Shown here: positions 1 to 64,000 of the stretch, in pieces | How the letters are laid out: the number at the start of each line of letters is the position of its first letter | Position numbering within the stretch: the first letter of the stretch is position 1 | DNA from: Cryomorphaceae bacterium | GTDB lineage: Bacteria > Bacteroidota > Bacteroidia > Flavobacteriales > ECT2AJA-044 | Reading direction: 5' to 3' | DNA: 64,000 nucleotides | NCBI GenBank assembly: GCA_017798125.1 | Contig: CP059070.1 | Coordinates: 868,001-932,000 of the forward strand | The notes under the pieces: generated by a model | Database searches by the model: none | What the model was told of the DNA's origin: nothing | Seen by the model: only the letters and a program-made list of their open reading frames with translations | Translations under genes and position numbers: made by a program

Positions 1-197
1 GATTGCTCCACGGCAACGGCATTGGCCCCAGTGTAGGAAGCGGTCACTTTAATGACAGGCGGAGTAATATTTGGGTATTGCTCTAGGGGAAGCCCGGTAA
101 TGGATACGGCTCCAACAATGACCATGATGATGGCGATCACCATCGAAACGATGGGACGGCGTACGAAAAAATTGTGCGATACTTCTGGATTACTCAT
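1..197 (-). CDS. RND efflux transporter permease, N-terminal part only
   Basis: This is the first ~65 codons of an inner-membrane proton-driven RND pump; the rest lies beyond the left edge. The translation begins MSNPEVSHNFFVRRPIVSMV, runs into a first hydrophobic helix, and continues with GLPLEQYPNITPPVIKV. This is the standard AcrB/MexB start: cytoplasmic F-x-x-RP, first membrane helix, then a porter domain opening with a YPxIxPP motif. The ATG at 197 overlaps the stop of the upstream adaptor gene by 8 bp (ATGAGTAA), so the two are translationally coupled. The substrate cannot be read from this fragment. An outer-membrane TolC partner is not visible in the window and may follow to the left. 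Confidence 0.93.
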   Translation of the reverse strand, partial: MSNPEVSHNFFVRRPIVSMVIAIIMVIVGAVSITGLPLEQYPNITPPVIKVTASYTGANAVAVEQ

Positions 198-1350
198 TGT
201 CCGCAAACTGAGATTGGAACTCCTTTACGGTATACTGCACCTTTTGTCCGTCACGGAGGCGCTGAAGGCCATCATAGGCAATTTTAACGCCGGCGTCAAG
301 CCCATGACTGATCACATAGTAATCGCGATACTTGGGCCCGAGGGTTACCGCTGTTCGGGTCACTGTTGAATCAGAGTTGATGACGTATACGGCATTTCTT
401 CCTTGGGTCTCCATCACGCAGCGTTGCGGAACCAAGACAGCACCTTGAACCACGTCCATATTGGCGCGCACCTTGGCAAACTGCCCCGGACGAATGAGGC
501 CACCGGTGTTCTCGAAGGAAGTCTGAACCAAGATCGCTCCCGTCCCGACATCTACGTTTCGGTTGATGAAATCCGTACGACCTTTTCCTTCAAAGACGCT
601 TCCGTCGGATAAAATCAAGCGAAGATTAGACTCATGGGGTGGGTCCGGCTCTTCGTGGGTGTCTTCTCGTTCTTTGAGTGTCTCTCTAGCTAAGGCCAGG
701 TAATCGCTTTCCGTCAAGAAGAACTGTACCCGGATGGAGTCAATCTGAGAAACCGTATTCAGAATTACGGGGTTTGGCGACTTCCCAACATATTCACCGA
801 CCTCGGCCTCGGACTTTCCAATGACTCCAGAGATAGGAGCTTTGATGGAGCAATAGCCTAAGTTAATTTTGGCCAAATTCAGTGAGGCTTCTGCTGCGCG
901 AACGCTCTCATCCGCTGCATCCTTGTTGGCTTTGGCATTGTCGTAGTCACTCTGACTGACCGCATTGATTTTAATTAGCGGTTCATACCGTTCTAGCTCG
1001 CTTTGTGCGTTGACTGCGTGAACTCGAGCCTCGGCCAGCTGACTCTCTGCGGCATTGACATCTTCACGGAAAGGTTGATCATCGATGGTGTAAAGCAGCT
1101 GACCCTTGGTCACGCGACGTCCTTCCCGAAAGTGAATCTTTTCTAGGTATCCATCGACCCGTGCTCGAATAGGGATATCTGATTTACCGAGTACCTCACC
1201 CACGAATTCCTTTTCCACAGGAACATCTTGAGTGGTGATGGCCACGGCTGAAATAGCAAAAGGAGGTGGGGTGGCGGCTGGGCCTTTCTTCCCGCAAGCC
1301 GCGAGTATGAAGGGCGCAGTGAGTAGAAGGGCTTTGAGCGATTGTCGCAT
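190..1350 (-). CDS. RND efflux periplasmic adaptor (membrane fusion lipoprotein)
   Basis: AcrA/MexA-type adaptor linking the inner-membrane pump to an outer-membrane channel. The start chosen at 1350 gives MRQSLKALLLTAPFILAACG, a lipoprotein signal ending in the lipobox LAAC, so the mature protein is anchored by its N-terminal Cys; upstream in-frame codons would only bury this signal. A biotinyl-lipoyl-like hairpin follows (VDGYLEKIHFREGRRVTKGQ), then a coiled-coil segment, the returning half (IKAPISGVIGKSEAEVGEYV) and beta-barrel/membrane-proximal domains (IRPGQFAKVRANM). Its 386 aa is normal for the family. It overlaps the pump gene by 8 bp. The beta-barrel gene upstream ends 46 bp before this start and may be cotranscribed. 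Confidence 0.93.
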   Translation of the reverse strand: MRQSLKALLLTAPFILAACGKKGPAATPPPFAISAVAITTQDVPVEKEFVGEVLGKSDIPIRARVDGYLEKIHFREGRRVTKGQLLYTIDDQPFREDVNAAESQLAEARVHAVNAQSELERYEPLIKINAVSQSDYDNAKANKDAADESVRAAEASLNLAKINLGYCSIKAPISGVIGKSEAEVGEYVGKSPNPVILNTVSQIDSIRVQFFLTESDYLALARETLKEREDTHEEPDPPHESNLRLILSDGSVFEGKGRTDFINRNVDVGTGAILVQTSFENTGGLIRPGQFAKVRANMDVVQGAVLVPQRCVMETQGRNAVYVINSDSTVTRTAVTLGPKYRDYYVISHGLDAGVKIAYDGLQRLRDGQKVQYTVKEFQSQFADNE

Positions 1351-1396
1351 GGATGTAAATTTTATCCGTTGCTCCGAATTTAGCTCAATTTTAGGA

Positions 1397-2101
1397 CTAT
1401 TCCTTCTTTGCCGCGGCCCCAATCGGGATTTCAAAGGTAATTTGCCAATACTGCATGCGAGACTCTAAATCACTGTTGGGATCTGGGTATTCCAAAAGAC
1501 CGTAGCAGTACTTGGCACTAATCCACAGACCAGCCGTGTTGGTACGGAAACGATAGGCTAGACCACCGACCACGCGCGCGTCTATTCGCGAGTATTCATC
1601 TGTAATGTCCACATTCAACTGCGCCCCATCTTCGATATCCGCAGTGAACATGTCCACTGCCGAGGTCATTAAAGCGGGCTCAAAACCGGCCTGCAGCAAC
1701 CAGTGCGGTGTAACAGCATAGCGTGCGATGAGGGGCACAGAGATGAAATTGATCCGGCGCTCAACCCGAAATCGGTCCGTGAGGTCGTCAAATTCGGGAT
1801 CGCCGATGGAGTAGGGGTCCAGGTTCTCTACGCCTACGGAGGACACCACTTGTACGGAAGGGTGGATCCACCAATGCTCACTCAAGCGAATGTTAAAGGA
1901 CGGACCAATAAAAAAGCTGGACGCCCAATCACCGGGGTTGTATCCATCGAGATAGCTGATGGTCGGCCCCAGTTCTAGGCCGAACTCTACATTTGGAGAG
2001 TTCAACTTATCACCAAAAACCAAGGCAATGAGTACCTGAGATTGTGAAGAGAAGCCAAAGCCCAAAAGAAGGGTTAGTAGGGCCAGCTTTTTCTTTAACA
2101 T
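1397..2101 (-). CDS. Outer-membrane beta-barrel protein, PorT-like
   Basis: Exported protein of about 234 aa. The start at 2101 gives MLKKKLALLTLLLGFGFSSQSQ, a signal peptide of the usual Bacteroidota form; a Met four codons upstream (2113) is an alternative. The mature part alternates short hydrophobic and polar stretches with aromatic residues at strand ends (GLELGPTISYL, SFNIRLSEHWWIHPSVQV, FISVPLIARYAVTPHWLLQAGFEPAL, GLAYRFRTNTAGLWISAKY). This pattern is typical of the 8-strand outer-membrane barrels grouped as PorT/OmpW-like. The last strand ends in KKE rather than an aromatic residue. It may share a transcript with the efflux genes downstream, but nothing shows a direct role in efflux. 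The specific function is unknown. Confidence 0.72.
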   Translation of the reverse strand: MLKKKLALLTLLLGFGFSSQSQVLIALVFGDKLNSPNVEFGLELGPTISYLDGYNPGDWASSFFIGPSFNIRLSEHWWIHPSVQVVSSVGVENLDPYSIGDPEFDDLTDRFRVERRINFISVPLIARYAVTPHWLLQAGFEPALMTSAVDMFTADIEDGAQLNVDITDEYSRIDARVVGGLAYRFRTNTAGLWISAKYCYGLLEYPDPNSDLESRMQYWQITFEIPIGAAAKKE

Positions 2102-2155
2102 ATATTTAGGCATTAGATTTGATTGAATGCTTCCGCACATTTATAACTTCACCTC

Positions 2156-3241
2156 ATGAACGCACCGAACCCGGGGCTCGCCCCTTTCTCTTGCACCTAT
2201 TCTCCTCAAGTGCCGGAGCTTCTGTCCAAACTGGGCATTTCCCTTGCCATAACAACTTACCAAGCAGGGAAGATTGTTTTTCTGTCCCCGAAAGATGAGG
2301 AATTTTTGGTTCAACTCCCGCGAACGCTGGAAAAGCCAATGGGTATAGCGCTCAAAGATAACGGAAGAAGAATGGCCATTGCCTGCCTCCGCGACGTGAT
2401 CACTTTTACCGACAGTCCGGAATTGGCTCAGTCCTACCCAAAGGCGCCGAAGAGGTATGATGCCCTCTATATGCCCCGTACTTCATACCACGTGGGCGGA
2501 CTCGACCTGCATGATCTGGAATGGAGCGATCAAGGCCTTTTTGCGGTCAACACTCTATTCAGCTCCTTGATTCAAATTGACGGGGAGTACAACTACAGCA
2601 CATATTGGAAACCACCATTTATCTCCGAATTGGCCAGTGAGGATCGCTGCCACCTGAACGGAATGGCGATGGAAAATGGGCTTCCCAAGTATGCCAGTAT
2701 GTTCAATCAGGGAAACACGCCGCAATCGTGGCGCCCCGAAGTAACCACGGCTGGAACCATCATGGATGTCACCACGGATGAAATCCTAGTAGAAGGCCTA
2801 CCCATGCCTCATTCTCCGCGCATGGTGAACGGGGAGTTGTACGTCCTATTGAGCGCGACCGGGGGCTTGGCGAGGATTGATCGTGCCGCAGGCACATTTG
2901 AAGAAATCGTTAACCTTAAAGGTTTTGTGCGCGGGATGGCTATCCATGGGGAGTTTGCTTTCGTAGGTCTTAGTAAGCTGCGGCAGAACAGCTCCACGTT
3001 TAAGCATCTGCAAATCGCCCAAGAAAGCAATCAAAGCGGTATTAAAATTGTCCATTTGCCAACGGCGGCGGTGGTTGGAGAAATCCTGTACCAAACCTCG
3101 GTGGATGAGATATACGATGTTCAGGTGATTCCCGGACGTCGCCGACCGAACTTGTTGAACACCTTAAAAGACGATCACTACCTCGGATTAATGACCCCCG
3201 AGGCCACATATTGGGGCCGAAATACACAAGCGGCACAGTAA
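2156..3241 (+). CDS. TIGR03032/DUF4915 family protein of unknown function
   Basis: A 361-aa protein without signal peptide or membrane segment. It matches my recollection of the TIGR03032 (DUF4915) family. The shared features are an opening S-x-Q-x-x-x-L-x-x-L-x-x-S-L-A-x-T-T-Y-Q-x-G (here SPQVPELLSKLGISLAITTY), a GGLDLHDLEW segment, the stretch CHLNGMAMENGLPKYASMFN, and a strong GLPMPHSPRMVNGELYVLLS block near residue 215. Repeated short strand patterns suggest a beta-propeller fold. The biochemical role is not established. It is transcribed divergently from the barrel gene, with about 55 bp between the starts. The next gene follows 31 bp downstream on the same strand, but its functional link is unclear. 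Confidence 0.8.
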   Translation: MNAPNPGLAPFSCTYSPQVPELLSKLGISLAITTYQAGKIVFLSPKDEEFLVQLPRTLEKPMGIALKDNGRRMAIACLRDVITFTDSPELAQSYPKAPKRYDALYMPRTSYHVGGLDLHDLEWSDQGLFAVNTLFSSLIQIDGEYNYSTYWKPPFISELASEDRCHLNGMAMENGLPKYASMFNQGNTPQSWRPEVTTAGTIMDVTTDEILVEGLPMPHSPRMVNGELYVLLSATGGLARIDRAAGTFEEIVNLKGFVRGMAIHGEFAFVGLSKLRQNSSTFKHLQIAQESNQSGIKIVHLPTAAVVGEILYQTSVDEIYDVQVIPGRRRPNLLNTLKDDHYLGLMTPEATYWGRNTQAAQ

Positions 3242-3272
3242 TTGAAGAAGACAGACCAAAATCACTAACAAC

Positions 3273-4622
3273 ATGAAGCAAAACCTCTACGCTAGAAAGA
3301 AACGCCAATTTAACCGGCTCTCTGAGCAGGTGGAGTGCCTACGGCACGATGGCCAATGGGAGACCCTAGACACTTCGGTGCAAAAGCGGATCACCCAGAA
3401 ACTCAAGAACCTTTACCGTGAGATCTACGGATATTTTTCACGGTCCGAATGGAAACGCGCTGTCGCTGCCGTCGGATTCCTGCTTTTAGGAACCGCTGGA
3501 GTTCAAGCTCAGCAATTCCAAGCCCCGGTTCAAAATCCCTTTGGCCTTGCCTTGCCGACAGGCGATTATTGGAATATGCCAACCCTAACCGACATTGATG
3601 GGGATGGTGACCTTGACGTATTCGGGTCGGATTATTATGGTAATCCTATATTCTATCAGAACACTGGATCTGCCTCCAGCCCAGCCTTTGCTGCCGGTCA
3701 GCTTAATCCATTTGGATTAAGTGGACAGTACACCTTCTGGCGTGCTACCGGAGACTTAGACAATGATGGAGATCTCGATATCATGGGGGCCGTTCAGGGC
3801 TATGGATATTCGACCCAGTTCCTGTACTACGAGAACACAGGTACTTCCACAAATCCGTCTTTTGGTGCAAGCCAATTGGATCCATTTGGATTAGCCAATG
3901 TTCCAACGCCAGGGTTCCTAGCCATGGATATGGTGGATATGGATAACGATGGAGACCTTGACTTGATGGGTGTAGATGCCTACAATGGCGGGTTCTACTA
4001 CATCCCCAATGGTGGTTCCGCATCTACTCCAAGTTTTAACCAAAGTCAAGCCAACCCATTTGGATTGTCTAACGCAGGGCAATTGAGTTTAGCCACGATT
4101 GGCGACTTGGACTTGGATGGTGACCTCGACATTTTAGTAGGTCAGTACTACGGAGGGTTTGCGTTCTACGAGAACACGGGATCAGTGAGTGCACCAGCTT
4201 TTGCCGCTCCCCAATTGAATCCGTTTGGCTTGTCCGATATCGGGGATTATAACTTCTCTGCACTCGGCGACTTGGACGACGATGGAGACTTAGACCTCCT
4301 TACGAGCTCCTATCCCTATAATGCTCCAGCCGGGGCGTGGTATTATTTCGAAAACGACGACCCATCAATCGGAATAACGGAGCGTGAAATTGAAGCAGCC
4401 GTGTATCCGAATCCAACTCGTGATGTATTGAACATCGAACTGGGGGAATGGACTACAGGATCTGCAGTAGTTATGGACTTAACGGGTAACGTTATTCTCT
4501 CCTCTGATTTTACGGAGAGCGATCGCATCACCTTTGATTTAAGTCGCTACTCGGCTGGATTGTATTTGCTTCGCATTGAGACCGAAGCAGGCAATAAGAC
4601 CCTAAAAGTCACCAAGCAGTAA
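3273..4622 (+). CDS. FG-GAP/VCBS repeat protein with long cytoplasmic pre-signal and T9SS sorting domain
   Basis: A 449-aa surface or secreted protein. Residues 1-65 are charged and helical (RKKRQFNRLSEQVECLRHDG) and precede the hydrophobic export segment (AVAAVGFLLLGTAGVQAQ), so the signal sequence begins unusually late. The mature part has five copies of a ~67-residue unit. Each contains an acidic calcium-loop motif (DIDGDGDLD, DLDNDGDLD, DMDNDGDLD, DLDLDGDLD, DLDDDGDLD), an N-T-G segment and a closing NPFGL or DPFGL. The last ~75 residues form a T9SS type A sorting domain starting AVYPNPTRDVLNIEL. A paralogue with the same architecture lies at 5042-6397 on the other side of a tRNA gene, so this is a tandem duplication. 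The ligand is unknown. Confidence 0.88.
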   Translation: MKQNLYARKKRQFNRLSEQVECLRHDGQWETLDTSVQKRITQKLKNLYREIYGYFSRSEWKRAVAAVGFLLLGTAGVQAQQFQAPVQNPFGLALPTGDYWNMPTLTDIDGDGDLDVFGSDYYGNPIFYQNTGSASSPAFAAGQLNPFGLSGQYTFWRATGDLDNDGDLDIMGAVQGYGYSTQFLYYENTGTSTNPSFGASQLDPFGLANVPTPGFLAMDMVDMDNDGDLDLMGVDAYNGGFYYIPNGGSASTPSFNQSQANPFGLSNAGQLSLATIGDLDLDGDLDILVGQYYGGFAFYENTGSVSAPAFAAPQLNPFGLSDIGDYNFSALGDLDDDGDLDLLTSSYPYNAPAGAWYYFENDDPSIGITEREIEAAVYPNPTRDVLNIELGEWTTGSAVVMDLTGNVILSSDFTESDRITFDLSRYSAGLYLLRIETEAGNKTLKVTKQ

Positions 4623-4648
4623 ACATGGATGGTTCGGCAAGTTTGTTT

Positions 4649-4656
4649 ACATTTGC
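4649..4656 (+). promoter_or_regulatory. Putative -7 promoter box for tRNA-Ala
   Basis: TACATTTG matches the Bacteroidota -7 consensus TAnnTTTG exactly and ends 10 bp before the first base of the tRNA, the spacing expected for a short 5' leader. A clear -33 TTG at the usual distance is not visible. Confidence 0.5.
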
Positions 4657-4666
4657 CGACCACTCG

Positions 4667-4739
4667 GGGCTATAGCTCAGCTGGCTAGAGCACTTGCCTG
4701 GCAGGCAAGGGGTCAGGGGTTCGAATCCCCTTAGCTCCA
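4667..4739 (+). tRNA. tRNA-Ala (anticodon GGC)
   Basis: A full cloverleaf can be folded. The acceptor stem is GGGGCTA/TAGCTCC with discriminator A at 4739. The D-arm is AGCTCAGCTGGCTAGAGC, the anticodon stem is CTTGC/GCAAG with loop CTGGCAG (anticodon GGC), and the T-arm contains GGTTCGAATCC. CCA is not encoded (the next bases are CACCC). The gene sits between two paralogous FG-GAP genes, 44 bp after the stop of the first. A strong terminator follows directly. Confidence 0.97.
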
Positions 4740-4741
4740 CA

Positions 4742-4868
4742 CCCAAAATGAAACCCGTTTACCGATTAGGTAAGCGGGTTTTTTCTTTCCCGCGAGTCAA
4801 GCTTGCTTGAATGAGCGGGAAAAATAAAGTCGCGTTGGGGCAAAGCCCCGAATGGGTTTCATTTTGGG
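4742..4868. repeat. Structured 127-bp element with perfect 15-bp inverted ends
   Basis: CCCAAAATGAAACCC at 4742-4756 is repeated exactly as its reverse complement at 4854-4868. Between the arms lie three hairpins: the tRNA terminator (4753-4780), a TTTCCCGC/GCGGGAAA stem with an inner TCAAGC/GCTTGA stem (about 4785-4821), and GGGGC-AAA-GCCCC (4837-4849). No target-site duplication is evident at the edges. It starts 2 bp after the tRNA. It could be a MITE-like element, a degenerate attachment site or one large cruciform; no coding potential is visible. Confidence 0.7.
4753..4780 (+). terminator. Rho-independent terminator after tRNA-Ala
   Basis: AACCCGTTTACC pairs with GGTAAGCGGGTT (one internal T/G position) around a GATTA loop and runs into six T residues. 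It lies inside the 15-bp inverted-repeat element at 4742-4868. Confidence 0.85.
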
Positions 4869-4948
4869 ATGTCGCGCCCCCTTGATCTCCCGAGGAACGA
4901 AGTGACAACGGGAAATCCCCCATTCTACAAGCCCTCACGAAGCGACAT
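4869..4948. repeat. Second inverted-repeat block abutting the tRNA-proximal element
   Basis: ATGTCGC at 4869-4875 is mirrored by GCGACAT at 4942-4948, enclosing a smaller TCCCG/CGGGA stem. It directly adjoins the 15-bp inverted-repeat element, so the whole of 4742-4948 is secondary-structure rich. The remaining gap, 4949-5041 up to the next start, shows nothing I recognise. Confidence 0.4.
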
Positions 4949-5041
4949 ATGTTCAGGTATCCGCAACATAGGTGTTAACCAGTGCCTTCCAGTCTATCCT
5001 ATTCTTGTACTGTCCTTAGGTTTCATCTAAAAACATACCTC

Positions 5042-6397
5042 ATGAGCACCAATCGTTTCGCCCGAAAAAAAAGACAATTCAAAAGACTTTCAGAACAAAT
5101 TCAGTGCCTGCGGCACGATGGGCGCTGGGACCACATGGACTCTTCGGTGCAGAATAAGATCGCTAACAAGCTCAAAAACCTCTTTCGGGAGATCTATGCC
5201 TTCTTCACGCGTTCCGAACTAAAGCGTGCTGTTCTTGCGGCCGGTTTCATATTCGCATGGAGTAGTGCAGCCGTTGGCCAGCAATTTGCCGCACCACAGC
5301 AAAATCCGTTTGGGCTTTCAACGGCGTACGGGCCTGTTATTAATCTGACGCTCATGGACATCGATCAAGATGGAGACCTTGATCTATTTGGGTCCGGATA
5401 CTATGGGAATCCATTACTCTACGTGAATAATGGGACGCCGAATAATCCAAGTTTTGGACCAGGTCAGTTGTTTCCCTTTGGTTTATCAGGAATCTACTCA
5501 ACATACACGGGAGTTGCTGACATTGATGGAGACGGAGATGTGGATATTTTGGCCAGTTCAAGCTACGCGCAGTACCCCTATGTGTGGTTGTATCATCAAA
5601 ATATTGGCACTGCTCAGAATCCTTCATTTTCTGGGAGTCAGGTAAATCCATTCGGTCTTTCAATTAGTGGGCCGGGTATATATTTTGGGAAATTCGCCGA
5701 TTTAGATAATGACGGAGACCTTGACCTTTTTGGTACGGCAAAACATTCAGGCTCGGTTTATTACTATCAGAACAACGGGAATGATACGATTCCTAGTTTC
5801 GGAGTTGAACAAACCGATCCCTTCGGATTAACCCCCACATCTATATGGGCAACCGTATCTGTGGGGGACATAGACATGGATGGAGATCTAGATGTTATGG
5901 GCAACACTTTTACCGGGGATTTTATTTTCTTTCTTAATAACGGTTCCTCAGGAAACCCCTTATTTGGTCTTGCTCAGATGAATTTATTCGGATTAACTTC
6001 ATCGGGGGATTTTGGTGTGAGTTCGGCCATTGGCGACCTGGATAATGATGGAGATCTGGACATTCTCTCCGTGGGGTATGAGTACAGTCATTATGGGTCT
6101 ACTGGCGGAAGGTTTTCCTACTACGAAAACGTAGATATCGGAATGGGCGTCGAAGAACAAGAGATTGAAGTATCCGTATTTCCTAATCCAACCGATGGCC
6201 ATTTAGACCTCGAGTTTATGGAGCATCAAACCGGCACTGCGCATGTGGTTGATTTATTGGGCAAAAAACTGATGTCGAAGCGTTTTGAAGAATCCGATGG
6301 GATTCGGCTAGACCTAGGGCAGGTCGCCACCGGACAATACTTCATTCAGATTGAGACTGAGAACGGGAGTAGTTTGCAGAAGATCACAAAGCAGTGA
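5042..6397 (+). CDS. FG-GAP/VCBS repeat protein, paralogue of the 3273-4622 gene
   Basis: A 451-aa surface or secreted protein. The start at 5042 (MSTNRFARKKRQFKRLSEQ) is chosen because it aligns with the paralogue's start; a GTG 20 codons upstream is open but unsupported. It has the same order of parts: a ~65-residue charged N-terminus (CLRHDGRWDHMDSSVQNKI), a hydrophobic export segment (AAGFIFAWSSAAVGQ), five ~67-residue units with D-x-D-x-D-G-D-x-D loops and closing PFGL-type motifs (the last is NLFGL), and a C-terminal T9SS type A domain from VFPNPTDGHLDLEF. Divergence from the paralogue is moderate in the repeats and low in the pre-signal region. Its stop lies 15 bp from the convergent thrA stop. 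Confidence 0.87.
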   Translation: MSTNRFARKKRQFKRLSEQIQCLRHDGRWDHMDSSVQNKIANKLKNLFREIYAFFTRSELKRAVLAAGFIFAWSSAAVGQQFAAPQQNPFGLSTAYGPVINLTLMDIDQDGDLDLFGSGYYGNPLLYVNNGTPNNPSFGPGQLFPFGLSGIYSTYTGVADIDGDGDVDILASSSYAQYPYVWLYHQNIGTAQNPSFSGSQVNPFGLSISGPGIYFGKFADLDNDGDLDLFGTAKHSGSVYYYQNNGNDTIPSFGVEQTDPFGLTPTSIWATVSVGDIDMDGDLDVMGNTFTGDFIFFLNNGSSGNPLFGLAQMNLFGLTSSGDFGVSSAIGDLDNDGDLDILSVGYEYSHYGSTGGRFSYYENVDIGMGVEEQEIEVSVFPNPTDGHLDLEFMEHQTGTAHVVDLLGKKLMSKRFEESDGIRLDLGQVATGQYFIQIETENGSSLQKITKQ

Positions 6398-6412
6398 CGA
6401 AGGCAAATCCCA

Positions 6413-8803
6413 CTAGATCAGCGCTCCAATCCTGAGCAGGTCAGAGTACACTCCTCGAGCGGTGACTTCCGCTCCAGCCCCAGCTCCCTGAATGATGATG
6501 GGTCGATCTTGGTAAGACGCCGTAAAGATTTCGAAGATTGCATCGGCTCCACGGAGCCCCCCTAAGGCAGAGGAGGTAGGAACCTTTCCTAAGCTCACCC
6601 TTAAAGTACCGCTACCCACATCCAGATCACCAATGTATCGGAGGACTTCGCCCACAGATGTAGAATGACGAAGATCTTCGTAATGGCGATCGAGGAAATC
6701 CCTTTTCTCCAGGAAGGCATCAAAGGACTCTTCAGAGGCCAGTTCTTCGGGGATAAGAGGCTCGATTTGGACATCTTCCAGCTCGGCTTTAATGCCCACT
6801 TCTCTAGCCAAAATGAGCAGTTTCCGGGCTACGTCCATTCCGGAGAGGTCTTCTCGGGGATCGGGTTCGGTATAGCCTCGTTCCTGAGCTTCCAAAAGCA
6901 CCTCCGAGAAAAGACGAGACTCCGCGCAGAACGTGCTGAATAGAAAACTCAGCGATCCTGAGAAGATGCCTCGAATCCGAGTAAGTTCATCCGCGGAATC
7001 GCGTAAGTGCTTCAAGGGGTCGATGACGGGCAAACCCGCCCCGACATTAGTCTCATAAAAGAAGTGACGACCGCACCTTCTCAGAAGAGTGCGCAGTCTA
7101 TCATAGGATTCTTGATCACCTGAATTTCCTTTCTTATTGGAAGCGACCAAATCAAACCCAGACCGAATGATTTCGGGATAAAGGGCGGTGACTTCTTCTG
7201 AAGCGGTATTGTCTGCGACCACCAGGTTTTCGATTCCCGATTGCTTCAGAGTATCCAATACCGAAAGTAAATCACCTTGATGACCATTGGCCCCCTCGAG
7301 ATGCTGACGCCAATCAACCCCGAGCCCTTTTTCATCTACAACGTAGCCCTGACTATCTGCCACTCCAATGACCTGAACGCGTAGAGCTCGGTTCGCTTCT
7401 ACTTTTGCCGAAGTCTCAATGATCTGATCGATGAATGCACCACCGACTAAGCCCTTGCCAATGGCAAAGACATTGAGGGTTTTGATCACACCAAAGACCT
7501 GAGCATGAACCACCTGCATAGCTTTTTGAGCTTTGGCCTTATCTACTACAAGTGAGATGTGTTCTCCACTGATGCTGTTGCTAATCAAGTGCATCCACAC
7601 GCGATTTTTCCTTAGAACTTGAATGGCTTTTTCAAGGGCGTAGTTATGTCGACCGACAATGGCAATGATCACTACCTCGTCTAGAGTTTCGATGGAGGAG
7701 ATATCGCCTGTATTGAGCTCTTCTTCAAACTCGGATTGGAGAACTGACGTGGCCAATGGGGCATTTTTGCGATCAACGACAAAGCCAATTCCGCGCTCAG
7801 AAGACGCTTGAGAAATGATGCGAATACTGATGTCTGAAGCACTCAAGCGAGAAAAGATTCGACCGTCAATCCCAATACGACCATTCAGTCCTTTTCCGGA
7901 AATTTTAATCAGCGAGACATCCTCGATACAGGACACGGCTTTTATGCCTTTTTCGGCGCCGTCTTTATCAATAAGGGTGCCAGCGGCTTGGGGGTCCGAA
8001 GTGTTCTTAATCCGCAGCGGGATTTCACTTTTCATCAAGGGTAGAATCGTTTTGCTGTGGAGAAGATTTACTCCAAAGTTTGACAGTTCGTGGGCCTCTT
8101 TATAACTCATGTGTGCGATGGGTACCGCATCTTCTACCAATCTGGGATCTGCGCTGTAGATGCTGTTGACGTCTGTCCAGTTTTGAACTTCCGAAGCACC
8201 TATGCTCGCCCCAATGACCGTAGCACTGTAATTGGAACCGTTACGTCCCAAGGTGCGAACCCTTCCTTTTTTGTCGCTACCGTAGAACCCTGTGATGACC
8301 GAGATCGCTAAGGGATTTTCAGAGGATAGGGCAGCCGTAATTAGCTCAGACGAAGCCTTCAAGTCCACTTCACCTTCTTCCACCCGAATAAGGTCAGCTG
8401 AGTTCAAAAGTTGGGCGGGTAGGTCATGGGCATCCAGATATGCGGTAATGGTTCGAGCGCTGAGCCACTCACCATAGGACAGGACGCGATCAAAAATGAT
8501 ATCGTCTTCCAATTGAAAATCCCGAACGGTGTACAGCAGTTTTTCGAGCTGTTGAATGTCGGACTGAAGATCAAGGGCAAGTCCAGGAATCTGCTGGCCC
8601 ATCTTGAATTGCTCCAAGACTTCGCTGAAGTCCTTTTGATCAAGAGCCAACTTGTAGAGCTCAATGAGCTGGTCCGTACTTTTTCCACGGGCCGAGACCA
8701 CGAGGGCCACAGACTCCAGGGAGGATTCGCGCTGCACAATATCCAGCAGCGCGGGAAGCTTTTCATTGATAAGCGAGGAACCGCCAAATTTTAAAACCTT
8801 CAT
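6413..8803 (-). CDS. thrA: Bifunctional aspartate kinase / homoserine dehydrogenase
   Basis: Catalyses the first and third steps of the aspartate pathway: phosphorylation of aspartate, and NAD(P)H reduction of aspartate semialdehyde to homoserine. The aspartokinase domain opens with KFGGSSL at residue 4 and includes GFYGSDKKGRVRTLGRNGSN. Two ACT regulatory domains lie at about 300-440. The homoserine dehydrogenase part begins near residue 446 with a GKGLVGG nucleotide-binding loop and carries NKKGN and ETNVGAGLPVIDPLKHLRDS. Its 796 aa is close to E. coli ThrA (about 820). It is the last gene of the riboswitch operon, starting 11 bp after metX. This places homoserine synthesis under the same SAM control as its conversion to homocysteine. 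Confidence 0.96.
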   Translation of the reverse strand: MKVLKFGGSSLINEKLPALLDIVQRESSLESVALVVSARGKSTDQLIELYKLALDQKDFSEVLEQFKMGQQIPGLALDLQSDIQQLEKLLYTVRDFQLEDDIIFDRVLSYGEWLSARTITAYLDAHDLPAQLLNSADLIRVEEGEVDLKASSELITAALSSENPLAISVITGFYGSDKKGRVRTLGRNGSNYSATVIGASIGASEVQNWTDVNSIYSADPRLVEDAVPIAHMSYKEAHELSNFGVNLLHSKTILPLMKSEIPLRIKNTSDPQAAGTLIDKDGAEKGIKAVSCIEDVSLIKISGKGLNGRIGIDGRIFSRLSASDISIRIISQASSERGIGFVVDRKNAPLATSVLQSEFEEELNTGDISSIETLDEVVIIAIVGRHNYALEKAIQVLRKNRVWMHLISNSISGEHISLVVDKAKAQKAMQVVHAQVFGVIKTLNVFAIGKGLVGGAFIDQIIETSAKVEANRALRVQVIGVADSQGYVVDEKGLGVDWRQHLEGANGHQGDLLSVLDTLKQSGIENLVVADNTASEEVTALYPEIIRSGFDLVASNKKGNSGDQESYDRLRTLLRRCGRHFFYETNVGAGLPVIDPLKHLRDSADELTRIRGIFSGSLSFLFSTFCAESRLFSEVLLEAQERGYTEPDPREDLSGMDVARKLLILAREVGIKAELEDVQIEPLIPEELASEESFDAFLEKRDFLDRHYEDLRHSTSVGEVLRYIGDLDVGSGTLRVSLGKVPTSSALGGLRGADAIFEIFTASYQDRPIIIQGAGAGAEVTARGVYSDLLRIGALI

Positions 8804-8814
8804 GATTTTTGGTT

Positions 8815-9795
8815 TTAGGACGCTAAAAAGTCCTGAATAGAATGAGTGAGTTTTTCGGTTTCAATCAAGAACCCATCATGACCGAAGCGCGAGGTGATCT
8901 CGGTGTACTGTCCCTGAGGAATACCTTCAGCCAGTTGCTTTTGCAAATGAGGCGGAATGAGCTTATCGCTTTCTATACCAATGCAAAGCGTTGGGCAGTC
9001 AATTTGGGCTAGGGCTTTCTGAATGCCTCCACGGTCTCTTCCGAGGTTGTGGGTGTCCAAACACCGGTGCAAATAATAATAGGACAGAGCATTGAATCGC
9101 GCCTCTATTTTTTCTCCTTGGTATTGGAGGTAGGAGGCCGCTTTGAAGTTATCCACCCGATCGTCTTCCTCAGACTGCGTTTCGATGAAGGCCTCTGAAG
9201 TACGATAGGTCAGAAGGCCGATGGCACGCGCTGCCTTTAGCCCATCTTGTCCGCCTCCAGCTTGCCCGAAACTGGAATCGGTGGTGAGGGCCATACGTTG
9301 GGCCTCATGGATGGCAATACCCCAAGCGGTTTCCCGAGCAGAACAGGCAATCAGAATGAGGTGATCTATAGTTCCTGAATAGGCTAGGGCAAACTCCAAA
9401 GCCTGACTACCTCCGTAGGACCCGCCAATAGCCACCTTGATCTTTGCGATTCCGAGATGTTCGGCCAGAAGGAGCTGCGAACGAGCAACGTCGCGCACTG
9501 TGAATTTTGGAAAGTCTAGGCCTTCAGGTGCTGTGCTGCCATATGGCGATCCGATTGAGTTGACGCAGACAATGAAGTACTCTTTCGGTGAAAAGAGATC
9601 TCCTTCTCCAAAAAGCCCGGACCACCAGTCCAGCACATCCGAATTGGCGGTTAGGGCATGGAACACCCAAATGACATTATCCCGAGCTTCATTGAGCTCC
9701 CCATAGGTATGATATCCGAGCTGAAGCGAAGAAAACTTACCCCCGAGTTCTAGGGCAAAGACTTCTGACCTATGAAAGTATTGAACAGCTGTCAT
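8815..9795 (-). CDS. metX: Homoserine O-acetyltransferase
   Basis: An alpha/beta-hydrolase-fold enzyme that acetylates homoserine with acetyl-CoA, activating it for sulfur incorporation. The nucleophile elbow GGSYGGSQALEFAL lies near residue 125; most family members have GGSMGG. The conserved SIGSPYGSTAPEG block and the C-terminal FGHDGFLIE, which carries the catalytic His-Asp pair, are present. Its 326 aa is slightly shorter than typical MetX because the lid region is compact. The ATG at 9795 overlaps the stop of the upstream gene by 4 bp (ATGA). An O-succinyltransferase role is possible within this fold, since acyl specificity cannot be read with certainty. Confidence 0.93.
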   Translation of the reverse strand: MTAVQYFHRSEVFALELGGKFSSLQLGYHTYGELNEARDNVIWVFHALTANSDVLDWWSGLFGEGDLFSPKEYFIVCVNSIGSPYGSTAPEGLDFPKFTVRDVARSQLLLAEHLGIAKIKVAIGGSYGGSQALEFALAYSGTIDHLILIACSARETAWGIAIHEAQRMALTTDSSFGQAGGGQDGLKAARAIGLLTYRTSEAFIETQSEEDDRVDNFKAASYLQYQGEKIEARFNALSYYYLHRCLDTHNLGRDRGGIQKALAQIDCPTLCIGIESDKLIPPHLQKQLAEGIPQGQYTEITSRFGHDGFLIETEKLTHSIQDFLAS

Positions 9796-10967
9796 GCCCG
9801 GGATTGCTTTAATGCTTGTTCGACATCTGATAGAATATCGTCCACGTGCTCAAGACCCACGGAGAATCGAATGAAGCCCGGGTCAATACCGGCCGCCCGC
9901 TGTGCTTCTTCAGTTAGCTTACTGTGGGTTGTAGAGCTGGGATGCGTGGCAATGCTCCGTGTATCCCCGAGGTTTGCTGTAAGGGAATGCAGTTTTAAAG
10001 CGTTCAGAAATCGTGCACTTCGCTCGCGCCCCCCTTTCAGAATACACCCCACAAGTCCACCTCCCTGACTCATTTGAGCCTGAGCGATTGCGAGTTGAGG
10101 GTTGTCGGCATGGTGCGGATAGTGCACCTCGACAACATCCGGATGTTGGTCCAAGAAGGCCAACAAGCCTTGAGCGTTTTGGCAATGCCTGTCCATTCGA
10201 AGGGCTAGGGTTTCCAGGCTTTTTGAAAGGACCCAAGCATTGAAAGGAGACAGGGCGGCACCCGTTCTCCTAATGAAATCGTAGCACTGTTGCACCCTTT
10301 TTTCCTCCCCGAGAATGGCTCCTCCCAGGACTCGCCCTTGACCGTCGATGTATTTGGTCGCGGAGTGGAGGACCAAGTGCGCCCCAAATTGAAAGGGCTT
10401 TTGCAAATAGGGTGTAGCAAAACAGTTGTCAACGATGAAGGTGATGTTCTTCGCCGCACAGAGATCCCCTAAAAACTGGAGGTCCGCAATCTTCAAGGTG
10501 GGATTTGCCGGAGTTTCCACAAAGAGGATCTTGGTGTTTTTTCGGATGGCCGATTCGAATCCTAAATTGCTGTCAACTTCTACGAAGGTGCATTCCACGC
10601 CCATCTTAGGCAAGAGAGTTTGTAGGATGTACAGACTGTTTCCAAAGATATTCGAGGCCGCAACGACATGATCTCCGACTTGAAGTAGGGCGGTTAGGGC
10701 AGTGTATACCGCGGCCATTCCCGATGCCGTGGCCACCCCATGATTATAGCCTTCCATAAGGGCGAGTTTTTGGATGAACTCCGTGGTGTTGGGGTTGGAA
10801 AAGCGGGAGTACAGGTTCCCTTCTGCCCCCTGGAACATCTCGGCCCCGTGTTCGGCAGAGTCAAAAGTAAAACTCGAGGTCAGGTATAATGGTGTCGAGT
10901 GCTCTCGGTGCTGAGACTGTCGCGTTTGTGTTCGGACGGCCAACGTCTCAAAGTTTGCTGAACTCAT
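9792..10967 (-). CDS. metZ: PLP-dependent O-acylhomoserine sulfhydrylase / cystathionine synthase (Cys/Met metabolism family)
   Basis: Cytoplasmic fold-type I PLP enzyme that replaces the acyl group of acylhomoserine with sulfide or cysteine on the way to homocysteine. YSRFSNPNT, ATASGMAAV and the lysine motif HSATKYIDGQGRVLGG (Schiff-base Lys near residue 203) are clear. The GQGRVLGG continuation is typical of the MetZ sulfhydrylase branch. The C-terminal substrate loop SLGD-like segment (ANLGDTRSIATHP) and the RFSVGLEH arginine motif are intact. With metX next to it, O-acetylhomoserine is the likely substrate, but gamma-synthase or gamma-lyase activity cannot be excluded. It overlaps osmC upstream and metX downstream by 4 bp each, so all three are translationally coupled. 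Confidence 0.9.
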   Translation of the reverse strand: MSSANFETLAVRTQTRQSQHREHSTPLYLTSSFTFDSAEHGAEMFQGAEGNLYSRFSNPNTTEFIQKLALMEGYNHGVATASGMAAVYTALTALLQVGDHVVAASNIFGNSLYILQTLLPKMGVECTFVEVDSNLGFESAIRKNTKILFVETPANPTLKIADLQFLGDLCAAKNITFIVDNCFATPYLQKPFQFGAHLVLHSATKYIDGQGRVLGGAILGEEKRVQQCYDFIRRTGAALSPFNAWVLSKSLETLALRMDRHCQNAQGLLAFLDQHPDVVEVHYPHHADNPQLAIAQAQMSQGGGLVGCILKGGRERSARFLNALKLHSLTANLGDTRSIATHPSSTTHSKLTEEAQRAAGIDPGFIRFSVGLEHVDDILSDVEQALKQSRA

Positions 10968-11371
10968 AGTAGGGTGAAATGGAAAGAGATTTCAATGGAG
11001 GGAGAAAGGGAGTGGTATACCGAGCAGTATTTCTCCGCGCTTAAATCAATCGCCTTGGCGACTTTCTCTCGGTCGAGGTCTCCCCCAAACTCGAATTCCA
11101 CACGAATGGAGGTAAAGGCATTTGGGGGTTCCGTGGTTCGCTCCCCTTCTGCCGAAGCCTTGAAGGAGGTTACCTCTTGCTTCCTCTTTTTAAGGATGTT
11201 CAGCACATCGATGGACATGCAACCTGCTAGGGACGTGAGCAAGAGCTCCATAGGACGGAAGCCGGCCGCATCCGCTCCGCTGAGGGCCGGACTAGCAACG
11301 ATGTCCAACGGCAAAGCGCCGGAAGGTGTGCTGAATTGAAAGGGCTCGTTTTGGATGATTTCTACCTTCAT
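10964..11371 (-). CDS. OsmC/Ohr family thiol-peroxidase-like protein
   Basis: A small (135 aa) cytoplasmic protein of the OsmC family, whose members reduce organic hydroperoxides with two reactive cysteines. Both are present: SLAGCMSID near residue 50 and EKYCSVYHSL near residue 114, with the usual GGxD-type strand (EFEFGGDLDREKV) between them. It is the first gene after the SAM riboswitch, overlaps metZ by 4 bp, and so is regulated as a methionine-pathway gene. Its role there is unclear; handling of oxidised thiols or sulfur-compound detoxification are guesses. OsmC-like genes beside methionine genes are, as I recall, recurrent in Bacteroidota. Confidence 0.9.
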   Translation of the reverse strand: MKVEIIQNEPFQFSTPSGALPLDIVASPALSGADAAGFRPMELLLTSLAGCMSIDVLNILKKRKQEVTSFKASAEGERTTEPPNAFTSIRVEFEFGGDLDREKVAKAIDLSAEKYCSVYHSLSPSIEISFHFTLL

Positions 11372-11401
11372 TTTCGTTCTGTTTTTAGATCGAGAGTGGT
11401 A

Positions 11402-11445
11402 GAAAAAGGAATAGCCTCTTTCAACAAATAGTCAAAAGAGGCTAT
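11402..11445 (-). terminator. Attenuator hairpin between the SAM riboswitch and osmC
   Basis: On the minus strand ATAGCCTCTTT pairs perfectly with AAAGAGGCTAT (11 bp) around a ~13-nt loop and is followed by TCCTTTTTCT. It lies 12 nt after the aptamer's closing stem and 31 nt before the osmC start, as expected for a transcription-attenuating expression platform. Binding of SAM would favour termination. Confidence 0.82.
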
Positions 11446-11457
11446 GAATGTCTTTTG

Positions 11458-11558
11458 AATTATCTGCACCCGATTGCCGGGTTGGATTTAGCACCTTCTT
11501 GAATTTCAAGGGTTGCTAAGGTTTCTCAGGGCCAGTCCCTCCACCTTTCTCGATAACT
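11458..11558 (-). ncRNA. SAM-I (S-box) riboswitch aptamer
   Basis: Read on the minus strand, the P1 stem AGTTATC/GATAATT closes a classic S-box core. The conserved elements appear in order: ATCGAGAAAGGTGGAGGGA, then GGCCC-TGAGAAACC-TTAGCAACC, a variable P3 hairpin (CTTGAAATTCAAG), AAGGTGCTAAATCC, and a P4 hairpin ACCCGGCAATCGGGTGC ahead of the closing strand. It binds S-adenosylmethionine and represses downstream expression. It is followed by a terminator and the osmC-metZ-metX-thrA operon, which fits its known targets. Confidence 0.95.
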
Positions 11559-11594
11559 ATTTAAAATAACGGTGTCTCCTTTCGAAGACGCTTA

Positions 11595-11602
11595 CAAAGC
11601 TA
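11595..11602 (-). promoter_or_regulatory. Putative -7 box driving the SAM-riboswitch operon
   Basis: On the minus strand TAGCTTTG fits TAnnTTTG exactly and lies about 36 nt upstream of the aptamer. This gives a leader of roughly 215 nt to the osmC start. A TTG that could act as the -33 element is 25 nt further upstream (11628-11630), slightly beyond the usual spacing. Confidence 0.5.
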
Positions 11603-11608
11603 TGACAT

Positions 11609-11634
11609 TTTTTGAAACGCCCTGCGGCAAGGAT
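11609..11634 (-). repeat. Possible decayed dispersed hairpin next to the operon promoter
   Basis: On the minus strand TATCCTTGCCGCAGGGCGTTTC resembles the window's hairpin family: TATC foot, GCC-GCA-GGGC core and the GGGCGTTT tail seen also at 43300 and 61291. The stem is shortened and the loop reads GCA instead of GTA, so membership is uncertain. Confidence 0.3.
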
Positions 11635-11638
11635 ACGC

Positions 11639-13258
11639 TTACTGCACCAATAGCTTCCTATGGGAAACGCGATCACCGCTTCGAACCTCGACGGTGAATA
11701 TTCCGCGGGCTAAGCCATCGAGCCGTAGGCTCAAAGTCTCTTGACTGGTCTGCCCCGTCCAAACACGACGGCCTTCCACATCATATACCGTGATTTCTTT
11801 TTGCCCTACGGGCAGATGCGAGATCGTCACCGCCTCGGAGCTCGGATTCGGGAACAGAGTCCACGTCGCTTCTGCGCGCTCTTCGAATAATCCAATAGTG
11901 CTTTGGCCATAGAGGTAGATCGATCCAGAGCGCTCCATGAAGGCCCCGCCCTGTGCGTCTTCATCGTCTTTCCAGGCGCCCACGACCAAGCCCTGAGAGG
12001 ATATTCCCAAGGTATCAAAGGAGGAAAGAGCTACGGTGCGGCCAAAGTGATCTCCGGCAAAGCGATCCGATGAAATGATCTTTTGACTTTGACTCCACAT
12101 GCCTGTAGCATCTGGGGTATACAAGAATACTGCGCCCCCTGAAGAGTCAATAACGGCTTGACCATTGAGGTCGTCGATATCGCGGAATGCGCCCACGGCA
12201 ATGATTCCAGGGACCACATCTATGGCTTGTCCAAAGCCTTCGCCCCCCTCATAATCACTGCTCACGATTTTCTGCAATTCGATGACGCTGGCCGATCCGT
12301 ACAAGAAGATATAGGCCGTTCCCGTGTAGAGGGGTCCGGTTGAAGTGGCTTCGTCAAAGGCTGAGCCCACGACCAAGGTTCCAAAGGTGCTTTCCACGGC
12401 TACATGAATGCCGAAATAGTCTCCCGTAGCACGGTCTTGTGGGACCAATTTCGAGTACTCGTTCCAGGTGGTTCCATTGAATTCATAGAGATAGGCCGCT
12501 CCGGCAAGGTTCATGAAGTTTCCGCCTGCGGCATCGTTGTCGTGCCACGGTGCACCGACCAGGATAAGGTGGCCTGAAATATCCACATGGTAGCCAAAGC
12601 CGTCCACTGCTGCCCGGTCTGAAGCGACAATTTTTTGCTCGAGGATGTACTGTCCTTGGGCGTTGCGTCGGTAAACGTAGACGGCACCTGCGGCATTCAT
12701 GGAATTTTGACCGTTGGCATCTAAATCTTCTCCGTGGGAGGCAATGACTAGTGCATCGTCAGACATGGAAATGGCGGCCCCGAAGGCGTCTCCTTGGCTT
12801 CGATCCGGACTGACAATTTTTTGACTGATGATCCACGAAGATCCGTTGAAGGTGTAGATGTACACGGCTCCAGCGGCGGCGATGGGGTTGCTTCCCGAGG
12901 CGTCCAACTGGTGCTGGGGCGCGCCAACCGCAGCGTAATCGCCGCTAATGGCAACATCGGTTCCGAAGAAGTCCCGAGTTCCGAGATCGCTCGGTAGGAT
13001 ATAGGGTAAATTAATTACACCGGTCAGGGTCTGTGCGTAGAACTCGACTTGACCCGGGCCCCAGTTGTGCGGAGGTGCGAATTCAAATCGGCCCGATTGC
13101 GGTGCCCCGACGATAAATACGTTCTTATCCGCATCCACGGAGTAGCCAAAGTAGTTTTCGGCTGCTCGGTTGGGCTGGACAATTTTGGATTCGTTTTGGA
13201 ATTGTGCTTGAACGCTGTACGCCAGCAGCACGAGACAAAGGAGTGTGGAGGTTTTCAT
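11639..13258 (-). CDS. FG-GAP repeat T9SS-secreted protein
   Basis: A 539-aa exported protein. The signal peptide is MKTSTLLCLVLLAYSVQAQ. The body is a set of about seven repeats of ~60 aa of the form K-I-V-x-x-D-R-x-x-x-D-x-F-G-x-x-V-x-x-x, followed by a strand such as LVIASHGEDLDANG or LILVGAPWHDNDAAGG and a GAVYLYEF-type strand. This is the pattern of integrin-like FG-GAP propellers that many marine Bacteroidota secrete. A T9SS type A sorting domain occupies the last ~75 residues from LFPNPSSEAVTISHL. Two dispersed hairpins (11716-11732, 11802-11818) fall inside that sorting domain. The binding target is unknown. It lies upstream of, but is unlikely to be cotranscribed with, the riboswitch operon. 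Confidence 0.88.
   Translation of the reverse strand: MKTSTLLCLVLLAYSVQAQFQNESKIVQPNRAAENYFGYSVDADKNVFIVGAPQSGRFEFAPPHNWGPGQVEFYAQTLTGVINLPYILPSDLGTRDFFGTDVAISGDYAAVGAPQHQLDASGSNPIAAAGAVYIYTFNGSSWIISQKIVSPDRSQGDAFGAAISMSDDALVIASHGEDLDANGQNSMNAAGAVYVYRRNAQGQYILEQKIVASDRAAVDGFGYHVDISGHLILVGAPWHDNDAAGGNFMNLAGAAYLYEFNGTTWNEYSKLVPQDRATGDYFGIHVAVESTFGTLVVGSAFDEATSTGPLYTGTAYIFLYGSASVIELQKIVSSDYEGGEGFGQAIDVVPGIIAVGAFRDIDDLNGQAVIDSSGGAVFLYTPDATGMWSQSQKIISSDRFAGDHFGRTVALSSFDTLGISSQGLVVGAWKDDEDAQGGAFMERSGSIYLYGQSTIGLFEERAEATWTLFPNPSSEAVTISHLPVGQKEITVYDVEGRRVWTGQTSQETLSLRLDGLARGIFTVEVRSGDRVSHRKLLVQ
11716..11732 (+). repeat. Dispersed hairpin copy A (CATC-GAGCC-GTA-GGCTC)
   Basis: Perfect 5-bp stem with GTA loop and CATC foot, in the sorting-domain codons of the FG-GAP gene, antisense to it (coding SLRLDG). 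Confidence 0.75.
11802..11818 (-). repeat. Dispersed hairpin copy B (CATC-TGCCC-GTA-GGGCA)
   Basis: Perfect stem with a unique arm sequence, 69 bp from copy A in the same gene but in the opposite orientation (sense, coding HLPVGQ). Confidence 0.7.
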
Positions 13259-13314
13259 GGCAGTTGGTTTTTGTCCTTGTACTCACGGAGAAGAGTGCCA
13301 TGAGGTTGGTTGAC

Positions 13315-16164
13315 CTACTCCACTATGACCTCGTCGACGAAGAAAAAGCTCTCTCCTCCAGCGCCTAAATGCCAGTCCAAGAGAGCCCCCGCATTTTCAA
13401 ATTCGACTTTGATGACCGCGCAATCTACCACGCCACTAGGTGCTTGAAAATTGAGTTCGGTGATTTCAATGTCATCAGACCAATCGACTCCGAGCGGCGT
13501 CTCTATTTCCTGTCGTTCCCAGGTGGTCCATCGTCCTTTTCGATCTTGTGAGGAAACGGTGACGGCCTTTGGATAGGCGATCCAAGAACGGATGTCTTTG
13601 AGCAGACTCACCTGAACCTCGGAGGCTTTCATTTTTTTATTGGCGCTCAACTGGAGTTCTGCATTTTGACCTTGAATTCCGACCCAATGGCCTTTGCGCC
13701 AATCGACATCTCCTCGAATCCCGTCCACCATAGAAGCGGGTCCTCCGGCGGTGTATTGGGGGTTCGGAACACCGCTTTCCCACCGGGCCTCAAAGCGATC
13801 ATCGCGCCAAAAGACTTTGGCCCTACTCTCGTGTGCTCCGAAACCATCAACGGGCGAAGTCGCTTGAATTTCTCCAGTTCCTGTGGCGATGAGTTCCGCG
13901 CCCTTTGTTTGAATGGAACCAGAGGCCGACGCCGTCACGGATTTATCGATGGGGGATACGACCTGGCCAACGGTCTTCTTATTGATGCTGATCGGAATTT
14001 CAATGATGGGTGCTGGGGCTGTTTCGTTTTCCAAACTGTTGCGGTAAGGCTGCCCTTGTCCGAACGATGTTGGGGATTCACTTCGTTCAACGGTCCAGGT
14101 TCCGCCTTTCAAAAGGGTCTCGTGATCAATCCACGTGGCTTGAAGATCCTCATCGGTAAACCAGGACTTCAGGTATTTACCCGTTCCACCGACATGAGCG
14201 TTCAGTGGAGCTCCATTCGGCAAAGTGATTTCCATTCGATCCCAAAACGGCGTGGAAACGGCATAACGAGCCTCGCCGGGAACCAAGGGGTACAGTCCCC
14301 AACTGGCCATGACAAACCAAGCACTCATTTGACCGCAGTCTTCATTTCCAGAAAGACCGTCCGGAGCATTCTGATAAAATTGCTCCATGATAGACCAAAC
14401 GCGTTCCTGTGTTTTGTGGACACTATCCGTGCTGTTGTAGAGGTAGGCAATGTGGTGCGAGGGTTCGTTGCCGTGGGCGTACTGGCCGTAGAGACCGGTA
14501 ATGTCTGCCTGGGTTCGGCCCGTGGTTTCGCGTGGAGCATTGAACAGCTTTTCCAGTTGACCGTAGAGGGCGTCGTTGCCGGATGGGGCATCTAAATACT
14601 GCTCCAAAAGCCCTTTCCAATAGTCGAGGTCATGTACCGGTGCAAAACTGTATTGATAGCTGTTGGCCTCGGTGTAGTGGTTGTTGACCTGACTCGGGTT
14701 AAAATCGGCGAGGAATTGACCGTTGTCTCGAGCGCGCATCCAACCGGTTTCGGGATCAACCAAGGACCGGTAAGCTGTGGCGCGCTGATTGTATTCCGCC
14801 CCCATTTCGGGGTCCCCGAGTAGGTTTGCGGCCCAAGAAATACAGGCGTCGTCGTAGGCGTATTCCAAGGTTTTGGAAACGGATTCACTTTCATCTTCCA
14901 TGGACAAGAACCCCTTTTCTATATAGTCCAGAAGGCCACTTCGATCGTAGGTCGCTGTGGCATCGAGGGCCTCCAAAGCTCGGGCCGTATCGATGGGATA
15001 TCCTTTGGCTAAGGCGTCCGCTATGACCGAAACACTGTGGTAACCGATCATGCAATTGGTTTCGTTGGCGGCGAGTTCCCAAATGGGCAATCGGCCGTAC
15101 TGGTCATACATGTCCAAGAAGCCGTTCAAAAAGGCCTGGGTGCGCTCAGGTTGCGTAATGACGTATAGCGGATGCGCGGTTCTGTAGGTGTCCCACAGAG
15201 AAAAAATGGTGTAGTGCTCGTAGGTCGTGTCGGTGTGAATGGCATCGTCCAAGCCGCGATAGCGCCCGTCCACATCGCTCCACAAATTGGGAACGCTGTA
15301 CGCGTGGTACAGGGAAGTGGCGTAGATGGCCCTCCAATCCGCATCGCGATGATAGACATAGCTTTTGTCGAGTTCCGCCGCCCATTCCGCTCGGGTTCTG
15401 GCCCTAAGGGCCGCGAAGTCGTAGGCCAAGCCCTCCGCTCCAAAGTTTTTCACGGCTCCATCGATATCTGTACCACTCATTCCGATGTACAGTTCAACGG
15501 TGTCCACAAAACCGAAGTCCAGCGTAAAGTGGAGTGAGTCGACCTCCGCCGTTTGAGCGGGCAGGTTGGACTCGAAATAGAAATGGAGCTTTTGGTTTTG
15601 TGCCCATCCGCGGCTGTAGCGATGTCCTTGCCAACTGCTGTCCGATAGGACTTCAAAAGAGGTGCTCAGCTCGTAGTCCCGATGGTCAAGATCCACATCG
15701 AGAACGGCCCGATGACCTTCTGGGAAAACCACTCGCAAAATGCCTGTTCGTGGGCCTGCGGTGGATTCTAGAAGGATGCCATTTTCTAGGGTCACGCTAT
15801 AGTGTCCCGCGCTGGCGCGCTCCGAGGATTTGTCCATGTGGAGAAGTGCCCCATCGGCCCGTGAGGGCCCAATCAAAAGATCCCCATAGTCTCCGATGCC
15901 TGTTCCGCTGAGGTGGGTGAGGCTGAATCCGAGGAGGACGCTGTCCGTGTAGTGGTATCCGCTGCAGCCGTCCCAGCCTTCGAGGCGGGTGTTGGGTCCG
16001 AGTTGCATCATGCCGAACGGGGATTGCGCGGAGGGGTGGGTGTGGCCGTGACCTCCGGTGCCGATGAAGGGATTGATATCGTCTACGCTTGTAGGCTGTG
16101 AGTGCTGGGCTTGAAGGCCAAACGCGGTGAACAGTGCAAGTAGGAGAAACGAGAGACGGCGCAT
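13315..16164 (-). CDS. GH92 family alpha-mannosidase with C-terminal accessory domains
   Basis: A 949-aa exported glycosidase. After the signal peptide MRRLSFLLLALFTAFGLQAQ it shows the GH92 hallmarks NPFIGTGGHGHTHPSAQSPF, GFSLTHLSGTG, NETNCMIGYHSVSVIADA, GNEPSHHIAYLYN and GNEDCGQMSAWFVMASWGLY. Known GH92 enzymes are calcium-dependent exo-alpha-mannosidases that trim N-glycan or yeast-mannan side chains. Residues ~740-800 look like a chitobiase-C-terminal-type beta domain, and the last ~150 like an F5/8 type C discoidin-like module (PKAVTVSSQDRKGRWTTWER ending FFFVDEVIVE). No T9SS domain is visible, so it is probably periplasmic. It is divergent from a sugar porter with a shared 52-bp gap containing a palindrome, suggesting joint control. 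The exact linkage specificity is unknown. Confidence 0.93.
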   Translation of the reverse strand: MRRLSFLLLALFTAFGLQAQHSQPTSVDDINPFIGTGGHGHTHPSAQSPFGMMQLGPNTRLEGWDGCSGYHYTDSVLLGFSLTHLSGTGIGDYGDLLIGPSRADGALLHMDKSSERASAGHYSVTLENGILLESTAGPRTGILRVVFPEGHRAVLDVDLDHRDYELSTSFEVLSDSSWQGHRYSRGWAQNQKLHFYFESNLPAQTAEVDSLHFTLDFGFVDTVELYIGMSGTDIDGAVKNFGAEGLAYDFAALRARTRAEWAAELDKSYVYHRDADWRAIYATSLYHAYSVPNLWSDVDGRYRGLDDAIHTDTTYEHYTIFSLWDTYRTAHPLYVITQPERTQAFLNGFLDMYDQYGRLPIWELAANETNCMIGYHSVSVIADALAKGYPIDTARALEALDATATYDRSGLLDYIEKGFLSMEDESESVSKTLEYAYDDACISWAANLLGDPEMGAEYNQRATAYRSLVDPETGWMRARDNGQFLADFNPSQVNNHYTEANSYQYSFAPVHDLDYWKGLLEQYLDAPSGNDALYGQLEKLFNAPRETTGRTQADITGLYGQYAHGNEPSHHIAYLYNSTDSVHKTQERVWSIMEQFYQNAPDGLSGNEDCGQMSAWFVMASWGLYPLVPGEARYAVSTPFWDRMEITLPNGAPLNAHVGGTGKYLKSWFTDEDLQATWIDHETLLKGGTWTVERSESPTSFGQGQPYRNSLENETAPAPIIEIPISINKKTVGQVVSPIDKSVTASASGSIQTKGAELIATGTGEIQATSPVDGFGAHESRAKVFWRDDRFEARWESGVPNPQYTAGGPASMVDGIRGDVDWRKGHWVGIQGQNAELQLSANKKMKASEVQVSLLKDIRSWIAYPKAVTVSSQDRKGRWTTWERQEIETPLGVDWSDDIEITELNFQAPSGVVDCAVIKVEFENAGALLDWHLGAGGESFFFVDEVIVE
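15852..15869 (+). repeat. Dispersed hairpin copy C (CATC-GGCCC-GTGA-GGGCC)
   Basis: Perfect 5-bp stem with a GTGA loop inside the GH92 gene, antisense to it (coding GPSRADG). It is the same 18 bases as copy G in an unrelated gene. Confidence 0.75.
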
Positions 16165-16183
16165 AAATCGAGGTCTTGTGCCG

Positions 16184-16203
16184 CCAAAGAAAGGAATCTT
16201 TGG
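16184..16203. promoter_or_regulatory. Palindrome in the GH92 / sugar-porter divergent promoter
   Basis: CCAAAGA and TCTTTGG are perfect 7-bp inverted arms spaced by AAGGAA, centred between the two start codons at 16164 and 16217. The geometry fits an operator for a dimeric regulator controlling both genes. No candidate regulator gene is adjacent. Confidence 0.4.
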
Positions 16204-16216
16204 TTAGTTTAGGAGC

Positions 16217-17557
16217 ATGTTCCAGAATAAAACCATCTTCCGCACCGCCCTTGCTGTGGCCCTCGCGGGGTTCCTTTTTGGCTTTGATACGGTCGTCATC
16301 AGCGGAGCCAATGAACCCATTCAAAAGCTCTGGAATACCAGTTCTTGGTTCCATGGATTTTTCATCATGTCCATGGCCTTGTGGGGGACTGTGGTTGGCG
16401 CTCTATTCGGGGGCATTCCCTGTGACCGCTACGGTCGCCGAAAGACCCTCATTGGCATCGGAATCCTCTTTACCCTTTCCGCGGTGGGTTCGGCTGTGGC
16501 TTGGGACCCGTACAGCTTCAGCTTTTTCCGCTTCATCGGCGGTTTGGGTGTTGGAGCCTCTTCGGTTGCCGCCCCCATTTACATTTCCGAAATCAGCGGA
16601 TCCAAAGAGCGGGGACGCCTCGTGGCCCTTTACCAGTTCAACCTGGTGCTCGGAATCCTCATCGCCTTCATCAGTAACTACCTTTTTCACGGGGTAGGAG
16701 GAGAGGACGACTGGCGTTGGATGGTCGGCATCGAGGCCCTTCCTGCGGCCCTCTACACCATCTTTGTCATCTTCGTGCCCCAGAGTCCTCGATGGCTCTA
16801 TATTCATCAGCGAGACGAGCGCGGGGCGCTCGAGGTTCTTCAGGGCCTACGGCCCGATGAAGGTGCCGCCCAAGCCGTTCTAGACCAAATCAAAGCTTCA
16901 GACGATCGGCACGCTCATGAACGCAGTGAGCGCCTTTGGAAACGCGAATACCGCCGTCCTCTTCTACTGGCTTTTTTGATCGCCTTTTTCAATCAGGTGA
17001 GTGGAATCAATTTCGTGCTCTACTACGCTCCGGTCATCTTGGAGCAAAGCGGTCTGGCCACCGGAGAATCGCTGTTCAGCTCCATTGCCATTGGGGGCAT
17101 CAACCTGCTCTTCACCTTTGTTGGATTGTCCTTGATTGACCGCGCGGGCCGACGGCAATTGCTCTACCTCGGTTCCTTTGGCTACATCATCAGCTTGAGC
17201 CTCATTTCCTATGGGTACTACACCGGCGCGTCGTCTGGATTTATTCTCGTCTTCATCTTGATGTTTATCGCCTCTCACGCGGTGGGTCAGGGAGCCGTAA
17301 TCTGGGTCTTCATATCCGAGATTTTCCCGAATCAAGTGCGAGCCAAAGGACAGGCCTGGGGCGTGAGCACGCATTGGGTCATGGCGGCCATCATAACCCT
17401 CGTGGGACAGGTCATCATCGATGCCTTTCCACCGGGTTTCATCTTTGCGCTGTTTGCTGGATTTATGGTCCTTCAGCTCGCCTTCACCCATTTCCTCATG
17501 CCGGAAACAAAGGGCGTTTCCCTAGAACAGCTCGAAGAGGATGTGCAGGGCTCTTAG
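16217..17557 (+). CDS. Sugar porter family MFS transporter
   Basis: A 446-aa inner-membrane symporter with 12 predicted helices. Family motifs are all present: GFLFGFDTVVISGA in helix 1, D-R-Y-G-R-R-K after helix 2, RFIGGLGVGASSVAAPIYIS in helix 4, PQSPRWL before the central loop, Q-x-S-G-I-N in helix 7, D-R-A-G-R-R, and the C-terminal PETKGVSLEQLEED. Members carry hexoses or pentoses with protons. Its position divergent from the GH92 mannosidase suggests mannose or a related released sugar as substrate, by context only. A dispersed hairpin (16843-16859) lies in the central loop codons. The stop overlaps the convergent gene's stop by 4 bp. Confidence 0.92.
   Translation: MFQNKTIFRTALAVALAGFLFGFDTVVISGANEPIQKLWNTSSWFHGFFIMSMALWGTVVGALFGGIPCDRYGRRKTLIGIGILFTLSAVGSAVAWDPYSFSFFRFIGGLGVGASSVAAPIYISEISGSKERGRLVALYQFNLVLGILIAFISNYLFHGVGGEDDWRWMVGIEALPAALYTIFVIFVPQSPRWLYIHQRDERGALEVLQGLRPDEGAAQAVLDQIKASDDRHAHERSERLWKREYRRPLLLAFLIAFFNQVSGINFVLYYAPVILEQSGLATGESLFSSIAIGGINLLFTFVGLSLIDRAGRRQLLYLGSFGYIISLSLISYGYYTGASSGFILVFILMFIASHAVGQGAVIWVFISEIFPNQVRAKGQAWGVSTHWVMAAIITLVGQVIIDAFPPGFIFALFAGFMVLQLAFTHFLMPETKGVSLEQLEEDVQGS
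16843..16859 (-). repeat. Dispersed hairpin copy D (CATC-GGGCC-GTA-GGCCC)
   Basis: Perfect stem and GTA loop within the sugar-porter gene's cytoplasmic central loop, antisense to the gene (coding GLRPDE). Confidence 0.75.
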
Positions 17558-18039
17558 TCGTTTTTCTTGAAGAACTTCGCCGGATTACCGTACCAGATTT
17601 CGTGATCTCCAACGTTGGAGCGAACTTGAGAACAGGCGCCGATAATGGCGTTTTTACCGATGCTGAAGCCGGGCATTAGGGTGACATTGGCACCAATCAG
17701 CGCCCCGTCGTGAATGCTTCCAACGGACTTGTTGTCCCCTTCTTGCAGATTAGGGGTATCGGCCAAGACAAAGCCGTATTTTACACTGACGCGACTGCCC
17801 ACCGAAGCGTTCGCGCTGATGGTGCATCGACTACCGAACGATGTATGGTCTCCCACGGTAACGTTCTCGCGCATTTCACAATAGGCGGTCAGCTTGCAGT
17901 TGCTTCCGATCTTGGCGCCTTCACGAATAATGCAGAAAGGACCAATGATCGTGTTAGCTCCAATCTCAACGTTTTCCTCAATCAAGGCGAGTTCGTGAAT
18001 TTCCGCGCTAGGGTCTATGCCCTTTTGGTCCCTGCTCAT
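17554..18039 (-). CDS. Left-handed beta-helix (hexapeptide repeat) acyltransferase
   Basis: A 161-aa cytoplasmic protein composed almost entirely of hexapeptide repeats (IEENVEIGANTIIGPFCIIR, ARIGS/KIGSN, VTVGDHTSFGSRC, ASVGSRVSVK, ALIGANVTLMPGFSIGKNAI). It ends with WYGNPAKFF, the usual close of WbbJ/LbH sugar acetyltransferases, in which the G-N-P-A loop is near the active site. The start at 18039 (MSRDQKGIDPSAEIHELALI) is preferred over 18072 because the fold begins right after it. It is likely to acetylate a nucleotide sugar or surface polysaccharide unit. No polysaccharide cluster is adjacent, so the substrate is unknown. It is convergent with the sugar porter with a 4-bp stop overlap. 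Confidence 0.82.
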   Translation of the reverse strand: MSRDQKGIDPSAEIHELALIEENVEIGANTIIGPFCIIREGAKIGSNCKLTAYCEMRENVTVGDHTSFGSRCTISANASVGSRVSVKYGFVLADTPNLQEGDNKSVGSIHDGALIGANVTLMPGFSIGKNAIIGACSQVRSNVGDHEIWYGNPAKFFKKND

Positions 18040-18115
18040 ATTCTTATCTTTATTTACTGCAACGTGTTGCAAGTTCTAAAAATGATTGCAGATTGGCTCT
18101 CCCGGCCATAGATAT

Positions 18116-18796
18116 ATGTTTATGAATGTACTTCTCTTTGGCGCAAGCGGCATGGTCGGCCGAGGCGTTTTGCTCGAATGTTTGGACCACCCTCAGGTAA
18201 AATCGGTTACCGCTGTGGTCCGACGTCCACTGGAAGATCAGCACCCCAAGCTCAAGCAAGTTGAACACCAAGATTTTGAGAATTTTGAATCACTTCGCGC
18301 TGAATTTCAGGACGTCGATGCCTGTTTCTACTGCATGGGAGTGAGTTCAGCCGGGATGGATGAAGCGAAATACACCAAGTTGACGTACGACTACGGTATG
18401 GCCGCTGGCCGCTTACTCCATGAGGTTAATTCGGACATGACCTTTACTTATGTATCCGGCCAAGGAACGGACTCTACGGAAAAGGGTCGGACCATGTGGG
18501 CGAGGGTCAAAGGAAAGCTGGAGAACGACCTCCTTGGGCTTGGGTTCAGGCGTGCGGTGATGTTTCGGCCCGGAGGTATAATTCCGCGCCGCGGCATTAA
18601 ATCGCGGACCCCACTTTACCAGTTCGTGTACGACTGGTTCGGATGGCTTCTATGGCTGATGGAGAAGCTGGCCCCGAACTCCATCACGGATACCACCAAG
18701 ATCGGACTCGCCATGATCAACGTGCATTTATACGGCACAGATAAGAGCATTCTGGATCCCGCAGACATCAATGCATTGGCTGAGCGCGCCGACTGA
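18116..18796 (+). CDS. NAD(P)-binding Rossmann-fold protein (atypical SDR)
   Basis: A 226-aa cytoplasmic protein. The N-terminus MFMNVLLFGASGMVGRGVLL shows the Rossmann loop G-A-S-G-M-V-G of atypical short-chain dehydrogenases (NmrA/HTATIP2-like). A second strand (VTAVVRRP) and the CFYCMGVSSAG motif follow, then TYVSGQGTDSTEKG in place of a classical YxxxK site. Starts at 18116 and 18122 are both possible. It probably has nucleotide-sensing or oxidoreductase activity of unknown substrate. It is divergent from the acyltransferase, with 76 bp between starts, and lies 38 bp upstream of the Kelch-like gene. Confidence 0.82.
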   Translation: MFMNVLLFGASGMVGRGVLLECLDHPQVKSVTAVVRRPLEDQHPKLKQVEHQDFENFESLRAEFQDVDACFYCMGVSSAGMDEAKYTKLTYDYGMAAGRLLHEVNSDMTFTYVSGQGTDSTEKGRTMWARVKGKLENDLLGLGFRRAVMFRPGGIIPRRGIKSRTPLYQFVYDWFGWLLWLMEKLAPNSITDTTKIGLAMINVHLYGTDKSILDPADINALAERAD

Positions 18797-18834
18797 TTTA
18801 GGTAAGGTTTCCTATATTGGGGAAAACCTAAGCC

Positions 18835-20199
18835 ATGAAAAACAACTACTTAGCCTCTTGGGCACTCAGTCTTACTGCCCTATTCTTTTCTTTTTCTTCG
18901 TTTGGTCAGTGGACCAAAGTCACCACTCCTTGGGAGACTTTTGCACATACGGCACTTACGGTTGGCGACGAAGTTTGGATTATTGGTGGAGCCGATCCCT
19001 TTACCGCAGAGCCCATTGATAGTATCATGGTGTTGGATATCAACACGAATACGATGATCGAGTCCATCGAAGGATGGGGTGCCGGAGGATATCACTCCAG
19101 TGTAGAAGGAGATAGCGGTATCTATATACTGGGAGGATTTCGATCATTGGCAAACAATCCACCCGCTATATCAGATACCATGCGGGTTTACTCAAATGGA
19201 TCTTGGTCTAATGTGATCATGCCCGATGTTATTGGCGCTGCTGCAGTCGTTGCCGCCCAAGGAAAGATTATCGTTGGAGGCGGATATAAAAGTCTGATGT
19301 GGAACGCGAATAACCAGGCTGTCGGGACCTTCAGTGACGATGTCTTTATTTATGACGAGGCCACGCAAACCTGGACTACAGAACACCTATCGGAACCTAG
19401 GGCATTTCTCGCGGCTGCTACGGATGGAAACAAAGTGGCTTTTGCAGGCGGGCACAACGGAATAAATTCTTCCTCAGCAGTTGTGGATTGGTATGATCTT
19501 ACAACGGGAGCTTGGAGCGCAGACGTGCTTTCGCAAAACCGAGGATTTTTGTCTGCTATCTACGCTCAAGGCAAGTTTTACTTTGCCGGTGGAACCATAG
19601 TGAACATAACCCAATCCGATGTAGTGGATATTTGGGATGGTAGCGCATGGACCACGGCTCAGCTCTCTGAAAAACGCTCGCTCATGGGAATTGCTGTTTC
19701 CGGAAGCCAGCTGCTCTTTATAGGTGGTGATGAAAAGCACAACATCAACTTACTCTCCATTATTGAACCGTTAGATGTAGTAGACCATCTTAATCTAAAT
19801 ACCGGAGTATGGAGTACTTCTACGATGAATGATGAACGGGTAGGGGTTGCTGGAACGACTCATCAAGGAACAGTTTATGCCACCAACGGATTCTCTCCGA
19901 ATTTCAATCCATCTTTAGAATATTTGGCTGTATCCACAGGCCTGGAGGATCAAAACCGCGCTTCGCAGGTGTTTCCGAATCCGTCCATTGAATCCTTTAC
20001 CTGGGAATTGGGAATTGGACTCATGGAATCCTACAAACTGGAAGTGGTCAATACGCTCGGTCAGCCCATTGAGGTTTCACACCGGCTTATTGGTTCGAAT
20101 AAAATAGAAATTGAGACGGCGAATCTGCCTTCCGGTTCTTATCACATGACTTTGAACTCATCAGGTCAGAGTTTTTCCGAAACATTTCTCGTTCAATAA
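18835..20199 (+). CDS. Kelch-like repeat T9SS-secreted protein
   Basis: A 454-aa exported protein with signal peptide MKNNYLASWALSLTALFFSF and cleavage near FGQ. Repeats of ~50 aa contain the Kelch signature of a G-G doublet after a hydrophobic strand followed by a W about 20 residues later (VWIIGGADP, IYILGGFRS, IIVGGGYKS, VAFAGGHNG, FYFAGGTIV, LLFIGGDEK). This indicates a six-bladed propeller. The last ~75 residues are a T9SS type A sorting domain from VFPNPSIESFTWELG. It ends 7 bp before the convergent cytochrome gene. The ligand is unknown. Confidence 0.85.
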   Translation: MKNNYLASWALSLTALFFSFSSFGQWTKVTTPWETFAHTALTVGDEVWIIGGADPFTAEPIDSIMVLDINTNTMIESIEGWGAGGYHSSVEGDSGIYILGGFRSLANNPPAISDTMRVYSNGSWSNVIMPDVIGAAAVVAAQGKIIVGGGYKSLMWNANNQAVGTFSDDVFIYDEATQTWTTEHLSEPRAFLAAATDGNKVAFAGGHNGINSSSAVVDWYDLTTGAWSADVLSQNRGFLSAIYAQGKFYFAGGTIVNITQSDVVDIWDGSAWTTAQLSEKRSLMGIAVSGSQLLFIGGDEKHNINLLSIIEPLDVVDHLNLNTGVWSTSTMNDERVGVAGTTHQGTVYATNGFSPNFNPSLEYLAVSTGLEDQNRASQVFPNPSIESFTWELGIGLMESYKLEVVNTLGQPIEVSHRLIGSNKIEIETANLPSGSYHMTLNSSGQSFSETFLVQ

Positions 20200-20205
20200 A
20201 GCGGA

Positions 20206-20532
20206 CTACCGCTCGTTGACGGCCATGAGGTACATGGCAATTTTCGCTTCTTGATCGTCCGAAACCTGGATTCCGTTGTTTCGCGCTTTGTTGGACATAC
20301 CCTTGACCAATTTGGCCCATTGATCATCCGTGTAGCTCCCAGGGAGGTATAGTGCATGGCAGTTACTGCACACTTCTTGGTAGTGGGTTTTCCCTTCGTT
20401 GAGGGCCATAAGGGTGGCGTCGGGATACTGTTCTTGAATCCCGGCGAGGTCTGCTTCGGTAGGTGCAACGAGCTTTGAGCTACATGCCGCGAAAAGGGCA
20501 ATAGAGCTAAGGATGAGTAGTTTCTTGGTCAT
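20206..20532 (-). CDS. Monoheme c-type cytochrome lipoprotein
   Basis: A 108-aa protein. The start at 20532 gives MTKKLLILSSIALFAACSSK, with a lipobox Cys at residue 17. The heme-binding motif C-S-N-C-H lies at residues 55-59, followed by a ~45-residue helical tail containing a possible Met ligand (KGMSNKARNNG). It would be a small membrane-anchored periplasmic electron carrier. It is divergent from an M48 protease with only 50 bp between the starts. The partner oxidoreductase is not in the window. Confidence 0.85.
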   Translation of the reverse strand: MTKKLLILSSIALFAACSSKLVAPTEADLAGIQEQYPDATLMALNEGKTHYQEVCSNCHALYLPGSYTDDQWAKLVKGMSNKARNNGIQVSDDQEAKIAMYLMAVNER

Positions 20533-20570
20533 GGCTTTTTGGTTTTGTGTCGAAAAGATATGTAGAATCC

Positions 20571-20578
20571 TACTTTTG
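20571..20578 (+). promoter_or_regulatory. Putative -7 box for the M48 protease gene
   Basis: TACTTTTG fits TAnnTTTG exactly, and a TTTTG at 20543-20547 sits 23 bp upstream as a -33 element. Transcription would begin within a few bases of the ATG at 20583, giving a nearly leaderless mRNA. Confidence 0.45.
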
Positions 20579-20582
20579 TGAT

Positions 20583-21995
20583 ATGAAATGGACAGCCTTA
20601 ACAATTCTTTTAATCCTTTCTACCACAGTCGGAGCACAGAATCCGTACGATGTAGATCGTAAACTGGGAAAGGAGAACGCCGCCCTTGTAGAGTTTCAAT
20701 TTGGCATCTTGGATGACGCCGAACGAACCGCGTACATTGCTTCCGTAGGGAACCGATTGGTCGATGCTTTGGACACCACATACTTCCCATTTTCCTTTCA
20801 AATTGTACCTACTATTGAGCCCAATGCTTTCGCATTGCCTGGAGGGTATTGCTATGTCACCACGGGTTTGTTGGAGCTTCTGACTACCGAGGAAGAATTG
20901 GCTTGTGTCCTTGCCCACGAAATTATTCACGCCCAAAACCGCCATGGCGTCAAGTTGCAGAAGAAAGGGATTCTCCCGGCCCTCTTGAGTATTCCCGGGA
21001 ACATACTCGGCGTCTTTAACGACGATTTAGGAGCCTTGGTCAATGCACCCATCAATGCTTCAGGAGCCTTGGTCATGGCCAAGTATGGAAGAGGATTTGA
21101 AACAGAGGCGGATACTGAGGGAGTAAAACTAGCGGCCCGGGCCGGCTATGATCCCGCTGCCCTAATATCGGCTCTGCAGAAACTTACGGAGGTTGTTCAG
21201 TTGGCTACCGGTCACGTGGAAGAACGCAGCTACTTGAATGATCATCCGATCACGGCGGATCGCGTGAAGCGCATTGAAGGGATGTTGGATGATTTGACGG
21301 TAGAGCCTATCGCGCCGTTAGGCGCACTCAATGAAACCGTAGATGGGCTGCTGGTTGGAGCGCCCATCGAATATGGACGTACGCCGGGAGATACGGCTAT
21401 TTTGCTCCCTGCGCACGACGTTTCCATCGCTTTGGAAGACGGTTTCCAGACGGAGGTTTACGCAAGTGCTGTGATGGCGGCCAATGAAAAGTCGAAGAGT
21501 GCTTTGGCACTTGGCCGACTGCCGGATACAACAACTTTAGATGCTACGGTTCGGACCATGCGTAAGAATTTGAAAGAGCTTCCAGAGGGGTACATGCTGG
21601 CCGATGAGGAAATCACGCAAGGTGGATTCAAGGGCCATAGAATGATCTTTATTGATCCTTCTTCTCGAAACAGGTCGCATTATTATTTGCTCTGGATTCG
21701 CACGTCGGAAGGAGTGCTTCAAATCGTAGGATTAGCCCCTGATGGTTATACGCAGGGAATTGAGCGTGCGATGGCATCTCTTCGCCCCTTAAGCGATCGT
21801 GAAAAGTCGAAAATGATGCAGCGCTATATGGTCATTGAAAAAGCTCAAAGCGGGGAGAACTTGGAGGCCATAAGTGCGCGAACAGAGAATACCATGACTC
21901 CGGAAATGACCTCTCTAATTAACAAACGCCCCCAAGAAGAGATTCTTCCTGAGGGCGCTGAGATTAGAGTGGTGATTCTAAAGCCTTATTTCTGA
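20583..21995 (+). CDS. M48 family zinc metalloprotease
   Basis: A 470-aa exported protease. The start at 20583 gives MKWTALTILLILSTTVGAQ, a short signal peptide; the longer reading from 20547 lacks one. The zinc site H-E-I-I-H lies at residues 112-116 within VLAHEIIHAQNRHG. The third ligand region is FETEADTEGVKLAARAGYDP, matching the BepA/LoiP-type periplasmic M48 peptidases that process or degrade misassembled outer-membrane proteins. The C-terminal half (residues ~240-470) is an uncharacterised domain ending in a LysM-like stretch (EKAQSGENLEAISARTENTM). Its last 10 bp overlap the end of the convergent M36 gene. A dispersed hairpin lies at 21308-21325. Confidence 0.9.
   Translation: MKWTALTILLILSTTVGAQNPYDVDRKLGKENAALVEFQFGILDDAERTAYIASVGNRLVDALDTTYFPFSFQIVPTIEPNAFALPGGYCYVTTGLLELLTTEEELACVLAHEIIHAQNRHGVKLQKKGILPALLSIPGNILGVFNDDLGALVNAPINASGALVMAKYGRGFETEADTEGVKLAARAGYDPAALISALQKLTEVVQLATGHVEERSYLNDHPITADRVKRIEGMLDDLTVEPIAPLGALNETVDGLLVGAPIEYGRTPGDTAILLPAHDVSIALEDGFQTEVYASAVMAANEKSKSALALGRLPDTTTLDATVRTMRKNLKELPEGYMLADEEITQGGFKGHRMIFIDPSSRNRSHYYLLWIRTSEGVLQIVGLAPDGYTQGIERAMASLRPLSDREKSKMMQRYMVIEKAQSGENLEAISARTENTMTPEMTSLINKRPQEEILPEGAEIRVVILKPYF
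21308..21325 (+). repeat. Dispersed hairpin copy E (TATC-GCGCC-GTTA-GGCGC)
   Basis: Perfect stem with a GTTA loop, in sense orientation in the M48 gene, coding IAPLGAL. Copy F in the unrelated M36 protease has the same 18 bases and codes IAPLGAI. Confidence 0.7.
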
Positions 21996-24900
21996 ATCAC
22001 TAGCTTTTCACGAAGTTCTTGACCGTTTGATTCGACTCGAATCCAGTAAACGCCATTCGCCAGCGTTCGAACGTCCAATTCTTCTTCACTTGTTCCTCGC
22101 TCCAAGGTAGTTCGGAACCATTCACGTCCATCAATGCTGTAAATGCTCAATTCGGCTTCGCTGACGAGCGGCTCGGCCAATTGGATGGTCACCGACGCAA
22201 CTGCAGGATTCGGGAACACTTCTGCACTAAGCACATCTTGCTCTTCCAAGGTCACTACACCGATTACAACCTGTTCGGTTTTCACACAGGTTCCACCATC
22301 GGTCGTCAATGTTACAGTATAGAGACCATCTGCTCCGTAGGTGTGACTTGGGTTCTGTTGGTTGCTCGTGTTTCCATCGCCAAAGTCCCAAGACCAGCTC
22401 GTCGCATTAGGTGAGGCATCTGTAAACTGCACGGTTTGGTTGTTCACCGCATAGCTAAAGTCAATGATGTCTGTTACGGTTGCCGTAACTTGAACAAGGT
22501 CGCCTTCACAACCAGTCCGCGTAACTTCTAGGTCGTAGAAATAGTAGTAAAAATCAGGGCCAGCCTCTGGTGCATTTACGGTCATAAGACCAGCAACCTC
22601 ATAGGGATAGCTTGGACCTGTATTGTTCCGGTATAAGCCAGCTTGATCCAATCCAAAGCTGTATTCACCTGGACTAGGGATATCGATGTTAAGATCTACT
22701 CGCTGAATACCTCCCTGAGAAATATTCAATTGTACGGTTTGGATGATATTACCGAGTGCATCAGGACTGTCGTAAACATTGACAACACGAATGCCAGGAC
22801 CATCGGCATCAATCCAAGCTGATTTGATGGTCAAGGGGACGGAAGCGTCAAGGTTAACATGTCCTGTGTACGTGGTAGCATGGTATCCTCCTCCACCGAT
22901 GCTATTGTCCGCTGGCCCGATATATTCTGTCGGGTACACGATGGCATCACGAACAAAATAATCCTGAGTGGTAGTAGAAGGAGGTGCCATAAAGACATTT
23001 CCTGTGCCTACCAGTTGAAGGCTAGAATCATACCACAAAGGTGTTGCATTCCCAACCGCCGTTAGCTGAATGGAATCAGCGCTACATCCGGATCCACCAG
23101 CAACCGCAGGGTTGTCTGTCGGTGCGATGTAGTGAACGTAGTTGGTTCGGATAAGTGAATCCACCCCGAGGTCATTGCTTACGGTCAGCTTAACGGTGTA
23201 AGATCCAGTAGCGCTGTACGTGTGGCTCGGATTACGCAAAGTATCAGTGGTTCCATCTCCGAAGTCCCATGACCAGGATTGAGGAACATTAAAGGATAGA
23301 TCAATAAAGTCAAACGCACCGTCACATGTGGTATCAACGAGTACCTCAAAATCAGCTGTAGGCGCTTCTGTTGCAACCTGGCAACTCAAAGGCACGTCAA
23401 AGGCAGCGCTTCCGTCGGAACGAGAATTCGGGGACCCTTGATCAGCACTAGCACCTAGCCCACGGCGGGCAAACACTTCCCAGATCAAACATTGGTTTGC
23501 CCCGTTGTAAGCGAGTTGATCTGCAAGTAAAATGGCATCACGACCATCGACAAATCCAGGACCACAAGGCTGAAGGGTCAAGGCATCTGTAACCAAGCGG
23601 AAGACCATGGCGTTACCGCCTGTTCCTCCAATCAAATCAGGATCGTATCCGTACTGATCAATGAATGCCCAGTTCAAGTCCCAAAGCATGGTACACCAGA
23701 TGAATCCAACTCCGTGAGGAACGGAAATGTTAGCATTGGCCCGATCTGCGTAGGTGTAGTTATTCGTGGCAAAGTTGGTGTCATAGGGTACCGGGCGAAT
23801 TCCACCTCCAGTGGTCGGTGATTCAAATACCGCATAGGTTCCCATTGGGCGACGAGCAGGGTTCACCCCGAATGCTGTGTCCATGGTCATCATGATTCCG
23901 TAGAAATCACTCCATCCTTCTCCCATTTGCTCCTCATTCCCCAAACAACCTGAGGCGCTTGGACCACCCGTCATTCGGTTACTGATTCCGTGGGCGTATT
24001 CATGGATGATGATTCCGTTATCTAAGTCACCATCACGATCTTGTCCAAACCCTAATGGAAGCGACAATGAAGCATTGACGCTGTCTCCTTGAACAAGAGC
24101 ATCAATAATGTCTTGTCCGTCCCAAGAAGCGACCATTACAGAAGGAATGGTCACGCTTGCGCTCGAACCACCCATTCCGGCAGCAGCTCCTAGATTGTTA
24201 ACGACAATGACCCCAACGGCTCCTGCATTTTGGCAGGCCAGCACTTTACTGACGAAAGAACAACCACCACGTCGAACTACGGCGATTTTACCTAACAAAT
24301 CACTTGGATTGATGATGCTATCGCAAACGTCTAGCGAGTCCGTTACCCCATCATAAGCCAGGGCTAAATCCGCGGTAACTGGTGTCGTCGTAATGGCCGG
24401 ACCGAAGTTGGCTAGCCCAGCTGGATATGTTCCAGAGATAGTAGCAGGTGTATGCACCGTCACAATATCCCCAGAAGACTGGCCCGTCCAAAGGTACATT
24501 TGCATGCGACCACTCGACCCATCGGGAGGGGTTGCAAAGTTTGCGTTGTTTAGACCACCACCGTCTTGAGCTTCGGCACGAACCTCGTCGCTAGCCCCTG
24601 GAACCCCAGTGTAGTTCGTTTCTTGGAACGCACCACCTGCTTCATCCAATCCATAGTGCCACATCACATCGTGGATTCGGTTATTCATGTAGAATAGGTT
24701 CGTAGTGGCTGCTGATTTGTACGCTCCTGGAGCTTGATTCAAATCCAAGGTAAAATCAAAGTTCAATGCCGTGCCTCCATCCGGCTCAAAATCCGGCTGG
24801 TTGTTGTCCGTAGTATCTGTGTAGGCATGTACGTTATTTCCGCGTGTAATGGTGTATTCTGCCCCGGCCATTCCATCCGTGTCGTGCCATCCCCAAGGTG

Positions 24901-25726
24901 AGGCCGCCGTATCGTGAGGGTTGGTCAAAAGAGCGCGTGAGCCGTGACTCGGGCTCTCGATGGGCAAAGGATATACATTATATACGGCGCCATTCGAGGC
25001 TGGAGCAACCGCTGGCGCTGCAGGCGCAATGGCCGCTGGAGCGGACATACTTTCGTGCGAGTGCACGTGTGCCTCCTCAGGGTGATTTGGGAACGTACAA
25101 CGGACAACCCAGTCATAGCGATGAAGCTCCTGACCGTCTTGTGCGTCTAGAACCAGTTGCCACCAGTGCTCGCCATCCATTTGGTAGATACCCACTACCC
25201 AAGCCAAGCGAACATCCTCACCGGCATTCCAATAGACTAATCGTGCCGTAATGTCCTCCTGAGACAAAGTTCCACCTTCAAAGCGCAAAGCGCCAGTAGC
25301 ATCCGGAGTCAAAGCTGTTCCCATTTGGCCGCTTAACGCGAGGCGCTCCTTTGCTTTTTGGATGGCGCCTAACGGCGCGATACCTGCGCTACCCGATCCG
25401 CTCAACTTGTCGTTGAGGTGGGCAATTAATCGATTTCCAACAGCAACGACTTCACCATTCGGTGCAATAGTAATGTTCGCAACACCATTGATGACATCAA
25501 GGCCATTGACTTGTTGTACAATATGCACGTGCCATACCCCTGTTTTCTTCGTAGGTACTTCGTCGGTAATACCAAAAGATTGGACATCCTCGGACGTAAC
25601 GCCGAGTTCAGTGTAGTTTTCGTTCAAATAGGTCTGAACGGTAGATTTCCAGCGGTTCTGTCCAAAGGCACTCATGGAAAGACATAGCACCAATAGCAGG
25701 CTTCCGCGTTTAAGGAAGTTGTTCAT
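21986..25726 (-). CDS. M36 (fungalysin) metalloprotease with PA, PKD and T9SS sorting domains
   Basis: A 1246-aa secreted endopeptidase. The signal peptide is MNNFLKRGSLLLVLCLSMSA. Residues ~30-210 form a fungalysin/PepSY-type propeptide. The catalytic domain contains H-E-Y-A-H near residue 577 (IIIHEYAHGISNRMTGG) and the downstream glutamate motif EEQMGEGWSDFYG. A protease-associated domain (~450-520, GKIAVVRRGGCSFVSKVLAC) is inserted ahead of the active site, as in related bacterial enzymes. Two PKD domains (~800-880 and ~1090-1155, each with SWSWDFGDG-type motifs) and a T9SS type A domain from VFPNPAVASVTIQLA complete it. It probably degrades extracellular protein. A terminator-like hairpin lies just upstream of the start codon. 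Confidence 0.93.
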   Translation of the reverse strand: MNNFLKRGSLLLVLCLSMSAFGQNRWKSTVQTYLNENYTELGVTSEDVQSFGITDEVPTKKTGVWHVHIVQQVNGLDVINGVANITIAPNGEVVAVGNRLIAHLNDKLSGSGSAGIAPLGAIQKAKERLALSGQMGTALTPDATGALRFEGGTLSQEDITARLVYWNAGEDVRLAWVVGIYQMDGEHWWQLVLDAQDGQELHRYDWVVRCTFPNHPEEAHVHSHESMSAPAAIAPAAPAVAPASNGAVYNVYPLPIESPSHGSRALLTNPHDTAASPWGWHDTDGMAGAEYTITRGNNVHAYTDTTDNNQPDFEPDGGTALNFDFTLDLNQAPGAYKSAATTNLFYMNNRIHDVMWHYGLDEAGGAFQETNYTGVPGASDEVRAEAQDGGGLNNANFATPPDGSSGRMQMYLWTGQSSGDIVTVHTPATISGTYPAGLANFGPAITTTPVTADLALAYDGVTDSLDVCDSIINPSDLLGKIAVVRRGGCSFVSKVLACQNAGAVGVIVVNNLGAAAGMGGSSASVTIPSVMVASWDGQDIIDALVQGDSVNASLSLPLGFGQDRDGDLDNGIIIHEYAHGISNRMTGGPSASGCLGNEEQMGEGWSDFYGIMMTMDTAFGVNPARRPMGTYAVFESPTTGGGIRPVPYDTNFATNNYTYADRANANISVPHGVGFIWCTMLWDLNWAFIDQYGYDPDLIGGTGGNAMVFRLVTDALTLQPCGPGFVDGRDAILLADQLAYNGANQCLIWEVFARRGLGASADQGSPNSRSDGSAAFDVPLSCQVATEAPTADFEVLVDTTCDGAFDFIDLSFNVPQSWSWDFGDGTTDTLRNPSHTYSATGSYTVKLTVSNDLGVDSLIRTNYVHYIAPTDNPAVAGGSGCSADSIQLTAVGNATPLWYDSSLQLVGTGNVFMAPPSTTTQDYFVRDAIVYPTEYIGPADNSIGGGGYHATTYTGHVNLDASVPLTIKSAWIDADGPGIRVVNVYDSPDALGNIIQTVQLNISQGGIQRVDLNIDIPSPGEYSFGLDQAGLYRNNTGPSYPYEVAGLMTVNAPEAGPDFYYYFYDLEVTRTGCEGDLVQVTATVTDIIDFSYAVNNQTVQFTDASPNATSWSWDFGDGNTSNQQNPSHTYGADGLYTVTLTTDGGTCVKTEQVVIGVVTLEEQDVLSAEVFPNPAVASVTIQLAEPLVSEAELSIYSIDGREWFRTTLERGTSEEELDVRTLANGVYWIRVESNGQELREKLVIQK
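25365..25382 (-). repeat. Dispersed hairpin copy F (TATC-GCGCC-GTTA-GGCGC)
   Basis: Perfect stem with a GTTA loop, in sense orientation within the propeptide codons of the M36 protease. Confidence 0.7.
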
Positions 25727-25729
25727 AGC

Positions 25730-25766
25730 AAAAAAATAACCTGAAAGACACGCTTTCAGTTGGGTT
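25730..25766 (-). promoter_or_regulatory. Terminator-like hairpin in the M36 protease leader
   Basis: On the minus strand CTGAAAG-CGTGT-CTTTCAG forms a perfect 7-bp stem, extended past a bulge by AACC/GGTT, followed by A and seven T. This ends about 5 nt before the ATG at 25726. It could attenuate transcription or block initiation of translation. The rest of the gap up to 25887 shows nothing I recognise. Confidence 0.4.
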
Positions 25767-25887
25767 AATGAGTAGATCAGATTTACAAAGAAGGATTTTT
25801 GTAAAAATGTTCGTCAAGATACAAAGGAATGACCAAAGATTCCTCTATTAATGGGTATCTTCACCCGAAAGCCCTGTACCTAAACCC

Positions 25888-26817
25888 ATGATTACCAGAA
25901 AATCCCTGCATTTTGGAGCGGCTATCCGCTTCTCATGGAAGAACCTGCTGTACAGCGGTGTGACGTCCACTTTGGCCCTCTTTATTCACAGGATGTACGT
26001 ATCCGATTACGTCAGCATTCCTCCGGCGGTCGTGGCTATTCTGGGTACGGCTTTGGCCATCATTATGGCTTTTCGAAATGCTGCCGCTTATGAGCGGTGG
26101 TGGTCCGCCAGATCCTATTGGGCGAGTATCGCCAGTGAAAGTCGAACCTTTACCCGTCAGGCCCTAACGGTGGTAGATCCGGACCATATTCCAGGGCCAC
26201 TGTTGCATAAGAGCTTCCAATTGGTGCGCGGTCAAATTGCCTGGGTACAAGCCTTGAGGTTGCGATTAAAGAATATCGAAGAACCGGAATTGTGGAATAG
26301 TGAAGTCGGCGTTTACTTCGACGAATCAGATTACAAAGAAATACTTCAGCGGTCCAATCGAGTGACGGCCATTGCCATGCATCAAGGGAATGGAATTAAG
26401 GAGTTGAATGCTCAAGAAGTACTGGACATTTACAGCTACATTCAGATTGACGATACCATTACGCGGTTAACGGAGCTTCAGGGAATGCTCGAAAAGTTAA
26501 AGGACACTCCTCTGCCACGTCCCTATGACTACTATACCCGAGCTTTTTTGGCCGTGTTTATCTTGTTTTTCCCCTTCGGCATGATCGACACCTTCTGGAA
26601 GTTGAACCTGCCCTTGCTCATTGTTCCTGTAACCATGGTTGTCGGATGGATCTTCTATCAGATCTACGTGTTCGGGACCGTGATGTCTCAGCCCTTCAAT
26701 TTCAAGACGGACGTTCCCATGGACTTCATTACTCGGAATATCGAAATCGACCTCAAAGAAATCATCGGAGAACAGGCTCCTGAAGCCCTGTCTTCACAAA
26801 GAGGATACTTGCACTAA
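25888..26817 (+). CDS. Bestrophin family (UPF0187) anion channel
   Basis: A 309-aa inner-membrane protein. The N-terminal helix region, SIPPAVVAILGTALAIIMAF and the family signature FRNAAAYERWWSARSYWASI are clear. Further hydrophobic segments appear near the C-terminus (AFLAVFILFFPFGMIDTFWK, LLIVPVTMVVGWIFYQIYVF), followed by DVPMDFITRNIEIDL. Bestrophins form pentameric channels, chloride-selective in animals; some bacterial members conduct cations. The physiological ion here is unknown. It is convergent with the AI-2E permease, with a 4-bp stop overlap. Confidence 0.9.
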   Translation: MITRKSLHFGAAIRFSWKNLLYSGVTSTLALFIHRMYVSDYVSIPPAVVAILGTALAIIMAFRNAAAYERWWSARSYWASIASESRTFTRQALTVVDPDHIPGPLLHKSFQLVRGQIAWVQALRLRLKNIEEPELWNSEVGVYFDESDYKEILQRSNRVTAIAMHQGNGIKELNAQEVLDIYSYIQIDDTITRLTELQGMLEKLKDTPLPRPYDYYTRAFLAVFILFFPFGMIDTFWKLNLPLLIVPVTMVVGWIFYQIYVFGTVMSQPFNFKTDVPMDFITRNIEIDLKEIIGEQAPEALSSQRGYLH

Positions 26818-27890
26818 GACTTTGAACTTTCTAACTGTGATGAGGTAGAGCTTCCATCCATCCAAATAAAGACTGAACGGTACCCGATGCTCAAGACGAC
26901 GGGTCCAACGAATAGGCCGAGGATGCCGTGGAGGGCCAACCCTCCAAGTGCACCAATAAGAATGACAAGCATGGGTGTTTCAAGCCCTCGTCCAAGAAGA
27001 ATGGGCTTTAAGATATTGTCGATAAGACCGATTGCCGCGATGTAAATCGCAAAAATGATCGCTGGAGTCGTGTCCATATAACTGAATCCATAGATGATGA
27101 TTGGAATGGTCACAATCATGACGGGAAGCTGCACAATGGCCGCTATAAGAATCAGGACTGCCCAGACACCCGCGGCAGGGAAGTTGGCAATAGCAAGTCC
27201 CACAAACGCGAGCGCCGCTTGAATGAGAGCAATGAGGAGTATTCCTTTTACGACGCTCAGAATGGTATCCCGACTCTGAGAGATGTACTCGTGGCCTCGA
27301 TCTCCAATTAAGCGGTTCGCAAAACGTTCTAAGAAGGTATAAATGGACTCTCCATGGACCATGAGGCCACCGGCAATGATTACGGCAATGATGGAGATGA
27401 TTAAATCGCCCATGACTCCAATAATGCTCTTCAGTAACCAGCCCCCTACGTTTGTAATTGGCTCTCTGTAGTGTTCCAGAAAGGCTTCAAAATTGGTATC
27501 CGCTTCCATCCACAATCCGTAGAGCTGATTTCCAACGACAGGCAAATCGGCGATGGCTTGATCAGGGTCCGGAATATTGAACTGTTCGGTATCGAGTTCT
27601 CGCTTCAATTCCTTGGCGGTCTTGGTCAAAGAATGTCCGATTTGAATACTCGGAATCACAAATAAGGCCACCAAAATGACAATCATGACGGCCGAGGTGA
27701 GTACCCTACGACCTCTCAACAAATTCGATAAGCCCTTGTACACCGGATAAAGGGACACAGCGATGATGGAAGCCCAGATCAACATGACCAAAAATGGTCG
27801 AGCAATCATAAAACACCAGTAAATAATGAGGGTAGCCAGGGCCAGGCGGAAGTACACGTCGAGTGGCCGATTGGAGGGTTCTTGAGCCAT
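26814..27890 (-). CDS. AI-2E family transporter (PerM/YdiK-type membrane protein)
   Basis: About 358 aa with eight predicted membrane helices: two near residues 18-60, one at ~70-90, a soluble stretch (ELKRELDTEQFNIPDPDQAI), then a C-terminal bundle (SIIGVMGDLIISIIAVIIAG, GILLIALIQAALAFVGLAIA, ILKPILLGRGLETPMLVILI). The D-N-x-x-K-P-x-x-L-G-R-G motif and the ending GGLALHGILGLFVGPVVLSI are diagnostic of the family. Known members include the AI-2 exporter TqsA, Na+/H+ antiporters and permeases of unknown substrate, so no substrate is assigned. The start at 27890 (MAQEPSNRPLDVYF) is preferred; 27911 is also open. Confidence 0.88.
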   Translation of the reverse strand: MAQEPSNRPLDVYFRLALATLIIYWCFMIARPFLVMLIWASIIAVSLYPVYKGLSNLLRGRRVLTSAVMIVILVALFVIPSIQIGHSLTKTAKELKRELDTEQFNIPDPDQAIADLPVVGNQLYGLWMEADTNFEAFLEHYREPITNVGGWLLKSIIGVMGDLIISIIAVIIAGGLMVHGESIYTFLERFANRLIGDRGHEYISQSRDTILSVVKGILLIALIQAALAFVGLAIANFPAAGVWAVLILIAAIVQLPVMIVTIPIIIYGFSYMDTTPAIIFAIYIAAIGLIDNILKPILLGRGLETPMLVILIGALGGLALHGILGLFVGPVVLSIGYRSVFIWMDGSSTSSQLESSKS

Positions 27891-27995
27891 AGGTTTGGGT
27901 TCTAAGTGCATACAATTTAGGCTTTTCGCTTTGACCGCTCAGAATTCTGTGCTTCGAATTCTCTATTTTAGAGGCTGAACCCAACCCCATTTCCT

Positions 27996-30464
27996 TTGAA
28001 GAATCTCTTCTTCTTGATGACTCTCGTGTGCAGTTTCGCGCTATCAGCGCAAACGGCAACCTCTGACTCAACAGTCGTCATTCCGAAAATCGAGCTTTCC
28101 CAAATCTCGAGTGCCCGCGTAGAACTGATCGAGTATTTCCGATCAGATGTTCAACCCCTGCTTCAGGATTCTTTGATGGATCAGCGAAGAGCAAACCTAG
28201 ACACGCTTCGGATGCGCATTGATTCTTTGAACGAGCTTACGGAAGATGTTCTGAGGAACGAGCAATTCTCAGGGACGCTAGATGGTCTAAAGCTTCGCTG
28301 GTCCGAGCTTCAAGGAAATTTGAGTCCCATTGTTTCAGAGCTTTCCTCTCGCAACAAGAGCTTAGAGGCGATCGAGAGTGAGCTCAAGCTATATAGGGAT
28401 GCTTGGTCCTTAATCAAAGAGGAATTGGACGCCGATGACGCCAAAGAAGAAGTATCCTCTCGAATAACTGTTACCCTCGGAAGAATAGACAGCGTATTTG
28501 AAGTGGTTGACTTTGAGTTTGAAGAAACACTGGAAGTCGAAAGCATTGCTACCGAGTTGATCCTGAAGATTCAAAGCAGCCAGTCGACCATTGAAGAGGC
28601 GAAATCGCGTCAACTTATTTCGCGCATCACGGAACGCGGGGATGGCATTTTCAATTGGGAGCGCGACAGCACGGATGATTCGAGCATTGAGCTCAATAAA
28701 TTGATCTGGCTGGCCCGCAGCGATGCCCGATTGTACCTCGAGCAAGAAAAGAATAAAACCCTGTGGTTTGTGCCGGTATTTGTGCTCTTTCTCGTGCTTT
28801 TCTATCGGATGAAAACCAATATGTCTTTCGACGATGAGGTGTATGCTGATCGCATTACGAAGAGCCTATTCAACCGACCTTGGCTTTCCGCCTTTTATTA
28901 TTCCTTACTGTCCATTTTACTCTTTTTGAGTAACCCTCCAGCCCTGATTAGTCTGGTGTTCTCGACGGTTCTATTGTTTGTTTTCTTATTGCTCTTCACC
29001 CAAAACATTCGCGACGGACAGCGCTGGATCATCATTGGATCCGTAGTCACGTACATCGTCTTTGAGTACGGTTTAATCAACACTGGGCCGCTAAGTCAAC
29101 GACTGTTTTTGCTCGTATTGAATTTAGTGTTGAGCTATGGACTGGTTCGGATATACCGGATGCGGCATGATTTTGATGGAATCAATGCCTGGTGGGTAAG
29201 GCTCCTGCTCGGCTTTACACCGATTCTGATTTTTGTGCAAGCGATAGCTTTCGTCACGAACTTAACGGGCTACCATATCTTCTCTCTGCTTTTGGTCGAT
29301 GGAACAGTAACCACGTTGATGGCTGCTGTCTTTATAGGCTTGACGTTCCAGTCCCTTTCGGTAGCGGTAAGGACGTGGTTCAATACCGGTATTCCCAAGT
29401 ATGCTCACCGTTGGATGCCCGAAGCTAGGCAGAAGGCCACACGTGGATTGACCCGCATTCTTCAAATTTTGTCCGTACTTCTCTTTGCTCAAATTGTGCT
29501 CAACGGGTTTTACATTTTTGATGCTTTGGGCATATGGTGGGCCGACTTTATCAAAACCGGAACCGACATTGGGGATTATACGGTCACCATCGGCGATGGG
29601 ATCAATTTCTTCAAGATTATTATTGTCACTTGGCTAACCGTTGGACCAGCCGTCCTATTCTTGAGGGAGGAGCTATTGACTCGCCTAGACTTGGAGCGAG
29701 GTGTGCCGATGGCGATAAGCTCAATGACGAGCTACATCTTGGTCACCTTTGGAATATTCTTGGCCTTGAGTCAACTCGGGCTCAATTTTGCTAATCTCGG
29801 TCTTTTGGCGGGTGCCCTTGGGGTTGGTATTGGTTTTGGTCTCCAATCCATCATCAATAACTTTTTGAGTGGCTTGATCCTTGTTTTCGAGCGGCCGATT
29901 ACGGAAGGAGATATTGTGAAGATTCAATTGGATGAAGGGGAAGTGATTCGAATTGGAATCCGGGCAACCACCTTGAGACTCTACGACGCCTCTGAATTGA
30001 TTGTGCCGAACAGCGACATTGTTTCCCAGAAGGTAATCAACTGGACTCTGGCCAACCGCCAAAGACGCTTGCGTTTTGAATTTGTGCTTCCAATCCAAGA
30101 CCTGGATCCTACTCGAGTGGTCTACCTTGTGGAGGACGCTATGAAGAACATCATCCAGAGCGCTGACCTTCCTGCGCCTGCTGTTTACTACGATGGAGTG
30201 GAAGACAACAAGGCGCGCTTCTACATTCACTTTTGGGTGGAGCGAGAGATACTCTTCACCAAGAATCAGGTCTACACGGACGTCTTCAACACCCTGCGCC
30301 TACACGGCATAGGTATGATTGTGCCTGAAGCGATTTCGCTCAAGCAGGTAGATGAACACGCTTTTCAGGAAGAAGCGGTTAAAGAGGCGCCCTCTGAAAA
30401 GCAGGAAGCCGAAACGAAAGGTGATGATGTTACTCCGGATCCGTCAGAGGAGAAACAGGAGTAA
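27996..30464 (+). CDS. MscS family mechanosensitive channel with periplasmic coiled-coil domain
   Basis: An 822-aa inner-membrane channel. No ATG fits upstream. A TTG at 27996 gives MKNLFFLMTLVCSFALSAQ, a proper signal peptide, whereas the first ATG (28017) loses the positive n-region. Residues ~20-250 are a charged, helical periplasmic domain as in MscK/MscM-type channels. About 8-10 membrane helices follow (255-600). The pore helix and MscS domain contain GLLAGALGVGIGFGLQSIIN, FERPITEGDIV and IVPNSDIVSQKVINW. The tail is acidic and Lys/Glu-rich (EAPSEKQEAETKGDD). It relieves hypo-osmotic stress. Its last 35 bp overlap the end of the convergent POT gene. Confidence 0.92.
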   Translation: MKNLFFLMTLVCSFALSAQTATSDSTVVIPKIELSQISSARVELIEYFRSDVQPLLQDSLMDQRRANLDTLRMRIDSLNELTEDVLRNEQFSGTLDGLKLRWSELQGNLSPIVSELSSRNKSLEAIESELKLYRDAWSLIKEELDADDAKEEVSSRITVTLGRIDSVFEVVDFEFEETLEVESIATELILKIQSSQSTIEEAKSRQLISRITERGDGIFNWERDSTDDSSIELNKLIWLARSDARLYLEQEKNKTLWFVPVFVLFLVLFYRMKTNMSFDDEVYADRITKSLFNRPWLSAFYYSLLSILLFLSNPPALISLVFSTVLLFVFLLLFTQNIRDGQRWIIIGSVVTYIVFEYGLINTGPLSQRLFLLVLNLVLSYGLVRIYRMRHDFDGINAWWVRLLLGFTPILIFVQAIAFVTNLTGYHIFSLLLVDGTVTTLMAAVFIGLTFQSLSVAVRTWFNTGIPKYAHRWMPEARQKATRGLTRILQILSVLLFAQIVLNGFYIFDALGIWWADFIKTGTDIGDYTVTIGDGINFFKIIIVTWLTVGPAVLFLREELLTRLDLERGVPMAISSMTSYILVTFGIFLALSQLGLNFANLGLLAGALGVGIGFGLQSIINNFLSGLILVFERPITEGDIVKIQLDEGEVIRIGIRATTLRLYDASELIVPNSDIVSQKVINWTLANRQRRLRFEFVLPIQDLDPTRVVYLVEDAMKNIIQSADLPAPAVYYDGVEDNKARFYIHFWVEREILFTKNQVYTDVFNTLRLHGIGMIVPEAISLKQVDEHAFQEEAVKEAPSEKQEAETKGDDVTPDPSEEKQE

Positions 30465-31788
30465 TGTCCTCCGCTCCATGGGCGAGGCCTTTGAGTCGTT
30501 TGACGAAAAGCACTAGGGTCAGACCAAAAAGCGCACAAAATCCAAAGACGCCAATGAAGATGGTCATTTCGCCAGCTTCTTGAGCCGCTTCGCCAACCAG
30601 CCCGGCAATCTTGTTTCCTACCCCGCTCACAAAGAAGTACGCACCCATCATAAAGCTGGCGTACTTAGCTGGAGCCAATTTTGTGATGTAGGAAAGGGCA
30701 ATAGGGGAGATGCTTAATTCCCCCACGACGTGCAGAAGGTAGGCCGCGAACATCCAATAGATGGAGGCTTTGCCATCAGCGGAACCAAGGGTTTCTTGTG
30801 CCGCTCCGGCAAGGAAGAGGAAGCCTAAACCCGTAATAATGGTTCCAATACCCATCTTGAAGAGGCTGCTCGATTCGCGACCCCATTTACGCCATTGGGT
30901 CCAGAAATAGGCCATAGGCGCTCCAATCAGAATGACATAAAAGGCGTGCAGGGCCTGCAAGAAGCTGGCGGGTACGGTGAAGCCGAACATAACACGGTCG
31001 ATTTTTTCTTTGGCGTAGAGGTTCATCAGCCCACCGGCTTGCTCGTAGGCACCCCAGAAGACTATAACGACGACAAAGGAGAGCAATAGCACCTTGAGGC
31101 GGTCCTTTTCGATTTTGGTGAGCGGCTGGGAGGATGGCGTACCATCGGCCCGTGAGGGCCTTTCAAAATCTCCGACCCCTTTCAGGTAACGCTGACCAAA
31201 TACGTAGACGATTTGTCCTATGGCCATACCAATTCCGGCAAGGCCGAAGCCGTAGTGCCAATTGATTACCTCGCCGACATAACCCACGAGGAGGGGAGCC
31301 GTGAAGGCACCGATGTTGATTCCGATGTAAAAGATGGTGAAGCCGGCATCGCGCCGAGCATCGCCTCGACGGTACAGCCCTCCGACCATGGTACTGATGT
31401 TGGGCTTCAGGGCTCCAACCCCAAGGACGATGAAGACGAGACCAGTATAGAAGGCCCAGAGGGCATCAACGGCGAGAATGATATGTCCGATGCAGAGAAG
31501 GACCCCTCCGAGCATGACCGTTTTCTTTTGCCCGAGAAGGCGATCGGCGAGAAGGCCCCCAGGAACGGACATGACGTAGACCATCATGGTATACCACCCG
31601 TAGAGTTCAAGGGCTGAGGCATTTTCCCAGCCGAGACCGGCGTTGCTGTCCGTCGTTTTAGCCGTTAAATACAGGACGAGGATCGCCCGCATTCCGTAGT
31701 AGGAGAAGCGCTCCCAGAGTTCTGTAAAGAAAAGGACATATAGGCCTGCGGGGTGGCCCATGATCATTTTTTGTTGGCTTTGTTCCAT
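30430..31788 (-). CDS. POT/PTR family proton-dependent oligopeptide transporter
   Basis: A 452-aa inner-membrane peptide symporter with 12-14 helices. The start at 31788 gives MEQSQQKMIMGHPAGLYVLF; the 62 codons upstream lack coding character. The family markers are FFTELWERFSYYGMRAILVL in helix 1 (the ExxERFxYY motif), LLADRLLGQKKTVM, GVGALKPNISTMVGGLY and FTIFYIGINIGAFTAP. Di- and tripeptide uptake is the usual function and complements the secreted proteases upstream. A dispersed hairpin (31143-31160) lies in the central loop codons. The region between this start and kynA (31789-31873) shows no clear promoter motif. Confidence 0.93.
   Translation of the reverse strand: MEQSQQKMIMGHPAGLYVLFFTELWERFSYYGMRAILVLYLTAKTTDSNAGLGWENASALELYGWYTMMVYVMSVPGGLLADRLLGQKKTVMLGGVLLCIGHIILAVDALWAFYTGLVFIVLGVGALKPNISTMVGGLYRRGDARRDAGFTIFYIGINIGAFTAPLLVGYVGEVINWHYGFGLAGIGMAIGQIVYVFGQRYLKGVGDFERPSRADGTPSSQPLTKIEKDRLKVLLLSFVVVIVFWGAYEQAGGLMNLYAKEKIDRVMFGFTVPASFLQALHAFYVILIGAPMAYFWTQWRKWGRESSSLFKMGIGTIITGLGFLFLAGAAQETLGSADGKASIYWMFAAYLLHVVGELSISPIALSYITKLAPAKYASFMMGAYFFVSGVGNKIAGLVGEAAQEAGEMTIFIGVFGFCALFGLTLVLFVKRLKGLAHGAEDITPVSPLTDPE
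31143..31160 (+). repeat. Dispersed hairpin copy G (CATC-GGCCC-GTGA-GGGCC)
   Basis: Perfect stem with a GTGA loop in the POT transporter gene, antisense to it (coding RPSRADG). Confidence 0.75.
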
Positions 31789-31873
31789 GGTTGAGTAGAG
31801 ATTGAGGCGGAAAATACGAAATGCCGCGATGTTTGCGGGAAAGATTAAATTGCGCTCACCTATTTGACCATCC

Positions 31874-32818
31874 ATGAATCGCGAACAACTGCTTGAGGCC
31901 ATCGATGAAAAATATCGAGCCATTGGCCAGAATCCAGACGTACATCTCAGCGGGCTTTTGCACGCAAAGCCCATGACCTATTGGGATTACATTCAGGTTG
32001 ATGCTCTGTTGGGTTTGCAAACACAACGGACTCAGCTTCCCGATGAAATGATCTTCATTGTATATCATCAAATCAATGAGCTCTTGTTCAAAATGGTGCT
32101 CTGGGAGATTGAGCAAATTGCACGTGAAGAGGATATTGCCGCGGAGAAATTTGCCATGCACGTGGACCGAATCAGCCGATATTTCGATATGCTGACCGAG
32201 AGTTTTTCAATCATGGGCGATGGCATGGAGCGCGAGCAATACATGAAGTTCCGGGACACCTTGACTCCCGCCAGTGGCTTCCAAAGTGCTCAATACCGCA
32301 AAATCGAATTTGCCAGTACCGACCTGATCAATCTGATCGATGCTCGATTCCGAGACACCATTGATCGGAACACTCCCTTTGAGCACGCCTACGAACATTT
32401 GTACTGGCAAGCTGCGGGAAAGAACTTTGATACAGGAGATAAAACGACATTGCTCGCCAACTTCGAAAAGAAGTACATGGAGGAGTTCATCACCTTCATG
32501 AAGGAATACAACAAGTCCAATTTGCAGCTCGTTTATTTGCGCTTGCCAGAAGCACAAAGAAACGATGCGCGATTGATCAATGCGCTGCGCCATTATGACC
32601 ATACGGTAAACGTAAAATGGGTCATGAGCCACTTGAATGCCGCGCGGAAATATTTGGGAGGTGCCGAAGCCACAGGCGGCTCTGAATGGCAGCGTTACAT
32701 GCATCCCAAATTCCAAAAACGAGTCTTTTTTCCCAATCTTTGGACAGAAAGCGAGCTAGAGACCTGGGGAGCGAACAATCTTGAAGGACATTTGTCGTGG
32801 GAAGAAGCGACCGCCTAA
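31874..32818 (+). CDS. kynA: Tryptophan 2,3-dioxygenase
   Basis: A 314-aa cytoplasmic heme enzyme that opens the indole ring of tryptophan to N-formylkynurenine, the first step of the kynurenine pathway. The conserved segments are present: FIVYHQINELLFKMVLWEIE with the active-site His, LTPASGFQSAQYRKIEFAS, and the C-terminal heme and substrate region ATGGSEWQRYMHPKFQKRVF then FFPNLW. Length and motifs match the Bacteroidota branch, in which the canonical GTGGS reads ATGGS. The BLUF gene follows after 10 bp and is probably cotranscribed. Other kynurenine genes are not adjacent, though a 2-aminomuconate-deaminase-like RidA gene lies at 56335. Confidence 0.95.
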   Translation: MNREQLLEAIDEKYRAIGQNPDVHLSGLLHAKPMTYWDYIQVDALLGLQTQRTQLPDEMIFIVYHQINELLFKMVLWEIEQIAREEDIAAEKFAMHVDRISRYFDMLTESFSIMGDGMEREQYMKFRDTLTPASGFQSAQYRKIEFASTDLINLIDARFRDTIDRNTPFEHAYEHLYWQAAGKNFDTGDKTTLLANFEKKYMEEFITFMKEYNKSNLQLVYLRLPEAQRNDARLINALRHYDHTVNVKWVMSHLNAARKYLGGAEATGGSEWQRYMHPKFQKRVFFPNLWTESELETWGANNLEGHLSWEEATA

Positions 32819-32828
32819 AACAACACGA

Positions 32829-33242
32829 ATGAAATCGATTATATACCTGAGCGAGGAGTCTATGGACTTCAATGAAGAGGAGCTCAAAGAATTATCCAGT
32901 TCGTCTGAACAGCGAAACAAAGACCGGGGGATTACCGGCTTCATGAGCTACAAGAACGGCATCTTTGTTCAGTTTCTTCAAGGTCCAGATAGTGCTGTAG
33001 ATCAGTTGTTTAACACCATAAATAAGGACGAAAGACACTCTGTCAAAAAGAGCTTGGAACTCCCTTTTGATGAGGAGCTGTTCCCTGCCTGGGGGATGAG
33101 ATATTACGGTCATGCCCAATTGGGGCCTACTCGATTTGAAGATATTCTGGAGTTGCTTTTGTCTCGTTTGTCGACCACTTTGAGCGAGGCTCAAGTGGCC
33201 AAATTGGTTGCTTCAAACATAGAACGCATCGCATCAAATTAG
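32829..33242 (+). CDS. BLUF-domain blue-light photoreceptor
   Basis: A 137-aa stand-alone flavin photoreceptor. The start at 32829 (MKSIIYLSEESMDFNEEELK) puts the flavin-binding residues at Tyr6, Asn30 and Gln48. The spacings of 24 and 42 residues are exactly those of AppA Tyr21, Asn45 and Gln63. The Trp/Met pair of the signalling strand is W88/M90 (PAWGMRYYG). The GITGFMSYKNGIFVQFLQG block is typical. The last ~40 residues form a helical cap (LLLSRLSTTLSEAQVAKLVA) and there is no output domain, so it must signal by protein contact. It lies between kynA and an exported VOC gene; its partner is unknown. Confidence 0.93.
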   Translation: MKSIIYLSEESMDFNEEELKELSSSSEQRNKDRGITGFMSYKNGIFVQFLQGPDSAVDQLFNTINKDERHSVKKSLELPFDEELFPAWGMRYYGHAQLGPTRFEDILELLLSRLSTTLSEAQVAKLVASNIERIASN

Positions 33243-33296
33243 GAAAAGCTCCTTTTTGGTAAGATATTTGCTGCTAGAAGGTTAGGTTTTTTTAAC

Positions 33297-33309
33297 TTAG
33301 CCTAGATTA
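33297..33309 (+). promoter_or_regulatory. Shared 13-mer TTAGCCTAGATTA upstream of the VOC gene
   Basis: It ends 12 bp before the VOC start codon. A 12/13 match in opposite orientation (TTAACCTAGATTA) lies upstream of the YceI gene at 34417-34429. It is a candidate common regulatory site. Confidence 0.3.
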
Positions 33310-33321
33310 CAAGTCACGGTC

Positions 33322-34230
33322 ATGAAACAACCGATCCGATTTTTCGGAGGACTTGTCGTTGGAATCCTCCTTTTCGCGAGCTGTGCTCGTCCATCGACAT
33401 TTCCTGCTCTAGAAGCAGAAGATCAAGAAGTGTATCATCACGGATCGATCATCTGGCGAGAGCTGATTGTACATGACGGCCAGCAAGTCATTCCTTTTTA
33501 TCAATCTGTTTTTGGATGGACCATTGAGCAATCGTTCGATGGTGATAACGACTATTACCTCGTCAAGAAAGGCAACAAGCCAATAGCGGGTATCTGGGCT
33601 ATTGGACAAAAGGATGCGGGTTCAGGAGGAGAGTGGATTCCATTTATCTCGGTTGAGAATGTATCTGCATCAGCAGATCGACTTCGCATTGTTGGAGGTT
33701 CTACCCTCGGTGAGACCTTCGATATGAAAGGAAGAGGAAAGGCGGCCATTGTCCGTGATCCTCAAGAAGCCATGTTCGGAATCATTCGTACGGACTATGG
33801 TGATCCTGAGCCACAAGTTGGTATAGGGGAATTTGTTTGGGCTGAACTTTGGGCAGAAGACCCATCAGCCGTTTCGCGATTTTATTCAGGTTTGGGTTAT
33901 GAAATGACGGCCAAGAGCGAAGGATTGAATCCTTACTACTTGCTTCAAAACAAAGGCGAGCGTGTCGGCGGAGCCATCAAGAACCCAATGCTTGAAACGC
34001 GTTCTTTTTGGGTTTCCTATATTAGTGTCGATAACGTGGAAGCTGCTGTAGAGCGAGTGAAGGCTTCTGGAGGGACGGTCTACTTAGAACCGACTATAGA
34101 TTTCCGCGAAGGTAGAACGGCCATTTGTGCCGATCCTTCGGGAGCGCCATTCCTTCTTCAGCAGGGTCCCGTGAGCCTAAAGACAACCGACACATGGAAC
34201 CGACGACAAGCAGCGTGCGAGGACTGTTAA
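33322..34230 (+). CDS. Exported lipoprotein with two VOC (glyoxalase-like) domains
   Basis: A 302-aa protein. The N-terminus MKQPIRFFGGLVVGILLFAS is followed by a lipobox Cys (FASCA), so it is a lipoprotein. Two tandem vicinal-oxygen-chelate domains follow. The first (~45-155) has FYQSVFGWTIEQ, GWMP-like GGEWIPFISVENV and a closing RDPQEAMFGI. The second (~165-285) has EFVWAELWAEDP, FYSGLGYEM, SFWVSYISVDNVEAAVE and DPSGAPFLL. The pair resembles bacterial VOC proteins of unknown substrate often labelled glyoxalase/bleomycin resistance. Extracytoplasmic anchoring is uncommon for the superfamily. It lies 80 bp after the BLUF gene and overlaps a small lipoprotein gene. Confidence 0.85.
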   Translation: MKQPIRFFGGLVVGILLFASCARPSTFPALEAEDQEVYHHGSIIWRELIVHDGQQVIPFYQSVFGWTIEQSFDGDNDYYLVKKGNKPIAGIWAIGQKDAGSGGEWIPFISVENVSASADRLRIVGGSTLGETFDMKGRGKAAIVRDPQEAMFGIIRTDYGDPEPQVGIGEFVWAELWAEDPSAVSRFYSGLGYEMTAKSEGLNPYYLLQNKGERVGGAIKNPMLETRSFWVSYISVDNVEAAVERVKASGGTVYLEPTIDFREGRTAICADPSGAPFLLQQGPVSLKTTDTWNRRQAACEDC

Positions 34231-34388
34231 TCGCACTACTGACTTCCTGGGTACTCTTAACCGTTACGGCGTGCACCTCCACCAAGCAAGTGGAGCAGTC
34301 GGGTATTAGCCAGCATTGTGGCCCCTTGACCAAATCTTCTCGCGCTCAAAGCAGCCTGCTTCGTCAAGCCGGGCGACTTCATCGTTGA
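34194..34388 (+). CDS. Small lipoprotein overlapping the end of the VOC gene
   Basis: A 64-aa reading frame starting inside the VOC gene (37-bp overlap, different frame). It begins MEPTTSSVRGLLIALLTSWV and continues LLTVTAC, a well-formed lipoprotein signal with the Cys at about residue 28. The mature part is short and basic (KSSRAQSSLLRQAGRLHR). The overlap and the well-formed signal argue for a real gene, but homologues cannot be checked here. Confidence 0.5.
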   Translation: MEPTTSSVRGLLIALLTSWVLLTVTACTSTKQVEQSGISQHCGPLTKSSRAQSSLLRQAGRLHR

Positions 34389-34416
34389 GACCACGAATTC
34401 GTCTTGCGTGTTTTCT

Positions 34417-34429
34417 TAATCTAGGTTAA
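34417..34429 (-). promoter_or_regulatory. Inverted copy of the shared 13-mer (TTAACCTAGATTA) upstream of the YceI gene
   Basis: It matches the site at 33297-33309 in 12 of 13 positions. It directly abuts a 18-bp palindrome at 34430-34447. Confidence 0.3.
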
Positions 34430-34447
34430 TAGATGTAGGTACATCTA
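34430..34447. promoter_or_regulatory. Palindrome TAGATGTA-GG-TACATCTA, candidate operator of the YceI gene
   Basis: The 8-bp arms are exactly complementary around GG. It ends 5 bp before a near-consensus -7 box (CATCTTTG, 34453-34460), the position from which a regulator could activate or block the promoter of the gene at 34486. Confidence 0.45.
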
Positions 34448-34485
34448 ATTCTCATCTTTGCTGTGTAATCCTAAAAAATTTGACA

Positions 34486-35025
34486 ATGGAAGCAACAGCA
34501 ACAAAAACTACTTGGGCGGTAGACGCCATGCACAGCGAGGTTCAATTCAAAGTGAAGCATTTGGTTATTTCAACCGTGACGGGAACCTTCAACAACTTCA
34601 ACGGATCCTTTGAATCAGACGGCGATGACTTCGACGGAGCAGCCGTGGCGTTTGACGTGGATGTAAACTCTATTGATACCAATCAATCGGATCGGGACAA
34701 TCATCTCCGTTCTGCGGATTTCTTCAACGTAGAGCAATTCCCGAAGATGACCTTCGAAGGAACGCTAAACAATAAAGGAGGGGACAGCTTCACCTTGACT
34801 GGTCCTTTGACGATCAAAGACACTACAAAGGAAGTTTCTCTCACTGTGGAATACGGCGGAACCATGGTCGATGGATACGGACAGACCAAAGTAGGTTTTG
34901 AAGTGACTGGAAAAATCAACCGCAAAGAATTTGGTTTGACTTGGAGTCAAGTGACCGAGGCCGGCGGAGTCGTTGTTGGAGATGAAGTGAAGCTGATCTT
35001 CAACGTACAATTCGCTCGCCAGTAA
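34486..35025 (+). CDS. YceI family protein (lipocalin-like isoprenoid binder)
   Basis: A 179-aa protein with the YceI fold: WAVDAMHSEVQFKVKHLVIS, GTFNNFNGSF, DFDGAAVAFDVDVNSIDTNQ, RDNHLRSADFFNVEQFPKMT, LTIKDTTKEVSLTVEYGG and GDEVKLIFNVQ. Family members form a beta-barrel pocket that binds polyisoprenoid lipids such as ubiquinone precursors. Most proteobacterial members carry a signal peptide; this one does not, so a cytoplasmic location is likely. It is monocistronic, with a candidate operator upstream and a strong terminator downstream. Proximity to the BLUF sensor and a shared upstream element suggest, by inference only, stress or light-linked regulation. Confidence 0.93.
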   Translation: MEATATKTTWAVDAMHSEVQFKVKHLVISTVTGTFNNFNGSFESDGDDFDGAAVAFDVDVNSIDTNQSDRDNHLRSADFFNVEQFPKMTFEGTLNNKGGDSFTLTGPLTIKDTTKEVSLTVEYGGTMVDGYGQTKVGFEVTGKINRKEFGLTWSQVTEAGGVVVGDEVKLIFNVQFARQ

Positions 35026-35049
35026 GCAGCGAACCCTCAAAAAAGTGGA

Positions 35050-35076
35050 AAGCCGAATCGCGAGATTCGGCTTTTT
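35050..35076 (+). terminator. Rho-independent terminator after the YceI gene
   Basis: AAGCCGAATC-GCGA-GATTCGGCTT is a perfect 10-bp stem ending in six T. The reverse reading also carries an A/T-rich tail, so it may serve the convergent Bat operon as well. Confidence 0.92.
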
Positions 35077-35834
35077 TATTCAATCGCTTCAACATCTTCT
35101 TCGGGAACCCAGCCGATTTTACCGTCGGCCAGTCGAATACGAACCCATCCCGAGAACGCCTCGCGGACGCTGACGGAAGTCCCTTCATGCAGAACAAAAA
35201 GGTCCTCTGCATCTTCATCCGGACCGGACTTTACGTAGGTATTGGCGGCCATGATGATGCCCGCAGCATTGTTCTCTTGATATTGGGCCTCAAACTCGCT
35301 GATGGCGTTCGAGATTATTGAAAGCCCCAACAGTACAAGCGCAGAAATAACGAGCATGGGCCTACGGCCCGATGTGCCCCTTCCCATTACCACCACAGCA
35401 CCAAGCGCTGCGGCCAGAAGGAATAACCAAAGACCCACAACCGTCCAGGAATTGGGCCCTAATGCCCCTGCAATACTCCTATAGAAGCGCGTCAACAAGG
35501 GGCGTGGGAGCGGCTCAATTTCATCGACCCGTTGGGCCTGAGCAATGGCCAAGTTTCGAGCGACCTCTTCATCTTGCCCACCGATGAGCAAGGCGCGTTC
35601 ATAGTTCAAAATGGCTGGGGCCAGTTGTCCGTTTTGGAAATAGGCATTTCCCAAATTGTAGAGTAATGCCGCATTGGTTTCCTCTCCGTTCAAGCCGGAT
35701 TCGTAGGCCTCAATGGCTCCGCCAAAGTCTTCTTCGGCGTAGAGCGCATTTCCCTTTTCGAAGGCTTCGGAAATTGACTCCGCCTGCGCGAAGACCGCGA
35801 AGAAAAGGAGTACTATGTAGATCCAGTGCTTCAT
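35076..35834 (-). CDS. batE: BatE-like TPR and SH3-domain membrane protein
   Basis: Last gene of the Bat operon, 252 aa. After the signal peptide MKHWIYIVLLFFAVFAQAES come two TPR units (EAFEKGNALYAEEDFGGAIE, ALLYNLGNAYFQNGQLAPAI), two membrane helices (TVVGLWLFLLAAALGAVVVM, MLVISALVLLGLSIISNAIS) and a C-terminal bacterial SH3 domain (VLHEGTSVSVREAFSGWVRI ending WVPEEDVEAIE). This order is that of BatE proteins of the Bacteroidota aerotolerance operon. The biochemical role is unresolved. The start overlaps the batD stop by 4 bp. A dispersed hairpin (35358-35374) falls between the membrane helices. Confidence 0.87.
   Translation of the reverse strand: MKHWIYIVLLFFAVFAQAESISEAFEKGNALYAEEDFGGAIEAYESGLNGEETNAALLYNLGNAYFQNGQLAPAILNYERALLIGGQDEEVARNLAIAQAQRVDEIEPLPRPLLTRFYRSIAGALGPNSWTVVGLWLFLLAAALGAVVVMGRGTSGRRPMLVISALVLLGLSIISNAISEFEAQYQENNAAGIIMAANTYVKSGPDEDAEDLFVLHEGTSVSVREAFSGWVRIRLADGKIGWVPEEDVEAIE
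35358..35374 (-). repeat. Dispersed hairpin copy H (CATC-GGGCC-GTA-GGCCC)
   Basis: Perfect stem in batE, in sense orientation, coding TSGRRPM in the loop between two membrane helices. Confidence 0.75.
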
Positions 35835-37597
35835 TTTAAAACGTCTTCTAATTCGGTGATCAATTCCAAGGTGGCCTTGTAGTGCTTCTCATCTGCGCCG
35901 GCACCGCTGCTCGGTGCATAGCGTGCAAAAGAGGTGGCATCCCACAATTCTTTGACCCGCGCATTCAATTCTTCCGAGGCTCCGTGTTGACCCAGCTCTT
36001 CCAAGACCCGATCTAAGCCCAAGCCTGCCAGATCCATTTGCAGTTTATCCCTTAAATACCCTTCCAAGGCTCGGGCAATCTCTTCATAGAAGGCACGGTG
36101 TTCCCCGGCATCCATTTGTTTCTTAGCAGCGGCCAAGCGCCCCGTAGCAACTTTCCGCGCTCGTCGACGCTGTTGTCCGGCGACATCTGCATTTTGTTCC
36201 TCTTGACGACGACGCCAAACGAGAACGCCAAAGAAAGCCAGGAGACCAAAGCCGTATCCCGTCCACCTCAGCGGACTGGTCCGAAATCCCGATCCCTTCT
36301 TCACGGTTTTTCCAAGTCTTGTCTTGATGTACAGAATCTCTTCGTTGAGGTAATCGACCTCTTCCCGGCCGCGCCGCACCACTCCGGAGGAGCTCGCTGC
36401 CCCAGGGTCGTCTGAGCCGCCAGTGACATGCAAAGTGAAATCGGGGCTTTTCAATTGAACGTAGTCCTTCTTGTCCGTATCGAAATAGGTGAAGCTCATT
36501 TCGGGAATCTTATAGTCCCCGTTGAACCTCGGAATCATGAGGTATTCATTCTTCCGAGAACCTCTAAGGCCTTTGGAGCTCGCCGTGATGCGTTCCGCGT
36601 ACTTTGGATCGTACAGTTCAATGGACTTAGGAACTTCGGGTTGCGGCAATTCGAAGAGCTTCAAGTTTCCGAGGCCGCTGACATTGACCGTTAGAGTCGC
36701 CGACTCATCGGCTGAAACAGCCGTGTCACTTAAAGCAACATCAAAGCTATATGTACCCACTGCTCCGCTGAAGTTGCTCGGGCGCCCTTCGGCCGGTAAT
36801 GCCGAAACATCGATGGTCACGGTGGGGCTCTTTGCCGTATAGCTCACGTTCTGGTACACGGGTCTGCCAAAGAAATCCCTCTGTTGGGTAGGCACGGCCG
36901 TTTCCAGATCCAGAACGAAGGGATCGACTTCCAGCTCTCCCGTTTTTTGCGGTATCAGCACATACTTTTTTAGGGTCGCCACATTGTAGAGTTTGCCCTT
37001 GTAGTTCTCGCGCTCTTCGCGCTGATTCTTCAATTCGATTTCCTCTTTGAAAAATCCATTCAAGTTGGGCGCCTGACCACTGTAGTTGCGGATTTGACTG
37101 GCGTAGTAAAGTTTGTAGGTCACGGTGATGGGTTCACCAACATAGACATCCCTTTTGCTGACAAACACCCTCAAGATATTGCTCCGCTGCGCAATGGCAT
37201 AAGGATCGTTTGGATCAGCAGCCTTCTCGCTTTGTGGAACTACCTTGATTTGAAGGGGGTTGGTTTTTTCCAGCTGACCCTTGATTCGAGCACGTGCCGC
37301 ATTGATGGTAAAGGTTCCGACCTGTGTGGGCTGAAGGATGTAGCTGTAGCTGAAGGTGGTGCTCATGTTGCCGTTGACGATATTCGTCGACTGGCTTTGT
37401 GAGGGACCTTGAACCACTCGAAAGGGACCAAAATTGGGCGGCTCAAATTCCGACCATCGATCGTTGGCCTCGAAGGTCACGCGGAAGCGCTCCGTTTCGC
37501 CCACAACGGTTTCGTTGGCGTAGGCCTTGAAGGTCACTTGACCCCAAGTCGTCACCGATACCAACATCCCTATGGCTGCAAGCCAAGCTCTCATCAC
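35831..37597 (-). CDS. batD: BatD, oxygen-tolerance membrane protein
   Basis: A 588-aa periplasmic protein anchored by one C-terminal helix. After the signal peptide (MMRAWLAAIGMLVSVTTWGQ) it carries the BatD beta domain: VVGETERFRVTFEAN, FRVVQGPSQSQSTNIVNGNM, SYILQPTQVGTFTINAARAR, VFVSKRDVYVGEPITVTYKL and the second half DTAVSADESATLTVNVSGLG. A membrane helix near residue 445 (WTGYGFGLLAFFGVLVW) precedes a ~130-residue cytoplasmic helical tail with conserved ALEGYLRDKL and LDRVLEELGQHG. It is thought to act with the VWA proteins BatA and BatB. It overlaps batC and batE by 4 bp each. Confidence 0.92.
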   Translation of the reverse strand: MMRAWLAAIGMLVSVTTWGQVTFKAYANETVVGETERFRVTFEANDRWSEFEPPNFGPFRVVQGPSQSQSTNIVNGNMSTTFSYSYILQPTQVGTFTINAARARIKGQLEKTNPLQIKVVPQSEKAADPNDPYAIAQRSNILRVFVSKRDVYVGEPITVTYKLYYASQIRNYSGQAPNLNGFFKEEIELKNQREERENYKGKLYNVATLKKYVLIPQKTGELEVDPFVLDLETAVPTQQRDFFGRPVYQNVSYTAKSPTVTIDVSALPAEGRPSNFSGAVGTYSFDVALSDTAVSADESATLTVNVSGLGNLKLFELPQPEVPKSIELYDPKYAERITASSKGLRGSRKNEYLMIPRFNGDYKIPEMSFTYFDTDKKDYVQLKSPDFTLHVTGGSDDPGAASSSGVVRRGREEVDYLNEEILYIKTRLGKTVKKGSGFRTSPLRWTGYGFGLLAFFGVLVWRRRQEEQNADVAGQQRRRARKVATGRLAAAKKQMDAGEHRAFYEEIARALEGYLRDKLQMDLAGLGLDRVLEELGQHGASEELNARVKELWDATSFARYAPSSGAGADEKHYKATLELITELEDVLK

Positions 37598-38388
37598 CAG
37601 TCCTTCTCCTTTTTTGTCTTCTTGGCCTTGACCTTGGCCTTTTTCAGTTTCTCCTGCACTTGCTGTTCCTGTTGCTGAAGGGCTTCCAATAGGCGCATAG
37701 CTTCCTCTCGACTAATTTGCCCTTCGGCCGGTTGCTGACCTTGTTGCTCTGGATCAGGCTGCTGCTCGTTTTCGTCTTCGCCTTGTTCATTCTGTTGTTC
37801 CTCCTGCTGCTGATTCTGATTCTGCTGATCTTGATCTTGCTGCTGTTGGTCTTCCTGGTTTTGTTGATCCTGATTTTGTTCCTGGTCCTGTTCTTGATCG
37901 TTCTGTTGATCTTGATTTTGGTCCTGTTGATTCTCGTCCTTGTTCTGTTGCTGCTGCTCCTGTTGTTGCTTCAGCTGCTGCTGTGCGTAGGCCAGGTTGT
38001 GCCGCGTTTCCTCGTCCATGGGATTGGCACGCAGAGATTGCTTGTAGGCTTCAACGGCCTGATCCCACTGCTGGGCAGCCCCGTGGATGTTACCCATGTT
38101 GTGGAAGCTCTTGGCTCTTAAGGCTGGGTCTTCGCTCAGCTCTGCAGCGGCCTGAAATTCGGCTAGGGCATCTTCGAGGCGTTCCTGGCGGAAAAGCGCA
38201 TCACCTAGGTTGAAGCGGGCCTTGGCGGAGTTCGCATCGGCCCGTAGGGCCTCTGAATAGGCTACTTCGGCATCATCAAACGCGCCTTGCTGATAGGCCT
38301 GATTTCCCGAGCGAATCAGGGCTCGGGAGTTCTGCGCTTGGGCACTGAAGGCCAAGCCAAAAAAGAGGGCAATCAAGAGGTGCTTCAT
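37594..38388 (-). CDS. batC: BatC-like TPR protein with long Gln/Asp-rich linker
   Basis: A 264-aa exported protein with signal peptide MKHLLIALFFGLAFSAQAQ. Three TPR units follow (ALIRSGNQAYQQGAFDDAEV, AKARFNLGDALFRQERLEDA, FHNMGNIHGAAQQWDQAVEA). Residues ~140-215 are a low-complexity stretch made almost only of Gln, Asn, Asp and Glu, then a Lys-rich C-terminus (KLKKAKVKAKKTKKEKDW). BatC proteins usually have such a tail. The repetitive codons (CAG, CAA, GAT) make this the most biased stretch in the window. It overlaps batB and batD by 4 bp. A dispersed hairpin (38235-38251) lies in the first TPR. Confidence 0.9.
   Translation of the reverse strand: MKHLLIALFFGLAFSAQAQNSRALIRSGNQAYQQGAFDDAEVAYSEALRADANSAKARFNLGDALFRQERLEDALAEFQAAAELSEDPALRAKSFHNMGNIHGAAQQWDQAVEAYKQSLRANPMDEETRHNLAYAQQQLKQQQEQQQQNKDENQQDQNQDQQNDQEQDQEQNQDQQNQEDQQQQDQDQQNQNQQQEEQQNEQGEDENEQQPDPEQQGQQPAEGQISREEAMRLLEALQQQEQQVQEKLKKAKVKAKKTKKEKDW
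38235..38251 (+). repeat. Dispersed hairpin copy I (CATC-GGCCC-GTA-GGGCC)
   Basis: Perfect stem in batC, antisense to the gene, coding ALRADA between TPR helices. Confidence 0.75.
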
Positions 38389-39422
38389 GACTGGAACAAT
38401 TTAAGGCGATTCCACCAACTTTTCCGCTCGCTGAGCAATGCATCCATCAGAAAGGCGAACAAGGCCAGTCCGAGGAAGATGGGGAATTGGTCTTTGTATT
38501 CGCTGAATACTTTGCTTACGATTTCTTCGCGCTGTAGGCTGTTGAGGGTTTCTTCAATAAAATCGACGACTTCATCGGTTCGGTCGCCATCGATATAGGC
38601 ACCATTTCCGGCAGCGGCGATCTCTACGAGTTGGTCTCGATCCAACTTGGTGACGACCACTTTTCCATTGCGGTCTTTCTTGAAGTCCACGGTTTGACCG
38701 CGGCTTTTCTCGGGGATGGGCCCTCCTTGCGTTGAGCCGACACCGATGGTGTAGATCATGATGCCTTTGTCTACAACGGCAGTAGCCGCATCGCGTGCAC
38801 CGTCTTCATGGTCTTCGCCATCGCTGAGGATGAAGAGGACCTTGTTCTTGGTGGTTTCGCCAGAGCTGAAGTACTCATCGGCCAGTTGAATGGCTTCGGA
38901 AATGGCCGTTCCTTGGCTGGGGACAATGTCCGTGTTGACCGTCCGCAAAAGCATGCGCGCGGCGCTGTAATCGGTGGTAATCGGCAGTTGTGGATAGGCG
39001 CTTCCGGCATAGACCACGAGACCAATGCGGTCACTGCCCAAGGCATCGAGGGTCTTTCCGATGATCTGCTTTGACTTTTCGAGTCGGTTTGGGGCCACGT
39101 CTTCGGCCAACATGGACTTCGATACGTCCAAGGCAAAAACGACATCCACTCCTTTGCGCTTCACCGTTTCGAGCTTGGAGCCCACCTGTGGGTTGGTCAA
39201 AGCGATGATTAGGCTGGCGAGCCCAAGAGTTACCCAGAAGGTCTTGATGCTGTGACGGCTTCGAGTGGCCTCAGGGGCCAGGCGGTCGGTAGCCACGGCG
39301 GAACCAAAGGCCGCACGGGCCTTACGGCGCCACCTCGCCCATAGGGCATGTACGAGCCACAGCACTGGGATCAGCGCTAAGGCGTACAGATATTCCGGAT
39401 GTTCGAGCCGATACAAATCCAT
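38385..39422 (-). CDS. batB: BatB, von Willebrand factor A domain membrane protein
   Basis: A 345-aa protein with an N-terminal helix pair (FYALALIPVLWLVHALWARW-like and FWVTLGLASLIIALTN) flanking a basic loop. A VWA domain follows with a MIDAS motif D-V-S-K-S-M (VFALDVSKSMLAEDVAPNRL), T-D-Y in place of the second-loop T, and ILSDGEDHEDG. A C-terminal membrane helix (FPIFLGLALFAFLMDALL) closes it. The VWA faces the periplasm and should bind a metal and a partner protein, probably BatA or BatD. Start and batA stop share one base (TAATG); the stop overlaps batC by 4 bp. Confidence 0.92.
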   Translation of the reverse strand: MDLYRLEHPEYLYALALIPVLWLVHALWARWRRKARAAFGSAVATDRLAPEATRSRHSIKTFWVTLGLASLIIALTNPQVGSKLETVKRKGVDVVFALDVSKSMLAEDVAPNRLEKSKQIIGKTLDALGSDRIGLVVYAGSAYPQLPITTDYSAARMLLRTVNTDIVPSQGTAISEAIQLADEYFSSGETTKNKVLFILSDGEDHEDGARDAATAVVDKGIMIYTIGVGSTQGGPIPEKSRGQTVDFKKDRNGKVVVTKLDRDQLVEIAAAGNGAYIDGDRTDEVVDFIEETLNSLQREEIVSKVFSEYKDQFPIFLGLALFAFLMDALLSERKSWWNRLKLFQS

Positions 39423-40414
39423 TAGATGGCGCTTTTGAGCAGGGTTTTTCGAAGCAGAAAATCCAGTAGCATTAAGGCGGCTGCCAAGAGGGCTAGAGGG
39501 TAGAACTTCTCTTCGTATTCGTAATAGGTCAGCTCTTCGAGCTGGGTCTTTTCGAGTTCGTCAATTTCGCTGTAGATCTCCGCGAGCTTCTCATTGTCGG
39601 TGGCGCGGAAATACCGCCCTCCAGTCAAGTCTGCAATCTGCTGCATCCGCTCTTCATCGATTTCCACTTCGACTTGGACCACGCGTTTGCGGCCAAACAT
39701 GTCCGTGGTGGGCTTAGGGGCCATGCCCATGGTTCCCACGCCAATGGTATAAACGCGGACATCGTACTCCGTGGCAATTTCTGCCGCGGTAATCGGATCA
39801 ATAAATCCGGAGTTGTTGACTCCGTCCGACATCAATATGATGACTTTGCTTTCGGCGGCACTTTCCTTGAGTCGATTCACCGCAGTGGCCAGACCCATGC
39901 CGATGGCCGTTCCATCCTCAATGCGGCCAAACTGGACATCTGAAAGGCTGTTTTGCACGATCCGATGATCGGTAGTCAGCGGCGACTGTGTAAAGCTCTC
40001 ACCGGCGTACACAACCACGGCGAAGCGGTCACTTGGACGGTCGGCGACAAATTGAGCCGCGACCTGTTTGGAGGCTTCGAGCCGGTTGGGCTTAAAATCC
40101 ATAGCGTCCATGGAGCTGGAAACGTCTAAAGCCAATACAATATCAATCCCCTCCGTGGAGCTGGTCTTTTTACCGGTTTCGGAGGTGCGCGGACGAGCGA
40201 GCGCTGCGAGAATAAGCGCAATGGCTGCCAGTCTCAGTATGGGCAGGAAATAACGGATGAGCCCGAGCAGATCCGTTCCTTTGTAGGCGGCCGTTCCCGT
40301 ATGGGTAAAGCTGGCGGAACCGCGTCGAAGCTGGCGCCACTCCCACAAGGCGAGCAAGGGCAAGACCAGCAGGCCCCAGAACCATTCTGGATGTACGAAT
40401 TCCCAATTCGTCAT
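39422..40414 (-). CDS. batA: BatA, von Willebrand factor A domain membrane protein
   Basis: A 330-aa paralogue of BatB with the same layout: two N-terminal helices (WFWGLLVLPLLALWEW, LIRYFLPILRLAAIALIL), a VWA domain with intact MIDAS D-V-S-S-S-M (IVLALDVSSSMDAMDFKPNR) and ILMSDGVNNSG, and a C-terminal helix (FYPLALLAAALMLLDFLL). Residues ~225-245 add an RKRVVQVEVEI insertion. BatA and BatB are thought to form a complex linked to resistance to oxidative stress in Bacteroides. It overlaps the gene upstream by 4 bp. Confidence 0.92.
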   Translation of the reverse strand: MTNWEFVHPEWFWGLLVLPLLALWEWRQLRRGSASFTHTGTAAYKGTDLLGLIRYFLPILRLAAIALILAALARPRTSETGKKTSSTEGIDIVLALDVSSSMDAMDFKPNRLEASKQVAAQFVADRPSDRFAVVVYAGESFTQSPLTTDHRIVQNSLSDVQFGRIEDGTAIGMGLATAVNRLKESAAESKVIILMSDGVNNSGFIDPITAAEIATEYDVRVYTIGVGTMGMAPKPTTDMFGRKRVVQVEVEIDEERMQQIADLTGGRYFRATDNEKLAEIYSEIDELEKTQLEELTYYEYEEKFYPLALLAAALMLLDFLLRKTLLKSAI

Positions 40415-41337
40415 GGGGTTTCCGTCTTTTGCTCGTTCAAAGTGCCTTGGTGCACGACTTCAATAAAGCTCCGCGCCCGGCGAAGTGCCCGTTCACAAGC
40501 CTCGTCATCGAACCGTTCTTTGGCGAACTTCACCATATCGGCCTCCTGCATGAGGCGAATAAAGTCCTCCTTGACTTCTGATGCCACGGGCTGACCAGCC
40601 AGAAGGTCACGGATTTCGTCCGTGGTTCGTTCAAGCGCCGGGAGCCCGCGTTCGAGTTCCAAGAATCGCCGTGCAATGTCCGTGAGCCCGTCGTAGTATT
40701 CCTTGACCTCACCCTTCTGCCACAGTTTGTTTTCCCGAAGCTGGCCCAATTCGTTCAAAGCTTGTTCATAGGGATCGATAGGGGGAGCCTTCGCTTCCGC
40801 TACGGCTCGATGTGGACGCTTGTTCATCCACCACCACACGCCCACGGCGATGAGCACCGCCGCCATAAGGAATGGCCAAAGTTGACGGAGCCAATCGGCG
40901 AGTGTTTTTGGGGCGTCCTCCGGTTCTTTGATGTCAAAGGGATTCTCGCCGAGTTCTTCTACGGTATTGACGGTCATGAAAATCGGATCGGCCCGAAGGC
41001 TATCGGAATCGACCAAGAGGGGCGGAGCCTCAACAATGTAGTAGCCGCTGTCCCAGAGGGTCACGGTGATGCGCTCTTCAAGCAGTACTTCTTCACCTTT
41101 CTTTGAAGTGTCAATTCCCGAGCGGGAAATGATTTCGGCCGGGCCAACCGAGTCGGCGAGCATGGGCCAAAGGATTGGGGTTCCTTCAGGGAAGGATGCG
41201 CGAAGCTTGAGTTGGACCTGCTGGCCAATGAGGATTTTGTTCGTGTCGGCACGGAGGGTATAGGTCGCCTGGGCTATCGTGCCGTAAGGCACAAATACCG
41301 CAAAAAGGAGTGCTATGTAGAGCCATCTTTTCATCAA
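40411..41337 (-). CDS. Bat-operon membrane protein of unknown function (BatD-like beta domain)
   Basis: A 308-aa protein that always lies between DUF58 and batA in Bat operons, as I recall. The signal peptide is MMKRWLYIALLFAVFVPYGT. A beta domain resembling the start of BatD follows (TYTLRADTNKILIGQQVQLK, ERITVTLWDSGYYIVEAPPL), then a membrane helix near residue 155 (LWPFLMAAVLIAVGVWWWM) and a cytoplasmic helical tail (EYYDGLTDIARRFLELERGL, EVKEDFIRLMQEADMVKFAK). The tail resembles that of BatD, suggesting a shared cytoplasmic partner such as MoxR. It overlaps DUF58 and batA by 4 bp each. A dispersed hairpin lies in its signal-peptide codons. Confidence 0.75.
   Translation of the reverse strand: MMKRWLYIALLFAVFVPYGTIAQATYTLRADTNKILIGQQVQLKLRASFPEGTPILWPMLADSVGPAEIISRSGIDTSKKGEEVLLEERITVTLWDSGYYIVEAPPLLVDSDSLRADPIFMTVNTVEELGENPFDIKEPEDAPKTLADWLRQLWPFLMAAVLIAVGVWWWMNKRPHRAVAEAKAPPIDPYEQALNELGQLRENKLWQKGEVKEYYDGLTDIARRFLELERGLPALERTTDEIRDLLAGQPVASEVKEDFIRLMQEADMVKFAKERFDDEACERALRRARSFIEVVHQGTLNEQKTETP
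41275..41292 (+). repeat. Dispersed hairpin copy J (TATC-GTGCC-GTAA-GGCAC)
   Basis: Perfect stem with a GTAA loop in the signal-peptide codons of the Bat membrane protein, antisense to it (coding VPYGTI). Confidence 0.75.
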
Positions 41338-42203
41338 GCAGAGCGGCGTTTAAAGTAGCCCAACATCTTTTTCACATAGCTCTCGTCCACACGGCAATTA
41401 ATGGCACCAGCGCCGGCCCGTGGGAAGCCATTCATAAACTCGGCTTCGCGGTCGAGGTACCACACTTTCTGTCGACGACGAACGGCTTTGCTGCCCGTGT
41501 TCACCCACTTTTCCGTGCCCGTTTCCGGATCGCGCATGGGAATCAAACCCAGGTTGGGAAGGTCTTTTTCGCGTTCGTCGTAGACGCGAATCCCCGTTAG
41601 GTCGTGTCTCTTCGCAGCGATTTTCAAAGCGTCGTTGTAGTCGGTATCCAAGAAATCGCTCAAGACAAAGACAATGGCTTTGCGCTTCATCATATTGCTG
41701 AGGTAGCTTAAAGCTCCTCCGATGTCTGTGCCCTTGCCCTTGGGTTCGAATTCAATGAGTTCGCGGATGATGCGCAGGACGTGCTTTCGGCCCTTGGTCG
41801 GCGGTATGAAGAGCTCCACCTGATCGCTGAAGAGCAAGAGACCAATTTTATCGTTGTTCCCCATGGCACTAAAGGCCAGAACGGCGCAAATTTCCGTGAG
41901 AATTTGCCTTTTGGTTTTGCTCCCCGATCCAAAGCTTTCCGAGGCACTGATATCCACGGCCAGCATAAGGGTGAGCTCGCGTTCTTCTTCGAAGACCTTG
42001 ATGAAGGGTTCCTTAAAGCGGGCGGTCACGTTCCAATCGATGGCCCGTACATCGTCCCCAAATTGGTAGGGACGCACCTCACTAAAGGCCATACCTCGGC
42101 CCTTGAACGAGCTGTGGTACTCGCCGGAAAAGAGGTGATCGCTCAGGCGCTTCGTTTTGATCTCGATGCGCCGAACCTTCTTAAGGACTTCTGAGGTATC
42201 CAT
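41334..42203 (-). CDS. DUF58 (VWA-like) protein of the MoxR/Bat system
   Basis: A 289-aa cytoplasmic protein. The DUF58 signature is intact: FSGEYHSSFKGRGMAFSEVR, PYQFGDDVRAIDWNVTAR and a VWA-like core with LMLAVDISASESFGSG (a degenerate MIDAS) and AIVFVLSDFLDTDYNDAL. DUF58 proteins are consistently encoded beside MoxR ATPases, which are thought to remodel VWA proteins and insert metals into them. It starts 3 bp after the moxR stop and overlaps the next gene by 4 bp. Confidence 0.93.
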   Translation of the reverse strand: MDTSEVLKKVRRIEIKTKRLSDHLFSGEYHSSFKGRGMAFSEVRPYQFGDDVRAIDWNVTARFKEPFIKVFEEERELTLMLAVDISASESFGSGSKTKRQILTEICAVLAFSAMGNNDKIGLLLFSDQVELFIPPTKGRKHVLRIIRELIEFEPKGKGTDIGGALSYLSNMMKRKAIVFVLSDFLDTDYNDALKIAAKRHDLTGIRVYDEREKDLPNLGLIPMRDPETGTEKWVNTGSKAVRRRQKVWYLDREAEFMNGFPRAGAGAINCRVDESYVKKMLGYFKRRSA

Positions 42204-42206
42204 CGT

Positions 42207-43211
42207 TTAGGGGACTTCGACGGCGTTCAAGATTTCACGGACGATGTCTTCTGAGGTCACGTTTTCGGCCTCGGCCTCATAGGTGATTCCGATCCGGTGT
42301 CGCAACACGTCCATACAGATGGCGCGCACGTCTTCTGGGATCACGTAGCCTCGGCGCTTGATGAAGGCGTGGACCTTTGCCGCCTTGGCCAAGTTGATGG
42401 ATCCACGGGGCGATGCTCCGAAATTGATCAGCGGCTTCAAGCTGCTGAGCTTATAGACTTCAGGATTCCGCGTCGCGAAGATGATGTCCAGAATGTACTG
42501 CTCAATCTTTTCGTCCATGTAGACCTTGTGTACCATCTCACGACCCTTGAGGATGTCTTTGGTATGCACTACTGGGTTCACAGGTGTGCGTTCCGCAGCC
42601 AGGTTTTGACGCATGATCAGGCGCTCGTCTTCTTTTTTCGGATAGTCAATGACAGTCTTCAGCATGAAGCGGTCCATTTGCGCTTCGGGAAGGGGATAGG
42701 TTCCTTCTTGTTCCACTGGGTTTTGAGTGGCGAGAACCAAAAAGGGCTCTTCCAAGCCAAAGGTCTCTTCACCAATGGTCACTTGACGTTCTTGCATAGC
42801 CTCGAGCAAGGCACTTTGCACCTTGGCCGGAGCCCGGTTGATCTCATCCGCCAGGACAAAATTGGCAAAGACCGGTCCTTTTTTGATGCTGAATTTGTTC
42901 TCGGCCATGTTGTAGATCATGGTTCCAATAACGTCGGCCGGAAGAAGGTCGGGGGTAAACTGAATCCGACTGAATTTCCCATCTACCGCGCTGGCGAGGG
43001 AGTTAATGGCCAATGTTTTGGCAAGTCCCGGAACCCCTTCGAGGAGGATATGCCCGGAGCCCAAGAGGCCGATCAAGAGTCGTTCGACCATGTATTTCTG
43101 GCCCACGATGACCTTGTTGATTTCGCGACCGATCAGGTCGACAAAGGCGCTTTCGCGTTCGATTTCTTCGTTCAGCGCCCGAATATCAAATTCGGATGTG
43201 GATGTGTCCAT
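42207..43211 (-). CDS. moxR: MoxR family AAA+ ATPase
   Basis: A 334-aa cytoplasmic AAA+ chaperone, the first gene of the Bat operon. Walker A is GVPGLAKT (ILLEGVPGLAKTLAINSLAS), Walker B is VLADEINRAP, sensor 1 is VLATQNPVEQEGTYPLPEAQ, and the C-terminal lid carries GASPRGSINLAKAAK. MoxR proteins act on VWA-domain substrates, here probably the DUF58, BatA and BatB products. Its start lies about 150 bp from the divergent patatin gene. No TAnnTTTG box is visible on its strand. Confidence 0.95.
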   Translation of the reverse strand: MDTSTSEFDIRALNEEIERESAFVDLIGREINKVIVGQKYMVERLLIGLLGSGHILLEGVPGLAKTLAINSLASAVDGKFSRIQFTPDLLPADVIGTMIYNMAENKFSIKKGPVFANFVLADEINRAPAKVQSALLEAMQERQVTIGEETFGLEEPFLVLATQNPVEQEGTYPLPEAQMDRFMLKTVIDYPKKEDERLIMRQNLAAERTPVNPVVHTKDILKGREMVHKVYMDEKIEQYILDIIFATRNPEVYKLSSLKPLINFGASPRGSINLAKAAKVHAFIKRRGYVIPEDVRAICMDVLRHRIGITYEAEAENVTSEDIVREILNAVEVP

Positions 43212-43299
43212 TTCATGTACGTTTTAGCGGCCCCAAGGTAACGAAGCCGCGGGTAACGGGTTCAAATTTCTGAAAGGAGAACGCTTGTTGTCAAGGAAA

Positions 43300-43316
43300 C
43301 ATCGGCCCGTAGGGCG
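43300..43316 (+). repeat. Dispersed hairpin copy K (CATC-GGCCC-GTA-GGGCG), intergenic
   Basis: In the moxR/patatin gap, 48 bp before the patatin start. The outermost stem pair is mismatched (G/G). The right side continues GTTAAAG, similar to the copy at 61291. Confidence 0.65.
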
Positions 43317-43363
43317 TTAAAGTTTTCTTAATTCCTAACTTGAACGGGACCAAAACCACTGAA

Positions 43364-45673
43364 TTGAGACGCATTTTTCTCCTTTTACTGCTGTGTTTGG
43401 CCCTCGGGGCCAGTGCGCAAGAACGACCCAAACTCGGGCTGGTCCTCTCTGGTGGAGGAGCAAAAGGAGCGTTGCATGTAGGTGTTTTGAAGGCGATGGA
43501 GGAGGCCGGCCTACGGCCCGATTTCATTGCGGGAACTTCCATGGGTTCAGTGGTCGGTGGGCTCTACGCCATCGGCTATTCAGCAGATGAAATCGAGCAA
43601 ATTTTGATGACCATGGATTGGGACTTAGTCCTGTCCAATCAAGTGCCCCTGAATTATATCTCCTTTGAAGAGAAGGAATACTACAATCGCTATCTGGTCG
43701 AGTTTCCCATTGAAGGGACCTCATTGAAGCTGCCCTCAGGTCTTATTGAAGGCCAAGTACTCGGCGAGTTCATGCGCTACTACCTTTGGACCGCGAAAGA
43801 GTACGAGAATTTTGATGAATTCCCCATCGTCTACCGATGTGTAGGAACGAATGTGGCCACCGGAGAACCCATTCTTTTTGATCGCGGGGATTTGGCCACA
43901 GCTATTCGATCGAGTATGGCCCTTCCGACCGCCTTCACCGCTGTGGAGGTTGATTCCGTGCTGGTGGTGGATGGAGGAGTCGTGGACAACTTCCCCGTAG
44001 AACAACTGATTCAGCTCGGTGCCGATAAAATTATTGGTGTCAACGTGGGAACAAAGTTGAAGGAGCCCACACCGGAATCCATGGTCGGTATTCTGATGAG
44101 CCTCGCCATGATTCCATCGGCCAAGCGTTTACCTCAGGAAATCGAAGACTGTGACATCTACATTGAGCCCGATTTAGGTCCGTACAGCACGGCGAGTTTT
44201 GGCAATGTTCCCGAGATTATCGAACTGGGTAAAAATGTCGGTCAAGAGTACTTGCCCGAATTTGAGGCGATGGCTGAGGAACTGGGCATGGACCGTGAGC
44301 CATTCTCTATGGCTGGCCGGGTGAGGCCAGAGCGAGTGGATTCGATTAGCGTGGAGGGCAACACCATATTCTCCGATGCCTTGGTGGACAATAAGCTGGG
44401 GTTGATATCCGGCCAAGAGTACTCGAGGGACCAACTCCAGTCCGCCGTCCGCCGCGTATTCGGCATCAACGGATTTGACAAGGTGGATTACATTTTTGAG
44501 CCTTACACGGATACTTCCTCGGTACTACGTGTCCAAATGCGTGAGAAAGAAAGGGCTCGTCTATTTGCCTCGGTACATTTCGACAACATTTTTTCGGCAG
44601 GGATCCTGCTCAACCTTACCGCTAGGGATTTACTGGGGCGAGAATCCCGAACAGTGGCTGCGGTGGACATTTCGAAGAATCCTCGTTTTCGATTTGATTA
44701 CTACAAGTATATGGGGAAGCGGAAAGCAGTAGCAGCCAACCTTCGCTACGACTTTCTCAGTGCTCAGTTACCCCAGTACGACAAAGGGGAAGCCATTGAC
44801 ATTAACATTCAAAACATACATTCGGTCAGCTTAGGCGTGTTGACTACGCAGAGCCTTAAAGAGAGTGTTTTTATCGGTGCGGATTTTCAATCGTTGACCA
44901 GTCGTTCTCGTTTTAGCGTGGCCGTTCCTGAGGGTCTGCGCAACCAAGTGATCAACTTCTTTCAAGTAAAAGCAGCGTATACGAGAAACTCTTTGAATAA
45001 CCGAAATTTTCCCACGGAAGGAAGCGAGTTCTATGTCGAGGGAAGCCTCATTCCTGAAAGCTCATACCAAGTCAATCTTGAACCTGGTCAAGATAGTGTA
45101 GAACTGAGCCTGGGGGATGGAGCGAGCATTTGGATCACTGGGGATGAACTCAATGAATTGGTTGATGACATTACACCTGGCGTTTATGGACAGCTTCAAA
45201 TTCGCTATCAGGGCTTTTTCCCGCTGGCCAAGAAAACGCAGTTGCTTCCTTACGGTTCTTTGGCCCTGACCATTTCCGCTGAGAGTGAACTTCGGTCGTA
45301 CAATAATTGGCGCGTTGGGGGGTATCAACGCGTTCGCTTTAATGATCTGCCCGTCCTCGGCTTGAATTATGCCGAACTTGAAACCGTGAATTTTGGCTCA
45401 GCGGGAGTCAAGATGCAACACGTCATCGCCAACCAGTTCTACCTACAATACGGAGCAAACCTTTATGGGTGGTATGAATTCGTACCGATATCCCAGTATG
45501 GAAGCTTTGACTGGAAGGATTTTTACAATCAGTATTTGGCCGTGGGCTACGGTGTTGAACTCAATTGGAAAACACGTTTAGGGCCTATTGGTGTTGGGGT
45601 AAGTACCAATACGGATGACGGCTACTTCCGCTACCACATTTCTGCAGGATTTTCCTTCAACTACGAAGATTGA
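43364..45673 (+). CDS. Patatin-like phospholipase with C-terminal POTRA and outer-membrane barrel (type Vd-like)
   Basis: About 769 aa. There is no ATG in the region. The TTG at 43364 gives a tight signal peptide (MRRIFLLLLLCLALGASAQ), and another TTG at 43340 is open. The patatin domain has the oxyanion loop SGGGAKGALH, the nucleophile G-T-S-M-G (DFIAGTSMGSVVGG) and the dyad aspartate in VVDGGVVDNFP. From residue ~325 a POTRA-like domain follows (VDSISVEGNTIFSDALVDNK), then a BamA/Omp85-type barrel ending in strands such as YHISAGFSFNYED. The architecture is that of PlpD-type Vd autotransporters common in Bacteroidota, where the lipase acts on or across the outer membrane. A hairpin copy (43507-43523) lies in the patatin codons. 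Confidence 0.9.
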   Translation: MRRIFLLLLLCLALGASAQERPKLGLVLSGGGAKGALHVGVLKAMEEAGLRPDFIAGTSMGSVVGGLYAIGYSADEIEQILMTMDWDLVLSNQVPLNYISFEEKEYYNRYLVEFPIEGTSLKLPSGLIEGQVLGEFMRYYLWTAKEYENFDEFPIVYRCVGTNVATGEPILFDRGDLATAIRSSMALPTAFTAVEVDSVLVVDGGVVDNFPVEQLIQLGADKIIGVNVGTKLKEPTPESMVGILMSLAMIPSAKRLPQEIEDCDIYIEPDLGPYSTASFGNVPEIIELGKNVGQEYLPEFEAMAEELGMDREPFSMAGRVRPERVDSISVEGNTIFSDALVDNKLGLISGQEYSRDQLQSAVRRVFGINGFDKVDYIFEPYTDTSSVLRVQMREKERARLFASVHFDNIFSAGILLNLTARDLLGRESRTVAAVDISKNPRFRFDYYKYMGKRKAVAANLRYDFLSAQLPQYDKGEAIDINIQNIHSVSLGVLTTQSLKESVFIGADFQSLTSRSRFSVAVPEGLRNQVINFFQVKAAYTRNSLNNRNFPTEGSEFYVEGSLIPESSYQVNLEPGQDSVELSLGDGASIWITGDELNELVDDITPGVYGQLQIRYQGFFPLAKKTQLLPYGSLALTISAESELRSYNNWRVGGYQRVRFNDLPVLGLNYAELETVNFGSAGVKMQHVIANQFYLQYGANLYGWYEFVPISQYGSFDWKDFYNQYLAVGYGVELNWKTRLGPIGVGVSTNTDDGYFRYHISAGFSFNYED
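43507..43523 (-). repeat. Dispersed hairpin copy L (AATC-GGGCC-GTA-GGCCG)
   Basis: One mismatch in the outer stem pair and an AATC foot. Antisense in the patatin gene, coding GLRPD just before the GTSMG nucleophile. Confidence 0.6.
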
Positions 45674-45726
45674 AAGGTGCACTTAGGGTAAACTTTACAT
45701 TAAGTATTGTAAAAGTCGGGCGGTAG

Positions 45727-45743
45727 CATCGTGCCGTAGGCAC
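45727..45743 (+). repeat. Dispersed hairpin copy M (CATC-GTGCC-GTA-GGCAC), intergenic
   Basis: Perfect stem in the gap between the patatin and giant-adhesin genes, 62 bp before the adhesin start, so transcribed into the adhesin leader or lying in its promoter. Confidence 0.75.
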
Positions 45744-45805
45744 TAAATCCTTGTCAATTAGTATATTTATTGGCACCTAGACGTCTCTCGCACCAAACCA
45801 GATCT

Positions 45806-48800
45806 ATGAAGAATATGTACCGTTTGCTCACTGCCCTTGGGGTGTTTGTTGGGCTGGTCGCCACCGCAGAAGGAACCAAGCAAGTCAACGTTGATGGAAA
45901 TGGGGGCTATTTGAGTCACCCCATTAGCTTGGTTATCAACTTAAATGTGAATGGTACGCCGTATGGATCCGTTTACGATTGCCCTCCCGAGCAACGCGTG
46001 AATTTCCGGATTTCCAATACGAATGAACACATGTTCTTTGGCTTTAAACTTCATCAAGACGCCAAATGCTACGTTAGGATTAAGGACGCTAATGGGAATG
46101 TGGTTTGGCCTTCGACCTCTTCGGACGATGGGGAGGAAATTCCGCGCTCCGGGAGTTCGACGAATACCAAAGGGCGAGTCAATATGGATTCTGCTATTGA
46201 AGGTCCGGATTGGGATGGGACGAACAGCGATGGATACGAGCCTTTTGAATTTGCCCCATCGGATACGGGTTTGTATTGGTTTGAGTGGAGCGGAAATATT
46301 GATCAGCCGACTACGAGCAAGTTGACCATTGACTGGTGGGACATGTCCGTTATTGATGTGGTGACGGGTTTGGAAAAACCAGGTCGATTGTACAGTCAGG
46401 ATTGGACCATGAGTACCGGTTCGTTTACCAAGAAATTCTTGGCGCCCATGTACGTCTACACGGCTGATCAAACGGTTTCCAGTTTCAAGTCTTACGATTA
46501 TTCACCATATGGGTTCAAGCTGTATTGCAACAGTACTGGGCCAGGTTCTTCTGGAAATGTGGAAGAGGATCGCAAATCAGTCTTGAACTATCAGGGAAAT
46601 GCCGAATACCCCATCTTTTTGAATGACCCAGACAGTTTGATTTGGCCAACGGGTAACCCGTCTTTTGTCGTACCCACTCAGCCTGAAATAGAAGGTTGCC
46701 TGGGAGATTACTGCGTATGGGTGGAATTCACCGAGCCCGGTGAGGGAACGGTAATATTGGATTTGAACGGAACCCCGGGTTATCAAGAGAATACGGAGGA
46801 CGTCTTGTTGGTTCAAAAGGTGGAAGCGGGGCGAAACTGCTTTCAATGGGACGGGAATGACGGACTAGGTGATCCGGTCAGCGGTTCAACGAACATCATT
46901 ATTCAGGCCGAGGTGGTCACGGGGATCACACACTTTCCCACATACGATCTAGAGTGTAACCCTGGAGGGTTTGTGGTGGAACGAATTCGTCCTCCAAGTG
47001 CGAACAACGGAGTGCCAGAGCTTTTCTGGGACGACAGTAACTTGGATGATTCTTACAATGGATATGTGAACCCCCAGAAGGTCGAGCTTAACGGCTGTCA
47101 GCCGACTAATAGTGTGGGGTGTCATACCTGGCCGGGCTGTACGAGCTCTGGATATGGAAACGAAATTACCATCAACACCTGGTGGTTCTCCTTCAAGGAT
47201 GACTCTCAGTTTAGCAACGTCAACATCGTTTCGAACATAGGAAATACAGTGATCTCCAAGTCGGATATTACGTGCAATGGGGCGGATGATGGTGAAATTA
47301 TTTTGCAACTCGATGGGGGAATCGCTCCATATACCGTTCAATTTAGCGACGGAAGCAATCAAGTTTCCTCCGATACGATCTATACATATTCAAACCTTTC
47401 GCCAGGGGGCTATGGGTTCACGGTAACAGATGCTGGTGGATGTATCAACCTAACAGGTACGACCATTAATGAGCCCAATCCCATCTCTGTTTCTATGTTC
47501 CCGACCAATTTATCGTGTAACGGCGATGGATCTGGTGCTATTTCATCTTCGGTTCAAGGCGGAACTTCACCATACACGTATGCTTGGAGCAATGGGTCCA
47601 ACGCTACTTCGATTTCAAGCCTCGCCGCGGGAACCTACACGTTATCGGTAACCGATGCAAACGGTTGTTCCGCAATTGAAACCCAAGTGGTTTCAGAGCC
47701 TTCACTATTGACCGTCAGTATAACTGAATCAAGTCCTGTTCTTTGTTCCGGAGCTAGTGATGGAAGGCTAGCGGCCTCTGTGGTGGGCGGCACTGCACCA
47801 TATAGTTATCAATGGTCTTCGGGTGGACGAAACCCCATAGAAAACGGTTTATCCGAAGGCGTATATACCGTGGATATTACAGATGCAAATGGCTGCATGG
47901 CTTCAGCTTCATATACCTTGGTTAGTCCTTCTCAAATTACCGTCGTTGGTGTCGAAGTCGATCCTTCAGCGGTCGGTGCCTCTGATGGCACTTTAACCAT
48001 TACCATCAATGGAGGTACACCTGATTACGACATATACTTAAATAATGTTTTTGTAGCGACTCAGTCGAGTCCAACCTACACCTTCAACAACTTGACCGCC
48101 GGTGGATACTCTGTTCGTGTTGAGGATGCAAATGGCTGTCTTGCCTTTGGAACGTTTACGCTCAATAACCCAGCTTGTAATGTGTCATTTACAGCGACTG
48201 TTTCGAATGTTAGCTGCGCAGGGGCCAATGATGGCGCTGCAACTCTAGTTGTTGTGGGGGCCTCTCCCCCCTTGACGTATGTCTGGAGTGACGGAGGTCC
48301 TAACACTCCGAATAGAACAGGTCTTGCACCAGGCCTTTACTCCGTTACAGTAACCGACGGGGTAGGTTGCGGACCTTGGGTGCGTTCAGGAATCATAAGT
48401 GAACCCACCCCTCTCAGCGGGTTTACCGTTTCGACCATTACTACTCTTTGTAACGGAAGCGCTGATGCAGGAATACGGATCTTTCCTTCGGGAGGAACTC
48501 CACCGTATAGCTTCCTTTGGTCTAATGGAGAGACCACGAACTTGTCTTTGGGATTGGCTGCTGGTGCATATACGATTACCCTAAGTGACGCCAATGGATG
48601 TACGTATATCGACGGCGCTACAATCGTTGAGCCAGCTGCTGTTTCCGTTGTATTAAGTGTTACGGATGTGGATTGTTTTACTGCCGCATCTGGATCGGTT
48701 TCCGCAGCGGTTTCAGGAGGAACTTCACCGTACAGCTATGCATGGTCTAATGGATCGGATTCAAGCTCAACAGGTGGGGTTATAGCGGCAACCTATTCCG

Positions 48801-51800
48801 TTACTGTGACCGACTTCTTTGGATGCTCCGTTGTTAGTCAAGCCACGGTTTCCGAGCCTACCGATCTTGTCGGGGGAATAACTTTGACACAAGAAATTCT
48901 ATGTCACGATGATCAAACGGGTATTTTAACGGCTACCGCTTCGGGCGGGACACCTCCATACTCTTATCAATGGAATTTTGGCCCGTCTAGTCAGAGTTGG
49001 ACGGATATCGGAGCAGGCTTGTACCGTGTCATCATTACAGATGCAAACGGTTGTACCGTTGGAGCGTCACAGTTTCTGGACCAACCTCAGCAGGATCCGG
49101 ATGTTCGCATTTTCTCGACCGACAATCCGTGTAATGGGGATGCAATTGGAACAGCTGAAGTTCAAGGAGAAGGAGGAACACCACCATTTTCCTATCAGTG
49201 GTCTACTGGAGATTCAGGGCCTCTCGTTGCGGGACTTTCAGCGGGGACCTATTTTGTCACGGCTACGGATGCGAATGGATGTTTTGTTACCGATAGCGTT
49301 GTCATTACTGAACCCGCGGTCCTTGACTTAATTTTGGTTTCATCGACCGACGTGACAATAAACGGAGAAGCAACGGGTGAAGCTGAAGTCAGTATATCAG
49401 GCGGAACTCCTGATTTTACTCTGCTCTGGAGTAATGGAGCCTCTACGCTTGAAGTCGACAATTTACTTGCTGGGTCCTACACGTGTTCTGTGACCGATTC
49501 CGAAGGTTGTACAGATGAAGTGATTGTCATCATTAACGAGCCAAATGCCCTGGTTGGCCTGGTGTCAAGCTCTACGAACATTACCTGTTTCGGGGACAAT
49601 GACGGTAGTGCTTCCGTTACCGTTTCGGGAGGAGTTCCCCCGTACACTTATCAATGGAACACGGGAGCTAATACTGCGACAATTTCAAACCTCTTTGCAG
49701 GTACCTATACCTGTGATATCTTCGACAGTGAGGGCGCTCAAACCCAAGTGGTTGTGGTAATTACGCAACCGGACATTCTGATTGCGGGTGTTCAATCTAA
49801 ACAGGACGTGCTCATCGCCGGACAATCGACAGGTTCCATAACTGTAACCGTATCGGGAGGAACCATGCCGTATACCTACGCGTGGACAAATGGTGAAACT
49901 ACGGCATCCATAAGCGGTCTACCTCATGGTTTTTACGGGTTGGACGTCACGGACGCCAATGGATGCCGCGACATTATCATTGTTCAGATTACAGAACCCG
50001 GGATCCTGGTCATTACACCAGATGTAAATGACATCAGCTGCAATGGAGCAAATGATGGATCAGTAACGCTCTCGGTCTCCGGAGGAATTGCTCCATTCAG
50101 TTACTTGTGGTCTGATGGTGCAACCACTCAGACGAGAACGAATTTGGCTCCAGGAGTGTACGGCTGTACGGTAACCGATGCAGCTTTAGCTTCTATTGAA
50201 TACTTTGTGCCGATATCGGAGCCATCGGTTTTGACCGTTGATGGCCAGGTGACCAACGCTTCCAACAACATGAATAATGGCGAAATTCAAGTAACAATAT
50301 ACGGAGGCACACCACCTTATTTTAGTACTTGGTCAGATGGTGCTGGAACCTTGGACCGCACTGGATTAGCGCCTGGATCATATACGATATCGGTTACAGA
50401 TGATAATGGATGCTTAGATGTTGAAACATATGTAATTGGCGCAAATGTTCCACCGGTGGCGGTAAATGATACGACCTCAACACCAGAAGAGACCTTGGCG
50501 ATTATCAATGCTAGGTCAAATGATTATGACCCGGATTTCTTTTTGAATACGGCATATCTCCAGGTAATTACTCCTCCGATGAATGGTCAGTATGACGTGG
50601 CGGCACCAGTTGGAGTTGTTCTCTATTTGCCTGATCCACTGTTCAATGGGATAGACTCAATTCAGTATGTGATTCAGGACCTCGGTACGCCGCTTCCACG
50701 ATTGACCGATACAGCTTGGATTTACATTGATGTGACCCCAGTCAATAATCAAGTAGTTGCAGTAGATGACGTTGACACGACTTCAGATTTTAACCCTATC
50801 ACTATTTATCCACTTTTGAATGATTCGGACCCTGATGGTGACTCCATTTGGGTTGTGGGATTAGTCAATGGACCCATATACGGAAATGCGATCCTTCAAG
50901 GAGATTCTGTGATTTATACGCCAACAGACTATTACTCCACATACGACCACTGGCCGTATTACATCACTGATGGTCAGACTCTGGATACAGCTGATATTAT
51001 CATCTATAATAATTGGTCAAATATTCCTCCTACCGCCAAACTAGACTTTGATTCTACAGTAGTCAATACACCTGTTACCGTCGATATTATTGTCAACGAC
51101 AACGGCAACGGAGAAGCTCTTGATTTAAGTTCATATTCAGAGGTTTCTCCTTTTAGCAATGGTTCGGGAGTTTATAATCCGGCTACAGGAGAATTAACCT
51201 ATACTCCTAATCCTGGCTTTACAGGACTGGATATCATGCGGTACCGAATCTGTAATTCAGGTACTCCGCAGTTGTGTGATGAAGCGAATGTGGTCATTCT
51301 CGTCTACGCTGGAAATATTTCCGTGGGCACCAATACCGAATGCGTAAAGAATGGCGTCTATGTCAATTACTCCGTCGTCGCATTGGATTTCGCATCGGTA
51401 ACTCCTGTCACCGCCGTTTGGCGTGACACTTTAGGCAATACCATTGACTCAATTACTGGCCTTCCACAGTTTGGCACTTTACTCTGGCCAGGGACCGTAC
51501 TAGACGGAAACGGCTTTGCCATAGATTGGCCGGGCTATGTCTACAATGGTTCTAGTTGGGAAGAAGGAAATGACGGGTTTGAATCGATTCGCGATAAGGC
51601 CATCATTGAATTCTATATGATTGATTCTGCCGACGTGGCCGTTGATTATTTGATTTCGACAACGCCTCTGTGCTCTACGCGTCCACCAAGCGCTATTGAG
51701 GCAATAAACGATACGACCACAACGAGCGAGAATACCCCGGTGAGTTACGACATCCTCGCCAACGATATTGCCACTGTTGCACCTCTTGATCCAGCAACGA

Positions 51801-54800
51801 TTACGATTTTGACTCAGCCGCCGAATGGAAGTGTTCAAACGAACGGAACGGCGAGTATTACCTATACACCTGACTTGAACTTCAATGGTGTAGACTCCTT
51901 GCAGTACCGAGTTTGCGATCAAAGCAATCCGGCGCTTTGCGATGATGCTTGGGTATACATTACTATTGATCCAGTGAATAACCCGCCCGTGGCCGTCAAC
52001 GATACTGGAACGGCGCCTGCCAATGTCGATATCACCTTGGATCCTTTAGTGAATGATTTTGATGTAGATGGCTTCCTGGTCAATACGACCTTTACGATTA
52101 TTACCCCTCCGTTCTGGTTGGCTAATGCAACCTACAATCCATCCACAAGTACCTTTACTTATCCAGCTCTGGTTGACTTTGTCGGTATCGATAGCGTTCA
52201 GTATGTCATTTGTGATAATGGAAACCCGGATCCATCTCTTTGCGACACCGCTTGGATTTATTTGATCTTCACAGACGCGAATCAGCCCCCGGTAGCCGTG
52301 AACGATACGGCCTATACTATTGAAGACGTGCCTGTCGCATTTGACATGTTAGGCAACGACTCCGATTCAGACGGAATGATAGACCCCTCGACGCTGGTGT
52401 TCATTAGCTCACCGAGCAACGGTTCGGTCGCCTTTAACAACGGCTTGAACAGCTGGGAATATACACCCAACCCCGGATTCAATGGAGTAGACTCGTTCAC
52501 GTATGAAATCTGCGATGATGGAAACCCCGCGCCGGTACTCTGCGATCGGGCCGAAGTGTACATCTTTGTAGACCCTATCAATGATCCGCCCATCGCGGTG
52601 AATGATTCGGCTGTGGCAACAACGGCAATCCCAGAGATCATTGATATCCTTAATAATGATTCCGACCCCGATGGCTCTATAGAGCTTGATTCAACTTTGA
52701 TTCTGATTGGCCCCCTTCATGGGACGGCTGTCATAGATCCTTTGACTAAATCATTGGTCTACGTTTCGGATTTCAACTATTCCGGCATGGACTCTCTTCG
52801 CTACAGAATTTGTGATGATGGAAACCCAGATCCTTCGCTCTGTGATGAGGCATGGGTTTATATTGAAGTTCTTGAAGACCGTCTCGTCCCAGCGAGTCCG
52901 ACTGCGGTGAACGATACTTCGTACACGCTTCCAGGAGTTTCCGTAGACACTAATTTGTTGATTAATGATTTAATAGGGTCTGCTGGATTCGATACCGCCG
53001 CAACCTCCGTGATAACGGGGCCAACAAACGGGACCTATGTTTTGGGAACAGACGGTGTTATCACGTATACGCCTGGTTTGGCGGCTCCTTTTGGATCTAA
53101 TTCTAATATTGCCTTCGTGGACAGTTTGCAGTACCGAATATTTGACACCTTGGCCATTCCCAATTCGTCTGAAGCATGGTACTACATTTTTGTAAATGTT
53201 GTTAATGCGCCACCGATAGCCGTGAACGATACCTTAGTCCTCGATTGCAGCACGGGTTCTGTGGCCAACATTGACGTGCCAGCCAATGACAGTGACCCAG
53301 AGGGCGCATTGGATCTGAATAGCGTGACCATTCTGACTCCCCCGGTTTCGGGTTCAGCAGTCACTGCGATGAACGGGAGTATCGACTATACCCCGAATGC
53401 CTGCTTTGTAGGCGTGGATAGCTTGCAATACAGTATTTGTGACTTGGGAATCCCTACGGAATGCGATACGGCCTGGGCCTACTTCTACTGCAACGACAAC
53501 ACCCCGCCAGTGGCCATTTGCAGTGATTTGACCTTGTACTTGGATGACCAAGGCGAAGTAAGTGTTTCCGCGAGTGCGATAGGCTCGGCAGCCGCAGACC
53601 CTTGTGGTCCAGTTCAGGTTGTGGTGAGCGATACCAGCTTCACCTGCGATGACCTCGGAGGCGCCACAGCTACGGTGACCGTTACCGATGTCAATGGTAA
53701 TACGGATCAGTGTACGGCTAATATCACGGTTCTTGACACCATCTCACCGGTCATCAATTGCCCGAATGATACTGTACTGTATGCCGGGCCAAATGGATTT
53801 GCAGCCTACGCACCACCCGCGCCATTGGGCACGGATAATTGTACGATTGTCCAATATGACGTCAACGGCTCTGCTCCGTTCTTGCCGATCGGAGATACCG
53901 ACATCACCTTTGTGGCGACAGACCAGAGTGGAAATACGGGCGATTGTATGTATACCGTGACGGTTATCGACACCTTTGCAGCGTCCTTGACCTGCCCTGG
54001 AGACATAGTTCTTCCCAATGACCCAGGAGTTTGCGGAGGAACGGTGGCCATGATACCGGTACCGAGCATTCAGAATGGAGGCGCCAACGATTCCATTTAT
54101 CGTGCGGACAATACTGGACTGGAAGACGGTGACCTTTTCCCCATTGGGACAACGACCATCGTCTGGGTAGTAGAAGATGAATTCGGCAATACCGATACCT
54201 GTAGTTATACAGTGACGGTCAACGACGTAGAGGCTCCGGACATTACAGGTCCAGGACCACTTGACCTGATCAATGACCCGGGACAATGCGGCGCCGTATA
54301 CAGCGGAATCACGCCGACCTATACGGACAATTGTGACGGGTCCACTGGGGCTACAGTTACGCTTCTGAGCGGACCAGCGCCAGGGGATTTCTTGGCTGTT
54401 GGAACCCATCAAGTCGTTTATGAAGTATGCGACCTTGCCGGCAACTGTGCATCGGAGTCGTACATCATAACCGTCACGGACGTGGAGCCACCGACCATCA
54501 GTGTACCGAACGACACCACTATTTTTGCCGACACCTTGGACTGCAGTGTGCTCTTCACGTATCCGTTCCCGACAGGAACCGATAACTGTGCGGTAATTGT
54601 CACGCAAACGGGGGGTACGGCATCGGGCGGAAACTTCCCAGTTGGGACCACAACGAATACCTTCCAGGCAGTGGACCCTAGCGGGAACATGGTGACTGGG
54701 CAATTCAACGTCACCGTGATCAGCACCTTTGACATTGATTTAGGACCGGATTTGGTGGTCTGTGGACCGACTCAGATTATTCCACCTACGGGTAATAAGT

Positions 54801-55456
54801 GGGATTATGATTGGGACAATGGCCAAACCAGCCCTATCATAGATATCACTATGTCTGGTTGTTACACCCTAACGGTGACCAATGCCGGTGGATGTGTGGC
54901 TAGCGATGAGATTTGCATCACCATTTTGGAACCTTCTGACTCTGTGGACCTATCGGGCATTCCTCCGGTGATCTGTAAAAATGATGGACCGGTTGTCTTG
55001 GATTTCGGTGTTCCATCTTCGGACATCGTTCTGACCGGACCTGGAGTGACGACCGGAACCACGGTAGACCCTTCAGGTGTGCCGGCGGGTGATCGAAATT
55101 ACAGCTGGGTATATACCGATCCAGTGACCGGCTGTGTCACGGAAGGAACAGTGAAAATCACCATCGATTTCTGTTCGGGTCTTGAGGAGGGTGGATTCCA
55201 GAGCTTTGATCTGTATCCGAACCCGACGCGGGATCGGATTTCCATCAGCTTCACGCCGGCGACGGACCCAACCACGGAGCTGGTCATTGTAAACACCCTC
55301 GGTCAGGAACTACATCGCGAGACCTTCTCATCTGAGGCGGGATCGGATGCGCAAACCTGGACCATGGATGTTTCTCAATGGACGCAAGGAACGTATATCC
55401 TTCGTTTGACACGCGATGGGGTAACCGCACAAAAGCGATTCGTGATCCAAGATTGA
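45806..55456 (+). CDS. Giant SprB-like T9SS surface adhesin
   Basis: 3216 aa, the largest gene in the window. The start at 45806 gives MKNMYRLLTALGVFVGLVAT; 12 upstream codons lack signal character. Residues ~30-480 are a unique Cys-containing beta region. Residues ~482-1545 hold 14 SprB repeats of ~74 aa (C-x-G-x-x-D-G, GGTxPYxYxW, TVTDANGC). Residues ~1550-2560 hold nine cadherin-like/Ig-like repeats of the PPVAVNDT...NDSDPDG type. Residues ~2566-2975 hold about four HYR-type repeats (TDNC, VPNDTTIFAD). A T9SS type A sorting domain from LYPNPTRDRISISF ends it. SprB of Flavobacterium johnsoniae is the mobile gliding adhesin; adhesion is therefore likely and gliding is possible. No dispersed hairpins occur inside. 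Confidence 0.92.
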   Translation: MKNMYRLLTALGVFVGLVATAEGTKQVNVDGNGGYLSHPISLVINLNVNGTPYGSVYDCPPEQRVNFRISNTNEHMFFGFKLHQDAKCYVRIKDANGNVVWPSTSSDDGEEIPRSGSSTNTKGRVNMDSAIEGPDWDGTNSDGYEPFEFAPSDTGLYWFEWSGNIDQPTTSKLTIDWWDMSVIDVVTGLEKPGRLYSQDWTMSTGSFTKKFLAPMYVYTADQTVSSFKSYDYSPYGFKLYCNSTGPGSSGNVEEDRKSVLNYQGNAEYPIFLNDPDSLIWPTGNPSFVVPTQPEIEGCLGDYCVWVEFTEPGEGTVILDLNGTPGYQENTEDVLLVQKVEAGRNCFQWDGNDGLGDPVSGSTNIIIQAEVVTGITHFPTYDLECNPGGFVVERIRPPSANNGVPELFWDDSNLDDSYNGYVNPQKVELNGCQPTNSVGCHTWPGCTSSGYGNEITINTWWFSFKDDSQFSNVNIVSNIGNTVISKSDITCNGADDGEIILQLDGGIAPYTVQFSDGSNQVSSDTIYTYSNLSPGGYGFTVTDAGGCINLTGTTINEPNPISVSMFPTNLSCNGDGSGAISSSVQGGTSPYTYAWSNGSNATSISSLAAGTYTLSVTDANGCSAIETQVVSEPSLLTVSITESSPVLCSGASDGRLAASVVGGTAPYSYQWSSGGRNPIENGLSEGVYTVDITDANGCMASASYTLVSPSQITVVGVEVDPSAVGASDGTLTITINGGTPDYDIYLNNVFVATQSSPTYTFNNLTAGGYSVRVEDANGCLAFGTFTLNNPACNVSFTATVSNVSCAGANDGAATLVVVGASPPLTYVWSDGGPNTPNRTGLAPGLYSVTVTDGVGCGPWVRSGIISEPTPLSGFTVSTITTLCNGSADAGIRIFPSGGTPPYSFLWSNGETTNLSLGLAAGAYTITLSDANGCTYIDGATIVEPAAVSVVLSVTDVDCFTAASGSVSAAVSGGTSPYSYAWSNGSDSSSTGGVIAATYSVTVTDFFGCSVVSQATVSEPTDLVGGITLTQEILCHDDQTGILTATASGGTPPYSYQWNFGPSSQSWTDIGAGLYRVIITDANGCTVGASQFLDQPQQDPDVRIFSTDNPCNGDAIGTAEVQGEGGTPPFSYQWSTGDSGPLVAGLSAGTYFVTATDANGCFVTDSVVITEPAVLDLILVSSTDVTINGEATGEAEVSISGGTPDFTLLWSNGASTLEVDNLLAGSYTCSVTDSEGCTDEVIVIINEPNALVGLVSSSTNITCFGDNDGSASVTVSGGVPPYTYQWNTGANTATISNLFAGTYTCDIFDSEGAQTQVVVVITQPDILIAGVQSKQDVLIAGQSTGSITVTVSGGTMPYTYAWTNGETTASISGLPHGFYGLDVTDANGCRDIIIVQITEPGILVITPDVNDISCNGANDGSVTLSVSGGIAPFSYLWSDGATTQTRTNLAPGVYGCTVTDAALASIEYFVPISEPSVLTVDGQVTNASNNMNNGEIQVTIYGGTPPYFSTWSDGAGTLDRTGLAPGSYTISVTDDNGCLDVETYVIGANVPPVAVNDTTSTPEETLAIINARSNDYDPDFFLNTAYLQVITPPMNGQYDVAAPVGVVLYLPDPLFNGIDSIQYVIQDLGTPLPRLTDTAWIYIDVTPVNNQVVAVDDVDTTSDFNPITIYPLLNDSDPDGDSIWVVGLVNGPIYGNAILQGDSVIYTPTDYYSTYDHWPYYITDGQTLDTADIIIYNNWSNIPPTAKLDFDSTVVNTPVTVDIIVNDNGNGEALDLSSYSEVSPFSNGSGVYNPATGELTYTPNPGFTGLDIMRYRICNSGTPQLCDEANVVILVYAGNISVGTNTECVKNGVYVNYSVVALDFASVTPVTAVWRDTLGNTIDSITGLPQFGTLLWPGTVLDGNGFAIDWPGYVYNGSSWEEGNDGFESIRDKAIIEFYMIDSADVAVDYLISTTPLCSTRPPSAIEAINDTTTTSENTPVSYDILANDIATVAPLDPATITILTQPPNGSVQTNGTASITYTPDLNFNGVDSLQYRVCDQSNPALCDDAWVYITIDPVNNPPVAVNDTGTAPANVDITLDPLVNDFDVDGFLVNTTFTIITPPFWLANATYNPSTSTFTYPALVDFVGIDSVQYVICDNGNPDPSLCDTAWIYLIFTDANQPPVAVNDTAYTIEDVPVAFDMLGNDSDSDGMIDPSTLVFISSPSNGSVAFNNGLNSWEYTPNPGFNGVDSFTYEICDDGNPAPVLCDRAEVYIFVDPINDPPIAVNDSAVATTAIPEIIDILNNDSDPDGSIELDSTLILIGPLHGTAVIDPLTKSLVYVSDFNYSGMDSLRYRICDDGNPDPSLCDEAWVYIEVLEDRLVPASPTAVNDTSYTLPGVSVDTNLLINDLIGSAGFDTAATSVITGPTNGTYVLGTDGVITYTPGLAAPFGSNSNIAFVDSLQYRIFDTLAIPNSSEAWYYIFVNVVNAPPIAVNDTLVLDCSTGSVANIDVPANDSDPEGALDLNSVTILTPPVSGSAVTAMNGSIDYTPNACFVGVDSLQYSICDLGIPTECDTAWAYFYCNDNTPPVAICSDLTLYLDDQGEVSVSASAIGSAAADPCGPVQVVVSDTSFTCDDLGGATATVTVTDVNGNTDQCTANITVLDTISPVINCPNDTVLYAGPNGFAAYAPPAPLGTDNCTIVQYDVNGSAPFLPIGDTDITFVATDQSGNTGDCMYTVTVIDTFAASLTCPGDIVLPNDPGVCGGTVAMIPVPSIQNGGANDSIYRADNTGLEDGDLFPIGTTTIVWVVEDEFGNTDTCSYTVTVNDVEAPDITGPGPLDLINDPGQCGAVYSGITPTYTDNCDGSTGATVTLLSGPAPGDFLAVGTHQVVYEVCDLAGNCASESYIITVTDVEPPTISVPNDTTIFADTLDCSVLFTYPFPTGTDNCAVIVTQTGGTASGGNFPVGTTTNTFQAVDPSGNMVTGQFNVTVISTFDIDLGPDLVVCGPTQIIPPTGNKWDYDWDNGQTSPIIDITMSGCYTLTVTNAGGCVASDEICITILEPSDSVDLSGIPPVICKNDGPVVLDFGVPSSDIVLTGPGVTTGTTVDPSGVPAGDRNYSWVYTDPVTGCVTEGTVKITIDFCSGLEEGGFQSFDLYPNPTRDRISISFTPATDPTTELVIVNTLGQELHRETFSSEAGSDAQTWTMDVSQWTQGTYILRLTRDGVTAQKRFVIQD
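47250..50440 (+). repeat. 14 tandem SprB-type repeats inside the adhesin
   Basis: Protein-level repeats of about 74 residues (222 bp). Each starts with a C-x-G or equivalent and D-G, and ends in a T-D-A-N-G-C motif plus an S-E-P or N-E-P linker. DNA identity between units is low, so they are old. Confidence 0.85.
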
Positions 55457-56319
55457 TGACGGATTTTGCGCAACAAGCACTGGGCTCGTGGGACGATTCA
55501 ATTCAACTTCTACGGGCCCAGCCTGTTTCTGGAGGGTCTATTAATAGAGCCTTACGGCTCGATACGAATGTCGGTTCCTTCTTTCTCAAACACAACTCGG
55601 CCAAGGCCTACCCCGGAATGTTTGACAGAGAAGCCGAAGGGCTCGAGGCCCTTGGGGCCGCGCAAGGAATTCGGGTGCCCAAGGTGGAGCATGTTGGACG
55701 CGCCGGGGATCAGGGGTTTTTGGTGCTGGAGTGGATCGCATCGGGCCGTGAAGGCCCTCATTCATGGGAAGCATTTGGGAGGCAATTGGCCCAACTCCAC
55801 AAGCAAAGTCAAGACGCATTTGGAGCGGATCTGGATAACTTCATCGGATCGCTCCCTCAGGACAATAAGCCCACTGAAGATTGGGCGGAATTCTTTGCTC
55901 TTCGGCGGTTGGAACCGCTCGTGAAGCAAGCCCGTGAGCAAGGGGCATTACGGCGTGAAGACGTTCAGGCCTTTGAGCGTTTGTACGGTCGCTTGGACGA
56001 TCTTTTTCCGGTGGAACCTCCAGCGCTTTTGCACGGGGACCTATGGAGCGGCAACTACCTCTGGGATCAGGGCGGTGAACCGGTACTCATTGACCCGGCG
56101 GTATACTTTGGGCATCGAGAGATGGACCTCGCCATGACCTTCATGTTTGGCGGTTTTTCGGAGGAGCTGTATAAAGCTTATCACGAGGTCTATCCTTTGG
56201 AGTCGGACTGGCGTATTCGAGTTCCGCTGTGCAATCTTTATCCAACTTTAGTCCATGTGGTGCTATTTGGGGGCGGCTATGTGCACGACCTTCGTTCGAA
56301 TATGTCGTACTTTGTGTAG
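55456..56319 (+). CDS. Fructosamine-3-kinase-like / aminoglycoside phosphotransferase family kinase
   Basis: A 287-aa cytoplasmic kinase. The start at 55456 overlaps the adhesin stop by one base (TGATG) and gives MTDFAQQALGSWDDSIQLLR. The fold matches the fructosamine kinase family: a SGGSINRALRL loop, an ATP-binding lysine in SFFLKHN, the catalytic LLHGDLWSGNYLWD and the metal-binding LIDPAVYFGHREMDLAM. Family members phosphorylate ketosamines on glycated proteins, which leads to sugar removal. Coupling to the giant adhesin is a genomic observation without proven meaning. Two hairpin copies lie at 55547 and 55739. Confidence 0.9.
   Translation: MTDFAQQALGSWDDSIQLLRAQPVSGGSINRALRLDTNVGSFFLKHNSAKAYPGMFDREAEGLEALGAAQGIRVPKVEHVGRAGDQGFLVLEWIASGREGPHSWEAFGRQLAQLHKQSQDAFGADLDNFIGSLPQDNKPTEDWAEFFALRRLEPLVKQAREQGALRREDVQAFERLYGRLDDLFPVEPPALLHGDLWSGNYLWDQGGEPVLIDPAVYFGHREMDLAMTFMFGGFSEELYKAYHEVYPLESDWRIRVPLCNLYPTLVHVVLFGGGYVHDLRSNMSYFV
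55547..55564 (-). repeat. Dispersed hairpin copy N (TATC-GAGCC-GTAA-GGCTC)
   Basis: Perfect stem in the kinase gene, antisense, coding RALRLD. Confidence 0.75.
55739..55757 (+). repeat. Dispersed hairpin copy O (CATC-GGGCC-GTGAA-GGCCC)
   Basis: Perfect stem with a 5-nt loop in the kinase gene, in sense orientation, coding SGREGP. Confidence 0.7.
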
Positions 56320-56334
56320 CCAAAAAAGTAAACG

Positions 56335-56763
56335 ATGAGCGATTCTTTCGATAGCAGCAAGGCACCTAAGGCCGTAGGTGCATATCCGCATGCCCGAAAA
56401 GTGGGCAACCTTCTTTTTTTGAGTGGGGTAGGACCCCGTACTGCGGGAACAGGCCCGCACGACAGCGGAGTCCCCGGCTTGAAATTGGACCACAATGGAA
56501 ACTTTGAGGAATTCGATTTTGAAGCCCAGGTCCACAGTGTATTTGCCAATGTTAAGGCTATTCTTGAAGACGCCGGAGCGGATTGGGAAGACCTCGTCGA
56601 CATCACCGTTTTTCTGGTCGATATGAAGCGCGATTTCAAGGCTTTCAATCGCATTTATGCAGAGTATTTTCCTAACAATAAGCCCTGCCGAACAACTGTA
56701 GCCATTAACGCGCTGCCAACCCCCATTGCCATTGAGCTAAAGTGCATTGCCGCGGTGCAGTAA
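56335..56763 (+). CDS. RidA family deaminase, 2-aminomuconate deaminase type
   Basis: A 142-aa cytoplasmic protein of the RidA/YjgF fold. The segments GAYPHARKVGNLLFLSGVGP, VHSVFANVKAILEDAGADWE, LVDITVFLVDMKRDFKAFNR and RTTVAINALP match the RidA subgroup annotated as 2-aminomuconate deaminase rather than generic enamine deaminases. That reaction belongs to the lower kynurenine pathway, and tryptophan 2,3-dioxygenase is encoded 24 kb away, so a role in tryptophan breakdown is plausible. It starts 15 bp after the kinase gene and is likely cotranscribed with it. Confidence 0.85.
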   Translation: MSDSFDSSKAPKAVGAYPHARKVGNLLFLSGVGPRTAGTGPHDSGVPGLKLDHNGNFEEFDFEAQVHSVFANVKAILEDAGADWEDLVDITVFLVDMKRDFKAFNRIYAEYFPNNKPCRTTVAINALPTPIAIELKCIAAVQ

Positions 56764-56780
56764 TCCTCCCCTCAATTTCT

Positions 56781-56788
56781 TATTTTTG
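56781..56788 (+). promoter_or_regulatory. Putative -7 box for ileS
   Basis: TATTTTTG fits TAnnTTTG and lies 30 bp before the ATG at 56819. A well-placed -33 TTG is not visible. Confidence 0.45.
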
Positions 56789-56818
56789 CACGCTTAAGTC
56801 CCCGACGGAGAAGCGATT

Positions 56819-59800
56819 ATGAAGAAGTATCCCGAATACGAAAAGCTGGATTTGGCCGGCCTCACGGATGAGGTATTGGCCTTTTGGAAAGAAGAGCGCA
56901 TTTTTGAGCGCAGCGTCAGCGAGCGTCCGGCCGACAAGCCCTACGTGTTTTACGAAGGTCCACCCTCGGCGAACGGAATGCCCGGTATTCACCACGTCAT
57001 GGCGCGGACCATCAAGGATATATTCTGCCGGTACAAGACCCTTCAGGGCTACCAAGTCAAGCGTAAAGCGGGTTGGGACACCCACGGCTTGCCCGTAGAG
57101 CTGGGCGTTGAAAAGGAACTCGGCATCACCAAGGAGGACATTGGAAAGTCCATCTCCGTTGAGGAGTACAACAAAGCCTGTCGGGAAGCGGTCATGCGCT
57201 ACACGGATGTGTGGAATGACCTAACGGAGAAGATGGGCTACTGGGTGGATATGGATGATCCCTATATCACCTACGAGAACAAATACATCGAGAGCGTTTG
57301 GTGGCTATTGAAGCAGATCTACAATAAGGAGATGCTGTACAAGGGCTACACCATTCAGCCCTACAGCCCAAAAGCGGGAACGGGACTCAGCTCTCATGAG
57401 CTCAATATGCCCGGGACTTATCGGGATGTAAAAGACACCTCCGTCGTGGCCCAGTTCAAGGCCGTCCGAGACGAACATGCCTCTATGCTCGAGGGCATCG
57501 AAGGCGACGTTCACCTGCTGGCTTGGACGACCACCCCTTGGACCTTGCCATCCAACACCGCATTGACCGTTGGACCCAAGATCGATTACGTCTTGGTCAA
57601 AAGCTTTAACCAGTACACCGGCGAGCCTATCCAAGTCATTTTGGCTAAGCCGCTTTTGGGCTATCAGTTCAGTGGCAAATTTGTAGAGGCGGAGAACGAA
57701 GGAGACCTTCAGTTCAGCCTGGGAGAAAAGAAGATCCCCTTTTTGGTGACCAAGGAGTGGAAAGGAAGCGAGCTCGTTGGCCTGCGCTACGAGCAACTTC
57801 TGCCCTATGCGCAGCCGATGGACAATCCATCGGAAGCCTTCCGCGTGATTCCCGGAGACTTCGTAACGACCGAAGACGGAACGGGAATCGTACACACGGC
57901 GCCGACTTTTGGTGCGGACGATGCTAAGGTGGCCACAGATGCCGGTGTTCCTCCAATGCTGGTCGAAGACGAAAATGGGAACCCAGTGCCGCTTGTTGAC
58001 CTTCAGGGCCGATTCCGTCCGGAGATGGGTGCGTTTGCCGGGAAGTATGTCAAGAACGAATACTATGCTGAAGGAGAGGCTCCAGAGAAGTCCATAGATG
58101 TAGAACTGGCCATCCTCCTTAAAGAAGAAAACAAGGCCTTCAAGGTCGAGAAGTACGAGCACAGTTATCCGCATTGCTGGCGGACCGATAAACCAGTACT
58201 CTATTACCCATTGGACTCCTGGTTCATCAAGACTACGGCCGTCAAAGACCGCTTGATCGAACTCAACCAGACCATCAACTGGAAACCGGCCAGTACGGGG
58301 ACTGGTCGTTTTGGAAACTGGTTGGAGAATTTGAATGATTGGAACCTCAGCCGAAGCCGCTATTGGGGAATCCCCATTCCCATTTGGCGCACGGAAGATG
58401 GATCCGAAGCTCTGTGTATTGGATCCATGGAAGAGCTCAAGGCGGAGTGCGATAAAGCCGTTACGGCTGGAGTTATGGCTTCGAACCCATTGGCAGACTT
58501 CGAACCTGGAAACATGTACGAAGACAACTACAACGTCTTTGATCTGCACAAAAGCCATGTCGACCAAATCACCTTAGTGAGCAGCACCGGTGCTCCTATG
58601 ACACGGGAGGCGGATTTGATCGATGTTTGGTTCGATTCAGGTTCTATGCCCTATGCTCAGTTGCATTACCCCTTCGAGAACAAAGAGCTGATTGATAACC
58701 GCGAATTCTATCCGGCCGATTTTATCGCTGAAGGGGTAGATCAAACCCGCGGATGGTTCTTCACTCTACACGCCATCGGGACCATGGTCTTTGATAGCGT
58801 GGCCTACAAAAACGTGGTCTCCAACGGGCTGGTATTGGACAAGAATGGACAAAAAATGTCCAAGCGATTGGGCAACGCCGTTGATCCATTCAAAACCCTG
58901 GGAACCTACGGAGCGGACGCCACCCGTTGGTACATGATCAGCAATGCTCAACCATGGGACAATTTGCGTTTTGACCTCGACGGAATCGCAGAAGTACAGC
59001 GCAAGTTCTTCGGAACGCTGTACAACACCTACGGATTCTTTGCCCTCTACGCGAACATCGACGGGTTTGACGATAGTGAAACTGAAGTGCCGGTTGCGGA
59101 ACGCGCTGAAATTGACCGCTGGATCATCTCAGAGTTAAACACTCTGATCAAAACGGTGCAAGAAGCGTACGATGACTATGAGCCAACGCGTGCTGCCAGA
59201 TCCATCAGCTATTTCGTTACCGAAAACTTATCCAACTGGCACGTGCGCCTGAGTCGTCGCCGCTTCTGGAAAGGCGAGTTTGGTCCGGACAAGCACGCCG
59301 CTTACCAAACGCTCTATCGCTGCTTAAAAACCGTGGCAAAGCTCATGGCACCAATCGCACCATTCTTCGCTGAACGTTTGTTCCGAGATTTGAATGGGGT
59401 AACAGGTAAAGAGGCTCATGACAGTGTACACTTGAGTCAGTTCCCGATCTACCACGAAGGCCAAGTGGACCACGATCTGGAAGAGCGTATGCGCAATGCC
59501 CAGACCATTACGAGTTTGATCTTGAGTCTGCGCAAGAAGGAGAAAATCCGTGTTCGCCAACCACTGCAAAAAGTGATGGTGCCCGTCTTGGACGATCACA
59601 GCGCTAAACAGCTTAGGGCTGTTCAGGATCTAATCCTCTCTGAAGTGAATGTGAAGGAAATGGAATTGATTTCTGAAGAGAGCGGAATTTTGGTCAAGAA
59701 GATTAAGCCGAATTTTAAGATATTAGGGCCTCGCTACGGCAGACTCATGAAACAGATCGCCGGAGCTCTGAGCCAGTTTGATCAAGATCAGATACGCGAA

Positions 59801-60217
59801 ATTGAGCGTGCTGACGTTTATCAGCTGGAAATCGACGGAGAAACCGTTACTTTAAACAAGGATGATGTAGAGATCACCAGCGAGGATATTCCGGGCTGGT
59901 TGGTTGCATCTGAAAATGGCCTTACGGTTGCCTTGGACGTGACGTTGACGGACGCTTTGAAAGAAGAAGGTACGGCACGAGAATTGGTAAATCGCATCCA
60001 GAACATCCGAAAGGATTCAGGATTAGAGGTTACGGATCGCATCACCTTGGAGATGAAAAGTCACCCGGCTCTAGAAGCTGCAGTACAGAACAACAGGTCG
60101 TACATCTGCAGCGAAACACTAGCCGAAGACTTAGCGCTGGTCACCGAGCTATCAGAAGCCGGTACATCAGTGGAATTTGAAGATGTTGCGACCGAGATAT
60201 TGATACAAAAAGTGTAG
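56819..60217 (+). CDS. ileS: Isoleucyl-tRNA synthetase
   Basis: 1132 aa, a cytoplasmic class I synthetase that charges tRNA-Ile. The HIGH-type motif is PSANGMPGIHHVMART (residues ~48-64) and the KMSKS-type motif is GQKMSKRLGN near residue 680. The editing domain (~195-400) includes LAWTTTPWTLPSNTALTVGP. WFDSGSMPYAQLHYPF and GVDQTRGWFFTLHAIG are typical of IleRS. The anticodon-binding domain (RRRFWKG, RTxAKLMAPIAPFF-like) and a ~150-residue C-terminal extension follow. The length fits the IleS type 2 (eukaryote-like) form common in Bacteroidota. It is followed after 4 bp by the dksA-like gene. Confidence 0.97.
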   Translation: MKKYPEYEKLDLAGLTDEVLAFWKEERIFERSVSERPADKPYVFYEGPPSANGMPGIHHVMARTIKDIFCRYKTLQGYQVKRKAGWDTHGLPVELGVEKELGITKEDIGKSISVEEYNKACREAVMRYTDVWNDLTEKMGYWVDMDDPYITYENKYIESVWWLLKQIYNKEMLYKGYTIQPYSPKAGTGLSSHELNMPGTYRDVKDTSVVAQFKAVRDEHASMLEGIEGDVHLLAWTTTPWTLPSNTALTVGPKIDYVLVKSFNQYTGEPIQVILAKPLLGYQFSGKFVEAENEGDLQFSLGEKKIPFLVTKEWKGSELVGLRYEQLLPYAQPMDNPSEAFRVIPGDFVTTEDGTGIVHTAPTFGADDAKVATDAGVPPMLVEDENGNPVPLVDLQGRFRPEMGAFAGKYVKNEYYAEGEAPEKSIDVELAILLKEENKAFKVEKYEHSYPHCWRTDKPVLYYPLDSWFIKTTAVKDRLIELNQTINWKPASTGTGRFGNWLENLNDWNLSRSRYWGIPIPIWRTEDGSEALCIGSMEELKAECDKAVTAGVMASNPLADFEPGNMYEDNYNVFDLHKSHVDQITLVSSTGAPMTREADLIDVWFDSGSMPYAQLHYPFENKELIDNREFYPADFIAEGVDQTRGWFFTLHAIGTMVFDSVAYKNVVSNGLVLDKNGQKMSKRLGNAVDPFKTLGTYGADATRWYMISNAQPWDNLRFDLDGIAEVQRKFFGTLYNTYGFFALYANIDGFDDSETEVPVAERAEIDRWIISELNTLIKTVQEAYDDYEPTRAARSISYFVTENLSNWHVRLSRRRFWKGEFGPDKHAAYQTLYRCLKTVAKLMAPIAPFFAERLFRDLNGVTGKEAHDSVHLSQFPIYHEGQVDHDLEERMRNAQTITSLILSLRKKEKIRVRQPLQKVMVPVLDDHSAKQLRAVQDLILSEVNVKEMELISEESGILVKKIKPNFKILGPRYGRLMKQIAGALSQFDQDQIREIERADVYQLEIDGETVTLNKDDVEITSEDIPGWLVASENGLTVALDVTLTDALKEEGTARELVNRIQNIRKDSGLEVTDRITLEMKSHPALEAAVQNNRSYICSETLAEDLALVTELSEAGTSVEFEDVATEILIQKV

Positions 60218-60221
60218 AGTT

Positions 60222-60608
60222 ATGGCAGAGAATGTAAAGACACACTACAGCGACGAGGAACTAGCGGAGTTCCGAGATATTATTTTGGAAAAGATTGCCA
60301 AGTCTGAGGCCGATCTCGCTGCAATCAAGGCGACATATGTCAACGATGTCAACAACGGAACCGACGATACTTCTCCCACATTCAAGGCATTTGAAGAGGG
60401 TTCCAGCACTATGAGTAAGGAAGCGAATGCTCAATTGGCCAGTCGCCAAGTGAAGTTTATCCGTGACCTCAAGAACGCCTTAGTCCGCATTGAGAACAAA
60501 ACCTACGGGATTTGTCGCGTTACCGGAAAGCTCATCAGTAAAGAGCGTTTGAAGCTCGTACCTCATGCAACCATGAGCATCGAAGCCAAAAACATGAGCA
60601 AGCGCTAA
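60222..60608 (+). CDS. TraR/DksA family protein with lost zinc-finger cysteines
   Basis: A 128-aa cytoplasmic coiled-coil protein. The coiled-coil hairpin (DIILEKIAKSEADLAAIKAT, ASRQVKFIRDLKNALVRIEN) and the family block YGICRVTGKLISKERLKLVP match DksA, which binds the RNA polymerase secondary channel together with ppGpp. Of the four zinc cysteines only the first (GIC) remains; the others read T, S and A. Zinc-free DksA-like proteins are known, so this is probably functional. It lies between ileS (4 bp) and lspA (11 bp), an arrangement I recall in other Bacteroidota. Confidence 0.88.
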   Translation: MAENVKTHYSDEELAEFRDIILEKIAKSEADLAAIKATYVNDVNNGTDDTSPTFKAFEEGSSTMSKEANAQLASRQVKFIRDLKNALVRIENKTYGICRVTGKLISKERLKLVPHATMSIEAKNMSKR

Positions 60609-60619
60609 GGCGCCTTCCT

Positions 60620-61219
60620 TTGAAAAAAGCGTACTTCATTATCGCCGCAGTACTCCTGATCGATCAAATCGTCAAGGTGTACGTCAAAACGAACTTTTAC
60701 CTCGGGGAAGAGGTTCGCGTATTCGATTGGTGGCGCATTCACTTCACGGAGAATAACGGCATGGCCTTCGGACTCGAATTCGGAGGCGTATGGGGAAAAC
60801 TCGCCCTCAGCCTATTTCGAATTGGTGCCGTGGTCGCCATTGGCTACTACCTCAAATCACTGATTGATAAAGGAGCGAAAGGAGCGGTTGTCGTGGCTTT
60901 CTCACTCATCATGGCGGGTGCCTTGGGGAATATTTTGGATTCGGCCTTTTACGGATTGCTCTTCAGCGAAAGCTATGGTCAGGTAGCGACCTTTCTACCG
61001 GAAGGTGGTGGTTATGCCGGCTTCCTTCAAGGCCAAGTGGTCGATATGCTCTACTTCCCACTTTGGAAAGGGTATATGCCCAATTGGGTTCCTTTTTGGG
61101 GAGGGGATTACTTCGTCTTTTTCCGCCCCGTTTTCAATATCGCCGACAGCGCCATATCGATTGGTGTAACCTTGCTTATTCTCTTCCAGAAGCAAGCCTT
61201 CTCCGCCATGGAGTCGTAA
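60620..61219 (+). CDS. lspA: Lipoprotein signal peptidase
   Basis: A 199-aa inner-membrane aspartyl protease (signal peptidase II) that removes lipoprotein signal peptides; several lipoproteins in this window would be substrates. The start is TTG at 60620 (MKKAYFIIAAVLLIDQIVKV), since no ATG fits. Four helices are seen. The catalytic aspartates are in MAGALGNILDSAFYG and FRPVFNIADSAISIG, with ENNGMAFGLEF before them. It is longer than E. coli LspA (164 aa) because of an insertion of ~40 residues between the two aspartates (about residues 115-160), usual in Bacteroidota. Confidence 0.95.
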   Translation: MKKAYFIIAAVLLIDQIVKVYVKTNFYLGEEVRVFDWWRIHFTENNGMAFGLEFGGVWGKLALSLFRIGAVVAIGYYLKSLIDKGAKGAVVVAFSLIMAGALGNILDSAFYGLLFSESYGQVATFLPEGGGYAGFLQGQVVDMLYFPLWKGYMPNWVPFWGGDYFVFFRPVFNIADSAISIGVTLLILFQKQAFSAMES

Positions 61220-61233
61220 AACGGCTTTCTTTG

Positions 61234-61241
61234 TATCTTTG
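61234..61241 (+). promoter_or_regulatory. Putative -7 box for folE
   Basis: TATCTTTG fits TAnnTTTG, 15 bp after lspA. It would give a ~85-nt leader that includes the hairpin remnant at 61291-61307. No -33 TTG is seen at the usual spacing. Confidence 0.45.
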
Positions 61242-61290
61242 CAGCCCTATTTCATTCAGCCCCAGGGCTTGAGCAAAGGATCATCAAACC

Positions 61291-61307
61291 TTTCGGCCCG
61301 TAAGGCG
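61291..61307 (+). repeat. Decayed dispersed hairpin copy Q, folE leader
   Basis: TTTC-GGCCC-GTAA-GGCGT keeps the foot, left arm and loop of the family but the right arm is no longer fully complementary. It lies 23 bp before the folE start. Confidence 0.45.
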
Positions 61308-61329
61308 TTTGTACGGAAAAGCAGAACAC

Positions 61330-62016
61330 ATGAGCTTGAAACAAGATATAGATACGACGCGTCAAGAGATGGAAGACATGGGAGATCACCATGCTGCCGG
61401 GGATTATACCCGAACGCCCTTACGCGATGATGCCTTTGATCTGAGTGATGACCAGAAAATGGACATCATTTCGGAAAAGGTGTACGACATCATGCACACC
61501 CTTGGGATGGACATGACGGACGACAGTCTGAAAGGCACACCTTTCCGGGTGGCTAAAATGTACGTTCAGGAGATTTTTGGGGGCCTACGGCCCGAAGAAA
61601 AACCGAAGATGTCCACCTTTAACAACACCTATCAGTACGGTGAAATGCTCGTGGAGAAGAACATCACGCTGTACTCCACGTGCGAGCACCATCTCTTGCC
61701 CATCGTTGGGAAGGCACATATCGCCTACATATCCAGCGGGAACGTTATCGGCTTGTCTAAAATGAACCGTATTGTGGACTACTACGCCAAGCGCCCACAA
61801 GTTCAAGAACGCCTTACCATGCAGATCGTCAAGGACCTGCAAGAGGCGCTCGGAACAGAGGACGTGGCCTGTGTGATTGATGCGAAGCACCTCTGCGTGA
61901 ATTCACGCGGTATCCGCGATATCGACAGCAGCACCGTGACGGCGGAGTACGGCGGAAAATTCCAAGACCTCGAAGTACGAAAAGAGTTCTTGGATTATAT
62001 CAATATGGAATTGTAA
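61330..62016 (+). CDS. folE: GTP cyclohydrolase I
   Basis: A 228-aa cytoplasmic enzyme converting GTP to 7,8-dihydroneopterin triphosphate, the first step to folate and pterins. The start at 61330 (MSLKQDIDTTRQEMEDMGDH) is preferred over the ATG at 61309, whose leader codons cover the hairpin remnant. Family motifs are D-S-L-K-G-T-P-x-R-V-A-K-M-Y, the zinc ligands YSTCEHHLLP and AKHLCVNSRGI, GLSKMNRIVDYYAKRPQVQE and the closing VRKEFLDYI. The ~50-residue N-terminal extension is typical. A hairpin copy (61581-61597) lies in its codons without changing the family length there. Confidence 0.96.
   Translation: MSLKQDIDTTRQEMEDMGDHHAAGDYTRTPLRDDAFDLSDDQKMDIISEKVYDIMHTLGMDMTDDSLKGTPFRVAKMYVQEIFGGLRPEEKPKMSTFNNTYQYGEMLVEKNITLYSTCEHHLLPIVGKAHIAYISSGNVIGLSKMNRIVDYYAKRPQVQERLTMQIVKDLQEALGTEDVACVIDAKHLCVNSRGIRDIDSSTVTAEYGGKFQDLEVRKEFLDYINMEL
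61581..61597 (-). repeat. Dispersed hairpin copy P (CTTC-GGGCC-GTA-GGCCC)
   Basis: Perfect stem with a CTTC foot, antisense in folE, coding GLRPEE at a position where other FolE proteins have the same length. Confidence 0.7.
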
Positions 62017-62056
62017 TTTGGTCTCAAGATTTGATCCTATGAAGATCCTCACTTCT

Positions 62057-62064
62057 TACTTTTG
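62057..62064 (+). promoter_or_regulatory. Putative -7 box for cysS
   Basis: TACTTTTG fits TAnnTTTG, with TTG at 62031-62033 exactly 23 bp upstream, the same spacing as at the M48 gene. The start codon is 70 bp downstream. The leader contains a GCTGTTGCTGTTGTTGCTG run of unknown meaning. Confidence 0.5.
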
Positions 62065-62133
62065 CAGCTGTTGCTGTTGTTGCTGATTCTCCTTTTCTGA
62101 ATCGTTCGTTCAACAACCGCAAAACCAGCTATT

Positions 62134-63621
62134 ATGGATCTGACCAAAGAATTTCCTTTAACCGTATATAACTCGCTCGGACGCGAGAAACAAGTTTTCC
62201 AACCGATCAACCCGCCCTTCGTGGGGATGTATGTCTGTGGCCCTACCGTTTATGGTGAGCCACACCTGGGACATGCCCGCGCAGCCGTGGTTTTCGACAT
62301 CGTATTCCGTCACCTGAAGTACCTCGGGTACAAGGTGCGCTACGTTCGGAACATCACCGATGTGGGGCACTTGGAAGACGAACTCGCCGGAGCCGGTGAG
62401 GATAAAATCACCAAGAAGGCGCGTTTGGAGCAGCTCGAGCCCATGGAGATTGTACAGAAGTACACCTATACCTACCATGAGGCCTATGCCAAGCTCAACA
62501 CCTTGCCGCCGAGCATCGAGCCGAGTGCAACCGGACATATTCCCGAGCAAATCAAGATCGTTGAAACCATCTTGGAGCGCGGTTATGCCTACGAAGTGGA
62601 CGGAAGTGTCTACTTGGATATGGCCAAGTACGTCAAGGACTATCCCTTTGGCCAGCTTTCAGGTAAAGTACTGGAAGACCTCCAAAGTGGAAGCCGAAGC
62701 TTGGACGGCCAAAGTGAAAAGCGCGACCCTAAGGATTTCGCGCTTTGGAAAAAGGCCAAGCCGGAGCACATCATGAAATGGGACTCGCCCTGGGGCGAAG
62801 GCTTCCCGGGTTGGCACCTCGAGTGTACAGCTATGAGCTCCAAGTATCTTGGAGAGACCTTTGATATTCACGGTGGAGGAATGGACCTTCAATTCCCGCA
62901 CCACGAAGGAGAAATTGCGCAGAGCTGCACAGCCTTCGGGCATGCCCCAGTGAAGTACTGGCTGCACAACAATATGCTCACCCTCGAAGGACAGAAGATG
63001 GCCAAGAGTAAGGGCAACTTCATCAACTTCGAGGAAATGACCACGGGAAACCACGACTTGCTCGAGCGAGCGTACTCACCGATGATCATTCGTTACTTCA
63101 TGCTTCAAGCCCACTACCGCTCGCCTATCGACTTCTCCAATGAAGCGCTTCAGGCGGCCGAGAAGGGATACTTGAAGATGATGCAGGCCATGGATGACAT
63201 GGACCGCATGAAAGCAGGGGAAAAGGACGAGTACGACGCCTCCGCGTGGAAAGAACGTGCTCTTGCCGCCATGAACGATGACTTCAATACGCCCATCTTA
63301 ATTGCTGAGCTTTTTGACGCTGTGCGGGTCATCAATTCCAACATTGATGGCAAGTTGAGCTTGACTCAGTCCACCATTGAGGAGATGAAGGTTTTCTTCC
63401 ACGCCATGGTCGAGCAGGTGCTCGGTCTGGAACGAGAAGATGCCGGAGCAGGAGACGATGGATCCCTGGAGGGCGTGATGCAGTTGCTGATTGAGTTGCG
63501 CAACACCGCAAGAGCCAATAAAGACTGGGCGATGTCCGACAAGATTCGCGATCAGTTGAACGAGCTCGGTATTCAGTTGAAAGACAGTAAAGAGGGGACC
63601 TTCTGGACCCAAAACGGATAA
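62134..63621 (+). CDS. cysS: Cysteinyl-tRNA synthetase
   Basis: 495 aa, a cytoplasmic class I synthetase. The HIGH-type motif is [13 protein letters not shown], zinc-binding residues are in [19 protein letters not shown] and [11 protein letters not shown], and the KMSKS-type motif is [25 protein letters not shown] and [18 protein letters not shown] are diagnostic. The C-terminal domain ends [20 protein letters not shown], normal for the family. It starts 117 bp after folE under its own likely promoter and is followed by dcd after 3 bp. Confidence 0.97.
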
Positions 63622-63624
63622 GCT

Positions 63625-64000
63625 ATGATTCTTTCTGGAAAGCAAATTCTCGCACACATGGGCGAGGACATCAAAATCGACCCCTTCAACGAAGGACAGT
63701 TGAACCCCAACTCGTACAACCTCCGCCTCCACAACGAGGTGCTGGTTTATGACAACGAGGTGCTGGACATGAAGTCGGAGAATACGGCCACCAAGATGGT
63801 GATTCCGGAAGAAGGTCTTCTGCTCGAAACCGGAAAACTCTATTTGGGCCGAACCATTGAGCACACCACAACGGAGAGCTTTGTTCCCATGTTGGAGGGT
63901 CGCTCATCCATCGGTCGCTTGGGCTTGTTTGTCCACGTGACGGCTGGTTTTGGTGATGTGGGCTTCAGCGGATATTGGACCCTTGAGATGTTCTGTGTAC
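63625..64000 (+). CDS. dcd: dCTP deaminase, N-terminal part
   Basis: The first 125 codons of an enzyme that deaminates dCTP to dUTP to feed dTMP synthesis; it continues beyond the right edge. It begins MILSGKQILAHMGEDIKIDP and contains LNPNSYNLRLHNEVLVYDNE and the active-site block EGRSSIGRLGLFVHVTAGFG with the R-S-S-x-x-R motif and following GDVGFSGYWTLEM. A bifunctional dCTP deaminase/dUTPase cannot be excluded from the fragment. It begins 3 bp after cysS and is probably cotranscribed. Confidence 0.95.
   Translation, partial: MILSGKQILAHMGEDIKIDPFNEGQLNPNSYNLRLHNEVLVYDNEVLDMKSENTATKMVIPEEGLLLETGKLYLGRTIEHTTTESFVPMLEGRSSIGRLGLFVHVTAGFGDVGFSGYWTLEMFCV

Follow-up and report, generated by a model that had tools for sequence, protein, structure and literature searches.

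The locus lies in a 64-kb stretch of DNA, here called the window, and consists of kynA, a BLUF photoreceptor gene, the gene of a VOC lipoprotein, a small ORF and yceI, in this order and all on the plus strand (Table 1). This gene content and order, first proposed in a sequence-only reading, was confirmed by the ORFs and by Pfam matches for all genes except the small ORF, for which no Pfam match was found. The divergent symporter gene occupies the same position in the other available member of the genus (the congener), where it is split into two ORFs. Stem-loops of the type that follows yceI were detected by the scan at 5 sites, compared with 3.6 expected, and the one after yceI has the longest stem (11 pairs).

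Table 1. Features of the kynA–BLUF–VOC–yceI region, in window coordinates
Feature	Position	Strand	Evidence
POT-family oligopeptide:H+ symporter, divergent from kynA	30430..31788	-	Pfam PTR2; TIGR00924 over cut-off
kynA, tryptophan 2,3-dioxygenase, 314 aa	31874..32818	+	Pfam PF03301 (Trp_dioxygenase) 2.2e-30
Short BLUF photoreceptor (putative), 137 aa; core 1-92 and C-terminal helices	32829..33242	+	Pfam PF04940
CTTAGCCTAGATTACA, second 13-mer copy before VOC	33296..33311	+	10 nt from VOC ATG
VOC (glyoxalase-fold) lipoprotein	33322..34230	+	Pfam Glyoxalase 8.7e-14, two stretches; lipobox near N-terminus read from sequence
Small lipoprotein-like ORF, 64 aa, overlapping VOC 3' end	34194..34388	+	ORF; coding status uncertain
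CTTAATCTAGGTTAAT, activator-type operator of yceI promoter, contains 13-mer	34415..34430	+	Found at constant spacing before yceI in four families
ATGTAGGTACAT, dyad in spacer (ATGT-N4-ACAT), candidate repressor site	34433..34444	.	Recurrence before -7 boxes
CATCTTTG, -7 box of yceI promoter (TANNTTTG type, one mismatch)	34453..34460	+	22 nt after operator
yceI, signal peptide not seen	34486..35025	+	Pfam YceI 3.4e-48; best PDB match TT1927b 2.1e-35
Terminator-like stem-loop after yceI, between convergent genes	35049..35074	-	Stem-loop scan

The BLUF protein matches the Pfam family over profile positions 1-91 of 92 (8.3e-22) and, as originally noted, its length leaves it without an output domain. 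The flavin-site residues Y6, N30 and Q48 are invariant in the alignment of 28 sequences and are spaced (24 and 18) as in AppA, but Trp88 and Met90, near strand 5, are one residue nearer to Gln48, so that the claim of AppA spacing for all flavin-site residues holds for the Tyr-Asn-Gln triad only. In the congener, Trp is replaced by Arg whereas Met is kept, and in both members of the genus Glu51 is replaced by Gln. The PDB matches of the protein are BlrB, Tll0078/TePixD, Slr1694 and AppA. The AlphaFold2 model (mean pLDDT 81) is confident in blocks over residues 1-90 (83-96), compared with 49-68 beyond, where helices 101-117, 120-127 and 131-136 are predicted with low confidence; in Foldseek, the model matches BLUF chains, for example, the AppA BLUF domain 2iyg_B, with an rmsd of 1.4 over 93 columns. 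These residues and the predicted fold point to a short photoreceptor that would bind flavin.

BLUF is present in 34 of the 395 genomes of the order, in a scattered pattern; one scan of genome contigs for closer relatives yielded none, a second gave one distant alphaproteobacterial match, and the plasmid collection that was searched contained no match. This scatter, along with the loss of Glu51 in both congeners and of Trp in one, is what could be expected of a passenger gene that has no light function in this genus. Such a role appears improbable, given that Tyr, Asn, Gln and Met are kept and that the gene, judging from the comparison of the two congeneric copies, is under purifying selection, with dN (0.24) well below a dS that is saturated and accordingly not computable. 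The window's genome also encodes a rhodopsin and three photolyase-family genes, so that light is relevant to the organism.

KynA passes the Pfam cut-off, and H65, R127, H253 and T267, which are presumably the catalytic residues, are invariant in all 30 aligned sequences; the match to NCBIfam trp_2_3_diox covers profile positions 4-259 of 264, with a score of 117.1 bits that is below the equivalog cut-off of 390.7. A kynureninase gene and an adjacent gene for an FAD monooxygenase, probably kynurenine 3-monooxygenase, are located elsewhere in the same genome, from G000:C1:1298427 onward.

The gap between kynA and BLUF is 10 nt in the window and 3 nt in the congener, so that the proposed cotranscription is plausible and, judging by this spacing, the two genes are likely to form an operon restricted to the genus. 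Among the 34 BLUF-bearing genomes (of 395 in the order, with positions compared by eye), kynA adjoins BLUF in two, both congeners; 30 of the remaining 32 carry kynA, never beside BLUF. Within ~1.5 kb of 58 other BLUF loci of the order and phylum, a set in which some genes were fetched twice, neither kynA nor VOC was found, and a YceI match was found once; within the same distance of 28 other kynA loci, there was no BLUF, VOC, YceI or peptide transporter gene. Thus, the comparison of gene order in relatives, which the sequence-only reading itself had put forward as one of its checks, revealed no conservation of the neighborhood outside the genus, one of the two conditions that it had named jointly for its refutation, and a light- and tryptophan-related module extending beyond the genus is not supported. 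The linkage in the congener (the one compared, with broken ORFs in its assembly) says little about function because the entire fetched 16-kb block is syntenic.

The tight coupling of BLUF to one enzyme gene in both congeners suggests a single candidate partner for this protein, which, having no output domain, needs one. It can be imagined, then, that BLUF directly controls KynA, with the C-terminal helices binding or releasing the enzyme in blue light, so that tryptophan breakdown and NAD supply would follow light. The BLUF tail is more alike between the congeners (34/43) than the core (58/92), but without reaching statistical significance (Fisher p 0.075); relative to the 28 other aligned KynA sequences, those of this genus extend by a few residues at the C-terminal tail, but this extra segment is short, and the two congeners share only part of it. 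Considering also that kynA is nearly always present but never adjacent in the other BLUF genomes of the order, such control seems unlikely, and its most specific form, in which BLUF is the direct light-dependent partner docking on the genus-specific KynA tail and blue light sets the tryptophan-to-NAD flux, slightly more so. If true, this would be a case of a photoreceptor gating a heme dioxygenase. A literature search on BLUF with tryptophan dioxygenase or kynurenine returned nothing on topic, judging by titles and the starts of abstracts.

The best PDB match of the VOC lipoprotein is Rv0577 (2.5e-22), and matches to it (E<=0.001) are found in 9 of 246 genomes of the order, two of these being the congeners. 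The small ORF was listed from a TTG codon further up, with the ATG start read from the sequence. Its proposed identity as a small lipoprotein gene is doubtful: the ORF is there, but the codon of the lipobox Cys is a stop in the congener, and it is the C-terminal half that is alike.

The 13-mer that was said to be shared upstream of two of these genes is indeed present before VOC and yceI, in copies alike at 12 of 13 positions and inverted relative to each other (33297-33309, minus; 34417-34429, plus), but only the yceI copy occurs in a recurring promoter setting. The VOC copy is probably a chance occurrence: it lies so close to the ATG that the -7 box layout would not fit, and the congener has not retained it. 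In the window's genome, TAATCTAGGYTAA has exact matches at these two places alone, both in this region. With up to two mismatches, the 13-mer has 46 matches in the genome and is thus rarer than the reversed control (150); loci were available for 30 of the 46 listed matches, and of the 28 further ones, 20 are inside long ORFs. At the crt/photolyase/rhodopsin region, none of these sites was found, apart from one two-mismatch match inside an ORF. A light regulon acting via the 13-mer was rejected accordingly: exact copies are found only here, the further sites are mostly in ORFs, and the reversed control is commoner. The view that the 13-mer is unconserved, suggested by its difference in the congener, was overturned by the comparison of 30 yceI upstream regions, for the yceI copy only.

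The yceI promoter has the same layout in four families: CTTAA-N6-TTAAK, followed after 21-22 nt by a -7 box of the TANNTTTG type. Counting sites that match 8 or more of the 10 half-site positions and lie 21-22 nt before a -7 box, in which one mismatch was allowed, this arrangement was detected in 16 of the 30 upstream regions, compared with a mean of 0.17 and a maximum of 2 in 200 mononucleotide shuffles, which, like those used for the dyad below, keep base composition only. The spacing is 22 nt in 13 regions and 21 nt in three, and each other spacing in the range 10-35 is represented in none or one of the 30; a good operator is absent from 14. The 30 loci were drawn from the best matches in 196 genomes, and many come from one genus. 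In a search of 16 genomes, 11 of which had been selected for carrying the motif at yceI, all 20 zero-mismatch operator sites precede yceI (12) or pirin-type genes (8), and the -7 box stands at 21-22 nt in 36 of 38 motif-gene rows. When one mismatch is tolerated, the operator occurs in the window's own genome only at yceI, with no other regulon member identified there, and at no site in the genome of the congener. The ATGT-N4-ACAT dyad is found 6-8 nt before the -7 box in 5 of the 30 upstream regions, compared with none in 300 shuffles; in the congener, one half is changed (ACGT).

Other genes share this promoter in relatives, namely those of pirins, a glyoxalase-fold enzyme and an alpha/beta hydrolase, often near Crp/Fnr-type genes (the names of the third pirin type, the crt genes, hydroxyphenylpyruvate dioxygenase and the thiolase-like gene come from reading the sequences). 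The common promoter suggests that one signal acts on all of them. YceI proteins occur widely and are of unclear function. Because this gene set is typical of electrophile or oxidant stress, yceI itself is probably stress-controlled, independently of light. The literature search found no description of shared control of yceI and pirins or of the operator core, which is not proof of absence.

These observations bear on the originally suggested light-linked module of stress response or tryptophan catabolism, in its most concrete form a single module in which BLUF would regulate both VOC and yceI by way of the shared 13-mer. The genes are adjacent, on the same strand and in the same order in the congener, and the two near-identical 13-mers contain the sole exact TAATCTAGGYTAA matches in the genome. 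All this notwithstanding, such a module is very unlikely: the VOC copy lacks the promoter layout, the yceI element also serves genomes in which this neighborhood is absent, BLUF, kynA and VOC are absent from 48 other yceI or motif loci, and the promoter group of pirins, YceI, VOC and hydrolase shows no sign of light. With kynA-BLUF confined to one small genus and the yceI promoter common to many relatives, the region does not appear to be one conserved light module.

The regulator that binds the yceI operator is most likely a protein of the Crp/Fnr family acting from a class-II activator position, as suggested by the fixed, activator-like distance of the operator center (~30 nt upstream of the -7 box) and by gene proximity in relatives. 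A Crp/Fnr-like ORF is found in 6 of 20 motif loci compared with 0 of 62 control loci, a proximity limited to related genomes, at loci that are not independent and with a Crp search model built from four of the six loci then found; the 64-kb window contains no Crp/Fnr-like gene. A regulator of another family, such as Rrf2 or MarR, is an appreciable but distinctly less probable alternative: the operator is near-palindromic and the second dyad looks MarR-like, but the position is where class-II activators bind, the N6 half-site spacing is that of Crp, and the genes near the motif in relatives favor Crp/Fnr.

We therefore favor, with moderate confidence, two unrelated units side by side, the genus-restricted kynA-BLUF operon and the separately promoted, probably stress-controlled yceI. 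A change in hydrogen bonding at the flavin-site Tyr and Gln in blue light is established for the BLUF family. In this protein, once flavin is bound, blue light would act at Tyr6 and Gln48, and the C-terminal helices would signal to a separate protein partner, by analogy with PixD and BlsA. Cotranscription would probably give BLUF the expression level of kynA without necessarily turning it into a regulator of that gene, and KynA would feed the kynurenine pathway, with kynureninase supplied from elsewhere in the genome. The yceI gene would be driven from its own promoter by a class-II activator, most likely of the Crp/Fnr family, at CTTAA-N6-TTAAK, with the second dyad in the spacer. From the sequence-only reading, then, the BLUF protein without an output domain, the probable operon and the yceI upstream element are retained, but not the single light-linked module.

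Short BLUF proteins generally act via separate partners, which are seldom known. PixD (Slr1694, Tll0078), BlrB and BlsA resemble the protein described here in consisting of a single domain with C-terminal helices and no output domain, and in having the same Tyr/Asn/Gln site; in most Foldseek rows, the PixD, AppA and BlrB chains are ~22-31% alike to it. Unlike PixD, BlrB and BlsA, it has Gln in place of Glu51, a C-terminal sequence of its own and a position behind kynA. For BlsA, it is reported that Y7, Q51 and W92 matter and that C-terminal changes alter light-regulated motility (PMC6695109). The likeness to BlsA is drawn from its description. The yceI promoter resembles Crp/Fnr class-II promoters in its 16-bp near-palindrome of two 5-bp half-sites separated by N6 at a fixed distance from the -7 box, but the half-site CTTAA is unlike the consensus of either Crp (TGTGA) or Fnr (TTGAT). 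In the Bacillus MhqR/YodB quinone regulons, one operator likewise governs both glyoxalase-fold dioxygenases and hydrolases; the yceI promoter group differs from these in having an activator-like site at a fixed distance from a Bacteroidota-type -7 box, in including pirin and YceI genes, and in having Crp/Fnr-type neighbors instead of a MarR protein.

The window covers positions 868001-932000 of a single 2.84-Mb contig, and kynA, BLUF, the VOC lipoprotein gene, the small lipoprotein-like ORF and yceI were all recovered where the sequence-only reading had placed them. The symporter gene is divergent from kynA in both congeners (the window's genome and G001), and the two genes possibly share a common control region, and the symporter may take up tryptophan within peptides. 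In the congener, a stop codon stands in place of the lipobox Cys codon of the lipoprotein-like ORF, although the two sequences resemble each other over the C-terminal half; broken ORFs occur in that assembly.

Features of the kynA-BLUF-yceI locus (window coordinates)
Feature	Position	Strand	Remark
POT-family oligopeptide symporter	30430-31788	-	divergent from kynA
kynA	31874-32818	+	
BLUF	32829-33242	+	
13-mer, VOC copy	33297-33309	-	
VOC lipoprotein	33322-34230	+	
lipoprotein-like ORF, 64 aa	34194-34388	+	overlaps VOC
yceI promoter	34415-34460		
13-mer, yceI copy	34417-34429	+	
ATGT-N4-ACAT dyad	34433-34444		yceI spacer, 8 nt before the -7 box
yceI	34486-35025	+	
stem-loop	35049-35074		after yceI

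The proposal that BLUF, kynA, VOC and yceI form a combined light, stress and tryptophan module is not supported by comparison with relatives; in the loci compared, the neighbourhood is not conserved beyond the two congeners. At the genus level, where the comparison rests on one congener whose assembly has broken ORFs, the whole fetched 16-kb block is syntenic with the window (likeness of 87% for kynA, 68% for BLUF, 79% for VOC and 81% for YceI), and the kynA-BLUF gap is 10 nt in the window and 3 nt in the congener. Among the 395 genomes of the order, BLUF is present in 34 and kynA in 226, and the two genes are adjacent in only two of the 34 BLUF genomes, both congeners (listed positions compared by eye); in 30 of the 32 remaining genomes kynA maps to another place, the smallest distance from BLUF being ∼23 kb (G295), and it is missing from G118 and G375. 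Neither kynA nor VOC was found within ∼1.5 kb of BLUF in any of the 58 other BLUF loci of the order and the phylum, which include some genes counted twice, and a YceI match lies within that distance in one. The BLUF gene of this locus (L139) comes from another family of the class, and the match is 35% over 71 amino acids. BLUF, VOC, YceI and the symporter are absent from the 28 other kynA loci, and no other window gene was seen in four larger kynA loci; 48 other yceI or motif loci contain no kynA, BLUF or VOC. Relatives of VOC occur in nine of 246 genomes, including the two congeners, and none of the remaining window genes accompanies VOC in the eight other VOC loci.

KynA probably serves the kynurenine route because kynureninase (at 1298427 of the window's genome) and, directly after it, an FAD monooxygenase are encoded elsewhere in the genome. 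The latter looks like kynurenine 3-monooxygenase; an NCBIfam scan of this protein gave nothing above a cut-off among the matches listed. In two larger kynA loci from other genomes (L101 and L102), the gene immediately before kynA resembles that of 4-hydroxyphenylpyruvate dioxygenase, which suggests an aromatic amino-acid catabolism cluster. Light matters to the organism, given the photolyase-family, carotenoid-like and rhodopsin genes in its genome. Three photolyase/cryptochrome-family genes and the rhodopsin gene are located ∼0.75 Mb from the window genes, and the genes near the photolyases look like crtI, crtB, idi and folE, carotenoid genes among them. This light region (G000:C1:1650000-1677200; L120 and L121) is apart from the BLUF gene, and no tie between it and the window genes was found.

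The 13-mer said to be shared by VOC and yceI is indeed present in two copies, identical at 12 of 13 positions, neither of which is kept exactly in the congener, and the yceI copy belongs to a recurring promoter. The VOC copy, located 10 nt before the start codon with no space for the -7 box layout and not kept in the congener, we take as a chance match. Upstream of yceI in distant relatives, the element recurs as CTTAATCTAGGTTAAG. With at least eight of 10 half-site positions required and at most one mismatch in the TANNTTTG-type box, the 16-mer operator stands 21 or 22 nt before the box in 16 of 30 yceI upstreams (families f1, f3, f6 and f8, window and congener included), compared with a mean of 0.17 and a maximum of 2 in 200 base-composition shuffles; the other 14 have no good operator, and each of the other spacings from 10 to 35 nt is found in no more than one upstream. 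The layout is CTTAATCTAGGTTAAT, 22 nt, CATCTTTG in the window and CTTAATCCAGTTCAAT, 22 nt, GAAATTTG in the congener. The yceI gene appears to stand under a recurring stress-type promoter, of which no description was found in the literature searched.

A search of 16 genomes for CTTAAYCTAGRTTAAG with at most one mismatch yielded 58 forward matches, as against 19 for the reversed control. The matches fall in 13 genomes, the congener and two others having none, and the yceI site is the sole match in the window's genome. The 20 sites with zero mismatches stand before two kinds of gene only, 12 before yceI and eight before pirin-type genes. Because 11 of the 16 genomes were picked for having the motif at yceI, it is the eight pirin sites that count as independent. 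Sites with one mismatch stand before another gene that resembles pirin genes, before those of a glyoxalase-fold protein and an alpha/beta hydrolase, and at other positions too, for example at a thiolase-like gene (L220) and inside an ORF (L226); Pfam matches support the glyoxalase-fold protein, the hydrolase and three pirins. The -7 box follows the motif by 21-22 nt in 36 of 38 motif-gene pairs, 33 of them with exact TANNTTTG. In one genome (L213 2832-5263), pirin, small ORF, OsmC and FMN-reductase genes lie between two CTTAATCTAGGTTAAG promoter copies, with yceI at the end. Crp/Fnr-like ORFs occur in six of the 20 motif loci (139 kb, fetched around a selected subset of sites) and in none of the controls (62 loci, 258 kb); three of these ORFs were run against Pfam, and each matches cNMP_binding. 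We read the operator group as a putative set of oxidant/electrophile stress genes with a Crp/Fnr-type activator, inferring both signal and regulator. The ATGT-N4-ACAT dyad between the operator and the -7 box of yceI may serve as a repressor site. Of the 30 yceI upstreams, five have it 6-8 nt before such a box, namely that of the window and, at 6-7 nt, four from family f8; none of 300 shuffles does. In the congener, one half reads ACGT.

The BLUF protein matches PF04940 and BLUF chains in the PDB. Its AlphaFold2 model, confident in the core and less certain in the helical tail, aligns in Foldseek to PixD, AppA, BlrB and photoactivated cyclase chains. Y6, N30 and Q48 are invariant across 28 aligned sequences, whereas the Glu51 position, at least 90% conserved in this alignment, is Gln in both congeners, and Arg replaces Trp in the congener protein. 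Conservation between the congeners is not significantly higher in the tail (34/43 identical) than in the core (58/92; Fisher p 0.075). Both BLUF and kynA look to be under purifying selection because dN is 0.24 and 0.10, respectively, while dS is not computable, synonymous sites being saturated. We read the protein as a short BLUF photoreceptor whose gene is paired with kynA in this genus alone and which presumably acts on a separate partner protein. The flavin-site residues had been described as having AppA spacing; this holds for Tyr-Asn-Gln, whereas the Trp/Met pair is one residue closer than in AppA. The predicted photoreceptor is a further member of the already known short BLUF photoreceptors.
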